From contig JAJYLN010000007.1 of the NCBI GenBank assembly GCA_021787665.1, forward strand, positions 1 to 64,000: DNA of 64,000 nucleotides. The letters are read 5' to 3'. Source of the DNA: a bacterium. Its GTDB lineage: Bacteria; JAMCPX01. Each line of letters starts with the position of its first letter. Position 1 is the stretch's first letter. The translations under genes were made by a program, and so were the position numbers. The notes under the pieces are model-generated. The model had not been told where the DNA came from. It was given only the letters and a program-made list of their open reading frames with translations, and ran no database searches. Shown here in pieces: positions 1-64,000 of this stretch.

Positions 1-1
1 T

Positions 2-94
2 CAGCGAAGAGCCTACGGACTAAAAGATCCTGAATACTTCCAGCTAAAAGTCCTGACTTGTATGCTGCCACCTCTCGACTACAAAAAAACCTGA
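2..94 (+). pseudogene. C-terminal end of a transposase-like ORF (cut by the window edge)
   Basis: The frame is open at the left edge and reads 30 residues to a TGA at 92-94. The tail has Arg-Ala-Tyr-Gly-Leu, then KVLTCMLP and a basic end, which resembles the C-terminal tails of DDE transposases. The family cannot be fixed from so little sequence. A mobile-gene origin fits the other transposon debris in the next 5 kb. No start is visible, so it cannot be said whether the full gene is intact outside the window. Confidence 0.4.
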
Positions 95-352
95 AATTCA
101 CCCACTCGGTAAGGAGAAGAACCAAAAAAGATTTAGTGATACTAAAAGGACTCGGATATAAATAAATCGTATATCTTGTATACATACGCATTTTATACTG
201 TGATCCCTTTTGTGATCACCCCCTATATAAAAACGGTGTAAATTGATAATAAACTGTAACAAGTCATAATAGACTGCTAATGCCGATAAATAAAGGGGTT
301 GCGTAGGATTTGCCATATAATTTAAGACCTTATGCTTTTGTCCTGTTTAGAC
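95..352. other. AT-rich gene-free stretch
   Basis: I see no supported gene here. The base composition is clearly more AT-rich than the housekeeping part of the window. A small dyad (GTGATC, 8-nt spacer, GATCAC) lies near 200-220 but has no further support. An open frame of 72 codons on the minus strand has no ribosome-binding site and low-complexity content, and is not called. Confidence 0.4.
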
Positions 353-409
353 CTTGAAAACCGTTATCCGCGCAAGTGGATCGTGGGTTCGAATCCTACT
401 CCCTCCGCT
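353..409 (+). tRNA. tRNA-Ser(UGA) 3' half, partial; probable attachment-site remnant
   Basis: From the anticodon loop onward this is a good class II tRNA-Ser: loop CTTGAAA at 353-359 with anticodon TGA, a long variable arm (366-371 pairs with 376-381 around a GCAA tetraloop), a T arm (383-387 with 395-399 around TTCGAAT), and the acceptor 3' strand TCCCTCC with discriminator G at 400-407. The encoded end is CT rather than CCA. Upstream of 353 the sequence does not pair with the anticodon-stem 3' strand, and no D arm or acceptor 5' strand is present. Homology that begins exactly at the anticodon loop is what tyrosine integrases leave when they recombine into tRNA genes. It sits at the edge of the low-GC accessory region. 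It is not a functional tRNA as it stands. Confidence 0.72.
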
Positions 410-554
410 GTTTTTCAATGGGTTAGCAGCCTGAATATTCTTCTCAGACCTACTCTTTCAACCCGCACTGTTCCACTAACCCAAGTTCGTCAGTTGAAAA
501 ACCGATATGACGGTAAATCAATAAGTTAACCTTCTTGAAGGTCAAAATTCTTCA

Positions 555-1384
555 CTACATTTTTATAAATTTCGGTGTATTGGGCAGAGGGAATTTTAAT
601 CTTTGGAGCAATATTTTTAGTGCCTGTGGTGCCGTCGTTACTGTTCTCAATCTGATTGTTTTATCCCTGGTCGGCAATAGAACATCCAAAGACTTTACTT
701 CCCTCATTTCCTCTAACAGCTTGTGTGGTGCATTACCGAGCCCGCAGACTGTCATCCACTGTTCCAGTGTTCTCCACATTGCCAACGCGAGAAAGCATAC
801 CAGTATGTGCGCCTGTGTGCGGTCTTGTGTTTGATGGAATACTGGTCTGATACCGAGATCACTCTTGGAGATCCGGAATGCATCTTCTACCTGAGTCAAC
901 TGGATATACTTCTCCCATATCACCTTCGGGTCTTTTTCTGTCCAGTTGGTGCGCAGGATGTAATTCCCGTTTGTTCTTTGTACCCATTCGTATCGGTCTT
1001 CCCGTTTGGTAATAGTTATCTGCAACCGTTTGTCTTTTTCTTCACCGGGCTCGTCTACGGTTATATCAAACAAACCAGCGGCACGGCTGTTGCGCTCCAG
1101 AAGCCGCCCTATGCGCCGTTCTGCTTTATGCCGGTCCCTTAATGTCCCCTGGGCTGCCTGTTCTCTCAGTTTTCCCAATTCCGCTTCAAGCCGGTTCAGA
1201 AACCGGTTAACCATTGCATCGTCTTTTTCTTTGCGCCCCGCCGAACGGCATAGTAAAAATGTCTCGTTAGCATTGTCAGGTGATGTGCACAGCTTTACTT
1301 CTATGCCTGCCTCGACTTCTTCCCATCCTGATTCTAAAAGCTCTCTCTCAAATTTGCGCAGCATGGATTTCGGCGGGGTAATGG
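555..1384 (-). pseudogene. IS1634/IS4-type DDE transposase, N-terminally truncated
   Basis: About 275 residues of the C-terminal half of an IS1634-like transposase, whose usual length is over 500 residues. The segment ends with the family block VEDAFR..KSDL..RPVFH followed by R-x2-AHI.CFLAL. The Glu in VEDAFR is the last acid of the DDE triad; the two Asp residues lie in the missing part. The frame stays open past the first Met (1364) to about 1384 with family-like residues (TPPKSMLRKFE), so that Met is internal. At 1391 a RAYT element end begins, which marks the break. Inactive remnant. Confidence 0.75.
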
Positions 1385-1390
1385 GTGTCT

Positions 1391-1543
1391 AGAAGTAATG
1401 GGTGTCAGGTCTTGACATGTGACATAAGAGCAGTTTTGCGGTAGTATAGTTTTATGGGACGGCCATTAATAATAGAATATCCTGGAGCCTTGTATCATGT
1501 CATGAGCAGAGGCAATGAGCGAGGCAAGATATTTTATTTATAG
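1391..1543 (+). mobile_element. 5' end fragment of a RAYT (Y1 transposase) element
   Basis: Positions 1397-1541 repeat, almost base for base, the left end of the element at 4979-5120: the terminal motif GGTGTCAGGTCTTGACATG, the ~30-bp leader, and the first codons of the transposase gene (ATG at 1454, MGRPLIIEYPGALYHVMSRG). A stop codon follows soon after the break near 1541. The fragment abuts the truncated IS1634 gene. The sequence AATGGGTGTC occurs twice at the junction (1380-1390 and 1397-1406), consistent with insertion and later deletion. It encodes no functional product. Confidence 0.8.
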
Positions 1544-1545
1544 GT

Positions 1546-1698
1546 ATGATGAAAGATAGATGCATCGCTTACTTCCTTGATATCGTGGAGCAGCTCTCTG
1601 ATCGTACCTGCTCTTCTCTGCGCGGATTTCAGTATGTTTGTGCATTGCTTAAAAATAAATGGTTTCATAGTGCGGCGTATCCTGATTCATTTTTATAA
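1546..1698 (+). CDS. short hypothetical ORF in transposon debris
   Basis: Fifty codons from ATG-ATG at 1546 to TAA at 1698, including the stretch DRCIAYFLDIVEQLSDRT. I do not recognise it. It has no clear Shine-Dalgarno sequence and lies between an element fragment and the mer operon, so it may be another broken piece of a mobile element rather than a gene. Confidence 0.15.
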   Translation: MMKDRCIAYFLDIVEQLSDRTCSSLRGFQYVCALLKNKWFHSAAYPDSFL

Positions 1699-1794
1699 TA
1701 ACCACGAGAATTGGATTTGGCAATAAAAAATGGCCGATCTGATAAAATCTATTCCCGGCAACAACGACACGGGGACCGGGAAGATGCCTCGGGC

Positions 1795-1817
1795 AAGGAC
1801 GGACCGGGTCCGCCCTT
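1795..1817 (-). terminator. hairpin just after merA, terminator-like without a U-tract
   Basis: On the minus strand, seven bases past the merA stop, AAGGGCGGAC pairs with GTCCGTCCTT around a CCG loop: 10 bp with one G-T wobble. It ends in only two U residues, so it is at best a weak intrinsic terminator. It could also protect the 3' end of the mer mRNA. Confidence 0.35.
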
Positions 1818-1823
1818 GCTTCC

Positions 1824-3224
1824 TTACACGCAGCAGGAAAGCCCGGAGATGTCCTTGACGAATGAAAGAGCGCAGATCTTGATTGCCTCTGAAAGCGTCG
1901 GGAACACGGGCGTCGAGTTGATCACATCGTCAATGGTGTTTTTGTTCTTGATAAGCACCATTGCCTGTGCGATCAGCTCACCCGCATTCGGCGAGAGGAT
2001 ATGCACACCGAGTATCTGCCCGGTCTTGGGATGAACTGTCATTTTGATCAGCCCTTCTGTCCTGTTCAGGATAAGCGCCTTGGGCATATCCTTGAACGAA
2101 ACGCTCCTGCATGCGCAGGTGCGCATCCTGTTCATCTGCTCCTGTTCGGTAAGCCCCACACCTGCAAGCTGAGGATCCGTGAAGATTGTGTACGGAACGG
2201 TTTCATAATCTATGATGAGATTTGAACCTGTCAGTGCGTTTTCCGCTGCGATACTGCCTTCCCGGCCTGCGGTCGTCTCAAGCCTTGAGGGCTGATTGAT
2301 CACATCACCGACTGCAAACACAGTATCAATGCCTGTTTTGAGATATTTATTAACGACAATCGCACGACGCCTGTCTGTTTCAATACCTGCTTTATCAAGT
2401 TCAAGATCGATTGTGTTCGGTGTTTTGCCGGTTGCAAGAAGTATCTCATCCCCGCTGACCTCGTATGCTTTTTTATCAACAAAATAGGTCAAGAACTTCC
2501 GGCTTCCTTTTTTATAAGCCTTTTTAACCATTGCCCCTGTTTTTATGGTGATACCTTCTTCTGAAAGCACTGATTCAAGCCTGTTGACAACCTCTTCTTC
2601 GCCTTGCTGGAATATGGATGGCTGAAACTCGAGGACCGTGACCGTTGAGCCGAAGCGGGCATACATCTGTGCAAACTCGAGTCCGAGCGGACCTGCACCA
2701 ACGACAATCAATTCCTTGGGCAATTTCTTGAGTTTCAATGCCTCTGTGTGCGTAATAAACCCTGCTTCTTGGATACCTTCAATTGGCGGAACACTTGCCG
2801 TTGAGCCGGTTGCGATAATGATCTTCTTTGCCCGGTAGGTTTTGCCGCCTACATTGACCTTGTCTCTTGATACAAACGATGCCCTGCCCTGGACAAAGGT
2901 TACGTAGTCGAGACGCTTCAACACCTTTTCATACTTCTCTTTCTGCATGATCTGCACCAGACCAATCTCATGATCCATGACCTTCTTGAAATCAAAGGAT
3001 TTGACGCCGAGCTCAATTCCCGGAATGTGGTTGTGCTGCGCAAGATGCAGCATCTCGCCGGCATGAAGAAGGATCTTTGAAGGCACGCATCCTACATTGA
3101 CACACGTTCCGCCGAGCGGTAGTCCATCATTTATCATGAGTGTCTTTGCCTTAAGTTCATTCGCCCGAATCGCCGCAGCAAACCCGCCCGCACCTGCACC
3201 TATGATAATCAAATTGTATTCCAT
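1824..3224 (-). CDS. merA: mercuric reductase MerA
   Basis: Cytoplasmic FAD/NADPH flavoprotein that reduces Hg(II) to volatile Hg(0). The 466-residue protein starts with the FAD-binding GAGAGGFAAAIR and has the redox motif GGTCVNVGCVPSK (Cys41, Cys46), an NADPH-binding GAGPLGLEFA (about 177-186), a second FAD segment ATGKTPN..., and the C-terminal vicinal pair Cys464-Cys465 (SCCV). That pair separates MerA from dihydrolipoamide dehydrogenase. The N-terminal heavy-metal-associated domain of Tn21/Tn501 MerA is absent, which is common in shorter MerA proteins. GGAG lies 8 nt before the ATG. It is the last gene of merR-merT-merP-merA, separated from merP by a strong hairpin. Confidence 0.95.
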   Translation of the reverse strand: MEYNLIIIGAGAGGFAAAIRANELKAKTLMINDGLPLGGTCVNVGCVPSKILLHAGEMLHLAQHNHIPGIELGVKSFDFKKVMDHEIGLVQIMQKEKYEKVLKRLDYVTFVQGRASFVSRDKVNVGGKTYRAKKIIIATGSTASVPPIEGIQEAGFITHTEALKLKKLPKELIVVGAGPLGLEFAQMYARFGSTVTVLEFQPSIFQQGEEEVVNRLESVLSEEGITIKTGAMVKKAYKKGSRKFLTYFVDKKAYEVSGDEILLATGKTPNTIDLELDKAGIETDRRRAIVVNKYLKTGIDTVFAVGDVINQPSRLETTAGREGSIAAENALTGSNLIIDYETVPYTIFTDPQLAGVGLTEQEQMNRMRTCACRSVSFKDMPKALILNRTEGLIKMTVHPKTGQILGVHILSPNAGELIAQAMVLIKNKNTIDDVINSTPVFPTLSEAIKICALSFVKDISGLSCCV

Positions 3225-3246
3225 GTGTTTTCTCCTTTTTAAGAGC

Positions 3247-3273
3247 GGGCAGCACCTTTATACGGTGCTGCCC
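3247..3273 (-). promoter_or_regulatory. 10-bp perfect hairpin in the merP-merA spacer
   Basis: GGGCAGCACC (3247-3256 on the plus strand) is complementary to GGTGCTGCCC (3264-3273) around a 7-nt loop. It lies between the merP stop and the merA ribosome-binding site in the operon mRNA. No T-run follows, so it is unlikely to terminate fully. It may set the ratio of merTP to merA message by attenuating transcription or by stabilising a processed end. Confidence 0.6.
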
Positions 3274-3290
3274 CATTCATCTAACCATAA

Positions 3291-3614
3291 TCAATTTTTT
3301 ATGTGTTCTTCTCCAACCACCCGTGCCTTGTATTCGTGGCCGGCGGATTTGCTGGCTGTGTGTATCGCATCCAGTAGAGAAGTTTCTTTTACCCCGTCTT
3401 TGGTCACAACAACTGCAATCTTGTTCTCTAACGACGTAAATACCCACTCTGTACCCGGTACTTCTGAGATGGATTTTTTTATGGCTGCGGGACACATATC
3501 ACAAACCATGCCCTTTACATTGATTACATAAAGGGTATCTGCGAAAGAGGGACGTGCAAACCCTACCCCCACACAGACAAGCGCTAACAGTGTTCCCAGT
3601 AACATCTTCTTCAT
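3291..3614 (-). CDS. merP: periplasmic mercury-binding protein MerP-like
   Basis: A secreted metallochaperone that scavenges Hg(II) and passes it to MerT. The 107-residue protein has a signal peptide (basic MKK, hydrophobic LLGTLLALVCVGVGFA, cleavage near SFA-D about residue 25) followed by one heavy-metal-associated domain with GMVCDMC (Cys38, Cys41). The start is the ATG at 3614, 8 nt after AGGAGG; an in-frame GTG three codons earlier would overlap that site. It lies 13 nt after merT. The metal motif has Val where Thr is usual (GMTC), a mild variation. Confidence 0.88.
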   Translation of the reverse strand: MKKMLLGTLLALVCVGVGFARPSFADTLYVINVKGMVCDMCPAAIKKSISEVPGTEWVFTSLENKIAVVVTKDGVKETSLLDAIHTASKSAGHEYKARVVGEEHIKN

Positions 3615-3627
3615 TTCTGTCACCTCC

Positions 3628-4050
3628 TTATTGAAATATTTTTGAAAGCACCAATGGATACAATGTTGCTCCTATTAAAAGGACAAATGAAAACCATGTT
3701 ATCCCGATACTAAAGCGCCTGGCCCGTACAGACTCATTGCACGCGCATGTGATTACAGGCTTTTTGAGTATCTTTTTAATCCGGTCCTTAATATCGTAGA
3801 GCTTGTAAAGAGAAAAGCCTATAGACAGGTAACCTATACCCAGAAACAGCCATCGGTAAGGCTCAAATATACTGCCTATAGAGCCTATGGTGCCGAATGA
3901 TGTCCCGAAGATAACAAAAACAGCAGGTCCTATACAGCAGGAGCCGGCAATAAAAGCACTCACTACGCCAATTAAACTGCTCATGTTCTCTTTTTTTCTG
4001 GAAATTTGATTGCCATGAAACAGGTCTCCGTTAAATATTGTATATTTCAT
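3628..4050 (-). CDS. merT: mercuric ion transporter MerT
   Basis: Inner-membrane protein that moves Hg(II) into the cytoplasm for MerA. It has about three hydrophobic segments. The first carries the vicinal pair in GSCCIGPAVF, and a cytoplasmic loop carries a second pair (TCAC), as in MerT of Tn501. The start at 4050 is preceded by AAAGGA at good spacing and gives 140 residues. The more classical 118-residue protein would start at the ATG at 3984, whose Shine-Dalgarno is weaker. It follows merR closely, and the coding spaces would overlap if more upstream starts were used. Confidence 0.9.
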   Translation of the reverse strand: MKYTIFNGDLFHGNQISRKKENMSSLIGVVSAFIAGSCCIGPAVFVIFGTSFGTIGSIGSIFEPYRWLFLGIGYLSIGFSLYKLYDIKDRIKKILKKPVITCACNESVRARRFSIGITWFSFVLLIGATLYPLVLSKIFQ

Positions 4051-4084
4051 TTCTGTATCCTTTTCATATAATAATCCTGCTTCA

Positions 4085-4492
4085 TTACTCATCACCCTCC
4101 ATTGCTTCAAGAATGGGGCATTCGCTCACAGGCCGCTTTCCCCTGCATGTCATGGTTAATTTTGTCAGTGCCTTTCTCATCCTCTGGAGAGTACGCACCT
4201 TCGTCTCGATGTCATGTATCTTTGCTTCAGCCCTTTCACGGACATGTTCACAAGCGTTTCCTGGCTCAAGCCGGAGATCGAGGAGCTCTTTGATTTCTTT
4301 CAAGGTGAAACCGAGATCCTTGGCACGCCTGACGAAACGAAGGCGCTGAATTGTCTCATGGGGGTATTCTCGATAACCTGATTCGCGACGTTTCGGCTCA
4401 TCGATCAGCCCCTCCCTTTCATAAAAACGGATTGTCTCGACCCCGACCTCTGCAAGCCGGGCAACCTTTCCGATTGTCAGTGATTCCATCAT
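4085..4492 (-). CDS. merR: mercury-responsive regulator MerR
   Basis: Dimeric MerR-family activator/repressor. An N-terminal winged helix (LTIGKVARLAEVGVETIRFYE) is followed by a long dimerisation helix and a metal-binding loop. The three Hg(II) ligands are present: Cys81 (NACEHV), Cys116 (MTCRG) and Cys125 (SECPIL), matching Cys82/117/126 of Tn501 MerR. Two adjacent Met codons are possible starts; AGGAGG spacing favours the second, at 4489. merR is the first gene of the operon and is codirectional with merTPA, not divergent as in Tn21. It therefore controls its own transcription from the promoter at 4517-4547. Confidence 0.95.
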   Translation of the reverse strand: MMESLTIGKVARLAEVGVETIRFYEREGLIDEPKRRESGYREYPHETIQRLRFVRRAKDLGFTLKEIKELLDLRLEPGNACEHVRERAEAKIHDIETKVRTLQRMRKALTKLTMTCRGKRPVSECPILEAMEGDE

Positions 4493-4516
4493 AGCCTCCT
4501 TTTCCTCTGATTTATA

Positions 4517-4547
4517 ATATAAGGTCTGTACTATACTACAGAGTCAA
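4517..4547 (-). promoter_or_regulatory. mer promoter with MerR operator (long spacer)
   Basis: Read on the minus strand: TTGACT (-35), then the dyad CTGTAGTATAGTACAG, then ACC and the -10 (TTATAT at a 19-bp spacer, or TATATT at 20 bp). The layout aligns without gaps to the known Tn501 merT promoter (TTGACTC, 15-bp dyad, 3 bp, -10). The overlong spacer between -35 and -10, filled by the dyad, is the hallmark of MerR activation by DNA untwisting. Confidence 0.88.
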
Positions 4548-4560
4548 GAGGTTTTTGAAA

Positions 4561-4686
4561 GACGAAAACGGGGTCAGGTCTACACATTTGACAGGAGCAT
4601 TTAACTGATGTAAGGAGGGTGCAGACGAAAACGGGGTCAGGTCTACACATTTGACAGGAGCATTTAACTGATGTAAGGAGGGTGCA
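4561..4686 (+). repeat. tandem duplication of the 63-bp RAYT-1 upstream unit
   Basis: A 63-bp unit starting GACGAAAACGGGGTCAGGTC and ending GGAGGGTGCA occurs twice head to tail (4561-4623 and 4624-4686). It directly precedes the ATG of a RAYT gene at 4689. A third copy, with two mismatches, precedes the full-length RAYT at 8682-8744. The core GGGGTCAGGTCTACACATTTGACA resembles the terminal repeat of the other element here (GGTGTCAGGTCTTGACATGTGACA). It is probably the end sequence recognised by the transposase; it also supplies the ribosome-binding site. Confidence 0.85.
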
Positions 4687-4688
4687 TT

Positions 4689-4978
4689 ATGGCACGACCC
4701 TTAAGAATATTGTATGCCGGTGCATTCTATCATGTGACCGCACGGGGGAATGAAAAGAAGACCATATTCAAGCATGATGCGGACTACGAGAAGTTTTTAT
4801 CATACATGGAAGCAGTTGTTGAAAGATATGGAGCGGTCATCCATGCATATTGTCTGATGGATAACCACTATCATGTAGTAATCCAGACGCCACGGGCAAA
4901 CCTCTCAGAAGTCATGAAGTACCTCAACGGTTCCTATACGACCTACATAAACACGAAACGACAAAGGGTAATGGGAAT
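4689..4978 (+). pseudogene. RAYT-1 (REP-associated tyrosine transposase) truncated copy
   Basis: The first ~96 codons match the complete copy at 8747 with only a few differences. The N-terminal Y1 domain is intact up to the HUH motif (DNHYHVV), but the frame is interrupted after Lys-Arg-Gln-Arg-Val by the left end of another element at 4979. The residual open frame continues to 4997 with codons from the inserted element. The catalytic Tyr (RYVHMNPV in the complete copy) is missing, so the product cannot cleave DNA. The remainder of the gene is not found after the insert, so a deletion accompanied or followed the insertion. Confidence 0.85.
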
Positions 4979-5642
4979 AATGGGTGTCAGGTCTTGACAT
5001 GTGACATAAGAGCAGTTTTGCGGTAGTATAGTTTTATGGGACGGCCATTAATAATAGAATATCCTGGAGCCTTGTATCATGTCATGAGCAGAGGCAATGA
5101 GCGAGGCAAGATATTTTATGATACAGCGGATAGATTAAACTATCTGTCACTCCTCAAAGATTATCATGAGCGCTATGGTATTCTGATCCACAGCTTTGTC
5201 CTGATGAATAATCATTATCACCTCATTATTGAGACACCAAAAGCCAATCTTTTAATAGTGCTTGGCGGGGGACAGTTTATTGAACAAATCAAGAATATGG
5301 TGAAGGGAAAGCATCTCAGCGGGGAGATCGTTGGGCGTACGCGGATCCTCAAGCAGGTTCTTCCGGGAGAGATTATCAGGATGGTGGCTGAAAGATACGG
5401 TGTTAACGAGAATTCTATGTATACCAGGGACCTGAGGGAAAATCTTCCCCGGAGGGCTGCAATGTATTTGGTGTACAAATACACCCATCTGAGCAACCGG
5501 GAAGCCGGCAAGCTATTTGGAGGGATACACTACAGTGTATTGCGCAAAGCGTTTGTGCGGTTTGAAGAAGAACTCGCGACAAACAAGAGCCTATCAGACA
5601 TCATTACGGCGTTAGAGTCACATGTCAAGACCTGACACCATT
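4979..5642 (+). mobile_element. RAYT-2 element with 23-bp perfect terminal inverted repeats
   Basis: The left end AATGGGTGTCAGGTCTTGAC (from 4979) is mirrored by GTCACATGTCAAGACCTGAC (from 5617). The arms match over 23 bp and differ only by one missing base in the outermost ATT/CATT. The element contains the transposase gene 5036-5635, whose last six codons are formed by the right repeat. It sits inside the RAYT-1 copy that begins at 4689. A second left end, truncated, lies at 1397. The family (TnpA-REP, Y1/HUH) normally acts on hairpin ends; here the ends are long inverted repeats. Confidence 0.8.
5036..5635 (+). pseudogene. RAYT-2 Y1 transposase with internal deletion
   Basis: 199 codons. 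The N-terminal Y1 domain (PGALYHVMSRGNERG, HUH motif NNHYHLI near residue 60) runs to TPKANL. There it jumps to LIVLGGGQFIEQIK and a C-terminal DnaA-like helix-turn-helix region (AAMYLVYKYTHLSNREAGKLFGG). The segment that should hold the catalytic tyrosine (consensus RY.H.NPV) is absent, although the frame is kept. The protein could still bind DNA but should lack strand cleavage. The C-terminal HTH is typical of a subgroup of these transposases. Reading through the inverted repeat supplies the final residues and stop. Confidence 0.75.
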
Positions 5643-5687
5643 CTTGTTGTCTTGTTGTGTTGAATTTAAAAAGGTGAATGAAATTCA

Positions 5688-5716
5688 TTGACATGCAAGG
5701 GGACATAAACCATAAG
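5688..5716 (+). promoter_or_regulatory. predicted sigma-70 promoter of the NRAMP operon
   Basis: TTGACA at 5688-5693, a 17-bp spacer, then CATAAG at 5711-5716. This would start transcription near 5723 and leave about 160 nt of leader before the transporter ATG. The -35 is a perfect consensus and the -10 matches at four positions. Confidence 0.5.
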
Positions 5717-5725
5717 GTCGTTCAG

Positions 5726-5838
5726 GAAGATCAGATTATCATATCGGGCCTGCTGGCAGCGGTCAGAAACCGCGGGACTTCCGGAGTAAACGAAAAATAT
5801 ATGAATGATACGATATATACTATGAGAGTCTGATCTTC
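5726..5838 (+). promoter_or_regulatory. candidate structured 5' leader (riboswitch-like) of the Mg-transport operon
   Basis: GAAGATCAGA at 5726-5735 is perfectly complementary to TCTGATCTTC at 5829-5838, which closes a domain of about 93 nt. Inside, GCGGT and ACCGC (5759-5763, 5769-5773) form a hairpin with a 5-nt loop, and smaller stems are possible after it. The predicted transcription start lies just upstream. I do not recognise a known class; M-box and yybP-ykoY signatures are not apparent. A cation-responsive leader is an inference from position and pairing only. Confidence 0.4.
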
Positions 5839-5884
5839 TGCGCATGTAGAGGGTTTTGGCTCTCGGAAAAGAAGGGTAGCCGAC

Positions 5885-7156
5885 GTGAATATTTGGGCCA
5901 AGCTATTTTATAAATACAGAAGGGTCTGGAAGACGCTCAAGCTGTACCTGATCCTCGCCGGTCCAGGCATCATCGTGATGGTTGCGGACAATGACGCCGG
6001 CGGCATAACGACCTACACCACGACCGGCGCAAAATACGGCACGCATCTTCTGTGGTTCATGATCGTGCTCGGGCCCGTCGCCTATTACGTGCAGGAGATG
6101 ACCGTACGTCTCGGCGCAGTCACCAAGCGGGGACACGCAGAGGCAATCTTCTCGGGATTCGGCCGTTTCTGGGGATGGTTTTCTCTGCTCGACCTTGTCC
6201 TGACCGATTGGCTCACCATGATCACCGAGTTTATCGGCATGACCGCAGCCCTGAGCATCTTCCATGTCCCCCCGATCGTTACCGTCGTCATCACGTGGGT
6301 GATCATGTGGGCGATGATCCTGAGCGGCAGGTACTGGACGTGGGAAAAGTTCGCGCTGCTGTTCTGCGCGATCAATCTTATCTACATTCCGGCGGCGTTT
6401 ATCGTGCATCCCTCCGTCAGAGACATACTGTTCAACAGCTTCGTCCCGCATTTCCCTCCCGGAGGCTTTACCAACGATTTGTTCTTTATGCTCATGGCGA
6501 ACATCGGTACCACGATCGCCCCCTGGATGCTCTTCTTTCAGCAAAGCTCGGTCGTGGACAAGGGACTCCACGAAAAGGACATCAAATTCGGCAAGTTCGA
6601 CACCGTCATCGGCGCGTTCCTCACGGTCGTCGTGGCAATGGTCCTGATCATAGTCTGCGGCACGCTGCTGCACGGCATACCCATAGACGATGCTGCCGCC
6701 GCAGCACGGCACCTCATGCCGACCAGCAGGGCCATAGGTACTCTGATAGCCATCGGTCTTTTCGATGCCGGCTTCCTCGGCGCGGTCTGCATCTCGCTCG
6801 CAAGCTCGTGGGCGTTCGGGGAGATATTCGGCTGGGCACACTCTCTCAACGACAGGGTGAAAGAGGCGCCGTGGTTCTACGCCTACTATTTCTTCGACCT
6901 CACGCTTGCCGGCGTCGTCGTGCTCATACCGCACGCGCCTCTCGTTCTCATTACGCTTTTCGTTCAGGTCATAGCCACGACCCTGCTCCCTCCAGCCCTC
7001 ATGTTCCTGATCCTGCTGCTGAACGACAAAAAAACCATGGGTGAGTATACCAACACCCGCTGGCAGAACATCGTCAACGTCGGCATCGTCGCGGGCATCA
7101 TCGCCCTGTCGGCCATGTACGGCGTAAGCACCCTGTTCCCAGGACTGTTCCACTAG
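5885..7156 (+). CDS. NRAMP-related divalent cation transporter, probably Mg2+
   Basis: A 423-residue inner-membrane transporter of the NRAMP (MntH/SLC11) fold with about 11 membrane segments. TM1 has DAGG (Asp37-Gly40, within ADNDAGG) where metal-ion NRAMPs have DPGN. TM6 has Ala212-Pro213-Trp214 where they have Met-Pro-His. The Asn and Met ligands that select Mn/Fe are thus gone. Loss of those ligands is known in NRAMP-related magnesium transporters (NRMT). The downstream gene encodes MgtE-type regulatory domains, which supports Mg2+ as the substrate. The start ATG is preceded by GAAGGGTAGCCGACGTG at a moderate site; GTG at 5885 is the chosen codon. First gene of a three-gene operon. Confidence 0.85.
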   Translation: MNIWAKLFYKYRRVWKTLKLYLILAGPGIIVMVADNDAGGITTYTTTGAKYGTHLLWFMIVLGPVAYYVQEMTVRLGAVTKRGHAEAIFSGFGRFWGWFSLLDLVLTDWLTMITEFIGMTAALSIFHVPPIVTVVITWVIMWAMILSGRYWTWEKFALLFCAINLIYIPAAFIVHPSVRDILFNSFVPHFPPGGFTNDLFFMLMANIGTTIAPWMLFFQQSSVVDKGLHEKDIKFGKFDTVIGAFLTVVVAMVLIIVCGTLLHGIPIDDAAAAARHLMPTSRAIGTLIAIGLFDAGFLGAVCISLASSWAFGEIFGWAHSLNDRVKEAPWFYAYYFFDLTLAGVVVLIPHAPLVLITLFVQVIATTLLPPALMFLILLLNDKKTMGEYTNTRWQNIVNVGIVAGIIALSAMYGVSTLFPGLFH

Positions 7157-7168
7157 AGGAGGACAACC

Positions 7169-7345
7169 GTGATAAGGGATTTTTTCAGACGCATCTTCAA
7201 GAAGATACACGAGATCAACCAGGAATATAAGACGCCGGGCATACGGATGTCCATCTGGGTAAAATTTTCGCTGCTGATGCTGAGGTTATATCTTTTTACG
7301 ATGATAGGCCTGTTGCTGTATAAGTTCATCAGCCAGCTGAAATAA
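7169..7345 (+). CDS. 58-residue single-pass membrane protein
   Basis: A GTG start at 7169 lies 6 nt after AGGAGG, and the frame ends with TAA at 7345, 11 nt before the next gene. The N-terminal half is basic and amphipathic (FFRRIFKKIHEINQEYK). The C-terminal half is one hydrophobic helix (LMLRLYLFTMIGLLLYKFI). The strong ribosome-binding site and tight packing between the transporter and the MgtE-like gene argue for a real gene. A small accessory subunit or stabiliser of the transporter is an inference; I know no family match. Confidence 0.7.
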   Translation: MIRDFFRRIFKKIHEINQEYKTPGIRMSIWVKFSLLMLRLYLFTMIGLLLYKFISQLK

Positions 7346-7356
7346 AGGAAAATACC

Positions 7357-8679
7357 ATGAACAATGCAGAAGAGCACAAACATGAATCGACCAGAGAGAT
7401 TTCATATTCCTCCGGTAAAGGAGACAGGGGCGTCTATTCCCTGAGTGACATCATTAAGTCGCCCGTTTTCGCCCCCGTCCTCTCTTCAAAGAAGATCGGC
7501 AGGCTCATCGACCTGATTATCGTGGATAAAGACAAGTTCGCAGAGGTAACGTATCTCGTTGTCGGTCGCCCCTTCGGTGACCCGTCCCTGATCGTGCCAT
7601 GGGAGAAGGTTCAATCCCTTACGCCGGGCAGGATCGTCATTACCATCGAACATATCAATACCTATGCCGTGGAGCCGCCTATGAGCGCGGTATTGTTAAA
7701 GGACTATATCCTCGACAAAAAGGTACTGGACAGCAAGGGCAGGGAGGTAGAAGTTGTTTACGACGTCAAGCTGGTGCTCGGGAACAATAGGCTATATATA
7801 ACCGAGGTCGATCTGAGCAAGAGCGGCATGCTCCGGAGGATTGGCCTCAAATGGCTTGCAAATTTTATCAATACCCTTGCCTCCAGCATCGTGAAGCAGA
7901 AGGTCGCGTGGAGCTATGTAGAGCCCCTCCCGGAAAAGATCGGCAGCTTCAAAGGCGACCTTACGTTGAAGGTCCTGAAAGAGCAACTTTCCGAAATACC
8001 CCCGGTAGATCTCGCCGATATACTCGAGGAGCTCGATCCGGAACAGAGGATGGCGCTGTTCGGGCAGTTGGACATCGATCACGCGTCCGACACCCTCGAA
8101 GAGATCGACCCCAATATCCAGAGGGACATGATCGCGGCACTGAACAAGCAAAGGGCCGCCCAGCTCATCAACGAGATGACCCCTGGTCAGGCGGCGGACC
8201 TTCTTTCCGTGCTCCCGTGGTGGGAAGTGGAGGCGATCCTGAAGCTGCTCAACAGGGAAAACGCCGTCAAGATCATGGACATCCTCAAGAAGCAGGAAGA
8301 GAAGATAGCCAATTTCGCGGTTTCTAACTTTTTACGGTTCCCGCCCGGAAAAACTGCGCTGCAGACACGCAGGGCGTTCCAGCGCGAGGCGAAGGGCAAG
8401 GTAGCGATCATGTATCTTTATATCGTGGACGATCTGGGAAAGCTGCTGGGGGTCATAGATATCAAGGAGCTGTTGATGGCAGACGACGAGGCTCTGCTGA
8501 AGGACATCATGACGACCAATGTCATAAGTCTGAATCCAGACAACACGCTCAAGGAGGCATGGGAGATGTTCAAACGATATGGCTTCCGTGCACTGCCCCT
8601 TATCAACGGAGACGGAAAGATGCAGGGCGTCATACCCCAGCGAGACGTGATGAACCTCACCCATAGGTTCGTGGAATGA
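7357..8679 (+). CDS. PRC-barrel / MgtE-N / CBS-domain protein, putative Mg2+ sensor of the transporter
   Basis: A 440-residue soluble protein. Residues ~25-95 form a PRC-barrel (SPVFAPVLSSKKIGRLIDLI, then VPWEKVQSL), and a second similar half lies at ~105-160. Residues ~205-310 are the superhelical MgtE N domain (PPVDLADILEELDPEQR, LNKQRAAQLINEM). Residues ~340-435 are a CBS pair (IMTTNVISLNPDNTLKEAW, then FRALPLINGDGKMQGVIPQRD). In MgtE the N and CBS domains bind Mg2+ and gate the pore; here they have no MgtE membrane domain. Its place beside an NRAMP-type transporter suggests that it gates or senses for it. Its stop lies 2 nt before an inserted RAYT unit. Confidence 0.85.
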   Translation: MNNAEEHKHESTREISYSSGKGDRGVYSLSDIIKSPVFAPVLSSKKIGRLIDLIIVDKDKFAEVTYLVVGRPFGDPSLIVPWEKVQSLTPGRIVITIEHINTYAVEPPMSAVLLKDYILDKKVLDSKGREVEVVYDVKLVLGNNRLYITEVDLSKSGMLRRIGLKWLANFINTLASSIVKQKVAWSYVEPLPEKIGSFKGDLTLKVLKEQLSEIPPVDLADILEELDPEQRMALFGQLDIDHASDTLEEIDPNIQRDMIAALNKQRAAQLINEMTPGQAADLLSVLPWWEVEAILKLLNRENAVKIMDILKKQEEKIANFAVSNFLRFPPGKTALQTRRAFQREAKGKVAIMYLYIVDDLGKLLGVIDIKELLMADDEALLKDIMTTNVISLNPDNTLKEAWEMFKRYGFRALPLINGDGKMQGVIPQRDVMNLTHRFVE

Positions 8680-8681
8680 CG

Positions 8682-8744
8682 GACGAAAACGGGGTCAGGT
8701 CTACACATTTGACAGGAGCATTTAACTGATGTTAGGAGAGTGCA
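8682..8744 (+). repeat. 63-bp RAYT-1 upstream unit (third copy)
   Basis: It matches the tandem units at 4561-4686 with two changes (GTTAGGAGAG instead of GTAAGGAGGG). It starts 2 nt after the stop of the MgtE-like gene and ends directly before the RAYT start at 8747. Confidence 0.85.
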
Positions 8745-8746
8745 TT

Positions 8747-9472
8747 ATGGCACGACCCTTAAGAATATTGTATGCCGGTGCATTCTATCATGTGACCGCA
8801 CGGGGGAATGAAAAGAAGACCATATTCAAGCATGATGCTGACTACGAGAGGTTTTTATCATACATGGAAGCAGTTGTTGAAAGATATGGAGCGGTCATCC
8901 ATGCATATTGTCTGATGGATAACCACTATCATGTAGTAATCCAGACGCCACGGGCAAACCTCTCAGAAGTTATGCAGTACCTCAACGGTTCCTATACGAC
9001 CTACATAAACACGAAACGACAAAGGGTCGGCCACCTGTTGCAGGGACGATATAAGGCAATTCTGATAGACGCGGATGCGTATGCCATGGAGGTGTCCCGA
9101 TATGTTCATATGAATCCAGTGCGGGCCGGGATGGTGAGCAAGCCCGCGGAGTACCCATGGTCAAGCTATCAATACTACATCGGCAAGAAAAAAGTCCCGA
9201 CATGGCTGACCATGAATATTATTCTCGACTATTTTGATGAACGAACCTCCGAGGGACAACGGAAGTACCGAGAATTTATAGAAGAAAAGATAGGGCAGGG
9301 GTATGATAATCCCTTAAAGGGTGCAGTTGGGTCGAGCATTCTTGGCGCAGAGGAATTTATACGAAGGATAAAGAAGCAGTATTTACAACGGAGGGTTATA
9401 GATGGAAAGTTGGGCGTAGAAGATGCGGGGAAGATCTTGAAGAGGTCTGTCCGGCAGGGTGGTAAACCCTAA
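8747..9472 (+). CDS. REP-associated tyrosine transposase (RAYT-1), full length
   Basis: A 241-residue single-strand DNA transposase/nuclease of the Y1 (IS200/TnpA-REP) family. The conserved start RILYAGAFYHVTARGN is followed by the HUH motif His60-Tyr-His62 (DNHYHVVI), the GHLLQGRYKAIL block, and the catalytic tyrosine region RYVHMNPVRAG (Tyr119). A C-terminal extension continues to residue 241. All catalytic residues are present, so it could act on the broken copies nearby. The start at ATG 8747 is chosen because it matches the other copy and follows GGAG; an upstream ATG at 8729 lies inside the repeat unit. No inverted copy of the 5' unit is seen after the stop. Confidence 0.88.
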   Translation: MARPLRILYAGAFYHVTARGNEKKTIFKHDADYERFLSYMEAVVERYGAVIHAYCLMDNHYHVVIQTPRANLSEVMQYLNGSYTTYINTKRQRVGHLLQGRYKAILIDADAYAMEVSRYVHMNPVRAGMVSKPAEYPWSSYQYYIGKKKVPTWLTMNIILDYFDERTSEGQRKYREFIEEKIGQGYDNPLKGAVGSSILGAEEFIRRIKKQYLQRRVIDGKLGVEDAGKILKRSVRQGGKP

Positions 9473-9521
9473 AACAGTTGTCTCGATGCAGGAGTGATGG
9501 TAAAGAGTCGGATGATACCGT

Positions 9522-11273
9522 ATGAAGATAGTTTCGAACAGTAAAGCCGACCACGGGAAAGAAACCCGTTTTTTTGCATCCATCGGGCTGATACTCTCCG
9601 TGCTTGCCTTCCTGTCGTATTGGTGGGCCGTCCTGAGGTATGCGGTCAATGCCCCTTTCTGGGACGACTACGAGGTGTTCCTCCATTTCCTGAACCAGTT
9701 CCAATCGAGCAAAGGCCTTCTTTACAGGATCCATCTCCTGTTCTCGCAGGACCTGGAACACAGGGTCGTCTTCCCGAGAGCCGTCGCGCTGCTGGACTAC
9801 GCTGTGTTTGGAAAGATCGACTTCGTGCATCTCACCGTCATAGGAAACCTCGGGCTGGTATTCATTGTCCTGCTTCTCTGCGTATACCTTGCAAAAAGGG
9901 GCGTAAAGCCACTCAACCTGGCGGTGGTGGTCGTGACGATGTGCTCTTTCTCTCTCTACGAGGACATGCTGTGGGCATCGGCATCGCTCCAGCAGTACTA
10001 CGAGCTCTTCTTCTCGCTGGCGGCCATCTTCTTCTTTACCAGGTCCGGCAGCACCGGAGACCTCATTGCGGGCCTGTTGCTCTCGACCATAGCCTCTTTC
10101 ACCCAGGCCGGGGGGCTGATACTGTTCCCGGTCATGCTTGTCTACTTCATCATCTCGAAGGACCTCAAAAAAGGACTCGCCATCTCTGTCTATGGCGCGC
10201 TCGTCTTCTACGTCTTTTTTGTCCTGCTCCATTATCACCAGCTCCCCATCGACGTAGCGTCGAGGATGTATGCGCTTCATCATCCATCGACGTACCTGCT
10301 GTATGTCGTCATCTTTCTGGGCAACCTGATACCGGGAGGCCATCCAACCGCCTTATGGATCCCCTGTGCCGCGGGTACTCTCCTCCTCATCCTAGCGATA
10401 CAGGTCATCATCAGATACGTGCGGCAGAAGAGAGAGCCGTTCCTGTTCTGCTCGATGCTGTTCATACTCGCAACGGCGGCGGCAGTCGGTCTGGACCGTG
10501 TGGGCTGGGGTATCAAAGAGGCGACCGTGTCCAGATACAGCGTGTATCCTCTCCTGCTTCTCGTGATCATCTTCGGCTATTACCTGACGACCTACCGTGA
10601 GAACAGGGCTATCTTCGCACGCCTGAACCTGCTGGGAACCATCGTCCCCCTGGTCGTATTCGCTCTCTGGTTTAATCGGGCCTTCTACTACTTGAATTAC
10701 ATGGGGCTGATATCCTATCACTACGTCGCATACCTATCGCCGAACACCACTCCCTACGCTCAGATACTCTCCGAATCCGAAAGGCTGCATGTGTTCGTAC
10801 CAGGCCACATAATAATCCCAACCACAAACTATGGAGACTTACCGAATACCCCGCTGCCGGCCTCCGTCGACATGGTATCCTCGCTGCCCCGGAGAGACTA
10901 CCGCACAGCATTCGGTATCGATAGCATTAACGGCTTCATGGTACCCTCAAGGAACCAGGACGGGGCGATCGTCCTGCACACCGACAGGATAGCCGTACAA
11001 GGGTGGGCCATCGACGAGAGGGCCCATGCGATTGCGTCCGCTGTCTTTGCCGATGTCAACGGCAGTCTGTACCCCCTGACCTACGGCATCGTCAGGCCCG
11101 ACGTGGCAGAGGCGTTCAAGAGCCCGGACTACGTCTACGCAGGGTTCCAGGGTAGTATACCAGCCCCCGGGCTCCGGAAGGGAGAAAACACTCTCAGCTT
11201 CAGGATAATCGACTTCAAAGAAACAGGGTACTACCAGACCAAACCGATAAAAATCTGGTTTAGCCGCCGCTGA
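9522..11273 (+). CDS. polytopic membrane protein, glycosyltransferase-like, with C-terminal beta-rich domain
   Basis: 583 residues. After a short cytoplasmic N-terminus, TM1 leads into a loop with APFWDDYEVFLHFLNQF. Acidic residues in the first loop are typical of GT-C fold glycosyltransferases that use polyprenyl-phosphate sugars. About ten membrane helices run to residue ~395. The C-terminal ~170 residues are soluble and end in a beta-rich part (VQGWAIDERA, FADVNGSLYPLTYGI, YAGFQGSIPA) that looks like a small carbohydrate-binding or jelly-roll type domain. The specific reaction is unknown. The 3' end overlaps the convergent SDR gene by 14 bp. Confidence 0.6.
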   Translation: MKIVSNSKADHGKETRFFASIGLILSVLAFLSYWWAVLRYAVNAPFWDDYEVFLHFLNQFQSSKGLLYRIHLLFSQDLEHRVVFPRAVALLDYAVFGKIDFVHLTVIGNLGLVFIVLLLCVYLAKRGVKPLNLAVVVVTMCSFSLYEDMLWASASLQQYYELFFSLAAIFFFTRSGSTGDLIAGLLLSTIASFTQAGGLILFPVMLVYFIISKDLKKGLAISVYGALVFYVFFVLLHYHQLPIDVASRMYALHHPSTYLLYVVIFLGNLIPGGHPTALWIPCAAGTLLLILAIQVIIRYVRQKREPFLFCSMLFILATAAAVGLDRVGWGIKEATVSRYSVYPLLLLVIIFGYYLTTYRENRAIFARLNLLGTIVPLVVFALWFNRAFYYLNYMGLISYHYVAYLSPNTTPYAQILSESERLHVFVPGHIIIPTTNYGDLPNTPLPASVDMVSSLPRRDYRTAFGIDSINGFMVPSRNQDGAIVLHTDRIAVQGWAIDERAHAIASAVFADVNGSLYPLTYGIVRPDVAEAFKSPDYVYAGFQGSIPAPGLRKGENTLSFRIIDFKETGYYQTKPIKIWFSRR

Positions 11274-12096
11274 TCTCCTCCAGCATTTTCTCGGACGCTT
11301 GCCGCGCCTCCTCATTGTCCGGGATCTGCCAGATGCTCGACCAGAGCCGCTCCCCGCCATCGACGGGTAGTATCGCGCCGGTGATATAATCCCCGGCCGG
11401 CGATGCGAGAAACAGTACCATCTGGGCCACGTCCTCCGGCTTACCGAAGCGCTTCAGCGGGACTACGCTCCTCTGCAGCTCCACGACCTCCCTGGGATAG
11501 ACGCGCAGCCCTTCCGTGGCAATCGTGCCCGGCGCAACAGCGTTCACCAGTATCCCGTGCCCGGCCCACTCCACCGCGAGCGTCATCGTTAGGTTCGCTA
11601 CCCCTGCCCTTGCGGCACCGGTATGAGCGAGCCCGGGGAACCCCCGCCACATGTTTGCGACGATATTTATGATCCTGCCTCCTCCCTGTGGGATCATCCA
11701 TTTGTTCGCTACGGTACTGGTAACATTGAATGTCCCGTTCAGGTTATTGTTGATCACGGTCGCCCAGCCCTTCGGGGTAATGCCCTCCGCAGGTGACGGG
11801 AATTGGCCGCCCGCGTTGTTCACGAGGACATCGATCTTTCCGAGCCTCCGGATGACCGCGTCCACCATGGACTCCACCTCGCCGATCTCCCTGACATCGC
11901 ACCTCAGCGCGAGACAGTCGATCCCTGCTTCCTTCAGTGCCTTTTCGGCGGGTAGAAAATGTTCCTCCTTCCTGCTCGCGATCGCCACCCGTGCGCCCAG
12001 CCGGCCGAAGGAGAGGGCGATCGCCTTCCCGATCCCGGTCCCGCCTCCGGTCACGACGACGACTTTGTCCTTAAACAGGTCCTGTCTGAATACCAT
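11260..12096 (-). CDS. short-chain dehydrogenase, peroxisomal trans-2-enoyl-CoA reductase (PECR)-like
   Basis: A 278-residue Rossmann-fold oxidoreductase. The cofactor motif TGGGTGIGKAIA (about 17-28) and NNAG (about 96) are clear. The usual Tyr-x3-Lys is not there: the aligned stretch is FPGLAHTGAARAGVANLT. This is the pattern of PECR and dienoyl-CoA reductase-like SDRs, which reduce enoyl-CoA substrates with NADPH. The C-terminus is acidic and extended. The start at ATG 12096 follows GAGGAGGCTGACG; upstream in-frame codons lack a site. A fatty acyl-CoA role is inferred from family resemblance. Confidence 0.78.
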   Translation of the reverse strand: MVFRQDLFKDKVVVVTGGGTGIGKAIALSFGRLGARVAIASRKEEHFLPAEKALKEAGIDCLALRCDVREIGEVESMVDAVIRRLGKIDVLVNNAGGQFPSPAEGITPKGWATVINNNLNGTFNVTSTVANKWMIPQGGGRIINIVANMWRGFPGLAHTGAARAGVANLTMTLAVEWAGHGILVNAVAPGTIATEGLRVYPREVVELQRSVVPLKRFGKPEDVAQMVLFLASPAGDYITGAILPVDGGERLWSSIWQIPDNEEARQASEKMLEEISGG

Positions 12097-12293
12097 CGTC
12101 AGCCTCCTCAAAAGTCCAAGTGAGCTTAGCACACCATGAGAGCCGCGGTAAAGAGGCACAGGCCACCCACAGGGTATCGTCTTTATCACGGTGCCATTTT
12201 TGCCATATGTTCTCCTAAAAATGGATATTAAACATCAATATTAGGCCTAATTTTGACACTTTACTTTCATATTTATGGATATAGGGTACTTGT

Positions 12294-13465
12294 ATGATGT
12301 TATATAAAAGGCTTATACAGGAAAACATACTCAAAGAATTGAATGCGCCGGAAATAATCATTATCAACGGTCCAAGGCGTGTCGGTAAAACAACCCTTCT
12401 CAAAACTATAGGACAACAGGTTACCGACAAAAAAAATGCATATTTCGATTTCACCGACCCCGCTATTATAAAGCTATGGCAGGATTTCTCTCAGGAAAAG
12501 ATCAAGGCAGTCCTTGACGATATCGGCATACGCAATGAGAGTGGAATTATCTTTTTCGATGAGATACAGTATCTGAGAAATATCGGATTGCTTTTGAAAT
12601 TGTTTTATGACCATTTCCCCAAAATCAAGGTACTAGCCACCGGCTCCTCTTCATTCCTGTTTTTACACGACATAGGCGACAGCCTCGCGGGCAGGAAGAA
12701 AATGTTTCCCCTCGACTCCTGTCGCTTGAGGAAATAACGGACGTCGTATCCGATGATTTATGGCGGTTCGAAGATAAGCCTGTTCAGGCGGCCAGCCTGC
12801 AGGAGGCCCTCAGGAAGATACTGATCACCGGCTCGTATCCCGAGGTATTCGGTATGGACGCATTCCAGAACAAGACCGAGAAACTGAAGGAGATTGTAGA
12901 TTCATACCTTTTCAAAGACCTGCTCATGATCGAGGGCATAAAAAAGCCGAGGCTCATTGTCGAACTTACAAAGTATCTGGCGCATCACCTGGGCAGCATG
13001 GTCAATCCGAATGAGATAGCGGCCACGCTCGGCGTGTCCCGCAATACCGTGCTCAGCTACATCGACCTCCTGGAACGGTTCTTTATCGTCTTCAGGGTAT
13101 ACCCGTACGGCAAGAATCTCAGAAATGTTATGAGAAAGAAGTTTAAGATCTACTTTTACGACCCGGGCATCCGCAATGCCGTCATCGGCAACTTCATCCC
13201 GCTCGATCAAAGGGAGGACAGAGGCTTCCTTCTCGAGAACGCCGTTGCCCTGGGACTAAAGCGAAGGATCGACTATGAGCGCAAGCCGTACGAGCTTTTC
13301 TATTGGAGGAATTACGAGGGCAGGGAAGTCGATATCGTGCTGACAGACGGCACCCTCACCGGCATCGAGGTTGCGTGGAACAAAAAGAACCACAAACTCA
13401 CTAAAAGCTATCCGGGCAAGGGAATGATAACCGATATCGGGGATGCCTACAAGTTTTGTTTGTAG
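12294..13465 (+). pseudogene. AAA_14/DUF4143 ATPase, broken by a single-base frameshift
   Basis: The first part (12294-12737) has an ATPase core: Walker A GPRRVGKTTLL, Walker B IIFFDEIQY, and the sensor TGSSSFLF. The second frame continues from about 12718 with SLEEITDV.. and runs to 13465, containing a winged-helix segment (NEIAATLGVSRNTVLSYIDLLE) and the C-terminal nuclease-like DUF4143 part (LLENAVALGLKRR, FYWRNYEGREVDIVL). One missing base near 12716-12720 (within GACTCCTGTCGC) joins both into a normal ~390-residue protein. It is either a recent pseudogene or a sequencing error. Such ATPases are widespread and of uncertain function. A perfect TTGACA lies upstream at 12253, but no good -10 goes with it. 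Confidence 0.8.
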
Positions 13466-13604
13466 GGAAAGAAATAAAATAATCAAATCCGGAGAAGATT
13501 AATGATGCTATTTGGAATGGATAGAACATTACAAAAGACGTTTAAAAGAATAGGACGGATGCTGGATCAATTATCAAGAAGAAAGATTTGACTCCTTTTT
13601 TCAT

Positions 13605-15089
13605 TCAGTACATGAAGCTCGAGAAATGGGCAAAACTCTGGAGGGGCGTCCACCATACGCCGAACAGGATCGTCGGGACAAGCAAGCTGATGATGATAAG
13701 CGCTGGCACCAATCCCACTCTGACCGGCTGTACGCCCTCCGGCGGCGTCTCGAGGTACATCTTCTTGATGACCCTCGCATAGTAGTACAGCGATACCACC
13801 GTGTTCACAACCGCCACGATGACGAGCCAGTAGAGCCCCTTGTCTATGGCGGCGAGAAACACGACCACCTTGCCGATGAAACCTGCAAAGGGCGGTAAGC
13901 CCGTCAGGGAGAACAGGAACACGGTCATCGCTGCGGAAAGACCGGGAGAAACCTGCGCGAGGCCGCTGTAGTGATCGATGTCCTCGGAGTGGATGCTGTT
14001 GTCAACTATCATGACGATGAAGAATGCGCCCATGTTCATGAAGAAATAGACCGCGAGGTAGAGCAGTACGGCGCTCACCGCCGCCCGTGAGACGATGGAC
14101 AGACCAATCAGCATGTACCCGGCGTGGGCGATACTCGAGTACGCGAGCATTCTCTTGATGTTATTCTGCGGTATCGCAACGATATTCCCGATCGTCATCG
14201 TGAACGCGGCAACGACCGCGACGATCAGCAGCCACCGGATCGGACTCACATTGGCATAGTAGTGGGTCACGCTTACCGAGCTGATGTAGGCCGTGTAGAA
14301 GAACCTCATGATCACAGCGAAGCCGGCTGCCTTCGAGGCGACCGCGAGCAGCGCGGTCACCGGCGTGGGTGCACCCTCATAGACGTCCGGCGCCCACATA
14401 TGCATGGGAACCATGACTATCTTGAACCCGAAACCCGTGAGGACGAAGAGCGTTGCGACATACACCGTAATGCGCGGGTAGCCGTGGTTGATAAAGGCTA
14501 TGAGAATATCTCCGAGGCTGAGAGAATGCGCCATACCGTACAGGAGGGACATGCCGTACAGCATGAACCCGGACGCTATGGAGCCATAGATGATGTACTT
14601 CAGCCCGGCCTCCTTCGAGCGCCGTGCGCCCCTGGTGTACGACACGAGCAGGTACGACATGACGCTGAGCAGTTCCATCGAGAGGTATATCATCAGCAGG
14701 TTCGTCGAGCTCGCCATCAGGGACATACCGATACCGAAGCCGGAGAGAATGGCCACCAGCTCCCAACTCCCCTGCGTATCCTTGAGCTCCCGGGAATCCA
14801 TTGCCATGAGCAGGACGTAGAGCACGGACACGTACGCGATGAGACTGAAAAAGAGGCTGAACGGGTCTATCGTCACCAGGGCATGAAACGCCGTGTTGAG
14901 CGTAAGCCGCTCGTACAGGATCACGGTTGCTGCAGCGGCCCCCAGCATGCCGATGATGCCTATGGAGAAGGCCTCCTTGGCGCCAGACCGCTTCGTCAGC
15001 ATGGCGCCCATGAGCGCGATAAGCGCCGTAAGCGCTGCGATCAGTTCCGGCGCAATCAGGACGAGCGACCTGGTCAGTCCCGTCTGCAT
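13605..15089 (-). CDS. nuoN: complex I subunit NuoN
   Basis: A 494-residue antiporter-like proton-pumping subunit of respiratory complex I, in the inner membrane. It has about 14 helices and the conserved proton_antipo_M core (LMIYLSMELLSVMSYLLVSY, SKEAGLKYIIYGSIASG, FKIVMVPMHMWAPDVYEGAPTPVTALL). The Glu in MELLS of TM5 and the Lys residues of the core are kept. Last gene of the nuo operon; its start overlaps the nuoM stop by one base. Confidence 0.95.
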   Translation of the reverse strand: MQTGLTRSLVLIAPELIAALTALIALMGAMLTKRSGAKEAFSIGIIGMLGAAAATVILYERLTLNTAFHALVTIDPFSLFFSLIAYVSVLYVLLMAMDSRELKDTQGSWELVAILSGFGIGMSLMASSTNLLMIYLSMELLSVMSYLLVSYTRGARRSKEAGLKYIIYGSIASGFMLYGMSLLYGMAHSLSLGDILIAFINHGYPRITVYVATLFVLTGFGFKIVMVPMHMWAPDVYEGAPTPVTALLAVASKAAGFAVIMRFFYTAYISSVSVTHYYANVSPIRWLLIVAVVAAFTMTIGNIVAIPQNNIKRMLAYSSIAHAGYMLIGLSIVSRAAVSAVLLYLAVYFFMNMGAFFIVMIVDNSIHSEDIDHYSGLAQVSPGLSAAMTVFLFSLTGLPPFAGFIGKVVVFLAAIDKGLYWLVIVAVVNTVVSLYYYARVIKKMYLETPPEGVQPVRVGLVPALIIISLLVPTILFGVWWTPLQSFAHFSSFMY

Positions 15090-16588
15090 CAGTGCCCCAC
15101 CATCATCAGCAGCTTCGAGAGCGAGGCGCCGACGAGGTTAAAGAAAGGCATCGGGTAGACGCCGAGGAATAGGGCGATCAGCACGAGCGGCACGAGGGTA
15201 AACAGCTCCCGGCCGTTTATCCGTGCGATGCCACGGTACTTCTCGTTCGGCGGACCAAGGAACACCCTCTGGTACGCCCAGAGGAAATAGCCGGCCGTGA
15301 ATATGACGCCCGTCGCAGAGACGATCACGATCACCGGGTAGACCTTGAACGTACCGAGAAACACCAGCACTTCCCCGATAAACCCGCTCAGTCCGGGTAG
15401 CCCGAGCGATCCCATGAAGGCGAGGCTCGTGATGCCGGCGTACACGGGCATGTACGTGGCGATGCCCCCGAACCCGTTCAGGTCCCTGTGGTGTGCCCTA
15501 TCGTAGATCACGCCCACCAGCAGGAAGAGCATCCCGGTGATGATGCCGTGGTTGAACATCTGCATGAGCGCACCGTTGAAGCCTATGAAGGTCATGGAGG
15601 CAAGGCCGAGTATCACGAAGCCCATGTGGCTCACCGAGGAATAGGCAATCATCTTCTTGAAGTCCGTCTGTGCCATAGCAACGAGGGCGCCGTACACGAT
15701 GTTGATGAGTCCGAGGATGGCAAGGCCGATGGCCGTATAGGCTGCCATGTCCGGGAGCAGCGGGTAACTGATCCTCATGAGACCGTAGGCACCCATCTTC
15801 AGCAACACCCCCGCGAGGATGACGCTGATGGCCGTCGGTGCCTCTACGTGGGCGTCAGGCAACCACGTGTGGAACGGGAACACCGGCACTTTGATGGCGA
15901 AGCCTATGAACAGCGCCACGTACATCGCGAGCCTCACCCAGAACTGCTTTATGAACATGCCCTGGTTCGCCTGGTTCATGAGCGTCACGATATTGAAGGT
16001 GTGGCTACCGGTCGCCGGGTCCGTGCTGTTGAAGTAGAAGGTGAGGATAACCACGAGCATAAGCACGCTGCCAGCGAGGGTGTACAGGAAGAACTTTATG
16101 GCCGCATACTCCCTTCTCGGGCCGCCCCATATGCCGATGAGAAAGTACATGGGAAAGAGCATCAGCTCCCAGAATATATAGAATAGAAAGAAGTCCAGGG
16201 CCATGAATACACCGAACATAGCCGTCACGAGCAAAAGGTACAGCGAGAAATAGGCCTTGTGCGCCTTGTTGATGTTCCACGACGCGAATACCGACAGGAA
16301 GCTCAGCAATCCGGTCAGGACAATCATGGGGGTGCTGATACCGTCCGCCCCGAGATAGTACTGTATATTGAACGCCGTTATCCACGGGTATTTCTCCACG
16401 AACTGAAAGCCGGCGGATGACGCGTCCATCGTACCATACAGGTAGAAGGACAGGACCATGGGGATAAAGGTGAACACGGCCGCTGTCCATCTGATCCATG
16501 TCACCCTTTCCCGCGGCATCAGCAGGATCAGGACGAACCCGATCATCGGTGTAAAGACTATCAAGCTCAACAAATAATTAGACAGCAT
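15089..16588 (-). CDS. nuoM: complex I subunit NuoM
   Basis: A 499-residue membrane subunit of complex I, homologous to Mrp antiporters. Its signatures are YIFWELMLFPMYFLIG, GPRREYAAIKFFLYTLAGSV, FPFHTWLPDAHVEAPTAISV and KMIAYSSVSHMGFVI. The Glu of FWELM (the TM5 proton-pathway Glu) is present. The gene has GAGGAAG before the ATG, follows nuoL after 9 nt and overlaps nuoN by 1 nt. Confidence 0.96.
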   Translation of the reverse strand: MLSNYLLSLIVFTPMIGFVLILLMPRERVTWIRWTAAVFTFIPMVLSFYLYGTMDASSAGFQFVEKYPWITAFNIQYYLGADGISTPMIVLTGLLSFLSVFASWNINKAHKAYFSLYLLLVTAMFGVFMALDFFLFYIFWELMLFPMYFLIGIWGGPRREYAAIKFFLYTLAGSVLMLVVILTFYFNSTDPATGSHTFNIVTLMNQANQGMFIKQFWVRLAMYVALFIGFAIKVPVFPFHTWLPDAHVEAPTAISVILAGVLLKMGAYGLMRISYPLLPDMAAYTAIGLAILGLINIVYGALVAMAQTDFKKMIAYSSVSHMGFVILGLASMTFIGFNGALMQMFNHGIITGMLFLLVGVIYDRAHHRDLNGFGGIATYMPVYAGITSLAFMGSLGLPGLSGFIGEVLVFLGTFKVYPVIVIVSATGVIFTAGYFLWAYQRVFLGPPNEKYRGIARINGRELFTLVPLVLIALFLGVYPMPFFNLVGASLSKLLMMVGH

Positions 16589-16597
16589 CTCTTCCTC

Positions 16598-18604
16598 CTA
16601 TAATAGAACAAGCGAGAGTAGTATGGCCATACCTATGACAGCGACGATAAGATAGTTCTGCACGAGGCCGTTCTGGAGCTTCCGCAGCACTGCACCGGCA
16701 GAAACGATACCGTCTCCAACCGCGTTCACCGCGCCGTCGACGACTACCCTGTCGAACGCGCCCTCAAAGTCCGCGAGCCTCCTGCCGAGCCGTGCCGTGC
16801 CGTTCACGGTACCATCTATGATGCGCGCATCGAACACCCCCAGCAGGTCCTTGAGCCCCATGAGGCCACCCACGATATACTTCTGGTAGAACTCGTCCAC
16901 GTAATACTTGTTCAGCAGCCACCGGTAGGCAGTGTTGTACTTCTCTGCCATTATGGCGGGCAACTCCGTCCTCACCCCGTACAAATAGTACGCGAAACCG
17001 ATACCGGAGAAGGCGGCAAGCACGGAAACACCCATGAGCGTCCACTCGAGCGATACCGAGCCCTCCGGCAGCCTCACCCCTGACGCAAACACCGGTGCCA
17101 GGAACTGTGCAAACACGTTGTGCACGCCAAAAATCGCCGGCATACCGATATAGCCGCCGATCGCGGACAGGATGGCGAGTATGATGAGCGGTATCGTCAT
17201 CGTCTTCGGAGATTCGTGCACGTGCTCCGCAGTATGGTGGTCCATCCTGGGATTGCCGTAGAAAGTCAGTATCACGAGCCTCGTCATGTAGAACGCGGTG
17301 AGCACAGCCGCCACGACGCCGAGCAGCCATACGAACGTGCCACCGTACGGGCTGATGTAGGCATGGTACAGGATGTCGTCCTTGCTGAAGAACCCCGCGA
17401 AACCGGGAACACCCATGATAGCGAGACTGGCTATGACGAAGGTCGTGGTGGTGATGGGCATCTTGCTGGACAGCCCCCCCATCTTCCGTATGTCCTGCTC
17501 TCCGGACATCGCATGGATGACACTGCCGGAGCCCAGAAACAGGAGTGCCTTGAAAAAGGCGTGCGTCATGAGGTGAAATATGCCGGCACCAAACGCACCC
17601 ACACCCACCCCGATGAACATGTACCCGAGCTGGCTGACCGTGGAGTATGCGAGTACCTTTTTTATGTCGTTCTGCACGAGCCCGATGGTGGCCGCGAAAA
17701 AGGCGGTCAGTGCACCGACGATGGCTATCACCCGAAGCGCGTCCGGCGCCAGGGCATACAGGAAGTTCATCCGCGCTACCATGTAGACGCCTGCGGTAAC
17801 CATCGTGGCAGCATGGATAAGGGCGCTGACCGGTGTCGGGCCGGCCATGGCGTCCGGCAGCCACACGTAGAGGGGTATCTGTGCAGACTTCCCGGTAGCA
17901 CCGACGAAGAGCATGATCCCGACTGCCGTCAGTATCGCGGGAGAGACGAGACCTATGTTGGACTTTATCACGCCGAAGTCGAGCGACCATGTCCCGGTCC
18001 TGACACCGACCGCCGTGAACAGGAGCATGAAGCCTACGATAAAGCCGAAGTCGCCGATCCTGTTCACCACGAACGCCTTCATGCCGGCCTTCGCGTTTTC
18101 GATCTTCTCGAACCAGAACCCGATTAGAAGATAGGAGCAAAGCCCCACGCCTTCCCAGCCGACGAACATCAGGAGGATGCTGTTGGAGAGCACGAGCAGG
18201 AGCATCGCGAACGCAAACAAGTTCAGGAAGCCAAAGTACCTCGAATACCGCTTGTCCCCGTGCATATAGCCAACGGAGTAGAGGTGTATGACAGAGCCGA
18301 CCCCGCTCACGATAAGGGCCATGACCACGGACAGTGGATCTACGAGGAATGACAGCCCCACCCTGAACCCCTGGAGTCCTATCCATGTATAGACCGTATC
18401 GATGAACTGCCGCTGACCTGGCGGCAGGGAAACGATGTGCAGGTAAGCGATCACGGACAGGACGAACGAGGTCGCGATCGTGCCGATCGCAATCGTATGC
18501 GTGACAGGCCTCGGCAGTCTGCTCCCAATCAGGAGGTTTACCATTGCGCCGGTCAATGGCAGCAGGGGAATCAACCAAATACAATGCTCGATGCATGGAT
18601 ACAT
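16598..18604 (-). CDS. nuoL: complex I subunit NuoL
   Basis: A 668-residue distal proton-pumping subunit with about 16 helices. The antiporter core shows SVIHLYSVGYMHGD, FVGWEGVGLCSYLLIGFW, QIPLYVWLPDAMAGPTPVSALIHAATMV and KVLAYSTVSQLGYMF. The long C-terminal part (from about 500) corresponds to the lateral helix HL, plus a hydrophobic end helix. AGGAGGCTTCA precedes the ATG. Located between nuoK and nuoM in the standard order. Confidence 0.96.
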   Translation of the reverse strand: MYPCIEHCIWLIPLLPLTGAMVNLLIGSRLPRPVTHTIAIGTIATSFVLSVIAYLHIVSLPPGQRQFIDTVYTWIGLQGFRVGLSFLVDPLSVVMALIVSGVGSVIHLYSVGYMHGDKRYSRYFGFLNLFAFAMLLLVLSNSILLMFVGWEGVGLCSYLLIGFWFEKIENAKAGMKAFVVNRIGDFGFIVGFMLLFTAVGVRTGTWSLDFGVIKSNIGLVSPAILTAVGIMLFVGATGKSAQIPLYVWLPDAMAGPTPVSALIHAATMVTAGVYMVARMNFLYALAPDALRVIAIVGALTAFFAATIGLVQNDIKKVLAYSTVSQLGYMFIGVGVGAFGAGIFHLMTHAFFKALLFLGSGSVIHAMSGEQDIRKMGGLSSKMPITTTTFVIASLAIMGVPGFAGFFSKDDILYHAYISPYGGTFVWLLGVVAAVLTAFYMTRLVILTFYGNPRMDHHTAEHVHESPKTMTIPLIILAILSAIGGYIGMPAIFGVHNVFAQFLAPVFASGVRLPEGSVSLEWTLMGVSVLAAFSGIGFAYYLYGVRTELPAIMAEKYNTAYRWLLNKYYVDEFYQKYIVGGLMGLKDLLGVFDARIIDGTVNGTARLGRRLADFEGAFDRVVVDGAVNAVGDGIVSAGAVLRKLQNGLVQNYLIVAVIGMAILLSLVLL

Positions 18605-18617
18605 TGAAGCCTCCTCC

Positions 18618-18932
18618 CTAACCTTTCATGGTATCTTCTTTGTCCAGGTCTATGGTCCTCGTGACCTTGTAGATCGAGATCACGATCGCGAGGGCCACGG
18701 CGACCTCTGCCGCTGCGATCACGATCGAGAACAGCGCAAAGACCTGGCCGACGACTCCAGCATCCGTGAACTTCGAGAACGCCACGAGGTTGATGTTCGC
18801 CGCGTTCAGCATGAGCTCCACGCCCATCAGCACGGCGATAGCGTTCTTCCTGGTCAGCACGCCAAAGACCCCGATGGAAAACAGTATGCCGGAAAGTATG
18901 AGGTAGTCCGTCAATGTTACAGCAGGGGCCAT
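18618..18932 (-). CDS. nuoK: complex I subunit NuoK
   Basis: A 104-residue membrane subunit with three helices. It contains GVFGVLTRKNAIAVLMGVELMLNAANINLVAF; the two buried Glu residues of the family lie in GVELM and in the third helix (AAAEVAVALAIV). These form part of the E-channel proton path. It starts 3 nt after nuoJ. Confidence 0.95.
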   Translation of the reverse strand: MAPAVTLTDYLILSGILFSIGVFGVLTRKNAIAVLMGVELMLNAANINLVAFSKFTDAGVVGQVFALFSIVIAAAEVAVALAIVISIYKVTRTIDLDKEDTMKG

Positions 18933-18935
18933 AGC

Positions 18936-19508
18936 CTATGCATCCTTCCTCTCAAGGCCGGCGCCACGCTTGTCCCGGTCCTTCCTTTCCTTCCCTACGC
19001 GTAGCTCGGACCTGATCAGATATGCCGCACCTACCATGGCGAGGACCAGGAGCACGGACGCGAGCTCGAACGGGAGCAGATAGTCTGTCATGAGCAGGGT
19101 GCCGATCGGCCGGGTGGTGGGAATGCTTGCCTTGTATCCTATTAACCGCCACGGCACCTGCCTGATAGCGTAATAGATAATCGTGAAGGTGACGATCGCG
19201 CTGATGGTCCCCATCACCAGCGTACCGAGCCTGTTGAATATGTCCACGCTATAGGAGTTGTGCGTCAGCATGACCCCGAACACGATGAGGATCATCACCC
19301 CACCGATGTAGATGAGCACCTGCGTGACGCCGACGAAGTCGGCCCCGAGCAGAATGTAGATGCCCGCAACGCCGAACAGCGTAAAAAACAGTGCGAACGC
19401 AGACTGCACGATGTTGCGGAGCAGAACGACGAGCAGCGCGGACGCTATCGTCATGGCTGCAAAGAAATAGAAGAACAGCAAATGTACCGTGGATGGTACG
19501 GCGCTCAT
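18936..19508 (-). CDS. nuoJ: complex I subunit NuoJ
   Basis: A 190-residue membrane subunit with five helices. Typical stretches are FALFFTLFGVAGIYILLGADFVG and QVLIYIGGVMILIVFGVMLT; the TM3 region with GGVMILIVF is the pi-bulge helix of the E-channel. It starts inside the nuoI stop (4-nt overlap). The C-terminus is unusually charged (VGKERKDRDKRGAGLERKD). Confidence 0.94.
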   Translation of the reverse strand: MSAVPSTVHLLFFYFFAAMTIASALLVVLLRNIVQSAFALFFTLFGVAGIYILLGADFVGVTQVLIYIGGVMILIVFGVMLTHNSYSVDIFNRLGTLVMGTISAIVTFTIIYYAIRQVPWRLIGYKASIPTTRPIGTLLMTDYLLPFELASVLLVLAMVGAAYLIRSELRVGKERKDRDKRGAGLERKDA

Positions 19509-19987
19509 CCCACCGCTCCTTTCGTTTCTTTTCCCTCACTGGCTGCCGCCGGCTTCTTCTCTGCCGGCTTCGGCTCGCCAAGGCCGAAGTGCGAGACAAG
19601 ACCCTCCCGTGAGTAGCTGGAGAACTCGTACTTTTTCTCGAAGTAGAGGCATTGATCGACCGGGCAGGCTTCGACACAGAGACCGCAGTAGATACACCTC
19701 GCGTTGTCGATATCGAAGACGACCGGCCTGAGCTTCTTGTTCTCGTCCCTTACCGTCTTGAGCACTATCGCATCGACCGGACATATCCTCGCACACGCCG
19801 TACAGCCGGTGCATATGTTGATGTCGACAAACAGCTTGCCCCTGAACCTGTCGGACGGCTCCCGCCTGACCTCTGGATACTGCTGCGTGACCTCGCTCCC
19901 GGGCTTCACGCCATATCGAAGCGTGATACGCATCCCGGCCAGGACGGACTTTACGGAGCTGAACATTCTTTTCATATACCCCCACAT
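19505..19987 (-). CDS. nuoI: complex I subunit NuoI (two 4Fe-4S clusters)
   Basis: A 160-residue peripheral subunit carrying clusters N6a and N6b on the path to N2. Two full ferredoxin motifs are present: Cys59-x2-Cys62-x2-Cys65-x3-Cys69-Pro and Cys98-x2-Cys101-x2-Cys104-x3-Cys108-Pro. After the second motif the family's YEFSSYSRE sequence appears, then a Lys/Pro/Ala/Glu-rich tail of ~20 residues that is not part of the fold. A later start at 19975 is possible. In complexes without NuoEFG this subunit is a plausible docking point for a ferredoxin-like donor. Confidence 0.95.
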   Translation of the reverse strand: MWGYMKRMFSSVKSVLAGMRITLRYGVKPGSEVTQQYPEVRREPSDRFRGKLFVDINICTGCTACARICPVDAIVLKTVRDENKKLRPVVFDIDNARCIYCGLCVEACPVDQCLYFEKKYEFSSYSREGLVSHFGLGEPKPAEKKPAAASEGKETKGAVG

Positions 19988-19997
19988 CGCCCGGCCC

Positions 19998-21116
19998 TCA
20001 ATGCGCGTATAGTCCAGCGATAAGATCGTAGACGCCCTTGCCGTGGAACGCCAGCACCCATATGCTCGCGCCGATGAGGTTGAAGAACGCGATCGGCGTG
20101 AGGTATTTCCAGCATAGGTCCATAAGCTGGTCTACGCGTAGCCTGGGGAGTGTCCACCTGATCCACATCATGACATAGATGAGAAGGAACACCTTCCCGA
20201 AGAAAACCGCTACCTCAAGCAGCTCCCTCAGCCACACGGGCATCGCGAGCCCGCCTATGAACGGCACCTGCCAGCCCCCGAGGAAGAGTGTCGTAGCCAG
20301 GGCGCTCACGACAAACATGTCCCCGTACTCCGCCATAAAGAAGAACGCGAAACGCATGCCGGTGTACTCCGTATGATAGCCTGCAACGATCTCGGACTCC
20401 GCCTCTGGAATATCGAAGGGCGTCCTGTTCACCTCGGCTATGGCGGCTATGAAGTACACGAAGAACGCGAGCAGCGTAAATGGGTTGTTGAACAACAGCC
20501 AGCGGAAAATGCCCAGGCCGCCAGCCTGGCAGCCGATGATGTCCTTCATATCGAGCGACGCCGGTACGATCACCGCGGCGAGCAGAGAAAGCACGATCGG
20601 TATCTCATAGCTGATAATCTGAGCGACCGCACGCATACCTCCGAACAGCGACCACTTGTTGTTCGAGCCCCATGACCCCATAAGTATCGCCATGGAGACT
20701 ACGGACGAGATAGCAATGATATAAAGGACCCCGACGTTGAGGTCCGCCACGTACACATGCTCGCTGTACGACAGGGGCACGAACGCAGCGAATGATGCGG
20801 TAAAAACGATATACGGGGCCAAGACGAACAGCCATCGGTCCGCATAGAAGGGAATGATGTCCTCCTTGAGCAACAGCTTCACGCCATCCGCCACGAACTG
20901 CAGGAGCCCGTACGGCCCTACCCTGTTAGGCCCTATTCTGGCCTGGATGTCACCGGCCACCTTCCTCTCCGCGTACGTAGCGAACCCCTCGTACAGCAGC
21001 ACGATGCCGAGTACGATCAGCGCGGACGCGAGCATGATGGCGACGGTAACCAGCAGACGTACCAGCGGGCCCGCATTCCCGAGCGATGTCACTATATCTC
21101 TGACAAGACCTATCAT
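19998..21116 (-). CDS. nuoH: complex I subunit NuoH
   Basis: A 372-residue membrane subunit with eight or nine helices that forms the quinone chamber with NuoB and NuoD. Signatures are ERKVAGDIQARIGPNRVGP, AEVNRTPFDIPEAESEIVAGYHTEYTG split around the loop, and IRWTLPRLRVDQLM. It overlaps the nuoD stop by 4 nt (ATGA). Confidence 0.96.
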   Translation of the reverse strand: MIGLVRDIVTSLGNAGPLVRLLVTVAIMLASALIVLGIVLLYEGFATYAERKVAGDIQARIGPNRVGPYGLLQFVADGVKLLLKEDIIPFYADRWLFVLAPYIVFTASFAAFVPLSYSEHVYVADLNVGVLYIIAISSVVSMAILMGSWGSNNKWSLFGGMRAVAQIISYEIPIVLSLLAAVIVPASLDMKDIIGCQAGGLGIFRWLLFNNPFTLLAFFVYFIAAIAEVNRTPFDIPEAESEIVAGYHTEYTGMRFAFFFMAEYGDMFVVSALATTLFLGGWQVPFIGGLAMPVWLRELLEVAVFFGKVFLLIYVMMWIRWTLPRLRVDQLMDLCWKYLTPIAFFNLIGASIWVLAFHGKGVYDLIAGLYAH

Positions 21117-22231
21117 CTGTCGATCTCCGGCAGGATGATATCCAAGCTCCCGATGATCGCGACAAGGTCTGCTATCATGACGCCCTTCCCGAGCTTCGGG
21201 ACTATACTGAGGGTTGCGAACGACGGTGCCCTGATCCTGAGTCGGTATGGCTTCGTAGAGCCATCGCTGATAAGATAGAACCCAAGTTCGCCCCGGGGGT
21301 TCTCCGCACGCACATAGACCTCCCCGGCCGGCGGCTTCAATACCTTCGGCACCTTCGCGGTATGGTCACCTGGCTCGAGCATTGCCAGACACTGCCTGAC
21401 GATCTTTGCGGACTGCTCCATCTCGTATATGCGCATCATGTACCGGTCCCACGCATCGCCGGTACTACCCATCTCGCCCCTGCCGACCGGGACTTCGAAG
21501 TCGAGCTCGCCGTAGACAAGATAGGGCTCATCCCTCCTGAGGTCCCATGGTATGCCGGATGCCCTGAGGTTCGGCCCGGTAATGCCGTAGTCGAAGGCAT
21601 CCTCCGGACGTATGACGGCGATGTCCGCGAGCCTCTTGATAAAGATCGAGTTGTACGATATCAGATCGTTGTACTCTTTTATCTTCGGCGGGAAATAATC
21701 GAGAAACTCTCTCGCCTTTTCTATAAAGCCTCCCGGGATGTCCTGCGATACGCCGCCGATACGAATATAGTTGTACGTCAGCCTTGCGCCGCACGCCATC
21801 TCGAACAAGTCGTTGATAAATTCTCTCTCCCGTATGCCGAACAGGAACGGCGTGAACGCACCCATGTCTGCCGATAGGGACCCGAACGCTATGAGGTGGC
21901 TCGAGATCCTGTTCAACTCGGCCATGATCACCCGTATGATCTGCGCCCTGCGGGGCACCTCAATACCGAGCAGCCTCTCTACGGTCATTGCATACGCCAG
22001 GTTGCAGTTCATGGAGGCCAGGTAGTCGAGCCTGTCCGTGAACGGCGTGAACTGCGGATAGGTGACCCTCTCCGCTATCTTCTCGAGCCCCCGGTGCAGA
22101 TACCCGATGTACGGCTTTATGCTGCTCAACACCTCGCCGTCCGTCTTTACGAGCAGTCGGAGCACGCCGTGCGTGCTCGGGTGCTGGGGACCCATGCTTA
22201 CCTGCATGAATTTTTCGTCGGCGCCGGCCAT
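21113..22231 (-). CDS. nuoD: complex I subunit NuoD (49-kDa)
   Basis: A 372-residue peripheral subunit related to the NiFe-hydrogenase large subunit; it lines the quinone site. It has MGPQHPSTHGVLRL near the start (the conserved His pair of the quinone pocket), GYLHRGLEKIAE, and the C-terminal SDGSTKPYRLRIRAPSF and DLVAIIGSLDIILPEIDR. The start at ATG 22231 lies 1 nt after the nuoC stop; more upstream in-frame codons would run into nuoC. It is a separate gene, not fused to nuoC. Confidence 0.95.
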   Translation of the reverse strand: MAGADEKFMQVSMGPQHPSTHGVLRLLVKTDGEVLSSIKPYIGYLHRGLEKIAERVTYPQFTPFTDRLDYLASMNCNLAYAMTVERLLGIEVPRRAQIIRVIMAELNRISSHLIAFGSLSADMGAFTPFLFGIREREFINDLFEMACGARLTYNYIRIGGVSQDIPGGFIEKAREFLDYFPPKIKEYNDLISYNSIFIKRLADIAVIRPEDAFDYGITGPNLRASGIPWDLRRDEPYLVYGELDFEVPVGRGEMGSTGDAWDRYMMRIYEMEQSAKIVRQCLAMLEPGDHTAKVPKVLKPPAGEVYVRAENPRGELGFYLISDGSTKPYRLRIRAPSFATLSIVPKLGKGVMIADLVAIIGSLDIILPEIDR

Positions 22232-22232
22232 C

Positions 22233-22706
22233 CTAGACGTCCCACGTGTGGTAGCGCTTCGGATAAACATAATCCTTGCGCAGAGGGTATCCTTCCCAGT
22301 CCTCGGGCATGAGTATCCGCCTCAGGTCCGGGTGTCCGTCGAACACGACCCCGAGCAAATCGTAGGCCTCCCGTTCGTACCATGCCGCCACCGGCCAGAC
22401 TGTCCCGACCGTCCGCACATGCGGGGAACCCCTATCGAGCTCCACCTTGAGCACGATCGTGTGTCTCTGCCTCATCGAGCCGAGGTGATAGACGACAGCC
22501 ATCTTACCCTTTTCCTGCATGTCCACAGCGCTGAGGCAGATGAGCGAAAGAAACTCCAGCTCTTCCGCTTTCTTGAGAAAATCGCACACCTCCACGATTG
22601 CTTGATGTCCCACGACGATGGATGGAGGTAAGGTGTTCTCCTGGAACTGCTGGATCGCGGAGCCGAACCTGCCGGACAATATCTCGTAGATCTTCTTCGC
22701 TTCCAT
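22233..22706 (-). CDS. nuoC: complex I subunit NuoC (30-kDa)
   Basis: A 157-residue peripheral subunit. The C-terminal signature appears as ERE(A)YDLLGVVFDGHPDLRRILMPEDWEGYPLRKDY. The start is the ATG at 22706, which overlaps the nuoB stop (TGATG); the longer open frame upstream is nuoB coding sequence in another frame. The N-terminal region (~1-60) is variable, as is usual for this subunit. Confidence 0.94.
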   Translation of the reverse strand: MEAKKIYEILSGRFGSAIQQFQENTLPPSIVVGHQAIVEVCDFLKKAEELEFLSLICLSAVDMQEKGKMAVVYHLGSMRQRHTIVLKVELDRGSPHVRTVGTVWPVAAWYEREAYDLLGVVFDGHPDLRRILMPEDWEGYPLRKDYVYPKRYHTWDV

Positions 22707-23191
22707 CACTTCCTCACCAGGTTCTTCTTCTCCATGATCTTTTCCTGGAGCTTCATGATGCCCTCTATCAGGGCCTCCGGCCTCGGCGGGCACCCCGGGA
22801 CGTAGACATCCACCGGGATGATCCTGTCCACCCCCTTCAGCACCGCGTAGGAGTCTTTATAGAACGGGCCCCCGGTGTTCGCACAGCTCCCCATCGCGAT
22901 AACATACTTGGGGGAGGGCATCTGGTCATACAGCCGCTTCACCCTGTCGGCCATCATGTGCGTGATCGTGCCTGCCACGATCATGAGATCGGACTGGCGT
23001 GGCGTAGCCCTGAACACGGCGCCGAAACGGTCGAGGTCATACCGGGACGCGCCGGTCTGCATGAGCTCTATGCCGCAGCACGCCGTGGCGAACAGCATGT
23101 ACCACAGCGACGACTTCTGGGACCAGTTGAGAAATTTATCAACGGTGGTGAAGAGTATATTGTCCGGTAACCTGTCTTCCAATGCGCCCAT
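22706..23191 (-). CDS. nuoB: complex I subunit NuoB (N2 cluster)
   Basis: A 161-residue subunit holding the terminal 4Fe-4S cluster N2 that reduces quinone. The four ligands are Cys38-Cys39 (ATACCGIE), Cys103 (MGSCANTGG) and Cys134 ([10 protein letters not shown]). It overlaps nuoA by one base and nuoC by one base. Confidence 0.96.
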
Positions 23192-23589
23192 TACTCGTCC
23201 CCTTCACCTTCTTCCTGAAGATTACCGAGGTCCTTGATCCAGTCGAGGTCACCCATCTTCCACACATAGGCGAAGCCGACCAGCAGCACTCCCATAAAAA
23301 TAAGGACGTCCCAGAAGGCTATCCAGCCCATAGATCGAAACACCACGGCCCAGGGGAACAGGAACACCACCTCGACATCGAATATGACGAAGATAAGCGC
23401 TATCACATAGAAGCGGACGTTGAACGTGATCCAACTGTGCCCGATCGGCTCTTCACCGCACTCGTAGTTGCTCATTTTTATAAGGTTCGGGTCTGCGGGC
23501 CGCACGAGCCTTCCCAGAAGCAGGGTGACTGCGACAAAAACGGTGCCGAGCGTCAAAAAGACGAAAACATTCGAGAAATTAATCAACAT
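23191..23589 (-). CDS. nuoA: complex I subunit NuoA
   Basis: A 132-residue membrane subunit with three helices, first gene of the operon. It carries the family signatures YECGEEPIG and [13 protein letters not shown] in TM2. The order nuoA-B-C-D-H-I-J-K-L-M-N follows without nuoE, nuoF or nuoG. Confidence 0.95.
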
Positions 23590-23619
23590 ACCTGTTTCAC
23601 CTGTATACTGTATACGCTT

Positions 23620-23647
23620 GCTACATTAAACAATAAAACCTTGTCAA
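23620..23647 (-). promoter_or_regulatory. possible promoter of the nuo operon
   Basis: On the minus strand TTGACA (23647-23642) is followed after 16 bp by TGTAGC (23625-23620), about 30 bp before the nuoA start. The -35 is perfect and the -10 poor, so an activator or another exact start is possible. Confidence 0.3.
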
Positions 23648-24095
23648 GCATTGCGGTCAAAAAATGGGTTACCCTCACCTTGGTGATTATGGGGGGGGCA
23701 CGCCTCCTGTTCGTTCTCTAGCAACCTCATAGACGAAGTAGGACAGGTAAGTTGCAGCCGTATGAAATATATTATTTATTGTCTTCTGAATCTTCTCTCA
23801 TGCGCTTCAAGGCGTTGTTGAAGGCTTCACCTCCACGATCAAGCCATCAACATCCCTCGGCGTGCGTGACCTGACTGCATCCTTTCTTGCCTCACGAATC
23901 ATACCATACCAAATGTTCTGTGTCAAAGGGCGAATCGAATCTGTGTTATCGCCAACCAGTCTTGACTTGAGCCTATGAAAAGGGTGGCTAAGACGGTAAA
24001 GCCCCCATAGACACCATGGCCATCTGTGAGAAGCATCGCATTGCCAAGGCTTTGGCTGAAAACATCACTATGAAGATCGAGCAGGTATGAGCTGG
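23648..24095. other. 448-bp gene-free stretch between nuoA and the aminotransferase gene
   Basis: No gene can be supported. On the plus strand, 24017-24091 reads MAICEKHRIAKALAENIT.. to a stop and continues upstream after a frameshift (about 23976), which may be a decayed C-terminus of some gene. The reverse strand also has a 141-codon open frame overlapping the aminotransferase gene, but it lacks any coding signal. The upstream nuo promoter lies at its right-hand, lower-numbered end. Confidence 0.35.
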
Positions 24096-25283
24096 CTATT
24101 CGAGCATCATCACGGCCTGGTCTATCCTCTCGAGTCCTTTCTTGATCATCTCGAGCGATATGGCGTACGAGAGCCTGACATGCTCTTCCGCGCCGAACGG
24201 CGCGCCCGGCACGAGGGCCACCTTTGCCTGGTCGAGCAGGTAGTCCGCAAAGCCGAACGAGTCCTTGATGGCCTTTCCCTTGAACTTCTTCGTGTACAGG
24301 GCACTGACGTTCGGGAACGCATAGAACGCGCCCTTGGGCGTAATGCACCGTATGCCGTTTATCCTGTTCAACCCCTCGACGATGAACTTCCTTCTCCTGT
24401 CGAACTCCGTAACCATCTTCGATACGGATTCCTGCGGGCCGCTCAATGCCTCGACGCTTGCCTTCATCGCTATAGATGTCGGGTTGGACGTGCTCTGACT
24501 CTGGATGTTCTTCATGCCCTTTATGATGTCCTTGGGGCCGGCGGTGAAGCCAATCCTCCAGCCGGTCATCGCGTAGGTCTTCGACACGCCGTGCACGAGC
24601 AGGGTACGGGACTTCATGTCCTTCGCCTGGGCTATCGTGAAGAACTTCTCGCCGTCGTAGATAAGCTTCTCGTATATGTCGTCGGTGACAACGAACAGGT
24701 TGTGCTTGCGGACGACCTCTGCAATCTCTTCCAGGACCTTTCTGGGGTATACGGCGCCGGACGGGTTCCCGGGGCTGTTTATCAGGAGCATCTTGGTCTT
24801 CTTCGTGATGGCCTTCTCCACCGCGGCAGGACCCAGCGCAAAATTGTCCTTCTCCGAGGTCTTCACGAAGACAGGCTTTCCGCCCGCAACGGCGAACATC
24901 TCGGGGTACGACACCCAGTAGGGCGTCGGGATGATGACCTCATCGCCCGGGTCAATCATGGCGAGTGCTATGTTGAACAGGGCGTGCTTTGCGCCGACCG
25001 ACACGATGATCTCGTCCCTGGCGTACTCGATGCCGTTGTCGCGCTTGAGCTTCAGTATAATAGCGTCCTTGAGCTCCGGTATGCCGTCAACCGGCATATA
25101 CTTCGTAAAACCTTTGTTTATGGCATCTATCGCTGCCCGTTTTATATTGTCCGGCGTATCGAAATCCGGCTCGCCCGCTCCAAAGCCGACAACATCGACG
25201 CCCTGTGCCTTCAACTCTTTTGCCTTCGTATCGATCGCCAATGTGGCAGACGGCTTGATACCTCTGGCCCTCTCAGATAACAT
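24096..25283 (-). CDS. aspC: aspartate/aromatic aminotransferase, class I fold (AspB type)
   Basis: A 395-residue PLP enzyme that probably exchanges amino groups between aspartate and 2-oxoglutarate. It has the N-terminal VVGFGAGEPDFDTPDNIKRAA, the Asn of NSPGNPSGAVY, Asp/Tyr in VTDDIYEKLIYDG, PLP Lys235 in HGVSKTYAMTGWRIGF, and the substrate Arg near the C-terminus (EEHVRLSYA). Such Igamma enzymes also accept other substrates such as prephenate, so the exact one is open. GGAGG precedes the ATG. It lies 63 bp after coaD; a perfect TATAAT at 25303-25308 (minus) is there but lacks a matching -35. Confidence 0.9.
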   Translation of the reverse strand: MLSERARGIKPSATLAIDTKAKELKAQGVDVVGFGAGEPDFDTPDNIKRAAIDAINKGFTKYMPVDGIPELKDAIILKLKRDNGIEYARDEIIVSVGAKHALFNIALAMIDPGDEVIIPTPYWVSYPEMFAVAGGKPVFVKTSEKDNFALGPAAVEKAITKKTKMLLINSPGNPSGAVYPRKVLEEIAEVVRKHNLFVVTDDIYEKLIYDGEKFFTIAQAKDMKSRTLLVHGVSKTYAMTGWRIGFTAGPKDIIKGMKNIQSQSTSNPTSIAMKASVEALSGPQESVSKMVTEFDRRRKFIVEGLNRINGIRCITPKGAFYAFPNVSALYTKKFKGKAIKDSFGFADYLLDQAKVALVPGAPFGAEEHVRLSYAISLEMIKKGLERIDQAVMMLE

Positions 25284-25346
25284 AGAATCCTCCTTCTCTT
25301 TTATTATAACCCGCCAATGCGGGACATCGAGGCCCTTCCCCGGCGC

Positions 25347-25859
25347 TCATTCCCACGATACGATATCGGTCTTCCTTTCCTTCAGCCTGTCGCTGAAGCG
25401 TCGTATGACGACGTCCGGCACCAGCTCATCCGCCCTGCCCCCGAGCGATAGTATGTCCTTTATGATACTCGAGCTCAGGAACGAATACCTGTCCTCCGTC
25501 ATCATAAAAACAGTCTCGATATTCCCGCTCATCTTTTTATTGGCGAGCGACATCTGCAGCTCGAACTCGAAGTCCGCGACCGTCCTCAGCCCGCGCAGCA
25601 CGGTATCCACGTTCCTGGACTTAACGTAGTCCACGAGCAGTCCCTTGAAAGGCTCCACGACCACCCTTCTCTCGCGCCTGAATATCTCTTTGATAATGCC
25701 CACCCGCTCCTCCATCGAAAAGAACGGTTTCTTGCCGGACTGGCTATAGGAGACGGCAACGATGACCTTCCGGAATATCTTCAGTGCCCTCTCAATGATA
25801 TTAATATGGCCGTATGTGATGGGGTCGAATGACCCGGGATATATTACCACCTTGTCCAT
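25347..25859 (-). CDS. coaD: phosphopantetheine adenylyltransferase CoaD
   Basis: A 170-residue enzyme of coenzyme A synthesis: it transfers AMP from ATP to 4'-phosphopantetheine, giving dephospho-CoA. It shows the nucleotidyltransferase motif YPGSFDPITYGHINII (T/HxGH at residues 15-18), the RGLR motif with DFEFELQM, and MMTEDRYSFLSSSIIKDI. The start is the ATG at 25859, which places the motif at the usual position. It lies 16 bp after rsmD, a common genome pairing. Confidence 0.95.
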   Translation of the reverse strand: MDKVVIYPGSFDPITYGHINIIERALKIFRKVIVAVSYSQSGKKPFFSMEERVGIIKEIFRRERRVVVEPFKGLLVDYVKSRNVDTVLRGLRTVADFEFELQMSLANKKMSGNIETVFMMTEDRYSFLSSSIIKDILSLGGRADELVPDVVIRRFSDRLKERKTDIVSWE

Positions 25860-25875
25860 ACTGTTACTCGCCCTA

Positions 25876-26457
25876 TCACCACCGCCTGACAACGGTCAGA
25901 CACTTGTCTCCGTACCGATACACCGTGCTATGCAGGCCTTCGGACAGTACCTCCTCGGTGCCTCCGGGTGCATCCTTCTCGTGCGTGGTATGCTCGATGC
26001 CTATCAGGAGATCACCCGTCATTATCCCACTACGGATCAGGGAAGGCAACACACCAGTATACGCATGCACGTCCCCGTAAGGAGGGTCCACGTAAGCTAT
26101 GTCCATCCTTGCGGCACTTTCCTTCAGGCGCACCAGTGCCCTTTTTGCATCCATCCGCATCACCGTATACGAGCCATTATCTAACAGATCCTCTTTTATT
26201 AAAGCAAGGTTTTTCAACAAAAATGTCGATGCCGGGTCGGAACGTTCGACAAAATAAACCATCCGCGCTCCCCTGCTCAAAGCCTCGATGCCCATGGCTC
26301 CGGTACCTGCAAAGAGGTCGAGGAACACGGCGTCCTCGATCCGGCGTCCCAGAATATCGAAAAATGCCTCCCGGACCTTGGCGAGCGTCGGACGGACAGC
26401 ATGCCCGGCTGGCGACCTGAGACACATGCCCTTTAATCTGCCTCCGATTATCCTCAT
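25876..26457 (-). CDS. rsmD: 16S rRNA (guanine966-N2)-methyltransferase RsmD
   Basis: A 193-residue SAM-dependent enzyme that methylates G966 of 16S rRNA. The N-terminal MRIIGGRLKG is typical of the start and fixes it at 26457; the frame stays open upstream without need. The SAM pocket is DLFAGTGAMGIEAL (about 47-60) and the catalytic motif is VDPPYGD (124-128). Next gene is coaD. Confidence 0.93.
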   Translation of the reverse strand: MRIIGGRLKGMCLRSPAGHAVRPTLAKVREAFFDILGRRIEDAVFLDLFAGTGAMGIEALSRGARMVYFVERSDPASTFLLKNLALIKEDLLDNGSYTVMRMDAKRALVRLKESAARMDIAYVDPPYGDVHAYTGVLPSLIRSGIMTGDLLIGIEHTTHEKDAPGGTEEVLSEGLHSTVYRYGDKCLTVVRRW

Positions 26458-26565
26458 ACAACAGCACAGGGACACCCCGCTATCGGCGGCATGCCCCTGC
26501 GCCCATGACTTCACCCTGATCAGGCCGGCCATCCACTGACGTAACGGCCCGCCCTCCTGTCCCGA

Positions 26566-28089
26566 TCACTCCGCCGTCATCGCGACATATATGTTGGCGT
26601 TGCCGCGCGCTATAAGGAGGGACACCATCTGCCCCTTCTTGACGGTGGCCAGGACATTGCTGTATTCTTTCGCGCTCTTGATCTCCTTCTGATCCATCTG
26701 CTCTATCACATCACCCTTCTGAATACCGGCCATGTCCGCAGGGCTCCCCTGTATGACATCGGTCACCACGACCCCCTTGGCAGCCTGAAGGTTGTACTGC
26801 CGCTGGACATCCGGCGTGATGGTTTCGACGATAATGCCGAGCTTCTTCTCGCTTATCTTCTTGACCTCCGGCGCAACGCTCGCCAGCTTTTCATTCGAGG
26901 GGAGCGTCCCGATCTTGACCTTGAATGTCTTCTCTTTGCCGTGCCGTATGACCGCGACATCCGCTGTACTGCCGATTGCTGTATTGGAAACGATCCACGG
27001 GAGGACGTCCGCACTCTTCACGACCTTGCCATTAAAGCGTACGATAACATCCCCCTCCTTGATGCCGGCCTTGTCCGCTGGTCCCCCTTTCACCACCTTC
27101 GTAACAACAGCGCCCTTCTGGTTTCTGTGCAGGTGGAACGATTCCGCAAGGTCCGGCGTAATATTCTGGATGTATACCCCGAGCCATCCCCGGATGACCT
27201 TGCCGTGCTCTATCAACTGAGGGATAATCGTTTTTGCCACGTTAATGGGTATGGCGAACCCTATGCCCTGCCCGATACTCGGCGCTATGATGGCGGTACT
27301 GATACCGATGACGTCGCCGTTCAGATCGAACACCGGTCCTCCGCTGTTCCCCCTGTTGATGGCGGCGTCCGTTTGCAGGAATTGGTCATAATTACTCGAA
27401 TTTAGCCTCCTCCCCTCTGCGCTGATGATACCTGCGGTTACCGTATGGTCGAGACCAAAGGGATTACCGATGACAACGACCCAGTCGCCGACATTGACCT
27501 TCGAAGAATCCCCGAGATCTACAATCTGGAGCGGCTTCTTCGAGGACACTTTCAGAAGGGCGAGGTCCGTCTGCGGGTCCGCACCGACGACCTTTGCCGT
27601 ATACTGGTCCCCGTTATCCGTTATTACCCGGATATCGGTCATACCCGCTATCACATGGTTGTTCGTCAGGATGTACCCCTCTTTATTGATAATAAAGCCG
27701 GACCCAAGGGCATGCTCCTTGTACTCCTGGGGACCACCGGGGCCCATAAACTGCTCAAAGAAATGGGGACCGAAGAACTGTTTGAACTGTTCTCCCATAG
27801 GTCCTAATGGCTGTGCCATCGGATTTGTCTTTATGATCTTCGTCGTCGATATATTCACCACCGCTCCCTTTACCCTGTTGACGAGCGGAGCGAACGACGC
27901 CGGTACACAGCTCTGGGAAGTTCCCAGGGTCTGCGCAACGGCTGCGGTCGGCTTCTCGCTCCATATCTTTGTTTCTTTGGCATCGGTGGTAGTCGTGATA
28001 TTCAGCCGCGCGGCAAGCAGCAGTCCTGCCACGACTGACGCTATCACAAGGCAGCAGATACCAAGTATCGCATAACCTTTCTTTTTCAT
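26566..28089 (-). CDS. degP: HtrA/DegP-type periplasmic serine protease with two PDZ domains
   Basis: 507 residues. A basic start and one membrane segment/signal (GYAILGICCLVIASVVAGLLLAA written here by position: residues ~5-27) lead to a trypsin-like domain with catalytic His145 (TNNHVIAG), Asp175 (TDLALLK) and Ser249 (RGNSGGPV). Two PDZ domains follow (about 295-385 and 405-500, with GWLGVYIQ and GVVVTDVIQGSPADMAGI). It degrades or refolds misfolded envelope proteins. It follows the DUF1844 gene after 9 nt. Whether the leader is cleaved or acts as an anchor is not clear. Confidence 0.93.
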   Translation of the reverse strand: MKKKGYAILGICCLVIASVVAGLLLAARLNITTTTDAKETKIWSEKPTAAVAQTLGTSQSCVPASFAPLVNRVKGAVVNISTTKIIKTNPMAQPLGPMGEQFKQFFGPHFFEQFMGPGGPQEYKEHALGSGFIINKEGYILTNNHVIAGMTDIRVITDNGDQYTAKVVGADPQTDLALLKVSSKKPLQIVDLGDSSKVNVGDWVVVIGNPFGLDHTVTAGIISAEGRRLNSSNYDQFLQTDAAINRGNSGGPVFDLNGDVIGISTAIIAPSIGQGIGFAIPINVAKTIIPQLIEHGKVIRGWLGVYIQNITPDLAESFHLHRNQKGAVVTKVVKGGPADKAGIKEGDVIVRFNGKVVKSADVLPWIVSNTAIGSTADVAVIRHGKEKTFKVKIGTLPSNEKLASVAPEVKKISEKKLGIIVETITPDVQRQYNLQAAKGVVVTDVIQGSPADMAGIQKGDVIEQMDQKEIKSAKEYSNVLATVKKGQMVSLLIARGNANIYVAMTAE

Positions 28090-28098
28090 GTTTCCTCC

Positions 28099-28530
28099 TT
28101 ATTTTTTGCCTTCATTCACCAGGACGTATCTCATCCTGAGATCGAAAAGTACATTGTCGAGCATCATCGACTCCTCATTGGTCAGATTACCCGTGGTCTT
28201 GTCCTTGAGGAGCTCGAGAATATCTATGGTTTGGCCCGCGGCATTGACGTCCTTCTTGATGACGTTGGTCTGCGGGTCCGCTACGGCACCGAGCTGGATC
28301 AACGCGGTCCCGGCAAGCGAGTTTATCAAGTCTATGAAGCCTATCTTGTCGCGCTCCTCTCCGATCCCACCAGATCCGTGGAGCGGCTCGTATGTCGATG
28401 TATCCCTGTCGTCCAGACCGTCTCCCGCGCCTTCTCCCTTTTCGCCGGAGCCCATGACCTCCCCATCTGCGTCCATCCGAAAACGTCTCTTATCGTTAAC
28501 CTTGATGTCATCGTCTTCCCTGTCAGCCAT
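28099..28530 (-). CDS. DUF1844 family protein
   Basis: 143 residues. A charged, probably disordered N-terminal half (~1-60) precedes the DUF1844 domain: FIDLINSLAGTALIQLGAV, then AGQTIDILELLKDKTTGNLT and EESMMLDNVLFDLRMRYV. Function unknown; members often lie near protease or tRNA-modification genes. It sits between the DUF4340 gene and the HtrA gene with short gaps, consistent with cotranscription. Confidence 0.85.
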   Translation of the reverse strand: MADREDDDIKVNDKRRFRMDADGEVMGSGEKGEGAGDGLDDRDTSTYEPLHGSGGIGEERDKIGFIDLINSLAGTALIQLGAVADPQTNVIKKDVNAAGQTIDILELLKDKTTGNLTNEESMMLDNVLFDLRMRYVLVNEGKK

Positions 28531-28547
28531 GTCCAGGTCCTCCTCCC

Positions 28548-29861
28548 CTATTGATAAATCTTCTTAATGCCCGATTCAAGGGCATCGAAGGCCTCGATCC
28601 CGAGCACGGCGACCCTTGGGTCGATGGAGGTCCTTGCATAGATTGTGACATTGTTTCTGCCTCCGATGGATATCGTCGTGGTGGTAGGCAGCATGGTACC
28701 GACAACCGTAAAGGTAATCGCCGCGTTCTCCGGCGGTGCCTTTGCGACAAAGCGACTCGCACCGACGGAGGTCAGCGTATTGATCATATTATTGACGCCC
28801 GCCGTGTTGGTAAAGGGAGCGCCGTCCTTAAGCCAGGCCGCATAGCCTTTCCTCGAAAGCGTGACCGTCTTGCCGTGCCATACGATCTCCACGGACGATA
28901 TCGACCACTTGCTCTGTATCAGTAGCTTATCGTCGACCATCGAGCTCACGGACCTGTCGAACGTAGAGAGTATCCCTCTGTTCACCACATATACCGGGGT
29001 CTGTCCTGAAACCGCGGCGTACACATCGTTCGGGTCCGCTTCCTTCCCTATCTTCACGTCGTAGTGTCTGTTGTCAGTCGTCTCCATGCCGATGATAGCC
29101 GAGGGCCTTTTGAGCCCGGTCCCCTGCAGGCCCCGGGCGTCGTCGATGATATTAGTTGCCCTCAGACTGGTCAGCTTGAAGAGCATATCGTTTAAAAACG
29201 TCGTTCTGAGCCTGTTATACGCCGGCTTGGTGAAGTACCAGACGCCGTTGTTCTGCCTCAGTGTATAGATGGGCCGGTGCTCTTTCGAGAATGACATGCC
29301 CGCTATAGCGTTTCGGGGAACAGACAGGACGTCCTTGTTCCTCAAGTGGTACAGCGTGCTGTCGAGCTGGTTCCGTATCCATGCCGTTATCGTGAAGATG
29401 TCCTTGCGGCCGTTCACCGCCCTCGCGTAGTAGTCCTCCCCGACCGGCGTCTTTGAGCCGATCTCCACAGTATACGCCTTGTTGTCCGATGACACTACTG
29501 TTGCCGTTATGGACGCCGGACTCAGCCCGAACGCCGAAAGAGAACCCTCACCTATGTCCGTCGCATAGTCGAGTTTCCTGATCCCGTCGGCGATACCGTT
29601 GACCACACTCGTGTCGACCCCGGTATGGACCGGAGATACTATCGTCCAGAGTCCGGGAGCGCTCTGCCGGAGTACGAAGCTGCCGTACCCGTTCTCGATG
29701 GACATCCTGGCAAGACGGGCGTCGCCCATCTTGAATACCTGTTTTGCCTCGATTTGCTCCTTTGTAATCCTGGTGCTGTTCCGCGGCTTCACCACGAAGA
29801 GTACGAGGACAAGGGCCGCAGCGAGGAGCGCGGTAAGATAGAGAGTCAGTTTGAAGTTCAT
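28548..29861 (-). CDS. DUF4340 protein of the GldA/F/G-like ABC system
   Basis: 437 residues with one N-terminal membrane anchor (TLYLTALLAAALVLVLFVV) and a large extracytoplasmic beta-rich part. It starts 19 nt after the GldG-like gene. Proteins of this type (DUF4340) regularly accompany GldF/GldG-type ABC transporters, where they probably act outside the inner membrane. There are repeated blocks of the form I.G.....YA....I, consistent with the domain's repeated structure. Substrate unknown. Confidence 0.75.
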   Translation of the reverse strand: MNFKLTLYLTALLAAALVLVLFVVKPRNSTRITKEQIEAKQVFKMGDARLARMSIENGYGSFVLRQSAPGLWTIVSPVHTGVDTSVVNGIADGIRKLDYATDIGEGSLSAFGLSPASITATVVSSDNKAYTVEIGSKTPVGEDYYARAVNGRKDIFTITAWIRNQLDSTLYHLRNKDVLSVPRNAIAGMSFSKEHRPIYTLRQNNGVWYFTKPAYNRLRTTFLNDMLFKLTSLRATNIIDDARGLQGTGLKRPSAIIGMETTDNRHYDVKIGKEADPNDVYAAVSGQTPVYVVNRGILSTFDRSVSSMVDDKLLIQSKWSISSVEIVWHGKTVTLSRKGYAAWLKDGAPFTNTAGVNNMINTLTSVGASRFVAKAPPENAAITFTVVGTMLPTTTTISIGGRNNVTIYARTSIDPRVAVLGIEAFDALESGIKKIYQ

Positions 29862-29880
29862 CCGTATCTCTCCTGTAGGC

Positions 29881-31401
29881 CTACAGCCTCTTCATCCTCA
29901 GGTATGCGAGCACACCGAAGAAAAAGAGCAGGGCCGGAATCAGAACCACGGTCATGTAGAAGATCAGCTTCCCCTGCACGACGGTCAGGAACATCTGCTG
30001 CCCGCCGTTGGGCCTCGTCCGTATGGTCACGAGGTTCCCCTCTTTTACGAGCCAGCTCACCGTGTTCATGATAAGGTCCCTGTTGAACAGCGCCGTAAGG
30101 TACTTGTTTGTGGCGATCGATGAAGTACCGAACACCGCGATGCGCGCGATCCTGTCCCCGATCGTCAGGGGGCCCGCGACGGCGACGCTGATCGGGCCTT
30201 TCACGTCTCCTGGACCGAATTTGGCGATTCCCTTGCTGAACAACGTCTTCAGGTGCACGTCCGTCCAGCTCGAGTTGCTTGTCTTCGCGATGGAAGTGAC
30301 GCCGGGGGCCGTACCTTCCTTCCGCTTTACCACCTCGACCGACCGCACCATCGGGAAGATCGTCGTACCTTTGAAGTCCTTCGTTATGTCGCTTCCCTTG
30401 CTGTACTGGGTCACCACAGGCTCTACCCCGAGGGTCGGGCCCTGGAACAGCCTCACGACCTGATCGAGGACGACGTCGTTCCCCACGGTTATCCCGTACT
30501 TCGAGAGGAACTTCGGTATCCCGGTCCTGGTCCGTGGGTCTATCATGAGCAAGAGGTATCCGCCGTCCCTGAGGTAGCCCGCGATCGAATCCAGCTCCTG
30601 GGGCAGGAGCGGCTTCACGGCCCCGGCGTCGACCACGAGCGTGCAGGACGTCGGTATGGACGCAACGGCAGGGAGCAGGAGCTGTGTAACGGTATAATCC
30701 TGATCGATGAGCGCTCGTCTGAACAGTCCGTACCCATTCACGCCTGAGGCGTCCGACAGGTCCCTCTCCCCGTTGCCGGTAATGTAGCACACGTTGATGA
30801 CACGCGTCGAGAGCAGCTTTAAGATCGCATTCGTTACATCGTTCTCCGTGGCCTGCCCTATTTTTACGGTCTTACCGTTGTACTGTAGGACGATCGTCCC
30901 GCTCGTGGTTATGCCGTAACTCCTGGCGATTGTCGGCTCCTTGTCCGGATCAATGACCTGGTAGTGCACATACCTGCTCAGGTACGCGTACTCAGCAAGC
31001 AGGTCCCTTGCTTTCATGCTCGTGCCTTCCTGAAAAAAGGCCGTGATCTTCAGGTCTTTCTTGAGCCCTTTAAGGATCTGCCGTGTCTCCTGGGAAAGGG
31101 TATACTGACCGTTGGCGGTCATGTCCCATCGTTTATAATAGTTGCTGGAGACATAGTTTATAACAGAAACTATCCCCAGGACGACCACCACGAGCACGAT
31201 CGTGTTGAAGCCGTACAGGGCCTTCTTCACGCTAAAGGCGCTCTTTATCTCCCTCCTGTACAGAAGAAACCACAGTACGACGAGAAGCAGTCCGGCCGAC
31301 AGAAACAGTATCGTCCACGCGTTCAGCAGCGACGTCACGAGGTACACGAACATGCCCGTGACGATAAACAGTACACCAGCGATCCATAATGCTATCTTCA
31401 T
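29881..31401 (-). CDS. GldG-like ABC-associated membrane protein (ABC_transp_aux)
   Basis: 506 residues: two membrane segments at the N-terminus (about 3-22 and 29-45), one more near 63-83 (GFNTIVLVVVVLGIVSVINYV by position), a large extracytoplasmic domain (TLSQETRQILKGLKKDLKIT, TGNGERDLSDASGVNGYGLF), and a C-terminal helix (~480-500). This matches GldG and the wider ABC_transp_aux family. In Bacteroidetes GldAFG supports gliding, but the module is common in non-gliding bacteria and its cargo is unknown there. It is placed after the permease gene. Confidence 0.8.
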   Translation of the reverse strand: MKIALWIAGVLFIVTGMFVYLVTSLLNAWTILFLSAGLLLVVLWFLLYRREIKSAFSVKKALYGFNTIVLVVVVLGIVSVINYVSSNYYKRWDMTANGQYTLSQETRQILKGLKKDLKITAFFQEGTSMKARDLLAEYAYLSRYVHYQVIDPDKEPTIARSYGITTSGTIVLQYNGKTVKIGQATENDVTNAILKLLSTRVINVCYITGNGERDLSDASGVNGYGLFRRALIDQDYTVTQLLLPAVASIPTSCTLVVDAGAVKPLLPQELDSIAGYLRDGGYLLLMIDPRTRTGIPKFLSKYGITVGNDVVLDQVVRLFQGPTLGVEPVVTQYSKGSDITKDFKGTTIFPMVRSVEVVKRKEGTAPGVTSIAKTSNSSWTDVHLKTLFSKGIAKFGPGDVKGPISVAVAGPLTIGDRIARIAVFGTSSIATNKYLTALFNRDLIMNTVSWLVKEGNLVTIRTRPNGGQQMFLTVVQGKLIFYMTVVLIPALLFFFGVLAYLRMKRL

Positions 31402-31405
31402 GCCA

Positions 31406-32182
31406 TCACCTCCATCTCTCTGATTCGAGCACTCTGTGCGTTAGGAAAAGGAAGAAAAAAATGCCGCTCAGGTAGTACACGATGTCCCTCGTATCTATAA
31501 TCCCCTTTATCATGTTCTGGAAATGGATGTCTATGAGCGAGAGATAGCTCAGGAAGGCCGACAGTCCCGGGCTGACTCCGTGCGACACCCACCCTATCGC
31601 CCAGAACAGGAGCAGGAGCCCGAAGGTTATGACTGCGGCGACTATCTGGTTCTCCGTAATGCTCGAGGCGAACATGCCGATGGCGATCATCATCGAGCCC
31701 ATGAGGAACATGCCGAGGTACGTCGAAAGGATGATACCCATGTCCGGCGACCCGTAGATTACCAGGAACACGGGGATCGACAGCGTGAGGACGAGCATGA
31801 CGCCGAAGACAAGGCATGCGGAGACGAACTTCCCGATCAAGATATCGGTCAGCGTCACCGGCGAAGTCATGAGGAGTTCCTTTGTCCCGTTCCTCTTCTC
31901 TTCGGCAAAGGTCTTCATGGTGACGATCGGCATAATCAGAAGGAGGATCACAGCGATGTTCGCGTACATGGGCTTCACGATATAGTCGTTGATGTTCAGC
32001 GATGTAATATATCCCTGGTACTTCATGTACTGGAGGCTCACGAAGTTGTAGAGCTGTATCCTCACGTAGAAGAAGTAGCCCCCTAGGAGCGTGAATATAC
32101 CCAGGATCACGTAGGCGATGGGCGACGCAAAGTAAGAGACCAATTCCTTTTTCACTATCGACCAGATCTTTCCCGGGTTCAT
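31406..32182 (-). CDS. ABC-2 type permease, GldF-like
   Basis: 258 residues with six predicted membrane helices. The N-terminal KELVSYFASPIAYVILGIF and the EEKRNGTKELLMTSPVT loop (the ABC-2 coupling region) are typical of GldF and similar ABC-2 permeases. The start overlaps the stop of the ATPase gene, so the two are translationally coupled. Confidence 0.88.
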   Translation of the reverse strand: MNPGKIWSIVKKELVSYFASPIAYVILGIFTLLGGYFFYVRIQLYNFVSLQYMKYQGYITSLNINDYIVKPMYANIAVILLLIMPIVTMKTFAEEKRNGTKELLMTSPVTLTDILIGKFVSACLVFGVMLVLTLSIPVFLVIYGSPDMGIILSTYLGMFLMGSMMIAIGMFASSITENQIVAAVITFGLLLLFWAIGWVSHGVSPGLSAFLSYLSLIDIHFQNMIKGIIDTRDIVYYLSGIFFFLFLTHRVLESERWR

Positions 32183-33111
32183 TGTATACCTCCTCTGTCC
32201 TGCGAGAGCAGCTTTATATACACCTCTTCGAGGCTGACGACCTTTGAGGAGAACTCCACGATGGGATACCCCGCCTTTAAAACTGCGTCCGTGATACGCT
32301 CAGGCCCCTTGAAGCCGGTGTCCACCGTAATCGCGAGTCCGTCGTCCTGCCTCTCCACGTCCTTTATACCGTCTATGGACTTGAGCAGTCGGACGACTCC
32401 ATCGTCCTGTTTGCCCGTCACGAGGCGGTACGTTCTCTCCCGGTAGATATCGTCCGAGAGCATATTATAGTCCCCACCAGCGAGCAGCCTGCCGTCGTTT
32501 ATCACGAGGACCCTGTTGCAGGTAACAGTGACCTCAGGGAGCACGTGGGTGCTCAGGATGATGGTGTGGTCCTTCCCGAGCTCCCTGATAAGGTTTCGTA
32601 TTTCAATGATCTGCTCCGGATCGAGTCCCACCGTTGGCTCATCGAGTATCAGGATGGAGGGGTTACTCAGAAGGGCCTGGGCAATACCGACCCTCTGCCG
32701 GTAACCCCGGGAGAGGTTGCCAACGAGCCTGTCCTTCACCCGTTCAAGACCGATCTGCTGCACGACGCGGTCGATGGCATTCTTGCCGTACTGGCCTGAC
32801 AGACCCTTGATCCCTGCCATAAACTTCAGGTACCCGAGTACCGTCATTTCCGGATAGGCAGGCGCGAGTTCCGGGAGATAGCCAATGATGCTTCTCACAC
32901 GGACAGGCTCCTTCCGCAGATCGTACCCGTCGACCACCACCTCGCCCGACGTGGGCGATAAATAGCCTGTGATGATGCGCATTGTCGTGGTCTTTCCTGC
33001 ACCATTCGGACCGAGGAAGCCCAACACCTCACCCTTCTCCACGGTGAAGGAAATGCCGTTCAGCACCGTCCTATCGCCGTATTTCTTCGTTATGTTCTTT
33101 AGCTCAATCAT
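32179..33111 (-). CDS. ABC transporter ATPase, GldA-like
   Basis: A 310-residue cytoplasmic ATPase. Walker A GPNGAGKTT (about 35-43), signature LSRGYRQRVGIAQAL, Walker B ILILDEPTVGLDP, and the switch His (STHVL) are complete. A C-terminal ~80-residue extension resembles the DUF4162 tail of ABC-2 exporters. Start at ATG 33111 (GTG at 33120 possible). It is the first gene of the export operon, and the promoter at 33148-33176 lies in front. Confidence 0.92.
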   Translation of the reverse strand: MIELKNITKKYGDRTVLNGISFTVEKGEVLGFLGPNGAGKTTTMRIITGYLSPTSGEVVVDGYDLRKEPVRVRSIIGYLPELAPAYPEMTVLGYLKFMAGIKGLSGQYGKNAIDRVVQQIGLERVKDRLVGNLSRGYRQRVGIAQALLSNPSILILDEPTVGLDPEQIIEIRNLIRELGKDHTIILSTHVLPEVTVTCNRVLVINDGRLLAGGDYNMLSDDIYRERTYRLVTGKQDDGVVRLLKSIDGIKDVERQDDGLAITVDTGFKGPERITDAVLKAGYPIVEFSSKVVSLEEVYIKLLSQDRGGIQ

Positions 33112-33147
33112 ACGATACACCCCTTTTTTGCACTGGTATGGTATTGT

Positions 33148-33176
33148 TATAACAAAATAAAAGAAGCAATTTCAAG
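33148..33176 (-). promoter_or_regulatory. promoter of the ABC/HtrA/CoaD operon
   Basis: On the minus strand TTGAAA (33176-33171), a 17-bp AT-rich spacer, then TTATAA (33153-33148), 36 bp before the ATPase start. The spacing is ideal. It lies only 10 bp after the Clp gene stop and would start the long minus-strand unit that may reach 24096. Confidence 0.55.
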
Positions 33177-33185
33177 GCGCTGTCG

Positions 33186-35486
33186 TCACGTCACTACCGA
33201 TGCGAGCGTTGCATCCGAAACGACGTCCTCGGCACTGATCTTCACGTCAATGGCGCCATTGTTTATATAGAGGTCGAACTTCTTGGCACTGTCCCAGTTG
33301 GCGGTCAGGGGGATCTTGACGAGTTGGTCTATCGTCCTTTTCAGCAGTCTCGCTCCGTACTTCTGGCTATAGCCGTTGGCAACGATATAATCTATGGCCT
33401 CTTCCGTTACGGACAGGTACCTGTCCTGCCTCTCCATCTGCTTCATGATCTGGCCAATGTATCTGCGCGCGATGTCCTTTACCGTCTCATACTCCAGCGG
33501 GTTGAAGACGATCACCTCGTCTATCCTGTTCAGGAACTCCGGCGAGAATATCCTCTCAGCTTCGGCGATAACGGACTTCCTCATAGGGCCGAGCCCTTCC
33601 CGGGAGTCCTTCAGGAAACCGAGCGGCTGCATGAACTTCTTGAACTGGTCCGCGCCAAGGTTGCTCGTCATGACGATGATAGTGTCGCTGAAATATATCT
33701 TTTTGCCCCTCCCGTCGGTGAGCCAGCCCTCGTCGAAGACCTGGAGCAGGAGGTTATGAATGAAGCCGTTGGCCTTCTCGATCTCGTCGAGGAGGACCAC
33801 CGAAGACGGGTTGTCCCTCACCATATTGGTGAGTATCCCTCCCCTCTCGGAGCCCACGATGCCCCTGGGCATGCCTATGAGCTTGTCGATGGCTATAGAC
33901 GAATCGGAATACTCCGACATGTCGATCCGTACGATCTTACGCTCGTCCTCATAGAAGAACTCCGCCAGTGCCTTGGCCAGCTCCGTCTTGCCTACGCCGG
34001 TCGGCCCCAGGAACAGGAGCACCGCATCCGGCCTATTGTAGTTCTCCTTCAGGGGGCCTTTGTTCAATCTGATGTAGTCCGTCACGGTCTTAATGGCTTC
34101 CGGCTGTCCCCTGACCCTGCGGGAGAGTATCTCCTCGATATGCAGGAAGCGCTGGGCTACGTCCCTCGACACCATATCGAGCGGTATCTGGGATTCCTGC
34201 GCAACGACCTCTTTCACCGTTTCGACCGTGACGACCTCCTCGTTCTTGATCTCGGTCTTGACCGACGAGGTATCGAGCCATCCAATCACCTTGTCCGGCA
34301 GCCGGACGGACTTGTTGTACCGCTGGCTCATCTCGACGGCGACGTCCACTGCCTCCTGCGGTATCGTCACCGAGTACAGCTTTTCGAGCCGCGGGATCAC
34401 TCCCTCGAGGATCGTCTTCGCCTCACCGAATGACGGCTCCTTGACATGGACCAGCCTGAACCTTCGTGCAAGCGCCTCGTCTTCCGCTATGAACTCCTTA
34501 TACTCGGTGTATGTCGTCGCGCCGATGATCTGGACCTCGCCCCTCGCGAGACTGGACTTGAATATGTTTGCGGCGTCGCTCGGAACGCCCATCGCGGAGC
34601 CCGCTCCCACGAGACTGTGCGCCTCATCGACGAACAGGATGATGTTCTGGCGTTCCTTCAGCTCCTTAATGATGCGCTCTATCCTGTCCTCGAACATTCC
34701 CCGGAACATCGTCCCGGCAACGATGGTATTCATCTGCAGGTTGACGATCTGCTTATCCTCAAGCCTATGAGGGATCCGGTCAGGTTCGAGCTCTATAAGC
34801 CGAGCAAGGCCTTCCACGATCGCCGTCTTGCCCACGCCGGCCTCCCCCACGAGCATGACGGAGTTGCTCCTCTCCCGGTGCGAGAGGATCTCCATGATCT
34901 GATCCAGCTCCTTCTCTCGCCCTATCAGGGGCGGCAGCTTGTCCAGCCGCGCCAGCTTGTTGAGGTTGGTCCCGAACTGCTTCAAGTACGGCGGAAGCTC
35001 GTACTTCTTCTTGAGCTCCTTCTCTTTTTCTTCGCGTTTCCTCACGAGCCGCTCTATCTCTATGATGACGGTTCTCGGGTCGTACCCGAAACCACGCAGG
35101 AGCTGTACCGGATAGCAGTGCCCCTCCTCGAACATCGCCACCAGAAGGTCCACCGGCATGATGACCTGTTTGCCCTCGCGGCGTATATTTTCCAGCGCGA
35201 TCTGTATGATGGTATTCGTGTCGGGAAGAAACTTGACTCCCCTCGTAACGAAGTACTTGGAGTTGTTCAGGTGTTCCTTCAGGAGATCCTCTATCAGTCT
35301 CCTCTCGATGCCCAGTGCATTGGTGAGGTCGTTGTAAAACTCCTTCTCGAGCGTAATGAACGCAAGGAACAGGTGCTCTACACCAACATAGAACTGCTGC
35401 CGTTTCTTGGAGTCGTCGATCGCGAGGTTGATCACTGCCTGGGTCCGCTCCGCAAGCCTATCCTTATAGTTGGTCAAATCGAACAT
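33186..35486 (-). CDS. ClpC/ClpA-like AAA+ unfoldase
   Basis: 766 residues with the Clp layout: an N domain (~1-150), D1 ATPase with Walker A GEAGVGKT (214-221) and FVDEAH, and D2 ATPase with Walker A GPTGVGKT (494-501) and LLDEIEKA. No long coiled M domain lies between D1 and D2, so it is not ClpB. An LGF tripeptide at 622-624, in the D2 loop that binds ClpP in ClpA (IGL) and ClpX (IGF), suggests that it feeds a ClpP protease. No clpP or clpS is in the window. A Lys/Glu-rich linker lies at ~150-165. It starts 15 bp after the htpX stop. Confidence 0.85.
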   Translation of the reverse strand: MFDLTNYKDRLAERTQAVINLAIDDSKKRQQFYVGVEHLFLAFITLEKEFYNDLTNALGIERRLIEDLLKEHLNNSKYFVTRGVKFLPDTNTIIQIALENIRREGKQVIMPVDLLVAMFEEGHCYPVQLLRGFGYDPRTVIIEIERLVRKREEKEKELKKKYELPPYLKQFGTNLNKLARLDKLPPLIGREKELDQIMEILSHRERSNSVMLVGEAGVGKTAIVEGLARLIELEPDRIPHRLEDKQIVNLQMNTIVAGTMFRGMFEDRIERIIKELKERQNIILFVDEAHSLVGAGSAMGVPSDAANIFKSSLARGEVQIIGATTYTEYKEFIAEDEALARRFRLVHVKEPSFGEAKTILEGVIPRLEKLYSVTIPQEAVDVAVEMSQRYNKSVRLPDKVIGWLDTSSVKTEIKNEEVVTVETVKEVVAQESQIPLDMVSRDVAQRFLHIEEILSRRVRGQPEAIKTVTDYIRLNKGPLKENYNRPDAVLLFLGPTGVGKTELAKALAEFFYEDERKIVRIDMSEYSDSSIAIDKLIGMPRGIVGSERGGILTNMVRDNPSSVVLLDEIEKANGFIHNLLLQVFDEGWLTDGRGKKIYFSDTIIVMTSNLGADQFKKFMQPLGFLKDSREGLGPMRKSVIAEAERIFSPEFLNRIDEVIVFNPLEYETVKDIARRYIGQIMKQMERQDRYLSVTEEAIDYIVANGYSQKYGARLLKRTIDQLVKIPLTANWDSAKKFDLYINNGAIDVKISAEDVVSDATLASVVT

Positions 35487-35501
35487 CTGTCGCTCTCTCC
35501 A

Positions 35502-36344
35502 TTACTTAGTATAGATCATTTTCTCCAATCTATCAATCCTAGCCTCAAGGGGCGGATGCGTGCTGAAGAGAGACACCATTCCTTTTCCCAGGAACGGCGA
35601 TACGATAAACAGGTGTGCTGTCGAAGGATTTGTCTGCATCGGCATTCTCTGGTTCCCGTACTCGAGCTTTTTCAGGGCCGAGATAAGCCCGCTCGGGCTT
35701 CCCGTGAGCTTCGCGCTGCCCTCGTCGGCGTAGAACTCCCTGGATCGCGATATCGCGAGCTGTATGATGCTCGCGGCGATGGGCGCGAGAATGGCGAAAA
35801 AGAGCATCACGAACACATTGTTTCTGTTCCTGCTGTTGAATCCGCCGAACAGGTCGGCAAACATCGCCATCCGTGCGAGCAGGATGATAGCGCCGGCTAT
35901 CGTCGCGGATATGCTGCTGATAAGAATGTCCCGATGAGCGACATGCGAGAGCTCGTGACCGAGCACACCCTCCATCTCTTCCTCGTTCATACTATCGAGC
36001 AGGCCCTGCGTGACAGCCACCGCGGCATGCTCGGCACTGCGGCCCGTCGCAAACGCGTTCGGGGTCGGACTCTGAATAAGGTACACCCTCGGCATCGGCA
36101 GGCCTGCCTTCGTCGTCAGTTTTCTGATGATAAAGAACAGCCGCGTTGCCTCTGATTCCGAGAGCTCGCGTGCCTTGTACATCGCCAGAATGATCCTATC
36201 TGAAAACCAGTAGCTGAAAAAGTTCATCGCCACAGCAATAAAGAACGCTATCAGCATACCGTTCTCGCCTCCGAGTGCTCCCCCAATCAATACCAGCAGG
36301 CCCGTGAGCGTACCGAGCAGTAACACCGTTTTTAGTTGGTTCAT
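35502..36344 (-). CDS. htpX: membrane zinc protease HtpX
   Basis: A 280-residue inner-membrane M48 metalloprotease that removes damaged membrane proteins. Two N-terminal helices are followed by the zinc motif His130-Glu131-x2-His134 (GHELSHVAHRD), two further helices, and the third ligand region SREFYADEGSAKL. The start is the ATG at 36344, after AAAGGAG; the upstream in-frame Met lies inside the ppx gene. Confidence 0.95.
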   Translation of the reverse strand: MNQLKTVLLLGTLTGLLVLIGGALGGENGMLIAFFIAVAMNFFSYWFSDRIILAMYKARELSESEATRLFFIIRKLTTKAGLPMPRVYLIQSPTPNAFATGRSAEHAAVAVTQGLLDSMNEEEMEGVLGHELSHVAHRDILISSISATIAGAIILLARMAMFADLFGGFNSRNRNNVFVMLFFAILAPIAASIIQLAISRSREFYADEGSAKLTGSPSGLISALKKLEYGNQRMPMQTNPSTAHLFIVSPFLGKGMVSLFSTHPPLEARIDRLEKMIYTK

Positions 36345-36363
36345 ACGTTCGAACTCCTTTCGC

Positions 36364-37305
36364 CTAATTTTCGCTTTTGAAAAATTTAAGCCGCTTGTCT
36401 GAGAAGTCAATACGCCTTCCTCCCAGCAGACTGATCAGCATGCCGTGCAGCAGGCCTTTCGATGACAGGTAGCACCGGCCCATGCCCAACGATTCCATGA
36501 TCCGTAAAAGGATCATGAGTCCCGGGAGAAGGATGTCGGCCTTGTCTTCCTCGAGGCTGGTGAGAGACCGTATCTGACCGATGGTCATCGCGGAAAGCTT
36601 TCCGTAAAACGTCCTGAGGTCCTCTAAGGCGAGCCCATCAGACGGCTTCAGCATATTGTAGATGGTGCCTATATTGCCTGGCACGCCTATCTGTATGTCC
36701 GGCCTCAACGTCCGAATCTTCACGAACGTGTCTTTAAAATCGCCTTCGACAGATGATACCACCGCCGCGAGCTCTCGGCGTGTCGGCGGATCGTGGTGCA
36801 GGAAGGCCTCCCTCAATCGTACCGCGCCGGTTTCTACGGCCAGAGCGACCTGAATGCTCTCACGATCGCCCACGGACAGTTCCGTGCTGCCTCCGCCGAT
36901 ATCGACCACGAACGCCAGCCTACCGGCAACGTCGATACCGTTCACCGCGCCGGTATGAATAAGCATCGCCTCGTCTGTACCCGCTATTATCTCCACGTGA
37001 AAGCCTGTCTTTTGTCTGACAAGATCCACGAACTGCCTCGCGTTCTTGGCCGTTCTTAAAACGCTCGTGGACACGACGCGCAGCGTGTCTATATGATACC
37101 CCCCGATGATCGATCGCACGTCATCGAACGCCTCCAGCGTCCGCTCTATAGCATGTCGCTTCAGCATCCCGTCGGAAAACATGCCCTGACTGAGCCTGTT
37201 GGGGTAGCGGACATACTTTACGAGCGTGTAACTCTGCGGATCTCCCTCCCCTATAGCGAGCCTCATGGCATTCGTCCCCAGATCAACGACGGCTACCTGT
37301 CTCAT
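36364..37305 (-). CDS. ppx: Ppx/GppA exopolyphosphatase / pppGpp phosphohydrolase family protein
   Basis: A 313-residue ASKHA-fold phosphatase that probably hydrolyses polyphosphate or pppGpp. It has the N-terminal phosphate-1 motif VVDLGTNAMRLAIG, the VSTSVLRTAKN block, and the phosphate-2 motif VVDIGGGSTELSVG. It is the short form without the C-terminal HD domain of E. coli Ppx. A TTGACT-17-GATACT pair lies at 37316-37344 but would give a nearly leaderless mRNA. Confidence 0.9.
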   Translation of the reverse strand: MRQVAVVDLGTNAMRLAIGEGDPQSYTLVKYVRYPNRLSQGMFSDGMLKRHAIERTLEAFDDVRSIIGGYHIDTLRVVSTSVLRTAKNARQFVDLVRQKTGFHVEIIAGTDEAMLIHTGAVNGIDVAGRLAFVVDIGGGSTELSVGDRESIQVALAVETGAVRLREAFLHHDPPTRRELAAVVSSVEGDFKDTFVKIRTLRPDIQIGVPGNIGTIYNMLKPSDGLALEDLRTFYGKLSAMTIGQIRSLTSLEEDKADILLPGLMILLRIMESLGMGRCYLSSKGLLHGMLISLLGGRRIDFSDKRLKFFKSEN

Positions 37306-37375
37306 ATCAAAAGATAGTATCTATCACCAAGCCGGTACAGTCAAGGACCGCCCAGGGCATCTCGCAACGGCTACT

Positions 37376-38026
37376 CTAAAACAGGAATCTGTACCCGGCC
37401 ATGACTTCATAGCCTCCCACGTTCACCGTGGAACCGGGGAAGACTGAGTACTGATCTATCGGGACTGAGAGCTCGGCGGTGACTGCGCCGTTGCCCCCGA
37501 CCACGAAGTCCGAGCCTACGACCGCCTCCAGGCCGAGGCCGTACGCGGTAACGCTGCCGTAACCATAGTAGCCCTGGCCCGTCGACGTATCGAATGCAGA
37601 GCTGTTGTATACGAGACCGACGCCCAGAAACGGTATTATGTTGTTCAACGGGAATCTACCGAGCGCGTCCAGCTTGAGCGCTACGTTGCTGAAGTCCATG
37701 GTATAGGAATAATAGGTAGCCGTTTGTGTATCGTAGTTTGTTCCGCTCCAGCTCGAAACGCCGGTATAGTCGAGCTCGACTCCCAAGGCGAAGTAGTCCC
37801 CGAAATTGAAGCGGCTGTCCACCCCGATCCCGATCCCCGTGCTAAAATCCTTCAGGCCGTCTGAATCCTGGTTCGGGAAAAACCCGATAAGCTTGACACC
37901 GACGGACCCGTTATGCCCCCTTGTACCGTACTGATACGGATACGGATACTGTGCAACGGCAGTACCGCAAAGGACAAGCACCAATCCTCCTACCATCACG
38001 CCAGCTTTACTCATACTCTTTTTCAT
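37376..38026 (-). CDS. outer-membrane beta-barrel protein with signal peptide
   Basis: 216 residues. The signal peptide is MKKSMSKAGVMVGGLVLVLC with cleavage near AVA-Q (about residue 26). After cleavage the chain alternates polar and hydrophobic residues, rich in Gly, Tyr and Asn (KLIGFFP, FGDYFALGVELDYTGVSSW, FLGVGLVYNSSAF), and ends in a strand with terminal Phe (EVMAGYRFLF), the usual C-terminal signal for BAM assembly. It is probably an eight-stranded OmpA/OmpW-like barrel. Cargo or ligand unknown. It starts 27 bp after ligA. Confidence 0.75.
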   Translation of the reverse strand: MKKSMSKAGVMVGGLVLVLCGTAVAQYPYPYQYGTRGHNGSVGVKLIGFFPNQDSDGLKDFSTGIGIGVDSRFNFGDYFALGVELDYTGVSSWSGTNYDTQTATYYSYTMDFSNVALKLDALGRFPLNNIIPFLGVGLVYNSSAFDTSTGQGYYGYGSVTAYGLGLEAVVGSDFVVGGNGAVTAELSVPIDQYSVFPGSTVNVGGYEVMAGYRFLF

Positions 38027-38053
38027 GTTCTCCCCCACCTCCATGTAGAGTAA

Positions 38054-40138
<2,085 letters not shown>

Positions 40139-40178
40139 TTACCATCCTTCTATGAACAGTACAAAGCGCGTCTCGCAT

Positions 40179-40206
40179 TTGACAATTTGAATAAAATAAG
40201 TACACT
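40179..40206 (+). promoter_or_regulatory. predicted promoter of the STAND regulator gene
   Basis: TTGACA at 40179-40184, a 16-bp AT-rich spacer, then TACACT at 40201-40206, about 38 bp upstream of the ATG at 40244. It is divergent from the ligA promoter in the same 174-bp gap. Confidence 0.5.
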
Positions 40207-40243
40207 CTAACATATCTAATTGATTCATTTATTAAATACAACC

Positions 40244-43200
40244 ATGAAATTTAATAAATCGTACAGAACATGCGACATCTATCATGGCGTCTATAAAATC
40301 AGTAAGCCCGAGGTGGGCGACGTAGTCATGAGGAGACGACTCTTCCGAATACTGGATAGCTTCAGGTCAAAGCCCGTCATCTGGCTGTCCGGCGTGCCGG
40401 GTGCCGGCAAGACGATACTCGCGGTCAGCTACTTGAACAGCCGCAAAATTCCGTACCTGTACTATCGCATGGAGGGGAGCGACACGGACCTTGCCACGTT
40501 CTTCTATTATCTGGGTATGGCGCTGGGGAATGCCCGATCCGGCAAGACACCTTTTGGACGATATAGCGGAACACGCGCCGGACAACTCGCCAGTCTGCCG
40601 CTCCTCACGCCCGAATACCGACTGGACGTCCCTGCATTCACCCGGTGGTTCTTTAACGAGTTCTACGGCATGATAGGGCACGAGAAAAGACTGGTTATCG
40701 TCTTCGACAATTATCAGGAAGTGCCCGCAGACTCCATGCTCCACGCCGTGATCGGCGAAGGGCTCTCGATGCTCCCCGAGGACGTGCACGCTGTCATAAT
40801 AAGCAAAGGCGATCCGCCCCCGGCGTTTACGCCGCTGCGCATGGGCAACAAGATGGGGTTCGTCACGGACAAAGAGGTCCGGTTCACCCTGCCCGAGACC
40901 GTGGGCCTGCTGCACCGCATGGGGATAGTCCGTCCCGGTACGTCCGGATCGAAACAATTCCACGAGATGGCCGAGGGATGGGCGGCGGGTCTGGTTCTGC
41001 TGACGGAGGAATACAGAAGGGTGCCGGCCCAGCAAAAGCCATCGCTGCCCGACAAGGCGCTCCTATCGGAAAGATTGTTCGGCTACTTTGCGGACCACAT
41101 CTTCGGCCGGCTGGACAAAGAATTGCAGGACTTTCTGCTGAGGACGTCTTTTCTGACGAAGGTAACGGCCGCGGCGGCCAGGGAGATGACCGGCGCAAAG
41201 CACCCGGAAGACATACTCGGCTATCTTCACCGGAACAACTACTTCACGGTCAAGCTCGCGTCCCCGGAGCCCGCATACCACTACCACTCGCTCTTCCGGG
41301 AATTCTTGCTGTCACACGCGAGAGCGACTTTTACCGAAGACGAGCTCCGCTCCGTCATGGCGCAGGCGGCCCGGCTCCTCGCCCAGTCTGGAGAGTTCGA
41401 AGAGGCGGCGAAGCTACTGGCGCGCGCGGGCGCATGGCCCGATTTCACAAGTCTCGTCGTTGCCCATGCGCCTTCACTGCTCGCGCAGGGACGCAACCAG
41501 GTCCTGATACAATGGTTCAAACAAATGGATCAGAAGGCGGTTGCAGGAAATCCGTGGCTGCTGTACTGGTACGGTCTTTCGATATTCCCCTTCTCGCTGC
41601 CGGAGAGCCGCGCGTACCTCGAAAAGGCCTTTGCATTGTTCAAAGAGCAGTCCGATGAAAACGGCATCTACCTGTCCTGGGCGAACGTCGTAAGGACGTA
41701 CTGTATCGAATGGAACAGCTTTAAGCCGATCGACAGCTGGCTCGACACGATAAACGGCTTCCTCGAACGCGTACCGCTGCCCCCGGGTGAGTCGGGGACC
41801 TACTTTATCTCGGTTATGCTTCTTGCACTGCTCTATCGCAGGCCAAAATACGAAGACATAGCGCCGTGGCTCCTGCGTGCAGAGGAGATCGTGCTGTCCG
41901 GCAAAGGCACAGACATGCGTACCAGGATTATGATCGGCAGCTACCTGATGCTATATTACTCGTGGACCGGGGATATCTCTAAAATGGAAGTCCTGATGAA
42001 CACGCTCAGACCGCCGTTCAGGCATTACGACACGCGGAAGGACACGGCAAGGTCCACCGCAGACGGGCAGGGAACCATAACGCCACTCGATATGATCCAG
42101 TGGCAGATCGTCGAGTCTATATATGCATGGCAGACGCTCTCCGCGGAAATCTCCTCTGCCATCGAAACGGGCATCGGCATAGCGAATAGCTACGGCCTGC
42201 ACCTGTGGGACCACATACTGTATTCGCAGGGCGTATATTATGCCCTCAGCGTCAACGACATGCCTGCCGCGGGCATGTATTTAGACAAGATGTCGAAGGG
42301 GGTAAACGTCAATAGTCTGGTGGACTGCTCGCATTTTTATTATCTGAAGAGCTGGTACAGCCACGCGCAGGGCAAGCTGCCCCTGGCGATCGAATATGGA
42401 GAGAGCGCCCTGCGGAACGCAGTTCAGGCGGGCGCTGTCTTCCCGGAGATCCTATGCAGGCTCGGACTTGCACGGGTACAAACTGCGGCCGGCAATTACG
42501 GAAAGGCGCGCGAAAACGCCGCGCGTGCGGAAAGGCTCTCGCGCGACATGCGGTGCATCATGGGACAATGCTATTACCATTTGCTGGAAGCCCAGATCGC
42601 GTTCGAGCGGGGCGATGAAGAGCGTGGCATCGAGTCACTGCGGCAGGGCATGAAGATAGGGAGGGAACAGGGATACATCAACAACTGGCGCTGGATGCAC
42701 GAACCCATGCTCTTCCTGTGTCTGCGAGCACTCCGGTACAGCATCGAAGTACCGTATGTGCGCATGCTCATCAAGAGGCGCGGCCTCTTGCCGGACCCCC
42801 GCTCACTCGACAGGTACGGCATCGATTCCCTGTCCGATGTAGAAAACTGGCCGTGGACGCTGGACATACGTACCCTCGGCGGCTTCGAGCTTATCAAAGA
42901 GGACGACGACGGCAAGCCTGTCGAGTCCCCTGTCCAGGGCAAGGTGCAAAAGATGCCGCTCGCCTTGCTCAAGGTGGTGATCGCCTCCGGCGGCACGGAT
43001 GTACGGGAAGAGTCCGTCGTGGACGCACTTTGGCCCGAGGCGGAAGGCGATAGGACGCACACCGCCTTCTCCACGACCTTGCAGCGTCTCAGGCAGCTTA
43101 TGGGCAGCGAGAGATGCATCAGGCTCAAAGAAGGCCGATTGTCCCTCGACCCGCTGGAGTGCAGGCTCGACGTATGGGAATTCGACCGCCTTCTCGACAA

Positions 43201-43615
43201 GGCCGACGCGCTGTGGAAGCACGACAGGGACAAGGCCGTCGGGCTGATAGACAAGGCCGTCGGGCTTTACCGAGGAGGCTTTTTGCCTGAAGACGTCGGC
43301 GCGGGGTGGACTACCTCCATGAGGGAGCGCATGAGGAGCAAGTTCATTCGCGCCCTCCACAGACTTGGGCATTACTGTGAAGAGCAGGGCGCATACGACA
43401 AAGCAGCAGGGGACTACACAAAGGGGCTCGAAGCGGACGACCTGTCCGAGGAGTTCTACCAGTCCCTCATGTTGTGCTACCATGCGATGGGCAGAGACGC
43501 GGAGGCTCTCTCGGTCTACCGCACGTGCCGACGTATCCTGCATGACGTTCTGAACATAGCGCCTTCCTCGAAGACCGAGTCCATCTACCGGGACATCAAG
43601 AGCGCCCCCCAATAA
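40244..43615 (+). CDS. large STAND-ATPase / TPR / BTAD transcriptional regulator
   Basis: 1123 residues. The N-terminal third is a MalT-like STAND NTPase with Walker A GVPGAGKT (50-57), Walker B LVIVFDNYQ and a winged-helix part (LQDFLLRTSFLTKVTAAAARE). The middle (~400-810) is helical TPR-like repeats. The C-terminus (~850-1123) has an OmpR-type winged helix (IRTLGGFELIKED) joined to a bacterial transcriptional activation domain (DVWEFDRLLDKAD, LYRGGFLPED). Such signal-sensing switches are activators that oligomerise when ligand and ATP bind. No ribosome-binding site is obvious; TTG at 40220 is an alternative start. The next gene is an MFS exporter, its likely target. Confidence 0.85.
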   Translation: MKFNKSYRTCDIYHGVYKISKPEVGDVVMRRRLFRILDSFRSKPVIWLSGVPGAGKTILAVSYLNSRKIPYLYYRMEGSDTDLATFFYYLGMALGNARSGKTPFGRYSGTRAGQLASLPLLTPEYRLDVPAFTRWFFNEFYGMIGHEKRLVIVFDNYQEVPADSMLHAVIGEGLSMLPEDVHAVIISKGDPPPAFTPLRMGNKMGFVTDKEVRFTLPETVGLLHRMGIVRPGTSGSKQFHEMAEGWAAGLVLLTEEYRRVPAQQKPSLPDKALLSERLFGYFADHIFGRLDKELQDFLLRTSFLTKVTAAAAREMTGAKHPEDILGYLHRNNYFTVKLASPEPAYHYHSLFREFLLSHARATFTEDELRSVMAQAARLLAQSGEFEEAAKLLARAGAWPDFTSLVVAHAPSLLAQGRNQVLIQWFKQMDQKAVAGNPWLLYWYGLSIFPFSLPESRAYLEKAFALFKEQSDENGIYLSWANVVRTYCIEWNSFKPIDSWLDTINGFLERVPLPPGESGTYFISVMLLALLYRRPKYEDIAPWLLRAEEIVLSGKGTDMRTRIMIGSYLMLYYSWTGDISKMEVLMNTLRPPFRHYDTRKDTARSTADGQGTITPLDMIQWQIVESIYAWQTLSAEISSAIETGIGIANSYGLHLWDHILYSQGVYYALSVNDMPAAGMYLDKMSKGVNVNSLVDCSHFYYLKSWYSHAQGKLPLAIEYGESALRNAVQAGAVFPEILCRLGLARVQTAAGNYGKARENAARAERLSRDMRCIMGQCYYHLLEAQIAFERGDEERGIESLRQGMKIGREQGYINNWRWMHEPMLFLCLRALRYSIEVPYVRMLIKRRGLLPDPRSLDRYGIDSLSDVENWPWTLDIRTLGGFELIKEDDDGKPVESPVQGKVQKMPLALLKVVIASGGTDVREESVVDALWPEAEGDRTHTAFSTTLQRLRQLMGSERCIRLKEGRLSLDPLECRLDVWEFDRLLDKADALWKHDRDKAVGLIDKAVGLYRGGFLPEDVGAGWTTSMRERMRSKFIRALHRLGHYCEEQGAYDKAAGDYTKGLEADDLSEEFYQSLMLCYHAMGRDAEALSVYRTCRRILHDVLNIAPSSKTESIYRDIKSAPQ

Positions 43616-43667
43616 CACACCTCAAGACGCGAAGATTGCGGTTTAGGTTGAAATCCGTGTCCGATTC

Positions 43668-43687
43668 ACTATGTTCTGGTACATAGT
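43668..43687. promoter_or_regulatory. dyad upstream of the MFS gene, possible operator
   Basis: ACTATGT (43668-43674), six bases, ACATAGT (43681-43687), 17 bp before the exporter start. It is a perfect 7-bp dyad in an 88-bp spacer and is a candidate site for the STAND regulator or another factor. It could also fold in RNA and partly hide the start region. Confidence 0.35.
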
Positions 43688-43703
43688 TTCCGGGTAAACA
43701 CAC

Positions 43704-45290
43704 ATGGTCACAACAAACAACGACAAAGCATATAAATGGTGGGTCCTCGCCATCGTGATTATCGGCAGCTTCATGAGCGTACTTGACAGCTCCGGTATGA
43801 ACATCGCCCTGCCCCATTTCATGGTCGCGTTCGGCATCAACATGGACCAGGTAGAATGGATATCGACGGTGTACATGCTTGCCTTCGCCATATTCATCCT
43901 GTTCGCCACGTGGATGAAGAACGTGATCGGCCTCAAACAGACGTTCCTCTGGGGCTTGTCCCTGTTCACGGCCGGTTCTTTCTTATGCAGCTTTTCGTGG
44001 AGCCTCGACTCCCTGATTTTCTTCAGGGTGATCCAGGCGATAGGCGCGGGCGCCATTACCCCGTTGAGCGTCACCATGATATCCGAAGTGTTTCCAAAAG
44101 AAGAGCGGGGGTTCGCGCTCGGCATGTGGGGCGCGGGTACCACCGTTGCACCTGCCGTGGGGCCTACGATGTTCGGCTATCTTATAGACCACGTGGGCTG
44201 GCGCGCACTGTTCTACGTGAACATACCTATCGGCATGCTGACGCTGTTCTGGAGCATCACGGTACTGCGGCCGTCGAAAGGCAACCTGAAGTATTTCCGG
44301 TCTTTCGATTCCGCCGGCTTTCTGACGTTCTCGCTGTTCGTCTGCACACTCATGGTCGCCCTCCAGAAGGGACAGGAATGGGGGTGGATGTCGAAGGACA
44401 TCATAACGCTGTTCGCTGTGGCCTACTTCTCGTTCCTCCTGTTCATTATGACCGAGTTTGTAGTCAAGAAGCCCATCATGGACCTCTCCATCTTCAAGAA
44501 TTATAATTTCGCACTATCCAACGTCATGCAGTTAACGAGGTCCGTTGCACTGGTTGGGAGCGTCTTCCTTATGAGCATGTTCTTCCAGAACCTCATGAAC
44601 TATTCCGCCACGACGACGGGCGTCATGCTGATCCCGCAGGCGATCGCCCTCAGTATCAGCATGCCGATAGCGGGCAAGCTTTCCGATCATTTCGGCGCGA
44701 AAAGGCCGCTGGTAGCCGGTACCCTGCTGACGGCGTACTCGCTGTACTATTTCTCGAACCTCTCCATCTTTTCGAGCTACGGCTTCATCGTGGCGGGCAT
44801 GCTGATGAGAGGGTGCGGGATCAGCTTCATCATGGCGCCCTTGACCATATCCGCTATCAACGCGCTGGAGCCCGAGCAGGTGAACCTCGGGTCGGGCGTA
44901 CTGAACCTTATCATGAGGATCGGGAGCTCGTTCAGCATAGCCGTCATGGGCGTCATCGTGGAGAACCGTACGGACTTTCATATGTCCACGTATGCGGACA
45001 GCGCGGCGTATCGCTCACCGCTTTGGCACGGGGCTTTGAACAAGACCATGGCATACGCCCTCAGCAAAGGGGCGAGCTTCTATAACGCGGCAATCGCCGG
45101 GCGGGGCATCTATGTCGGGTATTATCTGAAACGGTGGGCGAATGCCAATGCTTATGATGATGCATTCTTTATTGGAGCCCTGTTCGTTCTGGCAAGCATA
45201 GTCCCGGCACTCATGCTGAAAGACATAATCTATAAGAAGACCAAGGGGCCCCAAAAGGCCGCCGTGGTCGGGTCGGAACAGGCCGACTGA
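43704..45290 (+). CDS. MFS multidrug exporter, DHA2 (EmrB/QacA) family
   Basis: A 528-residue 14-helix proton antiporter in the inner membrane. TM1 has [15 protein letters not shown] (motif D1), the TM2-3 region leads to [22 protein letters not shown] (motif B, with Arg), and [19 protein letters not shown] is motif C. A final charged tail ends at [13 protein letters not shown]. Neither a membrane-fusion (EmrA) nor a TolC gene is adjacent. It is probably cotranscribed with, or controlled by, the STAND regulator upstream; the Shine-Dalgarno is weak. Confidence 0.9.
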
Positions 45291-45379
45291 TCCGCCTCTG
45301 CACCGAAATCTCCGATCTGTGACCGATTTGTGACTTTTCGCGTGGTAGACTCGAGTCCTTTAAAAAAAAGGAGAAAACT

Positions 45380-47209
45380 ATGAACAAGACAATTACCTTG
45401 ATTATCGCAAGTGTGCTTGCCATGGGTATCATGGCGGGATGCAGCAGTACAAACGGCAAGAACGGCGCTACCGGCCCGCAGGGCCCGGCAGGACCTATTG
45501 GTCCGAGCGGACCGACAGGCGTAACGGGACCAACAGGGACTACCGGAGGCATCGGCCCCACGGGCCCCACCATGCCGGTTATCCAGAGTCTTTCGGTGTA
45601 TGGCCAACCGGCGAATCCAAGTGCGAGCTTTACGGCTGATGTCGTCGCACAGAGCGCACAGGGGCTTGCGCTGACCTATACGTGGACGGCAACAAGCCCG
45701 TGGGCTATATCGCCGTCCAGTGTAAACAGCCAGACTGCAACCATTACCGCGCCTTCGAGCTACTCCGCTTCCGGCACGGCCACGATCGAAGTCAGCGATG
45801 CAAGCGGCAGGTACGCGATGGGCACGATTGCTCTGAGCACACAGGGTAACACTGCGCCCGTCATCGACAGCATTGCCATCGGTCCCCAGCCGGTTTATTC
45901 GGCGGCGAACCTCGAGTGTTATGCTCAGGACCCGGACGGCGATCTGCTAAACTTTTCATGGTTTATCGGAGCGTATTTGACAACGACGGGCTTTGAAAAT
46001 AATACCGTGTGGAATTCACCGGGCATACCCGGCCTTTACAGGCTAATCGTCGAGGTGTACGACGGCCATGGTAATCTTTCAGAAGGAAGCAGCTATATGA
46101 ACGTGAGCAGCGCCTCGCCCTGGCCCACGTTTCACAGGGACATACAGGGAACAGGACTGAGTAATATAAATACAAGCTCTATAACAACACCGACACTAAA
46201 ATGGAGCTATACAGACCCAAGCATGACGGGATACCAGCTATTGGCATCACCGGTCATTAGTGCGGATGGAACGGTCTACGTAGGCACAACAAACTGGACA
46301 AACGGCGCACTGTACGCCATCAATCCGATTGATCAAGCACTCGACTGGAGCTTTACGACTGGGGGAGGAGGAATATGGGGAACGCCGACCATTGTCTCAA
46401 ACGGAACCATCTATCTTCCCTCGGCGGATGATCATCTTTATGCCCTCAACGCAACGAACGGAACGGTTGCCTGGAGCTTTACAACAGGGGGAACCATACA
46501 CGCGACCCCGGCGATCGGAGCGGATGGCACGATCTATATCGGGTCGTACGATCAAAATTTCTATGCCATTAGTCCACAGGGGAAAGAAATATGGTATCAT
46601 TGGACCGGCGGTCTCATTGATTCCGGGGCGTCAATGGCTCCGGACGGAACTATCTACATCGGAGCAACATTTACTTCGCCTACGCCGAATCAGGGGATGT
46701 TATATGCGTTCTACCCGGACGGGACGGTTAAGTGGAGTCACCTGATATTCAGCGCAAGCTACAGCGCCGCTATAGATTCCAGTCCGGCAATCGGAGCGGA
46801 CGGTACCATCTATGTCGGTTCGGAGGACCATGATCTTTATGCAATCACACCAGCCGGATGGAACAAATGGGCCGCTGCAACGGGAGGTGGCATAGCCACT
46901 TCACCGTCAATCGGTCCTGACGGCACGATCTATGTGAGCTCCTTGGATGGCTACCTTTATGCGTTTAACCAGGATGGTACGGAGAAATGGTCCGTGCTGA
47001 CAGGCTCGGTCTATTCATCACCTGCGATCGGAGCGGACGGTACCATCTATGTCGGTACACAGAATGGTTATCTTTATGCAATCTCACCTGCAGGAAACAT
47101 AAAATGGGAATATTACGCAGGCAGTAGATTATACTGTTCACCGTCAATCGGTTCTGATGGAAGCATATACATCGGAAACTATATTGGCTCCTTGAGCGTG
47201 GTACACTGA
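45380..47209 (+). CDS. lipoprotein with collagen-like segment, Ig-like domains and PQQ-like beta-propeller
   Basis: 609 residues. The signal ends in the lipobox IMAGC (Cys21), so it is lipidated. Residues 26-64 are 13 uninterrupted Gly-X-Y triplets ([16 protein letters not shown]). Next come two Ig/PKD-like domains (~66-160, ~160-240), then from ~255 a propeller with a repeated [13 protein letters not shown] motif about eight times, as in BamB and PQQ-binding proteins. The last repeat ends at SLSVVH. AAGGAG lies before the ATG, and a strong terminator follows at 47288. Function unknown; an outer-surface adhesive or binding role is an inference. Confidence 0.85.
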
Positions 47210-47287
47210 GTTGGAGTACGGGCAAAAAGAATCAACGGAGCGTGCATCGGTGTAAGAGATAATAGCGTTGATAGAAAGAGAGTAGAT

Positions 47288-47321
47288 GGGGTGTCCCGCC
47301 GCCGGCAGGACACCCCTTTTT
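47288..47321 (+). terminator. intrinsic terminator of the lipoprotein gene
   Basis: GGGGTGTCC (47288-47296) pairs with GGACACCCC (47308-47316) around an 11-nt GC-rich loop, followed directly by TTTTT. It is the clearest rho-independent terminator in the window. Confidence 0.92.
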
Positions 47322-47332
47322 CATGCTCCCGC

Positions 47333-47386
47333 GACGGTACGGTCTACGTCGGCTCGAACGACAAACATCTCTATGCGATACACTGA
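47333..47386 (+). pseudogene. C-terminal remnant of a second PQQ-repeat protein
   Basis: Eighteen in-frame codons read DGTVYVGSNDKHLYAIH and a stop. This is one propeller repeat of the type found in the preceding lipoprotein, ending exactly like a C-terminus. It stands after the terminator with no start or upstream part, so it is the tail of a deleted paralogue or a leftover from repeat shrinkage. Confidence 0.75.
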
Positions 47387-47390
47387 TTAA

Positions 47391-47510
47391 GCGTAAGGGC
47401 AGGTTTCAAACCTGCCCTTACACCGGGAAATTTCCCCTGCCCCTCTTTCCCAAAGAGTGGGTCTCGCTGTCTCTCCCCTTTGGGAAAGGGGGACTGAGGG
47501 GAATTTTGGG
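47391..47510. repeat. inverted-repeat (MITE/REP-like) element
   Basis: Two nested symmetrical parts. GTAAGGGCAGGTTT (47393-47406) and its exact complement (47408-47421) form a 14-bp palindrome with a one-base centre. Then CTTTCCCAAAG near 47446-47455 faces CTTTGGGAAAG near 47478-47488, embedded in longer imperfect arms (AAATTTCCCC... and ...GGGGAATTTT). The CCCCTTTGGGAAAGGGGGAC type core is familiar as a dispersed repeat in environmental bacterial genomes. No protein is encoded. Confidence 0.7.
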
Positions 47511-47603
47511 GTTGCGGCTGAAAGCAGTCGCTGGGGCTTACAGCTCCCTCCGCGTGGTTGACTGATACGAACAAAGGCTGTAAATATGGATGAGGAGGCA
47601 GAT

Positions 47604-47720
47604 ATGAAAGATAATCTCTTCAAAGACCGCGCAGGGCACAGATCAGCTCGACCGGTACGCCCTCGCCCTGCATGGAGACAGCCCATGAAGCATTCCGTGG
47701 ACACAGCAGGCAATGCGTAG
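47604..47720 (+). CDS. 38-codon ORF overlapping the PLD-family gene start
   Basis: An ATG at 47604 follows GAGGAGG at good spacing, and the frame ends with TAG at 47718-47720. The ATG of the next gene (47713) lies inside its last codons, so translation could be coupled. The peptide is Arg/Pro-rich (RSARPVRPRPAWRQ) and has no known family. An in-frame ATG at 47586 is another start. It may be a leader peptide or chance. Confidence 0.3.
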   Translation: MKDNLFKDRAGHRSARPVRPRPAWRQPMKHSVDTAGNA

Positions 47721-48318
47721 GACAGGGGCCGCCACCCTCTTCCCGATCCTCCTCGTCTGTACCCTCGTGCAAGCAGGCCCTATCTGCGCCGCGGGCAGGG
47801 AGCGCACCGCGTACGAAGGCGTACAGACAGCAGAAGGCCGGGGCATCGACCTTCTCATGGATCAGGCGTACTACAGGTCCCTGACGGCGGATCTGGCCCG
47901 AGCAAAGCATGAAATCACGATCGTCATGTACCTGTTCAAGCTCACCGGACACGAATCAGCCCTGCCCAACCGTATCGCGGGCATGCTCATGGACAGTCAT
48001 CGGCGGGGCGTGGACGTGACGGTTGTCCTGAATTTGGACCAGAAGAACAATCTGTACAAAGAAGAAGACGACCTGAATAGGACGAATCTGAAGACGGCAA
48101 AGGAGCTGGAGCACCGTGGTATAAAGGTCTCATTCGACTCCCTGCACAGGATAACGCACGAAAAGGTCATCATCATCGACCGCAGGATCATCTACATCGG
48201 CAGTCACAACCTTACGCAGAGCGCGCTGAAGTATAACCACGAGGTGAGCGTACGGATCGTCTCTCCGGCCCTTGCTGGAGAACTCTTACCGTACGTGAAG
48301 ACACTGATTCAGGAATAG
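47713..48318 (+). CDS. phospholipase D-family protein with one HKD motif, exported
   Basis: 201 residues. A hydrophobic signal (LFPILLVCTLVQAGPICA) precedes one PLDc domain. The HKD motif is His149-x-Lys151-x4-Asp156 (HEKVIIIDRRIIYIGSHNLTQSAL). Proteins of this size with a single HKD, such as Nuc/BfiL-type nucleases, act as dimers on nucleic acid or phosphodiester bonds. The secreted location suggests a periplasmic or outer nuclease, which is an inference. It is the first gene of a cluster leading to the two-component genes, with 71 bp between. Confidence 0.82.
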   Translation: MRRTGAATLFPILLVCTLVQAGPICAAGRERTAYEGVQTAEGRGIDLLMDQAYYRSLTADLARAKHEITIVMYLFKLTGHESALPNRIAGMLMDSHRRGVDVTVVLNLDQKNNLYKEEDDLNRTNLKTAKELEHRGIKVSFDSLHRITHEKVIIIDRRIIYIGSHNLTQSALKYNHEVSVRIVSPALAGELLPYVKTLIQE

Positions 48319-48389
48319 GGACAGAACAGCACGATCCTTTCTATTGTTACGAACCCTAAAATGGGCTATTCTCGGTCTGAGACAAGCAT

Positions 48390-49913
48390 ATGAAACAAGC
48401 AATACAACACAGCGTGCGTCGGATCGGGACGGCGGTCGGCTCTTCCCTGAGATGGATCGGACGGAAGTTCATCAACCTGCCGCTCAAGTTCAAGCTCACG
48501 ATCGCCATGCTCATGATCATGATCCTTATGGTGGGACTGCTCTCGCTGCTCCACTACCAGACCGAGAACATGCTCCTCAAGAACGTCATGGAAGATACGA
48601 TCGAGCTCTCATCAGCCATTCAGATCGGCGTACAGCAGCTCACCATGGGGCCGGGCAAGACGGACCAGGCGCGCCTGCAGTCGTACATAAAAAGCCTCCA
48701 GGAGAAGGGCGTCAAGGAGATATCCATCGTGAACAACGAGAACCAGGTCATCGCGAGTTCGAACCCCAGACACAAGGGCAAGCTCATCTCGATCATCCAT
48801 CCCAGAAGGGAGTTCGTGATTACGGCGAATCTCGGAGAGAAGCACGCGAGAGTGCCGCAGAAGTCCTACAACATCATTGTCCCTATCATCGTCGGGAACG
48901 TCCAGCTCGGGTACGCGCACATCGTCATGCACCTCGACGACATCCAGCAGATACTCGAGGCGACATTCTTCGAGAGGATACTCCTCACGGTGATCATCCT
49001 GAGCCTTGGCATAGCCGCGATTATGTACGTGTCGAACATCTACTCGAAGCCCATTTACAACGTCATCGAGGCGGAGAGGACGGTATCCGACGGGGACTTG
49101 TCAGTAAAGCTTCCGGAAGACAGGAGCGACGAGATCGGTACCCTCAACAAGGGGTTCAACAGTATGATAAGAAGTCTGTCCGAGAAGAAAGAACTCGAGA
49201 ACAAGCTGCACAAAGCCGAAGAGCTCTCCCGGCTCGGGCAGCTCTCAGCCGGACTTGCACACGAGATCAGAAATCCGCTGAATCTCATAAACCTCAGCAT
49301 AGATCACCTCAAGGCAAAGGCGTCCGGGTTTGACGAGAAGACAAGGGACGAGTTCATCGGCACGGCCGATACTATTAAAGCAGAGCTCTACCGTCTCAAC
49401 AAGCTCACGGATCAGTTTCTGAACCACGGGAAGGCAGTCATAGAAAACAGGGAGGTCCTCAGCGTGAATACGCTCCTCAAACACCTCGCCGATCTGGTCA
49501 AGAACAAGTCCGAGACACAGGGCATCAGGCTCGGCATCGCCCTGCCCGAAGAGCAGGCGTACATCTCCGGAGAGAGGGAACAGCTCAACACGGCATTCCT
49601 CAACATCATGCTCAACGCGATCGATGCCATGCCCTACGGCGGCTCACTCGAGGTAGGCTTGTCAGTCGCGGGCGACGGATGCACCGTGTCGTTCCACGAC
49701 AGCGGCCAGGGCATCCCCGCCGACATCATCGACAGGATTTTCGAACCGTTCTTTACCACGAAGGAGACCGGTATTGGACTGGGACTCGCCATCAGCAAGG
49801 ACATTATCACACAGCACAGCGGCAGCATCGCGGTGAAGACCGCCCGGGACAGAGGGACCGAGTTCATCGTCAGCCTGCCGCTTGCTAAGACCGGGACTCC
49901 CGATGCAGTATAG
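48390..49913 (+). CDS. membrane sensor histidine kinase (NtrB-like)
   Basis: 507 residues. TM1 lies at ~35-55, a ~140-residue periplasmic sensor follows, then TM2 at ~196-216, HAMP at ~210-265, dimerisation/phosphoacceptor His291 (GLAHEIRNPLNLI), and the ATP-binding domain with N (NIMLNAIDAMP), G1 (DSGQGIPADI), F (FEPFFTTKETGIGLGL). Partner is the sigma-54 response regulator whose start overlaps its end. The signal is unknown; the sensor domain has no recognised fold in sequence, though its length fits a dCache/sCache type. Confidence 0.93.
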   Translation: MKQAIQHSVRRIGTAVGSSLRWIGRKFINLPLKFKLTIAMLMIMILMVGLLSLLHYQTENMLLKNVMEDTIELSSAIQIGVQQLTMGPGKTDQARLQSYIKSLQEKGVKEISIVNNENQVIASSNPRHKGKLISIIHPRREFVITANLGEKHARVPQKSYNIIVPIIVGNVQLGYAHIVMHLDDIQQILEATFFERILLTVIILSLGIAAIMYVSNIYSKPIYNVIEAERTVSDGDLSVKLPEDRSDEIGTLNKGFNSMIRSLSEKKELENKLHKAEELSRLGQLSAGLAHEIRNPLNLINLSIDHLKAKASGFDEKTRDEFIGTADTIKAELYRLNKLTDQFLNHGKAVIENREVLSVNTLLKHLADLVKNKSETQGIRLGIALPEEQAYISGEREQLNTAFLNIMLNAIDAMPYGGSLEVGLSVAGDGCTVSFHDSGQGIPADIIDRIFEPFFTTKETGIGLGLAISKDIITQHSGSIAVKTARDRGTEFIVSLPLAKTGTPDAV

Positions 49914-51276
49914 CATAGTCGTCGTCGACGACGAGATAAAGCAGGCAGAGATTACCGCAAAGATTCTCGAGGATCACGGGTATAGCACCAAGGCTACGAA
50001 CAGACCAGGCGAGGTCATAGACATCGCGAAGAACAGCCCTCTGGACCTCGTCATCACGGACCAGGCGATGCCCGGGATGGACGGGATAAGATTGCTCGAA
50101 GCACTCTCCTCCCTCCAGCGCCCGCCGCTGGTCGTCATACTTACAGGATACGGGACGATATCGAAGGCCGTAGAAGCGATGAAGAAGAAGGCCTTTGACT
50201 ATATGACGAAGCCGATCGACATGGAGCGGCTTCTCCTTATGGTAAAGAACGCCCTGGAGCTGAAAAGGCTCGATCGGGAGAACAGGGAGCTGAAGGCGAT
50301 AATCAAGGGGGAAGGACTCGACAGCATCGTGGGCAGCAGCGGCGTCTTAGAGGACATCAAGAAGACCATACGGAAAATAGCGCCCACCAATTCCACGATT
50401 CTGATCACCGGGGAGAGCGGTACCGGTAAAGAGCTGGTGGCGCGTGCCATCCACAGCCTGAGCCTCAGGAGAAACGCACCCTTCGAGGCCGTGAACTGTG
50501 CGGCCATACCGGACACCCTGATCGAGAGCGAGCTGTTCGGCTATGAAAAGGGGGCCTTTACCGGGGCGAACACGGCCAAGCAGGGCGTGATTGGTGCCAG
50601 CAACGGAGGGACGCTCTTCCTCGACGAGATAAGCGAGCTCAGCCTCGCGGTCCAGGCCAAACTGCTGCGCCTGATACAGAACAAGGAGATCAAGCCGCTC
50701 GGCAGTTCCGAGACGGTGCCCGTGGACATACGTATCATAGCGGCCACCAACAAGATCGTAGAGCAGGAAATCAAGAACGGCAGATTCAGGGAGGACCTCT
50801 ACTACAGGCTGAATGTCATCCCGATCCAGCTCCCGCCTCTCCGTGAGAGGAAGACTGACATTCCCATACTCATCGAATATTTCCTCAAAAAATACGACTC
50901 CGTCAACTCGAAGCACACGGAGAAGATCGACGATGACTCACTCGCCCTTCTGCTCGAGTACGACTGGCCCGGCAATGTCCGGCAACTCGAGTCAGTCATC
51001 GAGAGGACCATCCTCCTGAATGATAACAGCGTCGTATCGAAAGACGACCTGCCGCTCGAGATAAAGACAAAACGGATAGACCTCGATAAGTACGAGTTCG
51101 AGCTGCCGGAGAGCGGTATTAACTTCTCCGAGCTCGAGAGGGAGATACTCGTGAAGGCCATGAAGAAGTCGGACGGCGTTATCACGAAGGCCGCCAGCCT
51201 GCTCGGTATGAGCTACCGGACGCTCCAGTACCGGCTCGAGAAATTCAAGATCAGCAAAAAGTCCGGTGAGGTATAG
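49903..51276 (+). CDS. sigma-54 dependent response regulator (NtrC family)
   Basis: 457 residues. The receiver has Asp53 as phosphoacceptor (LVITDQAMPGMDG). The AAA+ domain has Walker A GESGTGKE, the GAFTGA loop (EKGAFTGANTAK) that contacts sigma-54, and Walker B LFLDEISEL. A Fis-type HTH closes the protein (VITKAASLLGMSYRTLQYRLEKF). The ATG at 49903 overlaps the kinase gene by 11 nt, implying coupling. Targets should carry GG-N10-GC type -24/-12 promoters; I saw none convincing in the window. Confidence 0.95.
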   Translation: MQYSIVVVDDEIKQAEITAKILEDHGYSTKATNRPGEVIDIAKNSPLDLVITDQAMPGMDGIRLLEALSSLQRPPLVVILTGYGTISKAVEAMKKKAFDYMTKPIDMERLLLMVKNALELKRLDRENRELKAIIKGEGLDSIVGSSGVLEDIKKTIRKIAPTNSTILITGESGTGKELVARAIHSLSLRRNAPFEAVNCAAIPDTLIESELFGYEKGAFTGANTAKQGVIGASNGGTLFLDEISELSLAVQAKLLRLIQNKEIKPLGSSETVPVDIRIIAATNKIVEQEIKNGRFREDLYYRLNVIPIQLPPLRERKTDIPILIEYFLKKYDSVNSKHTEKIDDDSLALLLEYDWPGNVRQLESVIERTILLNDNSVVSKDDLPLEIKTKRIDLDKYEFELPESGINFSELEREILVKAMKKSDGVITKAASLLGMSYRTLQYRLEKFKISKKSGEV

Positions 51277-51282
51277 CAGGAC

Positions 51283-54048
51283 CTATCTTTTTCCCCTCGC
51301 CGCCTCATGCGATGCCAGCGCCGCCTGCGCCGCCGCGAGTCGGGCGACCGGAATCCTGTACGGAGAGCAACTCACATAGTTGAGGCCTGCGCTGTGGCAG
51401 AAATGTATCGTCATCGGGTCTCCTCCATGCTCGCCGCATATGCCGAGCTTTATGTCAGACCTCGTCTTCCTGCCCTTCGCTGCTGCCATTTTGACCATTT
51501 CTCCGACACCCTTGACGTCAATGGTCGCGAAGGGATCGAACGAGAGTATGTTCTGCGGCTTGACCATGACACGGTACCCACACTCCTCGCACACGCCCTC
51601 TTTATTCAGTCTGCCGCCACACACCGGGCAGTGCTCGGAATACGACCGGTAGAAGCTAATGAACCTGCCAGCATCGTCCCGGGAGAACCCATAGGTCGTC
51701 TGGGTAAGGTCGTTGGTACCGAATGAAAAGAACTCGGCCTCCGCAGCAATCTCGTCGGCCGTCACGGCGGCCCTGGGCAGCTCTATCATCGTGCCCACGA
51801 GGAACCTGAGCTTCCTGCCCCTGTCCTTCATCACCTCGTTCGCCGTCTGGATGACGATCTCCTTCTGTGCCCGCATCTCTTCTACCATGCTTATTACCGG
51901 GAGCATAATCTCCGGGTAGACCTTGATGCCCTTGTCCATGAGTCCGCACGCAGCCTCTATGATCGCCCTGACCTGCATCCTCGTGATGTCCGGCATGATG
52001 ATGCCGAGCCGCGCACCTCGCAGGCCGAGCATCGGGTTGAACTCGTGCAACTCTTCGACCCTTGCGAGGAGCTTCTTCTTCTCGGCCAGGACGGCACCGT
52101 TCACTCCCTGCATCTCCAGCCTCGCTATCTCGACCAACAGCTCTTCTCTCCGGGGAAGGAACTCGTGCAGCGGGGGGTCCAGCAGCCGTATCGTTACCGG
52201 CAGCCCCTGCATCTCCTTAAGGATGCCGGAAAAATCCTGCCGCTGCATCTCGAGGAGCATGTCGAGGTATTTGAGCCTCTCTTCCCTTTTCACGGAGAGT
52301 ATCATCTTCTGCATGATACCTATCCTGTCCTCCGCAAAGAACATGTGCTCGGTCCTGCACAACCCCACGCCTTGAGCGCCGAACGCTCTCGCCCTGCTCG
52401 CGTCCCTCGGCGTGTCGGCATTCGCCCTTACCCCGAGCCTCCTGATATTGTCCGCCCATGTCATAATGGTCTTGAAATCGCCGGTCAGGCCAGGGTCCAC
52501 GAACGGTATCCTGCCGATAATCACGTCCCCGGTGCTACCGTTTATCGAGATAGCGTCGCCCTCCTTGAGGAGCTTGTCCCCCATCTTTACGGAGCGTGTC
52601 TTCTCGTCTATCTCGAGCGCCTCGCACCCCACCACCGCGGGCTTGCCGTACTGCCTCGCAACGACAGCGGCGTGCGACGTCATGCCTCCGTGTCTGGTAA
52701 GGATGCCCTTCGATGCGTCCATGCCGTGTATATCGTCCGGAGACGTCTCCTCTCTCAGGAGAACGACCGCTTCCCCTTTCTGGGACCACTCCACGGCCTT
52801 GTTCGCATCGAGCACCACCTTGCCGGACGCCGCCCCCGGCGAAGCAGCGAGCCCCTTTGCGATTACTTCGTACTTCGCCTTCGGATCGAAGACAGGATGC
52901 AGGAGCTGTTCGAGCTTGTCCGGCTCTATCCTCCGTATCGCCTGCTCCTTCGTTATGAGCCTCTCTTTGACGAGATCAACGGCTATCTTCAGGGCAGCCT
53001 GCGGTGTCCTTTTTCCGGTCCTGGTCTGGAGCATGTATAGCTTCTCGTTCTCGACGGTGAACTCGAAGTCCTGGACGTCCCGATAGTGCCTCTCGAGCCG
53101 TGTCGTTATGTTTCTGAGCTGCTTGAACACGGCCGGCATCTCCTTTGCAAGCTCAGAGATCTGCTTGGGGGTCCTGATGCCCGCGACTACGTCCTCTCCC
53201 TGGGCATTGGTCAGGTACTCGCCGTAGAACATCTTTTCTCCGGTGGCGGGGTTGCGCGTAAAACCCACGCCGGTGGCAGACTTGTCGCCGGTATTGCCGA
53301 ACACCATCGTCTGGATGTTGACCGCAGTGCCCAGGTTTTCCGGGATATTGTTCTGCTTCCGGTAGTATATCGCCCGGTCATTATTCCACGATTTGAATAC
53401 GGCCTCCATCGCCATGAACAACTGTTGGTAGGGGTCCTGCGGGAATTCCGTCTTCGTCTTCGACTTTATGATGCTCTTGAAGTCCTCCACCACGGACTTC
53501 AGTGCTGTCGGAGATACCGCCGTATCGTCCTCAGCGTTCATCTTTTTTTTGTATCCCTCGAAGACCTCCTCAAAAACCTTCTTCCCCATGCCGAGCACCA
53601 CGTCGCCGAACATATAGATAAATCGCCGGTAGCTGTCATAGGCGAATCGCTGATTACCCGTCTTGTCAGCAAGCCCGGCAACGGCCTGGTCGTTCAGACC
53701 GAGATTGAGGATCGTGTCCATCATGCCCGGCATGGAAAACTTGGCGCCGGAGCGTACCGACACGAGCAGAGGGTTGTCCTTGTTACCGAATGTCTTGCCG
53801 GTGGCTGACTCGAGCCTTTTTATCGACTGCTTGACGTCCTCTCTGAGGGTCTGCGGCAGTTTCATCCCCCTTTTGAAATATTCCAGACATACCGTCGTTG
53901 GGATCGTAAAGCCCGGCGGGACCGGGATGCCTGCCCTGGTCATCTCGGCAAGACCGGCGCCCTTGCCACCCAGCAGGTCCTTCATCTCGGCCTTGCCGTC
54001 GGCCTTCCCCTTTGCAAAAAAGTATATACGCTTTATCTTCTGTGCCAT
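51283..54048 (-). CDS. ppdK: pyruvate phosphate dikinase
   Basis: 921 residues. The enzyme interconverts pyruvate + ATP + Pi with PEP + AMP + PPi and gives anaerobes a reversible PEP supply. It has the N-terminal ATP-grasp part (LLGGKGAGLAEMTRAGIPVPPG), the swivelling phosphohistidine domain with ILTRHGGMTSHAAVVARQYG (catalytic His after TS), and a C-terminal PEP/pyruvate TIM barrel (FGTNDLTQTTYGFSRDD, GICGEHGGDP). A Cys-rich insert (CPVCGGRLNKEGVCEECGY) near the C-terminus looks like a small zinc ribbon, unusual for the family. The start is the ATG at 54048. Confidence 0.95.
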   Translation of the reverse strand: MAQKIKRIYFFAKGKADGKAEMKDLLGGKGAGLAEMTRAGIPVPPGFTIPTTVCLEYFKRGMKLPQTLREDVKQSIKRLESATGKTFGNKDNPLLVSVRSGAKFSMPGMMDTILNLGLNDQAVAGLADKTGNQRFAYDSYRRFIYMFGDVVLGMGKKVFEEVFEGYKKKMNAEDDTAVSPTALKSVVEDFKSIIKSKTKTEFPQDPYQQLFMAMEAVFKSWNNDRAIYYRKQNNIPENLGTAVNIQTMVFGNTGDKSATGVGFTRNPATGEKMFYGEYLTNAQGEDVVAGIRTPKQISELAKEMPAVFKQLRNITTRLERHYRDVQDFEFTVENEKLYMLQTRTGKRTPQAALKIAVDLVKERLITKEQAIRRIEPDKLEQLLHPVFDPKAKYEVIAKGLAASPGAASGKVVLDANKAVEWSQKGEAVVLLREETSPDDIHGMDASKGILTRHGGMTSHAAVVARQYGKPAVVGCEALEIDEKTRSVKMGDKLLKEGDAISINGSTGDVIIGRIPFVDPGLTGDFKTIMTWADNIRRLGVRANADTPRDASRARAFGAQGVGLCRTEHMFFAEDRIGIMQKMILSVKREERLKYLDMLLEMQRQDFSGILKEMQGLPVTIRLLDPPLHEFLPRREELLVEIARLEMQGVNGAVLAEKKKLLARVEELHEFNPMLGLRGARLGIIMPDITRMQVRAIIEAACGLMDKGIKVYPEIMLPVISMVEEMRAQKEIVIQTANEVMKDRGRKLRFLVGTMIELPRAAVTADEIAAEAEFFSFGTNDLTQTTYGFSRDDAGRFISFYRSYSEHCPVCGGRLNKEGVCEECGYRVMVKPQNILSFDPFATIDVKGVGEMVKMAAAKGRKTRSDIKLGICGEHGGDPMTIHFCHSAGLNYVSCSPYRIPVARLAAAQAALASHEAARGKR

Positions 54049-54057
54049 CAAAACCCC

Positions 54058-56151
54058 CTATAGCAATTTTGTTATGTCCAAGACCTGCGTAACAAGGCCC
54101 TTCATCTTTGCAAGCAGATTCAACCTGTTGGTCCTTATACCCGCGTCGTCGCTCATCACGAGCACCTTCTCGAAAAAGCTATTTATCGGCCCTACCAGAT
54201 TTTTGACCAGATCTATATACTTAATATATTCCTTCTTTGCAAGCGCTAATTGAATTTTGGGCTCAAGCTCCAAGTAACTGTCATATAAGGACTTTTCTGA
54301 TTGCTCGACCAGCAGGCCTGTATTGACTTCCCCGGCTGGATGGCTTTTGGATATGTTTATGACCCGCTTGAAGGCAAGAAAGACTGGCTCGAAATCCGGG
54401 TTTAAGCCAAAGGACTTATCAGCATTAGCTGAGAACACTACATCTTTAAGGAAGTTTATACGCCGGTCGGCCTCAAGAATGTCGTCGGGCTCGGTTGCGA
54501 TAACCGCGTCGATAAGCTTTCTTATGTTCGTGTAGCGTTCCGCCAGTATACCTTCGAGCCTTGTATAGAAGAAGCTGAGCAAAGAAGCCTGTAAGGTACC
54601 CTTATTATTGATATGGTTATACTGTCCGATACTAAAATCTATCAATGCCTTTATGTCTAATGTGATCTGTATCTGTGGGCCCGACACAGCGGACAACACT
54701 ATATTTAAAATACCGATTGCAGCCCGCCGCAGCCCATAGGGATCCTGTGTGCTCGTCGGGGCCTCCCCTATGCTGAAGAACCCGACAAGCGAGTCGATCT
54801 TATCAGCAATATAAACAAGAGAGCCTGGTATTGACATTGGCTGGCTATACTGTTCGGCAACTACAAGCGCCGTTGTTTTGTCCGATGGGTCTTTCAGCAA
54901 TATATAATGGTGCCCAATAAGGCCCTGTAATTCCGGAAACTCCGAGACGAGCCGCGTAGCAAGATCAGCCTTACAGAGTCGTGCCGCCTGAAGGGTGATT
55001 GTTCTGAGGCTTTCATCGAGTTTAATTGTGTCGCAAAGGTATTTGGAAATCGCTACAATCCGCTCTGTCTTGTCGTAGAGGCTACCAAGCTGCGGGAAAA
55101 ACACCATGCCCTTCAACAGATCGACATAGGATTCAAGGGGCTGTTTCATGTCCTGATTATAGTAGAACTCGGCATCCTCGAGCCGTGCGCGTAGCACCCT
55201 TTCGTATCCTTTTCTTATAATTTTTTTATCGCCGTAAGGATTATTACTTATACCAATGAAATAGGGCATCAATTTACCCCTGTCATCTGTAACGGGTATG
55301 TATTTCTGCTGGGTTTCCATAACACTCCTGATGACCTCTTCCGGCATCTTCATGAACCTTGGGTCAAAGCTCCCCTGTATTGCGGTTGGCGATTCGACAA
55401 GGTTTGTAATGGCATTATGCAGATAGTAATCAATAACTTCACCCCCCCCTACCTTCCTTGCCAATGTATTCGCCTGTTCCCTTATGTCTCTTATTCTTTC
55501 AGCAAACTCCGGCAGGATCTTTTCTCTTTTCATTGCCTTGCGCCATGAAGCAAGGCCGCTGATCTTTATCTTCCTCCCGCTGCCGGTCCTCAGTCCGTAG
55601 GTAAACGACGATGCCTTTACCGTACCTATCGAAACCGGGACGACCGTGCCGTCGTACAGTACAATAAGCCATCGTATGGGCCGTATAAAACGTACACTTT
55701 CGCTGCCCCATCTCATGGACTTCCTGAACGGAGTGCCGAGTATCAGGCTTGCGAGTTTTTCTTTTATGAGAGATTTTGTGGATACGCCGGGCTTTTTGAT
55801 CTCCACCTGAACAAACTCGCCCTTGTCGAGCTTAACCATCCGTAGTGTTTTAACATCGACACCTTTTGACCGTGCAAAGCCGATTGCGGCCGGTGTCGGA
55901 TTGCCGTCTTTATCGAAGGCCGCTTCCCTTCTCGGACCAGTATAAGTCGCCGTGCTCTGCTCGCCTTTGTCCGAGAGCCTCTCGACGCAGAGGACCAGCC
56001 GTCTCGGCGTAAAATAAGTTATTATTTCTGTGAAGGCTATGTGCTCCGAATCAAACAACTGCTTTATGCTGTTCGACAGGTGCTCTATCGCAGGGCTTAT
56101 CTCTGCGACAGGTACTTCTTCGACGCCGATCTCGATAAACAATTCCGCCAT
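54058..56151 (-). CDS. glyS: glycyl-tRNA synthetase beta subunit GlyS
   Basis: A 697-residue beta chain of the alpha2-beta2 glycyl-tRNA synthetase. The N-terminus reads AELFIEIGVEEVPVAEISPA, and further features are TYTGPRREAAFD, FIRPIRWLIVL, and the HD-like and anticodon-binding C-terminal part. It starts 2 nt after the glyQ stop. GC is somewhat lower than in neighbours, mostly in the central part. Confidence 0.95.
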   Translation of the reverse strand: MAELFIEIGVEEVPVAEISPAIEHLSNSIKQLFDSEHIAFTEIITYFTPRRLVLCVERLSDKGEQSTATYTGPRREAAFDKDGNPTPAAIGFARSKGVDVKTLRMVKLDKGEFVQVEIKKPGVSTKSLIKEKLASLILGTPFRKSMRWGSESVRFIRPIRWLIVLYDGTVVPVSIGTVKASSFTYGLRTGSGRKIKISGLASWRKAMKREKILPEFAERIRDIREQANTLARKVGGGEVIDYYLHNAITNLVESPTAIQGSFDPRFMKMPEEVIRSVMETQQKYIPVTDDRGKLMPYFIGISNNPYGDKKIIRKGYERVLRARLEDAEFYYNQDMKQPLESYVDLLKGMVFFPQLGSLYDKTERIVAISKYLCDTIKLDESLRTITLQAARLCKADLATRLVSEFPELQGLIGHHYILLKDPSDKTTALVVAEQYSQPMSIPGSLVYIADKIDSLVGFFSIGEAPTSTQDPYGLRRAAIGILNIVLSAVSGPQIQITLDIKALIDFSIGQYNHINNKGTLQASLLSFFYTRLEGILAERYTNIRKLIDAVIATEPDDILEADRRINFLKDVVFSANADKSFGLNPDFEPVFLAFKRVINISKSHPAGEVNTGLLVEQSEKSLYDSYLELEPKIQLALAKKEYIKYIDLVKNLVGPINSFFEKVLVMSDDAGIRTNRLNLLAKMKGLVTQVLDITKLL

Positions 56152-56153
56152 GG

Positions 56154-57029
56154 CTATGTTTTCTCAAGTTCTTTTATTGCTTTTGAATCCCTGTAGGTCT
56201 GTGCAACGCCCTTTGCCATCGTCCGTACCCTTCCGATGTACCGAGCCCGCTCAGCGACCGAAATGGCGCGTCGCGCATCGAGCAGGTTGAAGATGTGTGA
56301 GCACTTCAGCGTGCAGTCGTAGGCAGGGAGGTAGAGTTTCTCTCCGATAAGCCGCAGAGACTCTTTCTCGTATTCGTTAAACAGGGAGAGGAGTCTGTCG
56401 ATGTCCGCAGACTCGAAATTGTAAACGGATTGCTGGCGCTCGTTCTCCCGAAAGAGCTCACCATAGTTTATCCTATTGTTCCATGCGAGGTCGTAGACGT
56501 TCTCAATGCCCTGAAGGTACATGGCGATGCGCTCGATGCCATAGGTAACCTCGACCGGGACAGGGCTGAGGTCGAAACCACCGACCTGCTGAAAATAGGT
56601 AAACTGGGTGATCTCCATACCGTCGAGCCATACTTCCCAGCCGAGCCCCCATGCGCCGAGGGTCGGAGACTCCCAGTCGTCCTCGACAAACCGTATATCG
56701 TGTTCCTTTGCCTTTATGCCGAGTGCGGCGAGGCTTTTCAGGTAAAGATCCTGAACAGCGGACGGTGAAGGCTTGATGATAACCTGATACTGAAAATATC
56801 GCTGCATCCTGTTCGGGTTCTCGCCGTACCTGCCATCCGCAGGCCTCCTTGATGGCTGGACATAGGCGGCTGACCACGGGTCCGGATCCAGGACCCTCAA
56901 AAAGGTAGAGGGGTGGAATGTGCCGGCGCCGACCTCCACATCGTACGGCTGGTCTATCACGCACCCCTGGTCTCTCCAGAACCTGTTCAAGGTAACTATG
57001 ACATCCTGAACATCCATAACAGAAGGCAT
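56154..57029 (-). CDS. glyQ: glycyl-tRNA synthetase alpha subunit GlyQ
   Basis: A 291-residue class II aminoacylation subunit. It has [29 protein letters not shown] (given by motif: [16 protein letters not shown]), [40 protein letters not shown] and [17 protein letters not shown] start four codons later (57017) is possible. The tail at the stop codon almost touches glyS. No T-box or glycine riboswitch signature was seen upstream. Confidence 0.96.
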
Positions 57030-57104
57030 GGTATCCAGAAACCGGCAGCTTTGTCAATCAGACACCGTGACGGAACTCTAGGGCAAAAGCTCACAACAAA
57101 ATAG

Positions 57105-57133
57105 TTGAATTTATCTCAAACCTACCCTACTAT
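57105..57133 (+). promoter_or_regulatory. predicted promoter of hpf
   Basis: TTGAAT at 57105-57110, a 17-bp spacer, and TACTAT at 57128-57133, with a start near 57140, about 32 nt before the hpf ATG. It probably serves the whole hpf-to-epimerase unit. Confidence 0.6.
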
Positions 57134-57171
57134 ATATGAACAGAAGTACAAAATACATGAGGAGGAGCATT

Positions 57172-57705
57172 ATGAATATCCGGATAACCTTCAGACACAT
57201 CCCTTCATCGAGTGCTTTGAAACAATACGCCGTAGAAAAGGTCACGAAGCTCATCAAGACACTGAAGGAGCCCGTTGAGGTCCATATCATCTTTACGCAG
57301 GAAAAGAAGGCCAACACCGTCGAGATGACGCTCACTTCCGCAGGCAAAGAGCTCTACGCAAAAGAACGAGGCCTGGATATGTATGCAGCCATCGATCTCA
57401 TATATGACAAGCTCGACAAACAGCTTACAAAATTGAAAGAGAAGAAAAAGAAGCATACCGGGAATACCTCGATGAAGCACCTGCAGCAGGAAGAGACAAC
57501 GGAGGAAGAAGACGAGGTCAAGGTAATACCGGAAAAGGACTACTTCGTAAGGCCCATGACGACAGAGGAGGCCGTGCTGCAGCTCGATCTGTCGGAGAAC
57601 CCCTTCATCGTCTATCTCGATGCCGGGGACGAGCGGATCAATGTGGTTTTCAAGAGGAGCGACGGCCACTACGGGCTCATCGAAACAGGTGCCAAGTACA
57701 GGTAG
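57172..57705 (+). CDS. hpf: long ribosome hibernation promoting factor HPF
   Basis: 177 residues. The N-terminal domain (~1-100; RITFRHIPSSSALKQYAVEK, VEVHIIFTQEKKANTVE) binds in the 30S decoding region. A charged linker (EEKKKKHTGNT...EETTEEED) leads to a C-terminal dimerisation domain (VRPMTTEEAVLQLDLSENPF, DERINVVFKRSDGHYGLIE) that joins two 70S ribosomes into 100S dimers. GAGGAGGAG precedes the ATG at 57172. The last 17 nt may also encode the start of hprK. Confidence 0.95.
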   Translation: MNIRITFRHIPSSSALKQYAVEKVTKLIKTLKEPVEVHIIFTQEKKANTVEMTLTSAGKELYAKERGLDMYAAIDLIYDKLDKQLTKLKEKKKKHTGNTSMKHLQQEETTEEEDEVKVIPEKDYFVRPMTTEEAVLQLDLSENPFIVYLDAGDERINVVFKRSDGHYGLIETGAKYR

Positions 57706-58237
57706 AAAGAGAGTCTCCGAACGTATACACGGCGTCCTCGTGTCGGTAAAGGACGTCGGCGTTCTTATAACCGGGAAGAGCGGCATCGGCAAGAGCGAGT
57801 GTGCCCTGGAGCTCATCATACGGGGGCACAAGCTCGTTGCTGATGACCTCGTGGTTGTAACAAGGCGCGGACACATGCTGTTCGGGAGGTCCGATCCGCT
57901 CATCAGCGGTTACCTCGAGCTGCACGGCCTCGGCGTGATCAAGGTGAGCTCGCACTTCGGCAAAGGGGCAACGCGCCCGCAGAAGCGGGTGGATATGGTC
58001 GTCGATTTCATCGAGTGGGGCGAGTCGAGCCACGCCCGGGGCTTCCTGAAATCCTTTACCTATGACCTCCTGGGACAAAGGCTGCCGTTGATCACACTGC
58101 CGGTACGGCCTGCACGCAACATGGCATCGCTCGTCGAGGTTGCCGTTACGAGTTTCCTGCTGAGGAAACGCGGCATGAACGAGTCGAAAGATCTTGAACA
58201 GAGAGTCTCGAAGAGTATAAGAAGGGACCATGGATAG
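57689..58237 (+). CDS. hprK: HPr kinase/phosphorylase, C-terminal catalytic domain only
   Basis: About 182 residues from GTG 57689 (or 198 from ATG 57641), well below the usual ~310: the N-terminal domain is missing. The P-loop TGKSGIGKSE, LVADDLVVV, the capping region GYLELHGLGVIKVSSHFG, and the K/P-loop LPLITLPVRPARNMASLVEVA are kept. It phosphorylates Ser46 of HPr and reverses this with phosphate. Short HprK proteins of this type occur in alphaproteobacteria and others. The start is not sure: both candidates lie inside the hpf gene and lack a good ribosome site, so coupling to hpf translation is likely. Confidence 0.88.
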   Translation: MPSTGRKRVSERIHGVLVSVKDVGVLITGKSGIGKSECALELIIRGHKLVADDLVVVTRRGHMLFGRSDPLISGYLELHGLGVIKVSSHFGKGATRPQKRVDMVVDFIEWGESSHARGFLKSFTYDLLGQRLPLITLPVRPARNMASLVEVAVTSFLLRKRGMNESKDLEQRVSKSIRRDHG

Positions 58238-59105
58238 CAAACAGCCGCTGAACATCATTATTGTCACGGGCATGTCCGGCTCAGGCAAGACGACCGCCAT
58301 GGCCGTGCTCGAAGACATGGGCTTCTTCTGCATTGACAACATCCCGGTCCAGCTCATGCAGAAGTTTATCGAGCTGGTAGCCGACTCGAAGGACGACATC
58401 CACAACCTTGCCTTCTCCGTGGACGTGCGCGGGAGGGGGTTCCTTGCCGGACTTTCCGACGCTCTGGGCGTTCTGAGGGCCGCACAGAACAAGGTCACCA
58501 TTATCTTCCTCGATTCCAGCGATAGCGTGCTCCTGAAACGTTATAGCGAGACGCGCAGGAGGCACCCGCTTGCACACGACATCACCATCGAGGAGGGCGT
58601 CACGCTCGAGAGGAAGTACCTCGAGGAACTCAAGGCGCAGGCAGACCGCATCATAGACACTTCCAGCTTCACGGTACACGACCTGAAGAATGAAATGAAG
58701 CTCTTCCTCCGTGAATCCGCAAAGGCCAGACCCATGACCATCATACTCCAGTCCTTCGGCTACCGGTTCGGCGTACCGGCAGACTCAGATATCGTGTTCG
58801 ACGTACGGTTCCTGAAGAACCCGTACTTCGTACCGGAACTGAAACATTTTACAGGACTGGACCAATGTGTCATCGATTATGTGAGGAACGATAGCATGAC
58901 TGCCCGGTTCATCGACATCGTCAGGACGTTCATGGAGTTTACCGTGCCCCTCTACTACGCCGAGGGCAAGAGCTATCTGACCATATCATTCGGGTGCACG
59001 GGCGGGAAGCACAGGTCGGTAACGATCGTGGAGGAAGCGAAAAAAATCATATCTGCCCTGGGCTATACGCCGGTCATCAAGCACAGGGACATCGAAAAGG
59101 AGTAG
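58230..59105 (+). CDS. rapZ: RNase adapter / nucleotide-binding protein RapZ
   Basis: A 291-residue P-loop protein (YvcJ/YhbJ). Walker A is GMSGSGKT (14-21). The C-terminal part has RFGVPADSDIVFDVRFLKNPY and SFGCTGGKHRSVTIVEE, the hallmark of the family. In E. coli it steers a small RNA to RNase E to control amino-sugar synthesis; in other bacteria its role is open. It overlaps hprK by 8 nt, a pairing common in PTS-Ntr type clusters. Confidence 0.94.
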   Translation: MDSKQPLNIIIVTGMSGSGKTTAMAVLEDMGFFCIDNIPVQLMQKFIELVADSKDDIHNLAFSVDVRGRGFLAGLSDALGVLRAAQNKVTIIFLDSSDSVLLKRYSETRRRHPLAHDITIEEGVTLERKYLEELKAQADRIIDTSSFTVHDLKNEMKLFLRESAKARPMTIILQSFGYRFGVPADSDIVFDVRFLKNPYFVPELKHFTGLDQCVIDYVRNDSMTARFIDIVRTFMEFTVPLYYAEGKSYLTISFGCTGGKHRSVTIVEEAKKIISALGYTPVIKHRDIEKE

Positions 59106-59108
59106 ACC

Positions 59109-59516
59109 ATGGTTGGAATCGTTATCGTGGCCCACGGACAGTTCGCGAGCGAACTGCTGGCAACGACCGAGTTCATTGTCGGCAAGAAGGACTATATTAC
59201 ATCGGTCATGACGGACCCCAAGCAATCCGTGGAGGACCTGCGGGAATCGATATCTGCCGCAATCAAGAGGGTAGACAGGGGCAAAGGCACCCTCATCCTC
59301 ACGGACATGTTCGGAGGCACGCCATCGAACATAAGTCTCTCCTTCCTTAACGAAGGAAAGGTGGAGGTCCTTGCCGGCGTCAACCTTCCGATGCTCATAA
59401 AGCTCGCGTCCATGAACACCAGAATACCCGTCAAAGATCTCGCCAATATGATAAAAGAGTACGGCAAGCAAAACATCATCCTCGCCGGGGACGTCCTCAA
59501 CAGAGCGGACCAATGA
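59109..59516 (+). CDS. PTS EIIA component, mannose/fructose (EIIA-Man) type
   Basis: A 135-residue cytoplasmic phosphocarrier. His9 in VGIVIVAHGQFASELL is the phosphorylation site equivalent to His10 of EIIA-Man. GGTPSNISLSFL and VLAGVNLPMLIKL are conserved. No EIIB, EIIC or EIID is found in the window, so a regulatory use is likely. It starts 3 nt after rapZ and overlaps the HPr gene by 4 nt. Confidence 0.92.
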   Translation: MVGIVIVAHGQFASELLATTEFIVGKKDYITSVMTDPKQSVEDLRESISAAIKRVDRGKGTLILTDMFGGTPSNISLSFLNEGKVEVLAGVNLPMLIKLASMNTRIPVKDLANMIKEYGKQNIILAGDVLNRADQ

Positions 59517-59782
59517 AAAAGGGCGACTTCGTCATCAGTAACAAACTGGGCTTTCATGCAAGGGCGGCAGCGAAATTCGTGAAGGTAGCGAACGCGTACG
59601 AGTCAGAAATCTTTGTCTACAAGAATGGCGAGAGGGCGAACGGCAAGAGCATACTCGGTCTGCTGACGCTCGCGGCGAGAAACGGGACCGTGTTCACGAT
59701 AACCGTGGATGGCAGGGACGAGGGTAAGGCGCTCATCGCCTTGAAATGCCTGATTGAAGACAAGTTCGGCGAAGGCCAATGA
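59513..59782 (+). CDS. ptsH: phosphocarrier protein HPr
   Basis: An 89-residue small shuttle of the PTS. His15 (LGFHARAAAKFV) accepts phosphate from EI, and Ser46 (NGKSILGL) is the HprK site; both fall at their standard numbers. The gene overlaps its two neighbours by 4 nt (ATGA), so the set is coupled. Confidence 0.95.
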   Translation: MKKGDFVISNKLGFHARAAAKFVKVANAYESEIFVYKNGERANGKSILGLLTLAARNGTVFTITVDGRDEGKALIALKCLIEDKFGEGQ

Positions 59783-61500
59783 CGACTTATCTCAAGGGCA
59801 TTGCTATTTCACCAGGCTGGGCGAGCGGCAGGGCGATCGTGCCGATCGGAAGCTTCGACGTCCTCCGATACCATGTCACAGCGGACATGGTACCGGCAGA
59901 GATAAACAGGTTCCTTGCCGCCTTAGAGAAATCCAAGGCGGAGATCAAGGCGCTGTCGGAGAAGATCGATCCGGTGACCGGCAAAGAAGCGCTCCTGATA
60001 CTCGACATGCACACCATGATTCTCGAGGACAAGACCTTCATCGAGAACGTCGTGAGCAAGATAAGGACCAACGCGGTCAATACCGAATGGGCACTCACGG
60101 AGATCCTGAACGCCATTGAAAAAGCCTTCGACAGGATAGACGATGAGTACCTGAAAGAGAGAAAGTTCGACGTGACGCACGAGGGACGCAGGATCCTCAA
60201 GAACCTTTCCGGCCAGAAAGCAAGCGACGAGTCCGGAGAGCCCGGCATCATCGTCCTGTCCGCCTTCGCCATGCTCAACATGCCCTACCTGATGAAGGAC
60301 AACATCAGGGGAATCGCACTCGAGACCGGCGGACCAATATCACATCATGCCATCATCGCGCGTTCCCTGGGCATACCGGCCGTGGCGGGCATCAGGGGAC
60401 TCACCGACAAAGTGGAGGACGGACGGAGCCTCTTGATTGACGGAGATAACGGCATTTTGATCATCGATCCTGAAATCGAGATCCTCAGCAAGTATCAGAA
60501 GACACGGACAAAGACGCAGGAGCCCGTGATAGTGCCAACGGCCCAGAACGGGGTACACACGAAAGACGGAGCGCCCGTCAGGATCATGGCAAACATAGAG
60601 TTTCTCGATGAAGCGCAGGACGCTTACGACGTGGGCGCGCAAGGCATAGGGCTCGTACGGACGGAGTATCTCTATACCGAAGGGGGGGCCCTTCCATCGG
60701 AGGAAGTGAGCTTTGCGAGCTATGCAACAATGGTGAAGCTCTTCAGGGGCTCTCCGGTCATCATACGGACCCTCGATATGGGGGGAGACAAGCTCTTCTC
60801 TACGACCTACAGGAGATCGGACAACCCCGCTCTCGGTCTGCGCGGCATACGGCTCTGCCTGAAGGAGCAGCATCTCTTCAGGGCACAGGTTCGGGCGCTG
60901 CTGCGCGCGAGCTCCCACGGCGAGATAGGCGTGTTGCTCCCGATGGTGTCCTCTCTCGGCGAGGTCCGGGAAGCGAAGAAGATTATAGAGGAGGAAAGGA
61001 GTGCACTCAGGGCGCAGGGTACGGCGATTGGCACGATAAAACTCGGGGTACTCGTAGAGACTCCGGGAGCGGCAATGATCGTGGACATCCTGTCACGGGA
61101 GGTGGACTTTATCAGCGTCGGCACGAACGATCTGATCCAGTACATCATGGCCATCGACCGCGGGGACGAGGACGTCCTGTACCTCTATCAGCCGATGCAT
61201 CCGGCCGTCCTCAAAGCGCTCTCCCTTATAGCGGACCAGGCGGTACAGCGCGGACTTCCTGTTCATATATGCGGCGAGATGGCAGGCGTGCCGCTCTACA
61301 TTCCCCTGCTGATAGGCATGGGGTTCAGGGACCTGAGCATGGGCATATCAGCCATCAGCAGGGTACGGCGGTTCATATACCTGATCGACAGCCGAAATGC
61401 ACGGAACCTTGCTGACGCCGCCCTCAAGCTCTCGACCGCCGAAGAGGTGGAGAACCTGATCTTGGACAGCTACGCGCGGGAGCTATCGTATGAAGCTTGA
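59779..61500 (+). CDS. ptsI: PTS enzyme I
   Basis: A 573-residue cytoplasmic enzyme that passes phosphate from PEP to HPr. It has the phosphohistidine His189 in TGGPISHHAIIARSLGIPA (the usual GGRTSH is varied to GGPISH), and a PEP-binding TIM barrel with GIGLVRTEYLY, RTLDMGGDK, ISVGTNDLIQYIMAIDR and CGEMAG. It lacks the GAF domain of the nitrogen PTS (PtsP). It overlaps the epimerase gene by 11 nt. Confidence 0.95.
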   Translation: MTTYLKGIAISPGWASGRAIVPIGSFDVLRYHVTADMVPAEINRFLAALEKSKAEIKALSEKIDPVTGKEALLILDMHTMILEDKTFIENVVSKIRTNAVNTEWALTEILNAIEKAFDRIDDEYLKERKFDVTHEGRRILKNLSGQKASDESGEPGIIVLSAFAMLNMPYLMKDNIRGIALETGGPISHHAIIARSLGIPAVAGIRGLTDKVEDGRSLLIDGDNGILIIDPEIEILSKYQKTRTKTQEPVIVPTAQNGVHTKDGAPVRIMANIEFLDEAQDAYDVGAQGIGLVRTEYLYTEGGALPSEEVSFASYATMVKLFRGSPVIIRTLDMGGDKLFSTTYRRSDNPALGLRGIRLCLKEQHLFRAQVRALLRASSHGEIGVLLPMVSSLGEVREAKKIIEEERSALRAQGTAIGTIKLGVLVETPGAAMIVDILSREVDFISVGTNDLIQYIMAIDRGDEDVLYLYQPMHPAVLKALSLIADQAVQRGLPVHICGEMAGVPLYIPLLIGMGFRDLSMGISAISRVRRFIYLIDSRNARNLADAALKLSTAEEVENLILDSYARELSYEA

Positions 61501-61885
61501 GCATGTCGCGATAGTCGTCAGGGACCTGGACCAGGCCGTTTCCGTATATAAAGAGAAGCTCGGCCTGCGTCTGGAATCGAGGCAGGTCGTAGACACGGAA
61601 TCGGTCGAAATAGCCGTTATGGCACTCGACAACACGCGCATAGAGCTCGTACGGCCTCTGGATAGCACGGCCGGGGTGGCCCGTTTCCTCGACAAACGGG
61701 GTGAAGGACTGCACCACATCTGCCTCGAGGTGGAGAACCTGGATACGCTGGTCCAATCACTTCATGCGTCCGGCGTGCGGCTCATCGATGCCGCCCCGAG
61801 GAAAGGATACCGGGGCAACCGGGCGGTCTTCGTCCATCCGACCTCGACGGATGGAGTGCTCATAGAATTCTATGAGAAGAGATAG
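61490..61885 (+). CDS. mce: methylmalonyl-CoA epimerase (VOC fold)
   Basis: 131 residues. The enzyme interconverts (R)- and (S)-methylmalonyl-CoA, linking propionyl-CoA and succinyl-CoA. The metal-binding His (LEHVAIVV), Glu-type ligands (TRIELVRPL), the second His (EGLHHICLEV) and final Glu (GVLIEFYEK) are present; the GEGLHHICLEVENL block is typical of this enzyme. The mutase genes are not in the window. It begins inside ptsI, which is an odd functional neighbour. Confidence 0.85.
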   Translation: MKLEHVAIVVRDLDQAVSVYKEKLGLRLESRQVVDTESVEIAVMALDNTRIELVRPLDSTAGVARFLDKRGEGLHHICLEVENLDTLVQSLHASGVRLIDAAPRKGYRGNRAVFVHPTSTDGVLIEFYEKR

Positions 61886-61890
61886 CCCGC

Positions 61891-62022
61891 TCAGCCTCGG
61901 GTCCTTTTTCTGGTATAGAGCTTCGTCAACCCTACAATCAGACCCAGTGCTGCCGCCGAAAAAACGAGATCGGCAAAGCTAAAGCCGTACAGGCCGACGT
62001 ACTTCAGAATTTCGACTATCAT
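61891..62022 (-). CDS. 43-residue membrane peptide, divergent from the ICMT-like gene
   Basis: ATG at 62022 with AGGA six bases upstream; ends with TGA at 61891, 5 bp from the end of the convergent epimerase gene. The sequence has one hydrophobic segment (LYGFSFADLVFSAAALGLIVGL) and a basic tail (TKLYTRKRTRG), so it is a possible single-pass inner-membrane peptide. The start region is the left arm of the 16-bp inverted repeat. Nothing is known of its function. Confidence 0.45.
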   Translation of the reverse strand: MIVEILKYVGLYGFSFADLVFSAAALGLIVGLTKLYTRKRTRG

Positions 62023-62056
62023 AGTAAGTCCTATACGTCTTATAGGACTTACTATG
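62020..62056. promoter_or_regulatory. perfect 16-bp inverted repeat with a start codon in each arm
   Basis: The arms CATAGTAAGTCCTATA (62020-62035) and its exact complement (62041-62056) flank a 5-bp centre. Each outer end is an ATG, for the 43-residue peptide leftward and the ICMT-like protein rightward, and each has AGGACTTACT just before it. The same sequence would thus give both ribosome-binding sites. As DNA it could be an operator; as RNA it would fold into a 16-bp hairpin that hides the ribosome-binding site. Confidence 0.7.
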
Positions 62057-62683
62057 CAACAAATTTCTCAAAGGGTAATGCAAACAAGTGTAGACATGAC
62101 CCTCAAAATAATATACCATAGGATGATGAAAATAAACGAACTCGTGTCCCGCTACAGAACGAAGCTCGGCTTTGTCTTTGCAGCGCTATTCATCATCATG
62201 GCAAGACCCACCGTTCTGGGTATGACCGTGGGTATGCCCATAGGCATCGCCGGACTCCTCATACGGCTGTGGGCATCCGGGTATATCCGAAAGAACAAGG
62301 AACTCTCTATGGACGGCCCTTATTCGTACACCCGCAACCCGCTCTACGTCGGCAGCTTCTTTATCGGTCTGGGCGTTTCTATCATGGGGAGCTGTATTAT
62401 CTTCATCGTGCTTTTCCTGACAGGCTTCTACTTTGTCTACGCGAGTGTCATCCGGGACGAGGAGAAGGGCCTCATCGAGCTCTTCGGAGGCTCCTTCCTC
62501 GACTATAAATCGAAGGTGCCCGCGTTCTTCCCGCGGGTAAAGCCTGTACGTCTATCGAAGGATTTCGACCTCAGGCTCGTCGTGAAACATGAGGAGTATA
62601 ACGCGTGGCTCGGGTTTGCCGCCATGGTCGTCCTGCTGTACCTCAAATACCATTTTCATCTGTACTCCCTTTGTCCCTTATGA
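62054..62683 (+). CDS. ICMT/PEMT-like membrane methyltransferase
   Basis: 209 residues with about four helices. The conserved block GPYSYTRNPLYVGSFFIGLG and RDEEKGLIELFGGSFLDYKSKVPAFFP (given by motif: RDEEKGLIE, Y.SKVPAFFP) is that of isoprenylcysteine carboxyl methyltransferase-like and phospholipid methyltransferase-like enzymes, which use SAM at the membrane. The substrate is unknown. The start at 62054 has AGGA at good spacing; a start at 62126 (MKINELVSRYR) would give a more usual N-terminus and is a real alternative. It overlaps the next gene by 4 nt. Confidence 0.8.
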   Translation: MQQISQRVMQTSVDMTLKIIYHRMMKINELVSRYRTKLGFVFAALFIIMARPTVLGMTVGMPIGIAGLLIRLWASGYIRKNKELSMDGPYSYTRNPLYVGSFFIGLGVSIMGSCIIFIVLFLTGFYFVYASVIRDEEKGLIELFGGSFLDYKSKVPAFFPRVKPVRLSKDFDLRLVVKHEEYNAWLGFAAMVVLLYLKYHFHLYSLCPL

Positions 62684-64000
62684 AAAGACAGCGCACCATA
62701 GCATACCTTGCCATACTGGTGGCATTTGTTCTCAACGCCTTCTACATAAAGACCACCCACCTCCTCCTGTCCCCGGACGAGGCCTACTACTGGGACTGGG
62801 CACGACATCCGTCCCTGAGCTATCTCGATATGGGGCCGATGATCGCATGGATCAACATGCTCATGGTCCGTATCATGGGGTCGACGGCCTTTGCCCTGAG
62901 GATGGGAGCAGACATCTTCGCTTCTCTCTCTGCGCTGCTGTTTTTCGAGATCTACAACCGCTTCTTCTCTCACGCGACCGCACTGCTGGCCACGCTCCTC
63001 TACCTGCTCAACCCGCTCGTTGCCGCTGGAGCTTTCATCGAGACATACTACGTGCCCCAGATCCTATTCATGACGGCCCTGCTCTTCCTGCTCTTCGAGC
63101 TCAACGAGACCCAGAAACCGTGGCTGTGGTACCCGATAGGTTTCGTGCTCGGTCTCGGTATCCTGAGTCACCACATGTTTTTCTTCTTCAGTCTCGAGGT
63201 CGTACTGTTCGTTGTCATATCCGCCAGAAACAGGCACTGGCTCTGGAAAAAGGAGCCTTACCTGGGCGCCCTGATAACGGTAGCGACAGCGAGTCCGGTG
63301 TTCATATGGAACCTTACCCACGGACTCGGCATGTTCAAGAGGGCGCTGTCGCTGATGCCGGCCCACTACAATCCCTGGTTCGTCTTTACCAACTTCTTTT
63401 TCGGCGACATGGGGCTTGTAACCCCGTTCGTCTTTATCCTTCTCATCTACGTCATGGTCTACTCCATACGGAGGGGTCTGTTCCATCACGACGAGAGGTT
63501 CAACGTCATTCTCGCTACCTCCCTGCCCACCTTCGTCTTCATATGCTTTCTCGCATTCCGGGGCAGGGCCGAGGTCAACTGGCCTTCGGCCGGATTCATC
63601 GCACCGTTCATCGGCGGTGTGTACCTGCTCGAAGAGACATACAGGGCCGGCCACAGGAAGTTCGTCTTTCTATCGTTCGCCCTGATGTTCCTGACGATGC
63701 TGCCAGTCTTCTACTTCGAGCATTACCCATCATGGATATACAAGCGGCTGCATCTGCCTCCTCAGAACCAATTCACCAGGAGGCTGCGGGGGTGGAACAG
63801 GCTCGCCGGACAGGTGGAGGGCCTCATACAACCCGGGGAATACGTCGGCGCGACGGACTACGGCATCACAGCCGAGCTCGCTTTTTACCTCAAGGGACAG
63901 CCGGCGGTCTACTTCCTCAAGGTTAACGATACGGCGAAGAACGCCTACTGGTTTTTCCAGGACCGGAGCGTGCTCAAAGGCAAGGATATGATCATCGTAG
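62680..64000 (+). CDS. GT39/ArnT-type membrane glycosyltransferase (partial, continues past the window)
   Basis: 440 codons are inside the window, still open at the edge. The ATG at 62680 overlaps the stop of the methyltransferase gene. TM1 is followed by LLLSPDEAYYWDWARHPSLSYLD, whose Asp-Glu pair is the catalytic/metal region of GT-C glycosyltransferases such as ArnT and PMT. About ten helices follow (LLATLLYLLNPLVAAGAF, LGILSHHMFFFFSLEVVLF), then a C-terminal soluble part from about 350. It probably moves a sugar from polyprenyl phosphate to lipid or protein on the periplasmic face; the acceptor is unknown. Confidence 0.8.
   Translation, partial: MKRQRTIAYLAILVAFVLNAFYIKTTHLLLSPDEAYYWDWARHPSLSYLDMGPMIAWINMLMVRIMGSTAFALRMGADIFASLSALLFFEIYNRFFSHATALLATLLYLLNPLVAAGAFIETYYVPQILFMTALLFLLFELNETQKPWLWYPIGFVLGLGILSHHMFFFFSLEVVLFVVISARNRHWLWKKEPYLGALITVATASPVFIWNLTHGLGMFKRALSLMPAHYNPWFVFTNFFFGDMGLVTPFVFILLIYVMVYSIRRGLFHHDERFNVILATSLPTFVFICFLAFRGRAEVNWPSAGFIAPFIGGVYLLEETYRAGHRKFVFLSFALMFLTMLPVFYFEHYPSWIYKRLHLPPQNQFTRRLRGWNRLAGQVEGLIQPGEYVGATDYGITAELAFYLKGQPAVYFLKVNDTAKNAYWFFQDRSVLKGKDMIIV

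Follow-up and report, generated by a model that had tools for sequence, protein, structure and literature searches.

What does the leader of a predicted metal-transporter operon sense, and which part of it is the sensor? In the window, the stretch of 64,000 nucleotides analysed here, such a leader contains two distant segments that are perfectly complementary. The first-pass annotation had proposed that the helix between them closes a new class of cation-responsive RNA. A cation-responsive leader before a Mg/Mn-type transporter operon was well supported by our analysis. The RNA is not a new class, however, since a divergent NiCo (czcD) aptamer forms its sensing domain. With a probability of roughly 0.78, we consider the leader of this NRMT/MgtE_N operon to be a transition-metal riboswitch with that aptamer as the sensor.

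Operon, promoter and neighbourhood

The operon is predicted from its sequence to encode an NRMT-type transporter (Mg2+/Mn2+) and a PRC–MgtE_N–CBS protein. Its genes and start signals were as follows.

5688–5716, + strand: probable promoter (TTGACA at 5688–5693, 17 nt, CATAAG at 5711–5716), by sequence reading
5870–5876, + strand: Shine-Dalgarno (SD)-like AGAAGGG, 8 nt 5' of the GTG start, by sequence reading
5885–7156, + strand: NRMT-type Nramp-related transporter, 423 aa (Pfam Nramp, 1.8e-75)
7169–7345, + strand: small ORF, 58 aa, probably with one membrane span (sequence)
7357–8679, + strand: PRC-barrel–MgtE_N–CBS protein, 440 aa, NRMT partner (Pfam; NCBIfam mgtE partial)

The GTG start at 5885 agrees with the MNI... 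starts of homologs. Among PDB entries, the product of the first gene matched EleNRMT best (7qia, E = 2.9e-65), an Nramp-related Mg2+ transporter. The two proteins share the DxxG/TxxA site motif, which occurs in the window protein as DAGG in TM1 and TTIA in TM6. Its segments NDAGG and GTTIAPW align to EleNRMT, and both the NRMT ion-site motif (DxxG in TM1, TxxA/T in TM6; PMC8806188) and the closest relation to an NRMT were thus found. Operons of NRMT and MgtE_N genes are known, some with an M-box upstream, and in Acidobacterium capsulatum an NrmT acts like a Mn2+ importer (PMC4072509).

The predicted transcription start (approximately 5723) coincides with the 5' edge of the aptamer described below. 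What had been called a good promoter is only fair overall: the −35 element is a perfect match to TTGACA, but the −10 element CATAAG is poor, with four of six consensus positions. Due to this −10 element, 5688–5716 was not accepted in a promoter scan.

RAYT (Y1/REP-type transposase) genes flank the operon (window 4624–4969, 4975–5642 and 8682–9472). Positions 4624–4969 are a 98% copy of 8682–9027, interrupted by a second RAYT element that is bounded by an inverted repeat (4979–5005/5617–5642), and the promoter of the leader begins about 45 nt downstream of this second element. A Y1 transposase-like ORF with a C-terminal DnaA C-terminal domain (Bac_DnaA_C) was located at 5036–5635, and 1392–1537 repeats 4975–5119 at 99%. 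A mercury-resistance-like operon on the minus strand (1824–4492; MerR-family regulator, MerT-like, MerP/CopZ-like and MerA genes) adjoins the NRMT operon.

A divergent NiCo-type aptamer

At the gathering threshold, an Rfam scan of the window returned zero matches, and the Rfam scans gave no match to the M-box or to yybP-ykoY, in line with the earlier statement that known Mg and Mn signatures are not seen. In E-value mode, the NiCo family (RF02683) matched at 5717–5782 with 28.7 bits; with all families searched, E was 1.2e-4 for a 261-nt query and 8e-5 for the 185-nt leader. This score does not reach the gathering cut-off of 37 bits, a value that curators set for automatic annotation; in a Bacillota-like group, many NiCo sites before efflux pumps score 30–37 bits.

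An independent model (R1) was built from 30 aligned NiCo RNAs of other genomes, with the window left out. Its four-helix structure is marked by changes on both sides in 19 of 25 pairs. Over the 64-kb window, the leader element was the sole match of R1 (28.1 bits, E = 1.1e-6), and R1 scored at most 15.7 bits in 100 control loci, nearly all of which had been picked for carrying the string CGGGC..GGCAG..GCGGGAC in order. The string itself was rejected as a NiCo marker because it was not specific. The best reported match in nine related genomes (22.6 bits) lay apparently within coding sequence, and matches of 21–22.6 bits in genome G001 were likewise discarded as NiCo aptamers since they appear to sit in coding sequence. 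By these scores, the homology of the leader to the NiCo aptamer is statistically secure, and we hold it to be nearly certain.

5723–5782, + strand: NiCo-type aptamer (Rfam RF02683, R1, free fold)
5725–5729/5778–5782, + strand: aptamer helix P1
5734–5736/5743–5745, + strand: aptamer helix P2
5748–5750/5755–5757, + strand: aptamer helix P3
5759–5763/5769–5773, + strand: aptamer helix P4
5746–5748, + strand: GGG of CGGGC, invariant in the 30 NiCo RNAs
5774–5778, + strand: GGGAC, invariant in the 30 NiCo RNAs

An unconstrained fold of 5723–5800 gave the NiCo four-helix structure, and P1–P4 all form, also in the model alignment. The window aptamer keeps 14 of the 16 invariant NiCo positions, the other two being one compensated P2 pair (C-G to U-A). 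P1 (GGAAG/CUUCC), P2 (GAU/AUC) and P4 depart from the consensus by paired changes; the junctions GA.CAG, CGGGC, GGCAGC and GCGGGAC are unchanged. P2, with three pairs and a 6-nt loop, is shorter than in the 30 aligned RNAs. In the NiCo crystal structure, G45–G47 and G87/G88 are guanines contacting Co2+ (PMC7689651). If the numbering corresponds as we infer from the alignment, 5746–5748 would be the counterpart of G45–G47, and GGGAC at 5774–5778 (GGG at 5774–5776) would hold the counterparts of G87/G88.

Competing folds of the leader

Downstream of the aptamer, two further elements were found that share a strand.

5726–5743, + strand: 5' arm of helix B, overlapping the P1 and P2 strands (repeat search, shuffles)
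5821–5838, + strand: 3' arm of helix B, overlapping the 5' half of hairpin T (repeat search, shuffles, folding)
5824–5864, + strand: hairpin T (5824–5841 with 5846–5864), −23.1 kcal/mol (folding, shuffles)

The originally noticed 10-bp helix was present exactly as described, with perfect complementarity between GAAGATCAGA (5726–5735) and TCTGATCTTC (5829–5838), and it is longer. The repeat search extended it to 18-nt arms with 17 pairs (5726–5743 with 5821–5838; 89% complementary). This helix B is composed of 12 unbroken pairs including one G-U, one mismatch and five further pairs; the unbroken run is 13 if the G5725–U5839 wobble is counted. The duplex energy of the aptamer with the downstream sequence was uninformative and was replaced by an ungapped helix score. 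This score was 15 for the aptamer region versus the downstream leader. When the downstream leader was shuffled with its dinucleotide content kept, 3 of 6000 sequences matched or exceeded it, and an unbroken helix of at least 13 was seen in 16 of 3000 shuffles. The helix is therefore rarer than the chance rate of about 1 in 100 first given for it. The fold of 5726–5838 (113 nt) had a z of −3.5. The stability of hairpin T was equalled by 3 of 5000 shuffles; directly 3' of the hairpin lies GGAAAAGAAGGG, without a U-run.

Folding energies were computed at 37 °C with no metal term. In a growing-chain calculation, the aptamer made up 97–100% of the ensemble up to 5806 and 30% at 5830, and helix B was favoured by 10–15 kcal/mol at 5836–5848. 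When the aptamer was held, the probability of hairpin T was near 1. For the RNA to 5960, hairpin T was also favoured in the free model, which is a warning on thermodynamics. Since the two arms of helix B are taken from the aptamer 5' strand and from the first half of hairpin T, it excludes both, and the models indicate two mutually exclusive states: aptamer plus hairpin T, or helix B. Helix B had been thought to close the sensing domain; in these models it is instead a competitor of the aptamer, the ligand-free helix of the expression platform, and not the sensor.

Access to the SD-like sequence showed no consistent difference between the aptamer and helix-B states across the computed lengths. 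In the 5900 model, the sequence was a little more accessible with the aptamer formed (0.80 versus 0.59), and this small difference was mostly reversed in longer models. An anti-SD pairing (5832–5839 with 5870–5877) was rejected: the segments are complementary, but in either state all of that stretch is already paired.

The leader element is known from one genome, which leaves no conservation to draw on and would suit a chance complementarity beside a chance motif match, with no regulatory RNA at all. We regard such a coincidence as very improbable, given the E-value of R1 over the window, the position expected for a metal riboswitch, and p < 0.001 for helix B and hairpin T each. A new cation-responsive class, unrelated to known riboswitches and closed by the 10-bp helix, would agree with the significance of the helix and with the missing Rfam match above the gathering score. 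It is scarcely credible, as the NiCo match covers the helix 5' arm and the interior and was confirmed by an independent model, and as helix and aptamer cannot coexist. Alternatively, the aptamer might be a true homolog that arrived together with the mobile RAYT elements, or close to them, and has lost metal sensing. The score under the Rfam cut-off, the very short P2, the lack of the aptamer in any homologous operon examined and the RAYT copies on both sides could all be read in this way. Decay would be expected to remove junction residues first or equally, whereas the junction and metal-contact positions are all kept and the helix changes are compensated; helix B and hairpin T, each improbable by chance, also have one strand in common. 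We consider decay improbable, and a working metal switch, putative as it is, likely.

Comparison with known metalloriboswitches and proposed regulation

The NiCo (czcD) class is known for Ni2+, Co2+ and Fe2+, not for Mg2+. Like its members, the window aptamer has four helices around GA.CAG, CGGGC, GGCAGC and GCGGGAC and lies just upstream of a metal-transport gene. We compared it with 106 other NiCo sites that are followed by an ORF. The downstream genes were Cation_efflux (77/106) or P-type (E1-E2) ATPase (26/106), so that 103 of the 106 sites precede CDF or P-type ATPase pumps; none precedes an Nramp gene. The window aptamer, in contrast, lies before the Nramp-related NRMT gene and not before the efflux gene typical of the class. 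At 99 of the other sites, the downstream complement was better to the aptamer 3' strand, and a U-rich tail often came after it (75/106). A 5'-strand complement score of at least 12 occurred at none of them (maximum 11), whereas the window complement had a score of 15 for the 5' strand and 6.5 for the 3' strand. The usual platform, a terminator formed from the aptamer 3' strand with metal turning the gene on, is absent from the window leader, where the platform pairs the 5' strand and has no U-run terminator. Because of the Rfam cut-off, the lack of an efflux gene and this platform, the leader contains a divergent NiCo-type aptamer and is not a standard NiCo riboswitch; the three-pair P2 and the U-A in place of an invariant C-G are further differences.

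With the M-box (RF00380), the locus shares the kind of operon, NRMT with an MgtE_N partner (PMC4072509; four homologs here), and a three-part layout of aptamer, anti-hairpin strand and hairpin. The proposed coupling is also alike: the M-box ligand hides a strand that otherwise prevents a hairpin (PMC4072509). Unlike in those homologs, M-box sequence and structure are absent from the window leader; the covariance-model search that found M-boxes before the four homologs (L088, L100, L118 and L137) gave no M-box match in the window. The yybP-ykoY (Mn2+) riboswitch is similarly a metal-sensing RNA at metal-transport genes.

Among the other homologous Nramp loci that were scanned directly with R1, none had a NiCo aptamer ahead of the gene. 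Whole-genome scans with RF02683 and R1 use a pre-filter that also passed over the window element, and absences in these scans are soft, unlike those at the directly scanned loci. Within the same genus (G001), locus L404 (3073–3861) carries an NRMT gene without the first ~170 codons and the leader, and unrelated sequence lies directly before the shortened gene. Nitrospirae relatives of the operon have a different conserved leader element with a strong SD and a short ORF, MDGGPSS... (L059 4775, L060 4784, L064 4321, and two copies in L061 at 1979 and 792). In several copies, a complement further downstream closes the element, e.g., ATGGAC...GTCCATTGCTCACCTC. An Rfam search gave no match for this element, which may encode a leader peptide or be an RNA of a kind not yet described. 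About two kilobases past the NRMT gene in L059, a cobalamin riboswitch (8157–8351, 115.7 bits) was found shortly upstream of a CbiM-like gene.

In the proposed mechanism, 5723–5782 of the emerging RNA would fold into the four-helix aptamer. With no metal and the transcript extended to about 5836, 5821–5838 is computed to invade and pair with 5726–5743, and the formation of helix B would destroy the aptamer and consume the 5' half of hairpin T. By analogy with the NiCo class, Ni2+, Co2+ or Fe2+ would hold the aptamer, leaving 5821–5838 free for hairpin T to form, according to the folding calculations. Hairpin T may end transcription, pause the polymerase or hinder the ribosome. Plentiful metal would most likely lower importer expression, because the logic is M-box-like, with the ligand sequestering the strand that blocks a downstream hairpin. 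This output step is weak because hairpin T has no U-run and SD access is inconsistent between the states. Metal binding by the leader, regulation and its direction are thus predicted, and OFF with metal is the direction we somewhat favour.

The same aptamer could instead act as an ON switch. Metal would then keep the aptamer, hairpin T would isolate the ribosome site or do no harm in some other way, and helix B would repress; the operon would supply Mg2+/Mn2+ under an excess of Co2+, Ni2+ or Fe2+. In the literature, NiCo switches activate their genes (PMC7689651), and the missing U-run after hairpin T and the more open SD in the 5900 model are also consistent with this. The SD difference was small and mostly reversed in longer models, however, and the gene is importer-like. 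Moreover, the window complement is on the 5' strand, versus the 3' strand in 99 of 106 sites, and this arrangement yields the opposite coupling; a platform of a different type argues for the opposite output. We therefore regard an ON switch as rather unlikely. Returning to the OFF direction, we see about even odds for a fuller account, in which a Mg2+/Mn2+-type importer operon took over a NiCo-class aptamer that gained a new 5'-strand platform and became the first importer-linked OFF member of the class, replacing the M-box of related operons.

The natural ligand of NiCo/czcD RNAs is disputed between Ni2+/Co2+ and Fe2+ (PMC7689651, PMC9294342), because the known genes are broad efflux pumps. 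The window site is the first NiCo site in our survey ahead of an import gene rather than an export pump. An NRMT importer under a NiCo aptamer would offer an independent physiological handle on the ligand, as the cargo of the importer and the metal that shuts or opens it would constrain what the RNA senses. If the proposed reading is true, the same operon has swapped between two metalloriboswitch classes, M-box and NiCo, and an aptamer known from ON switches was apparently rewired through a different expression platform. The leader may thereby stop uptake when the transition metal is abundant.
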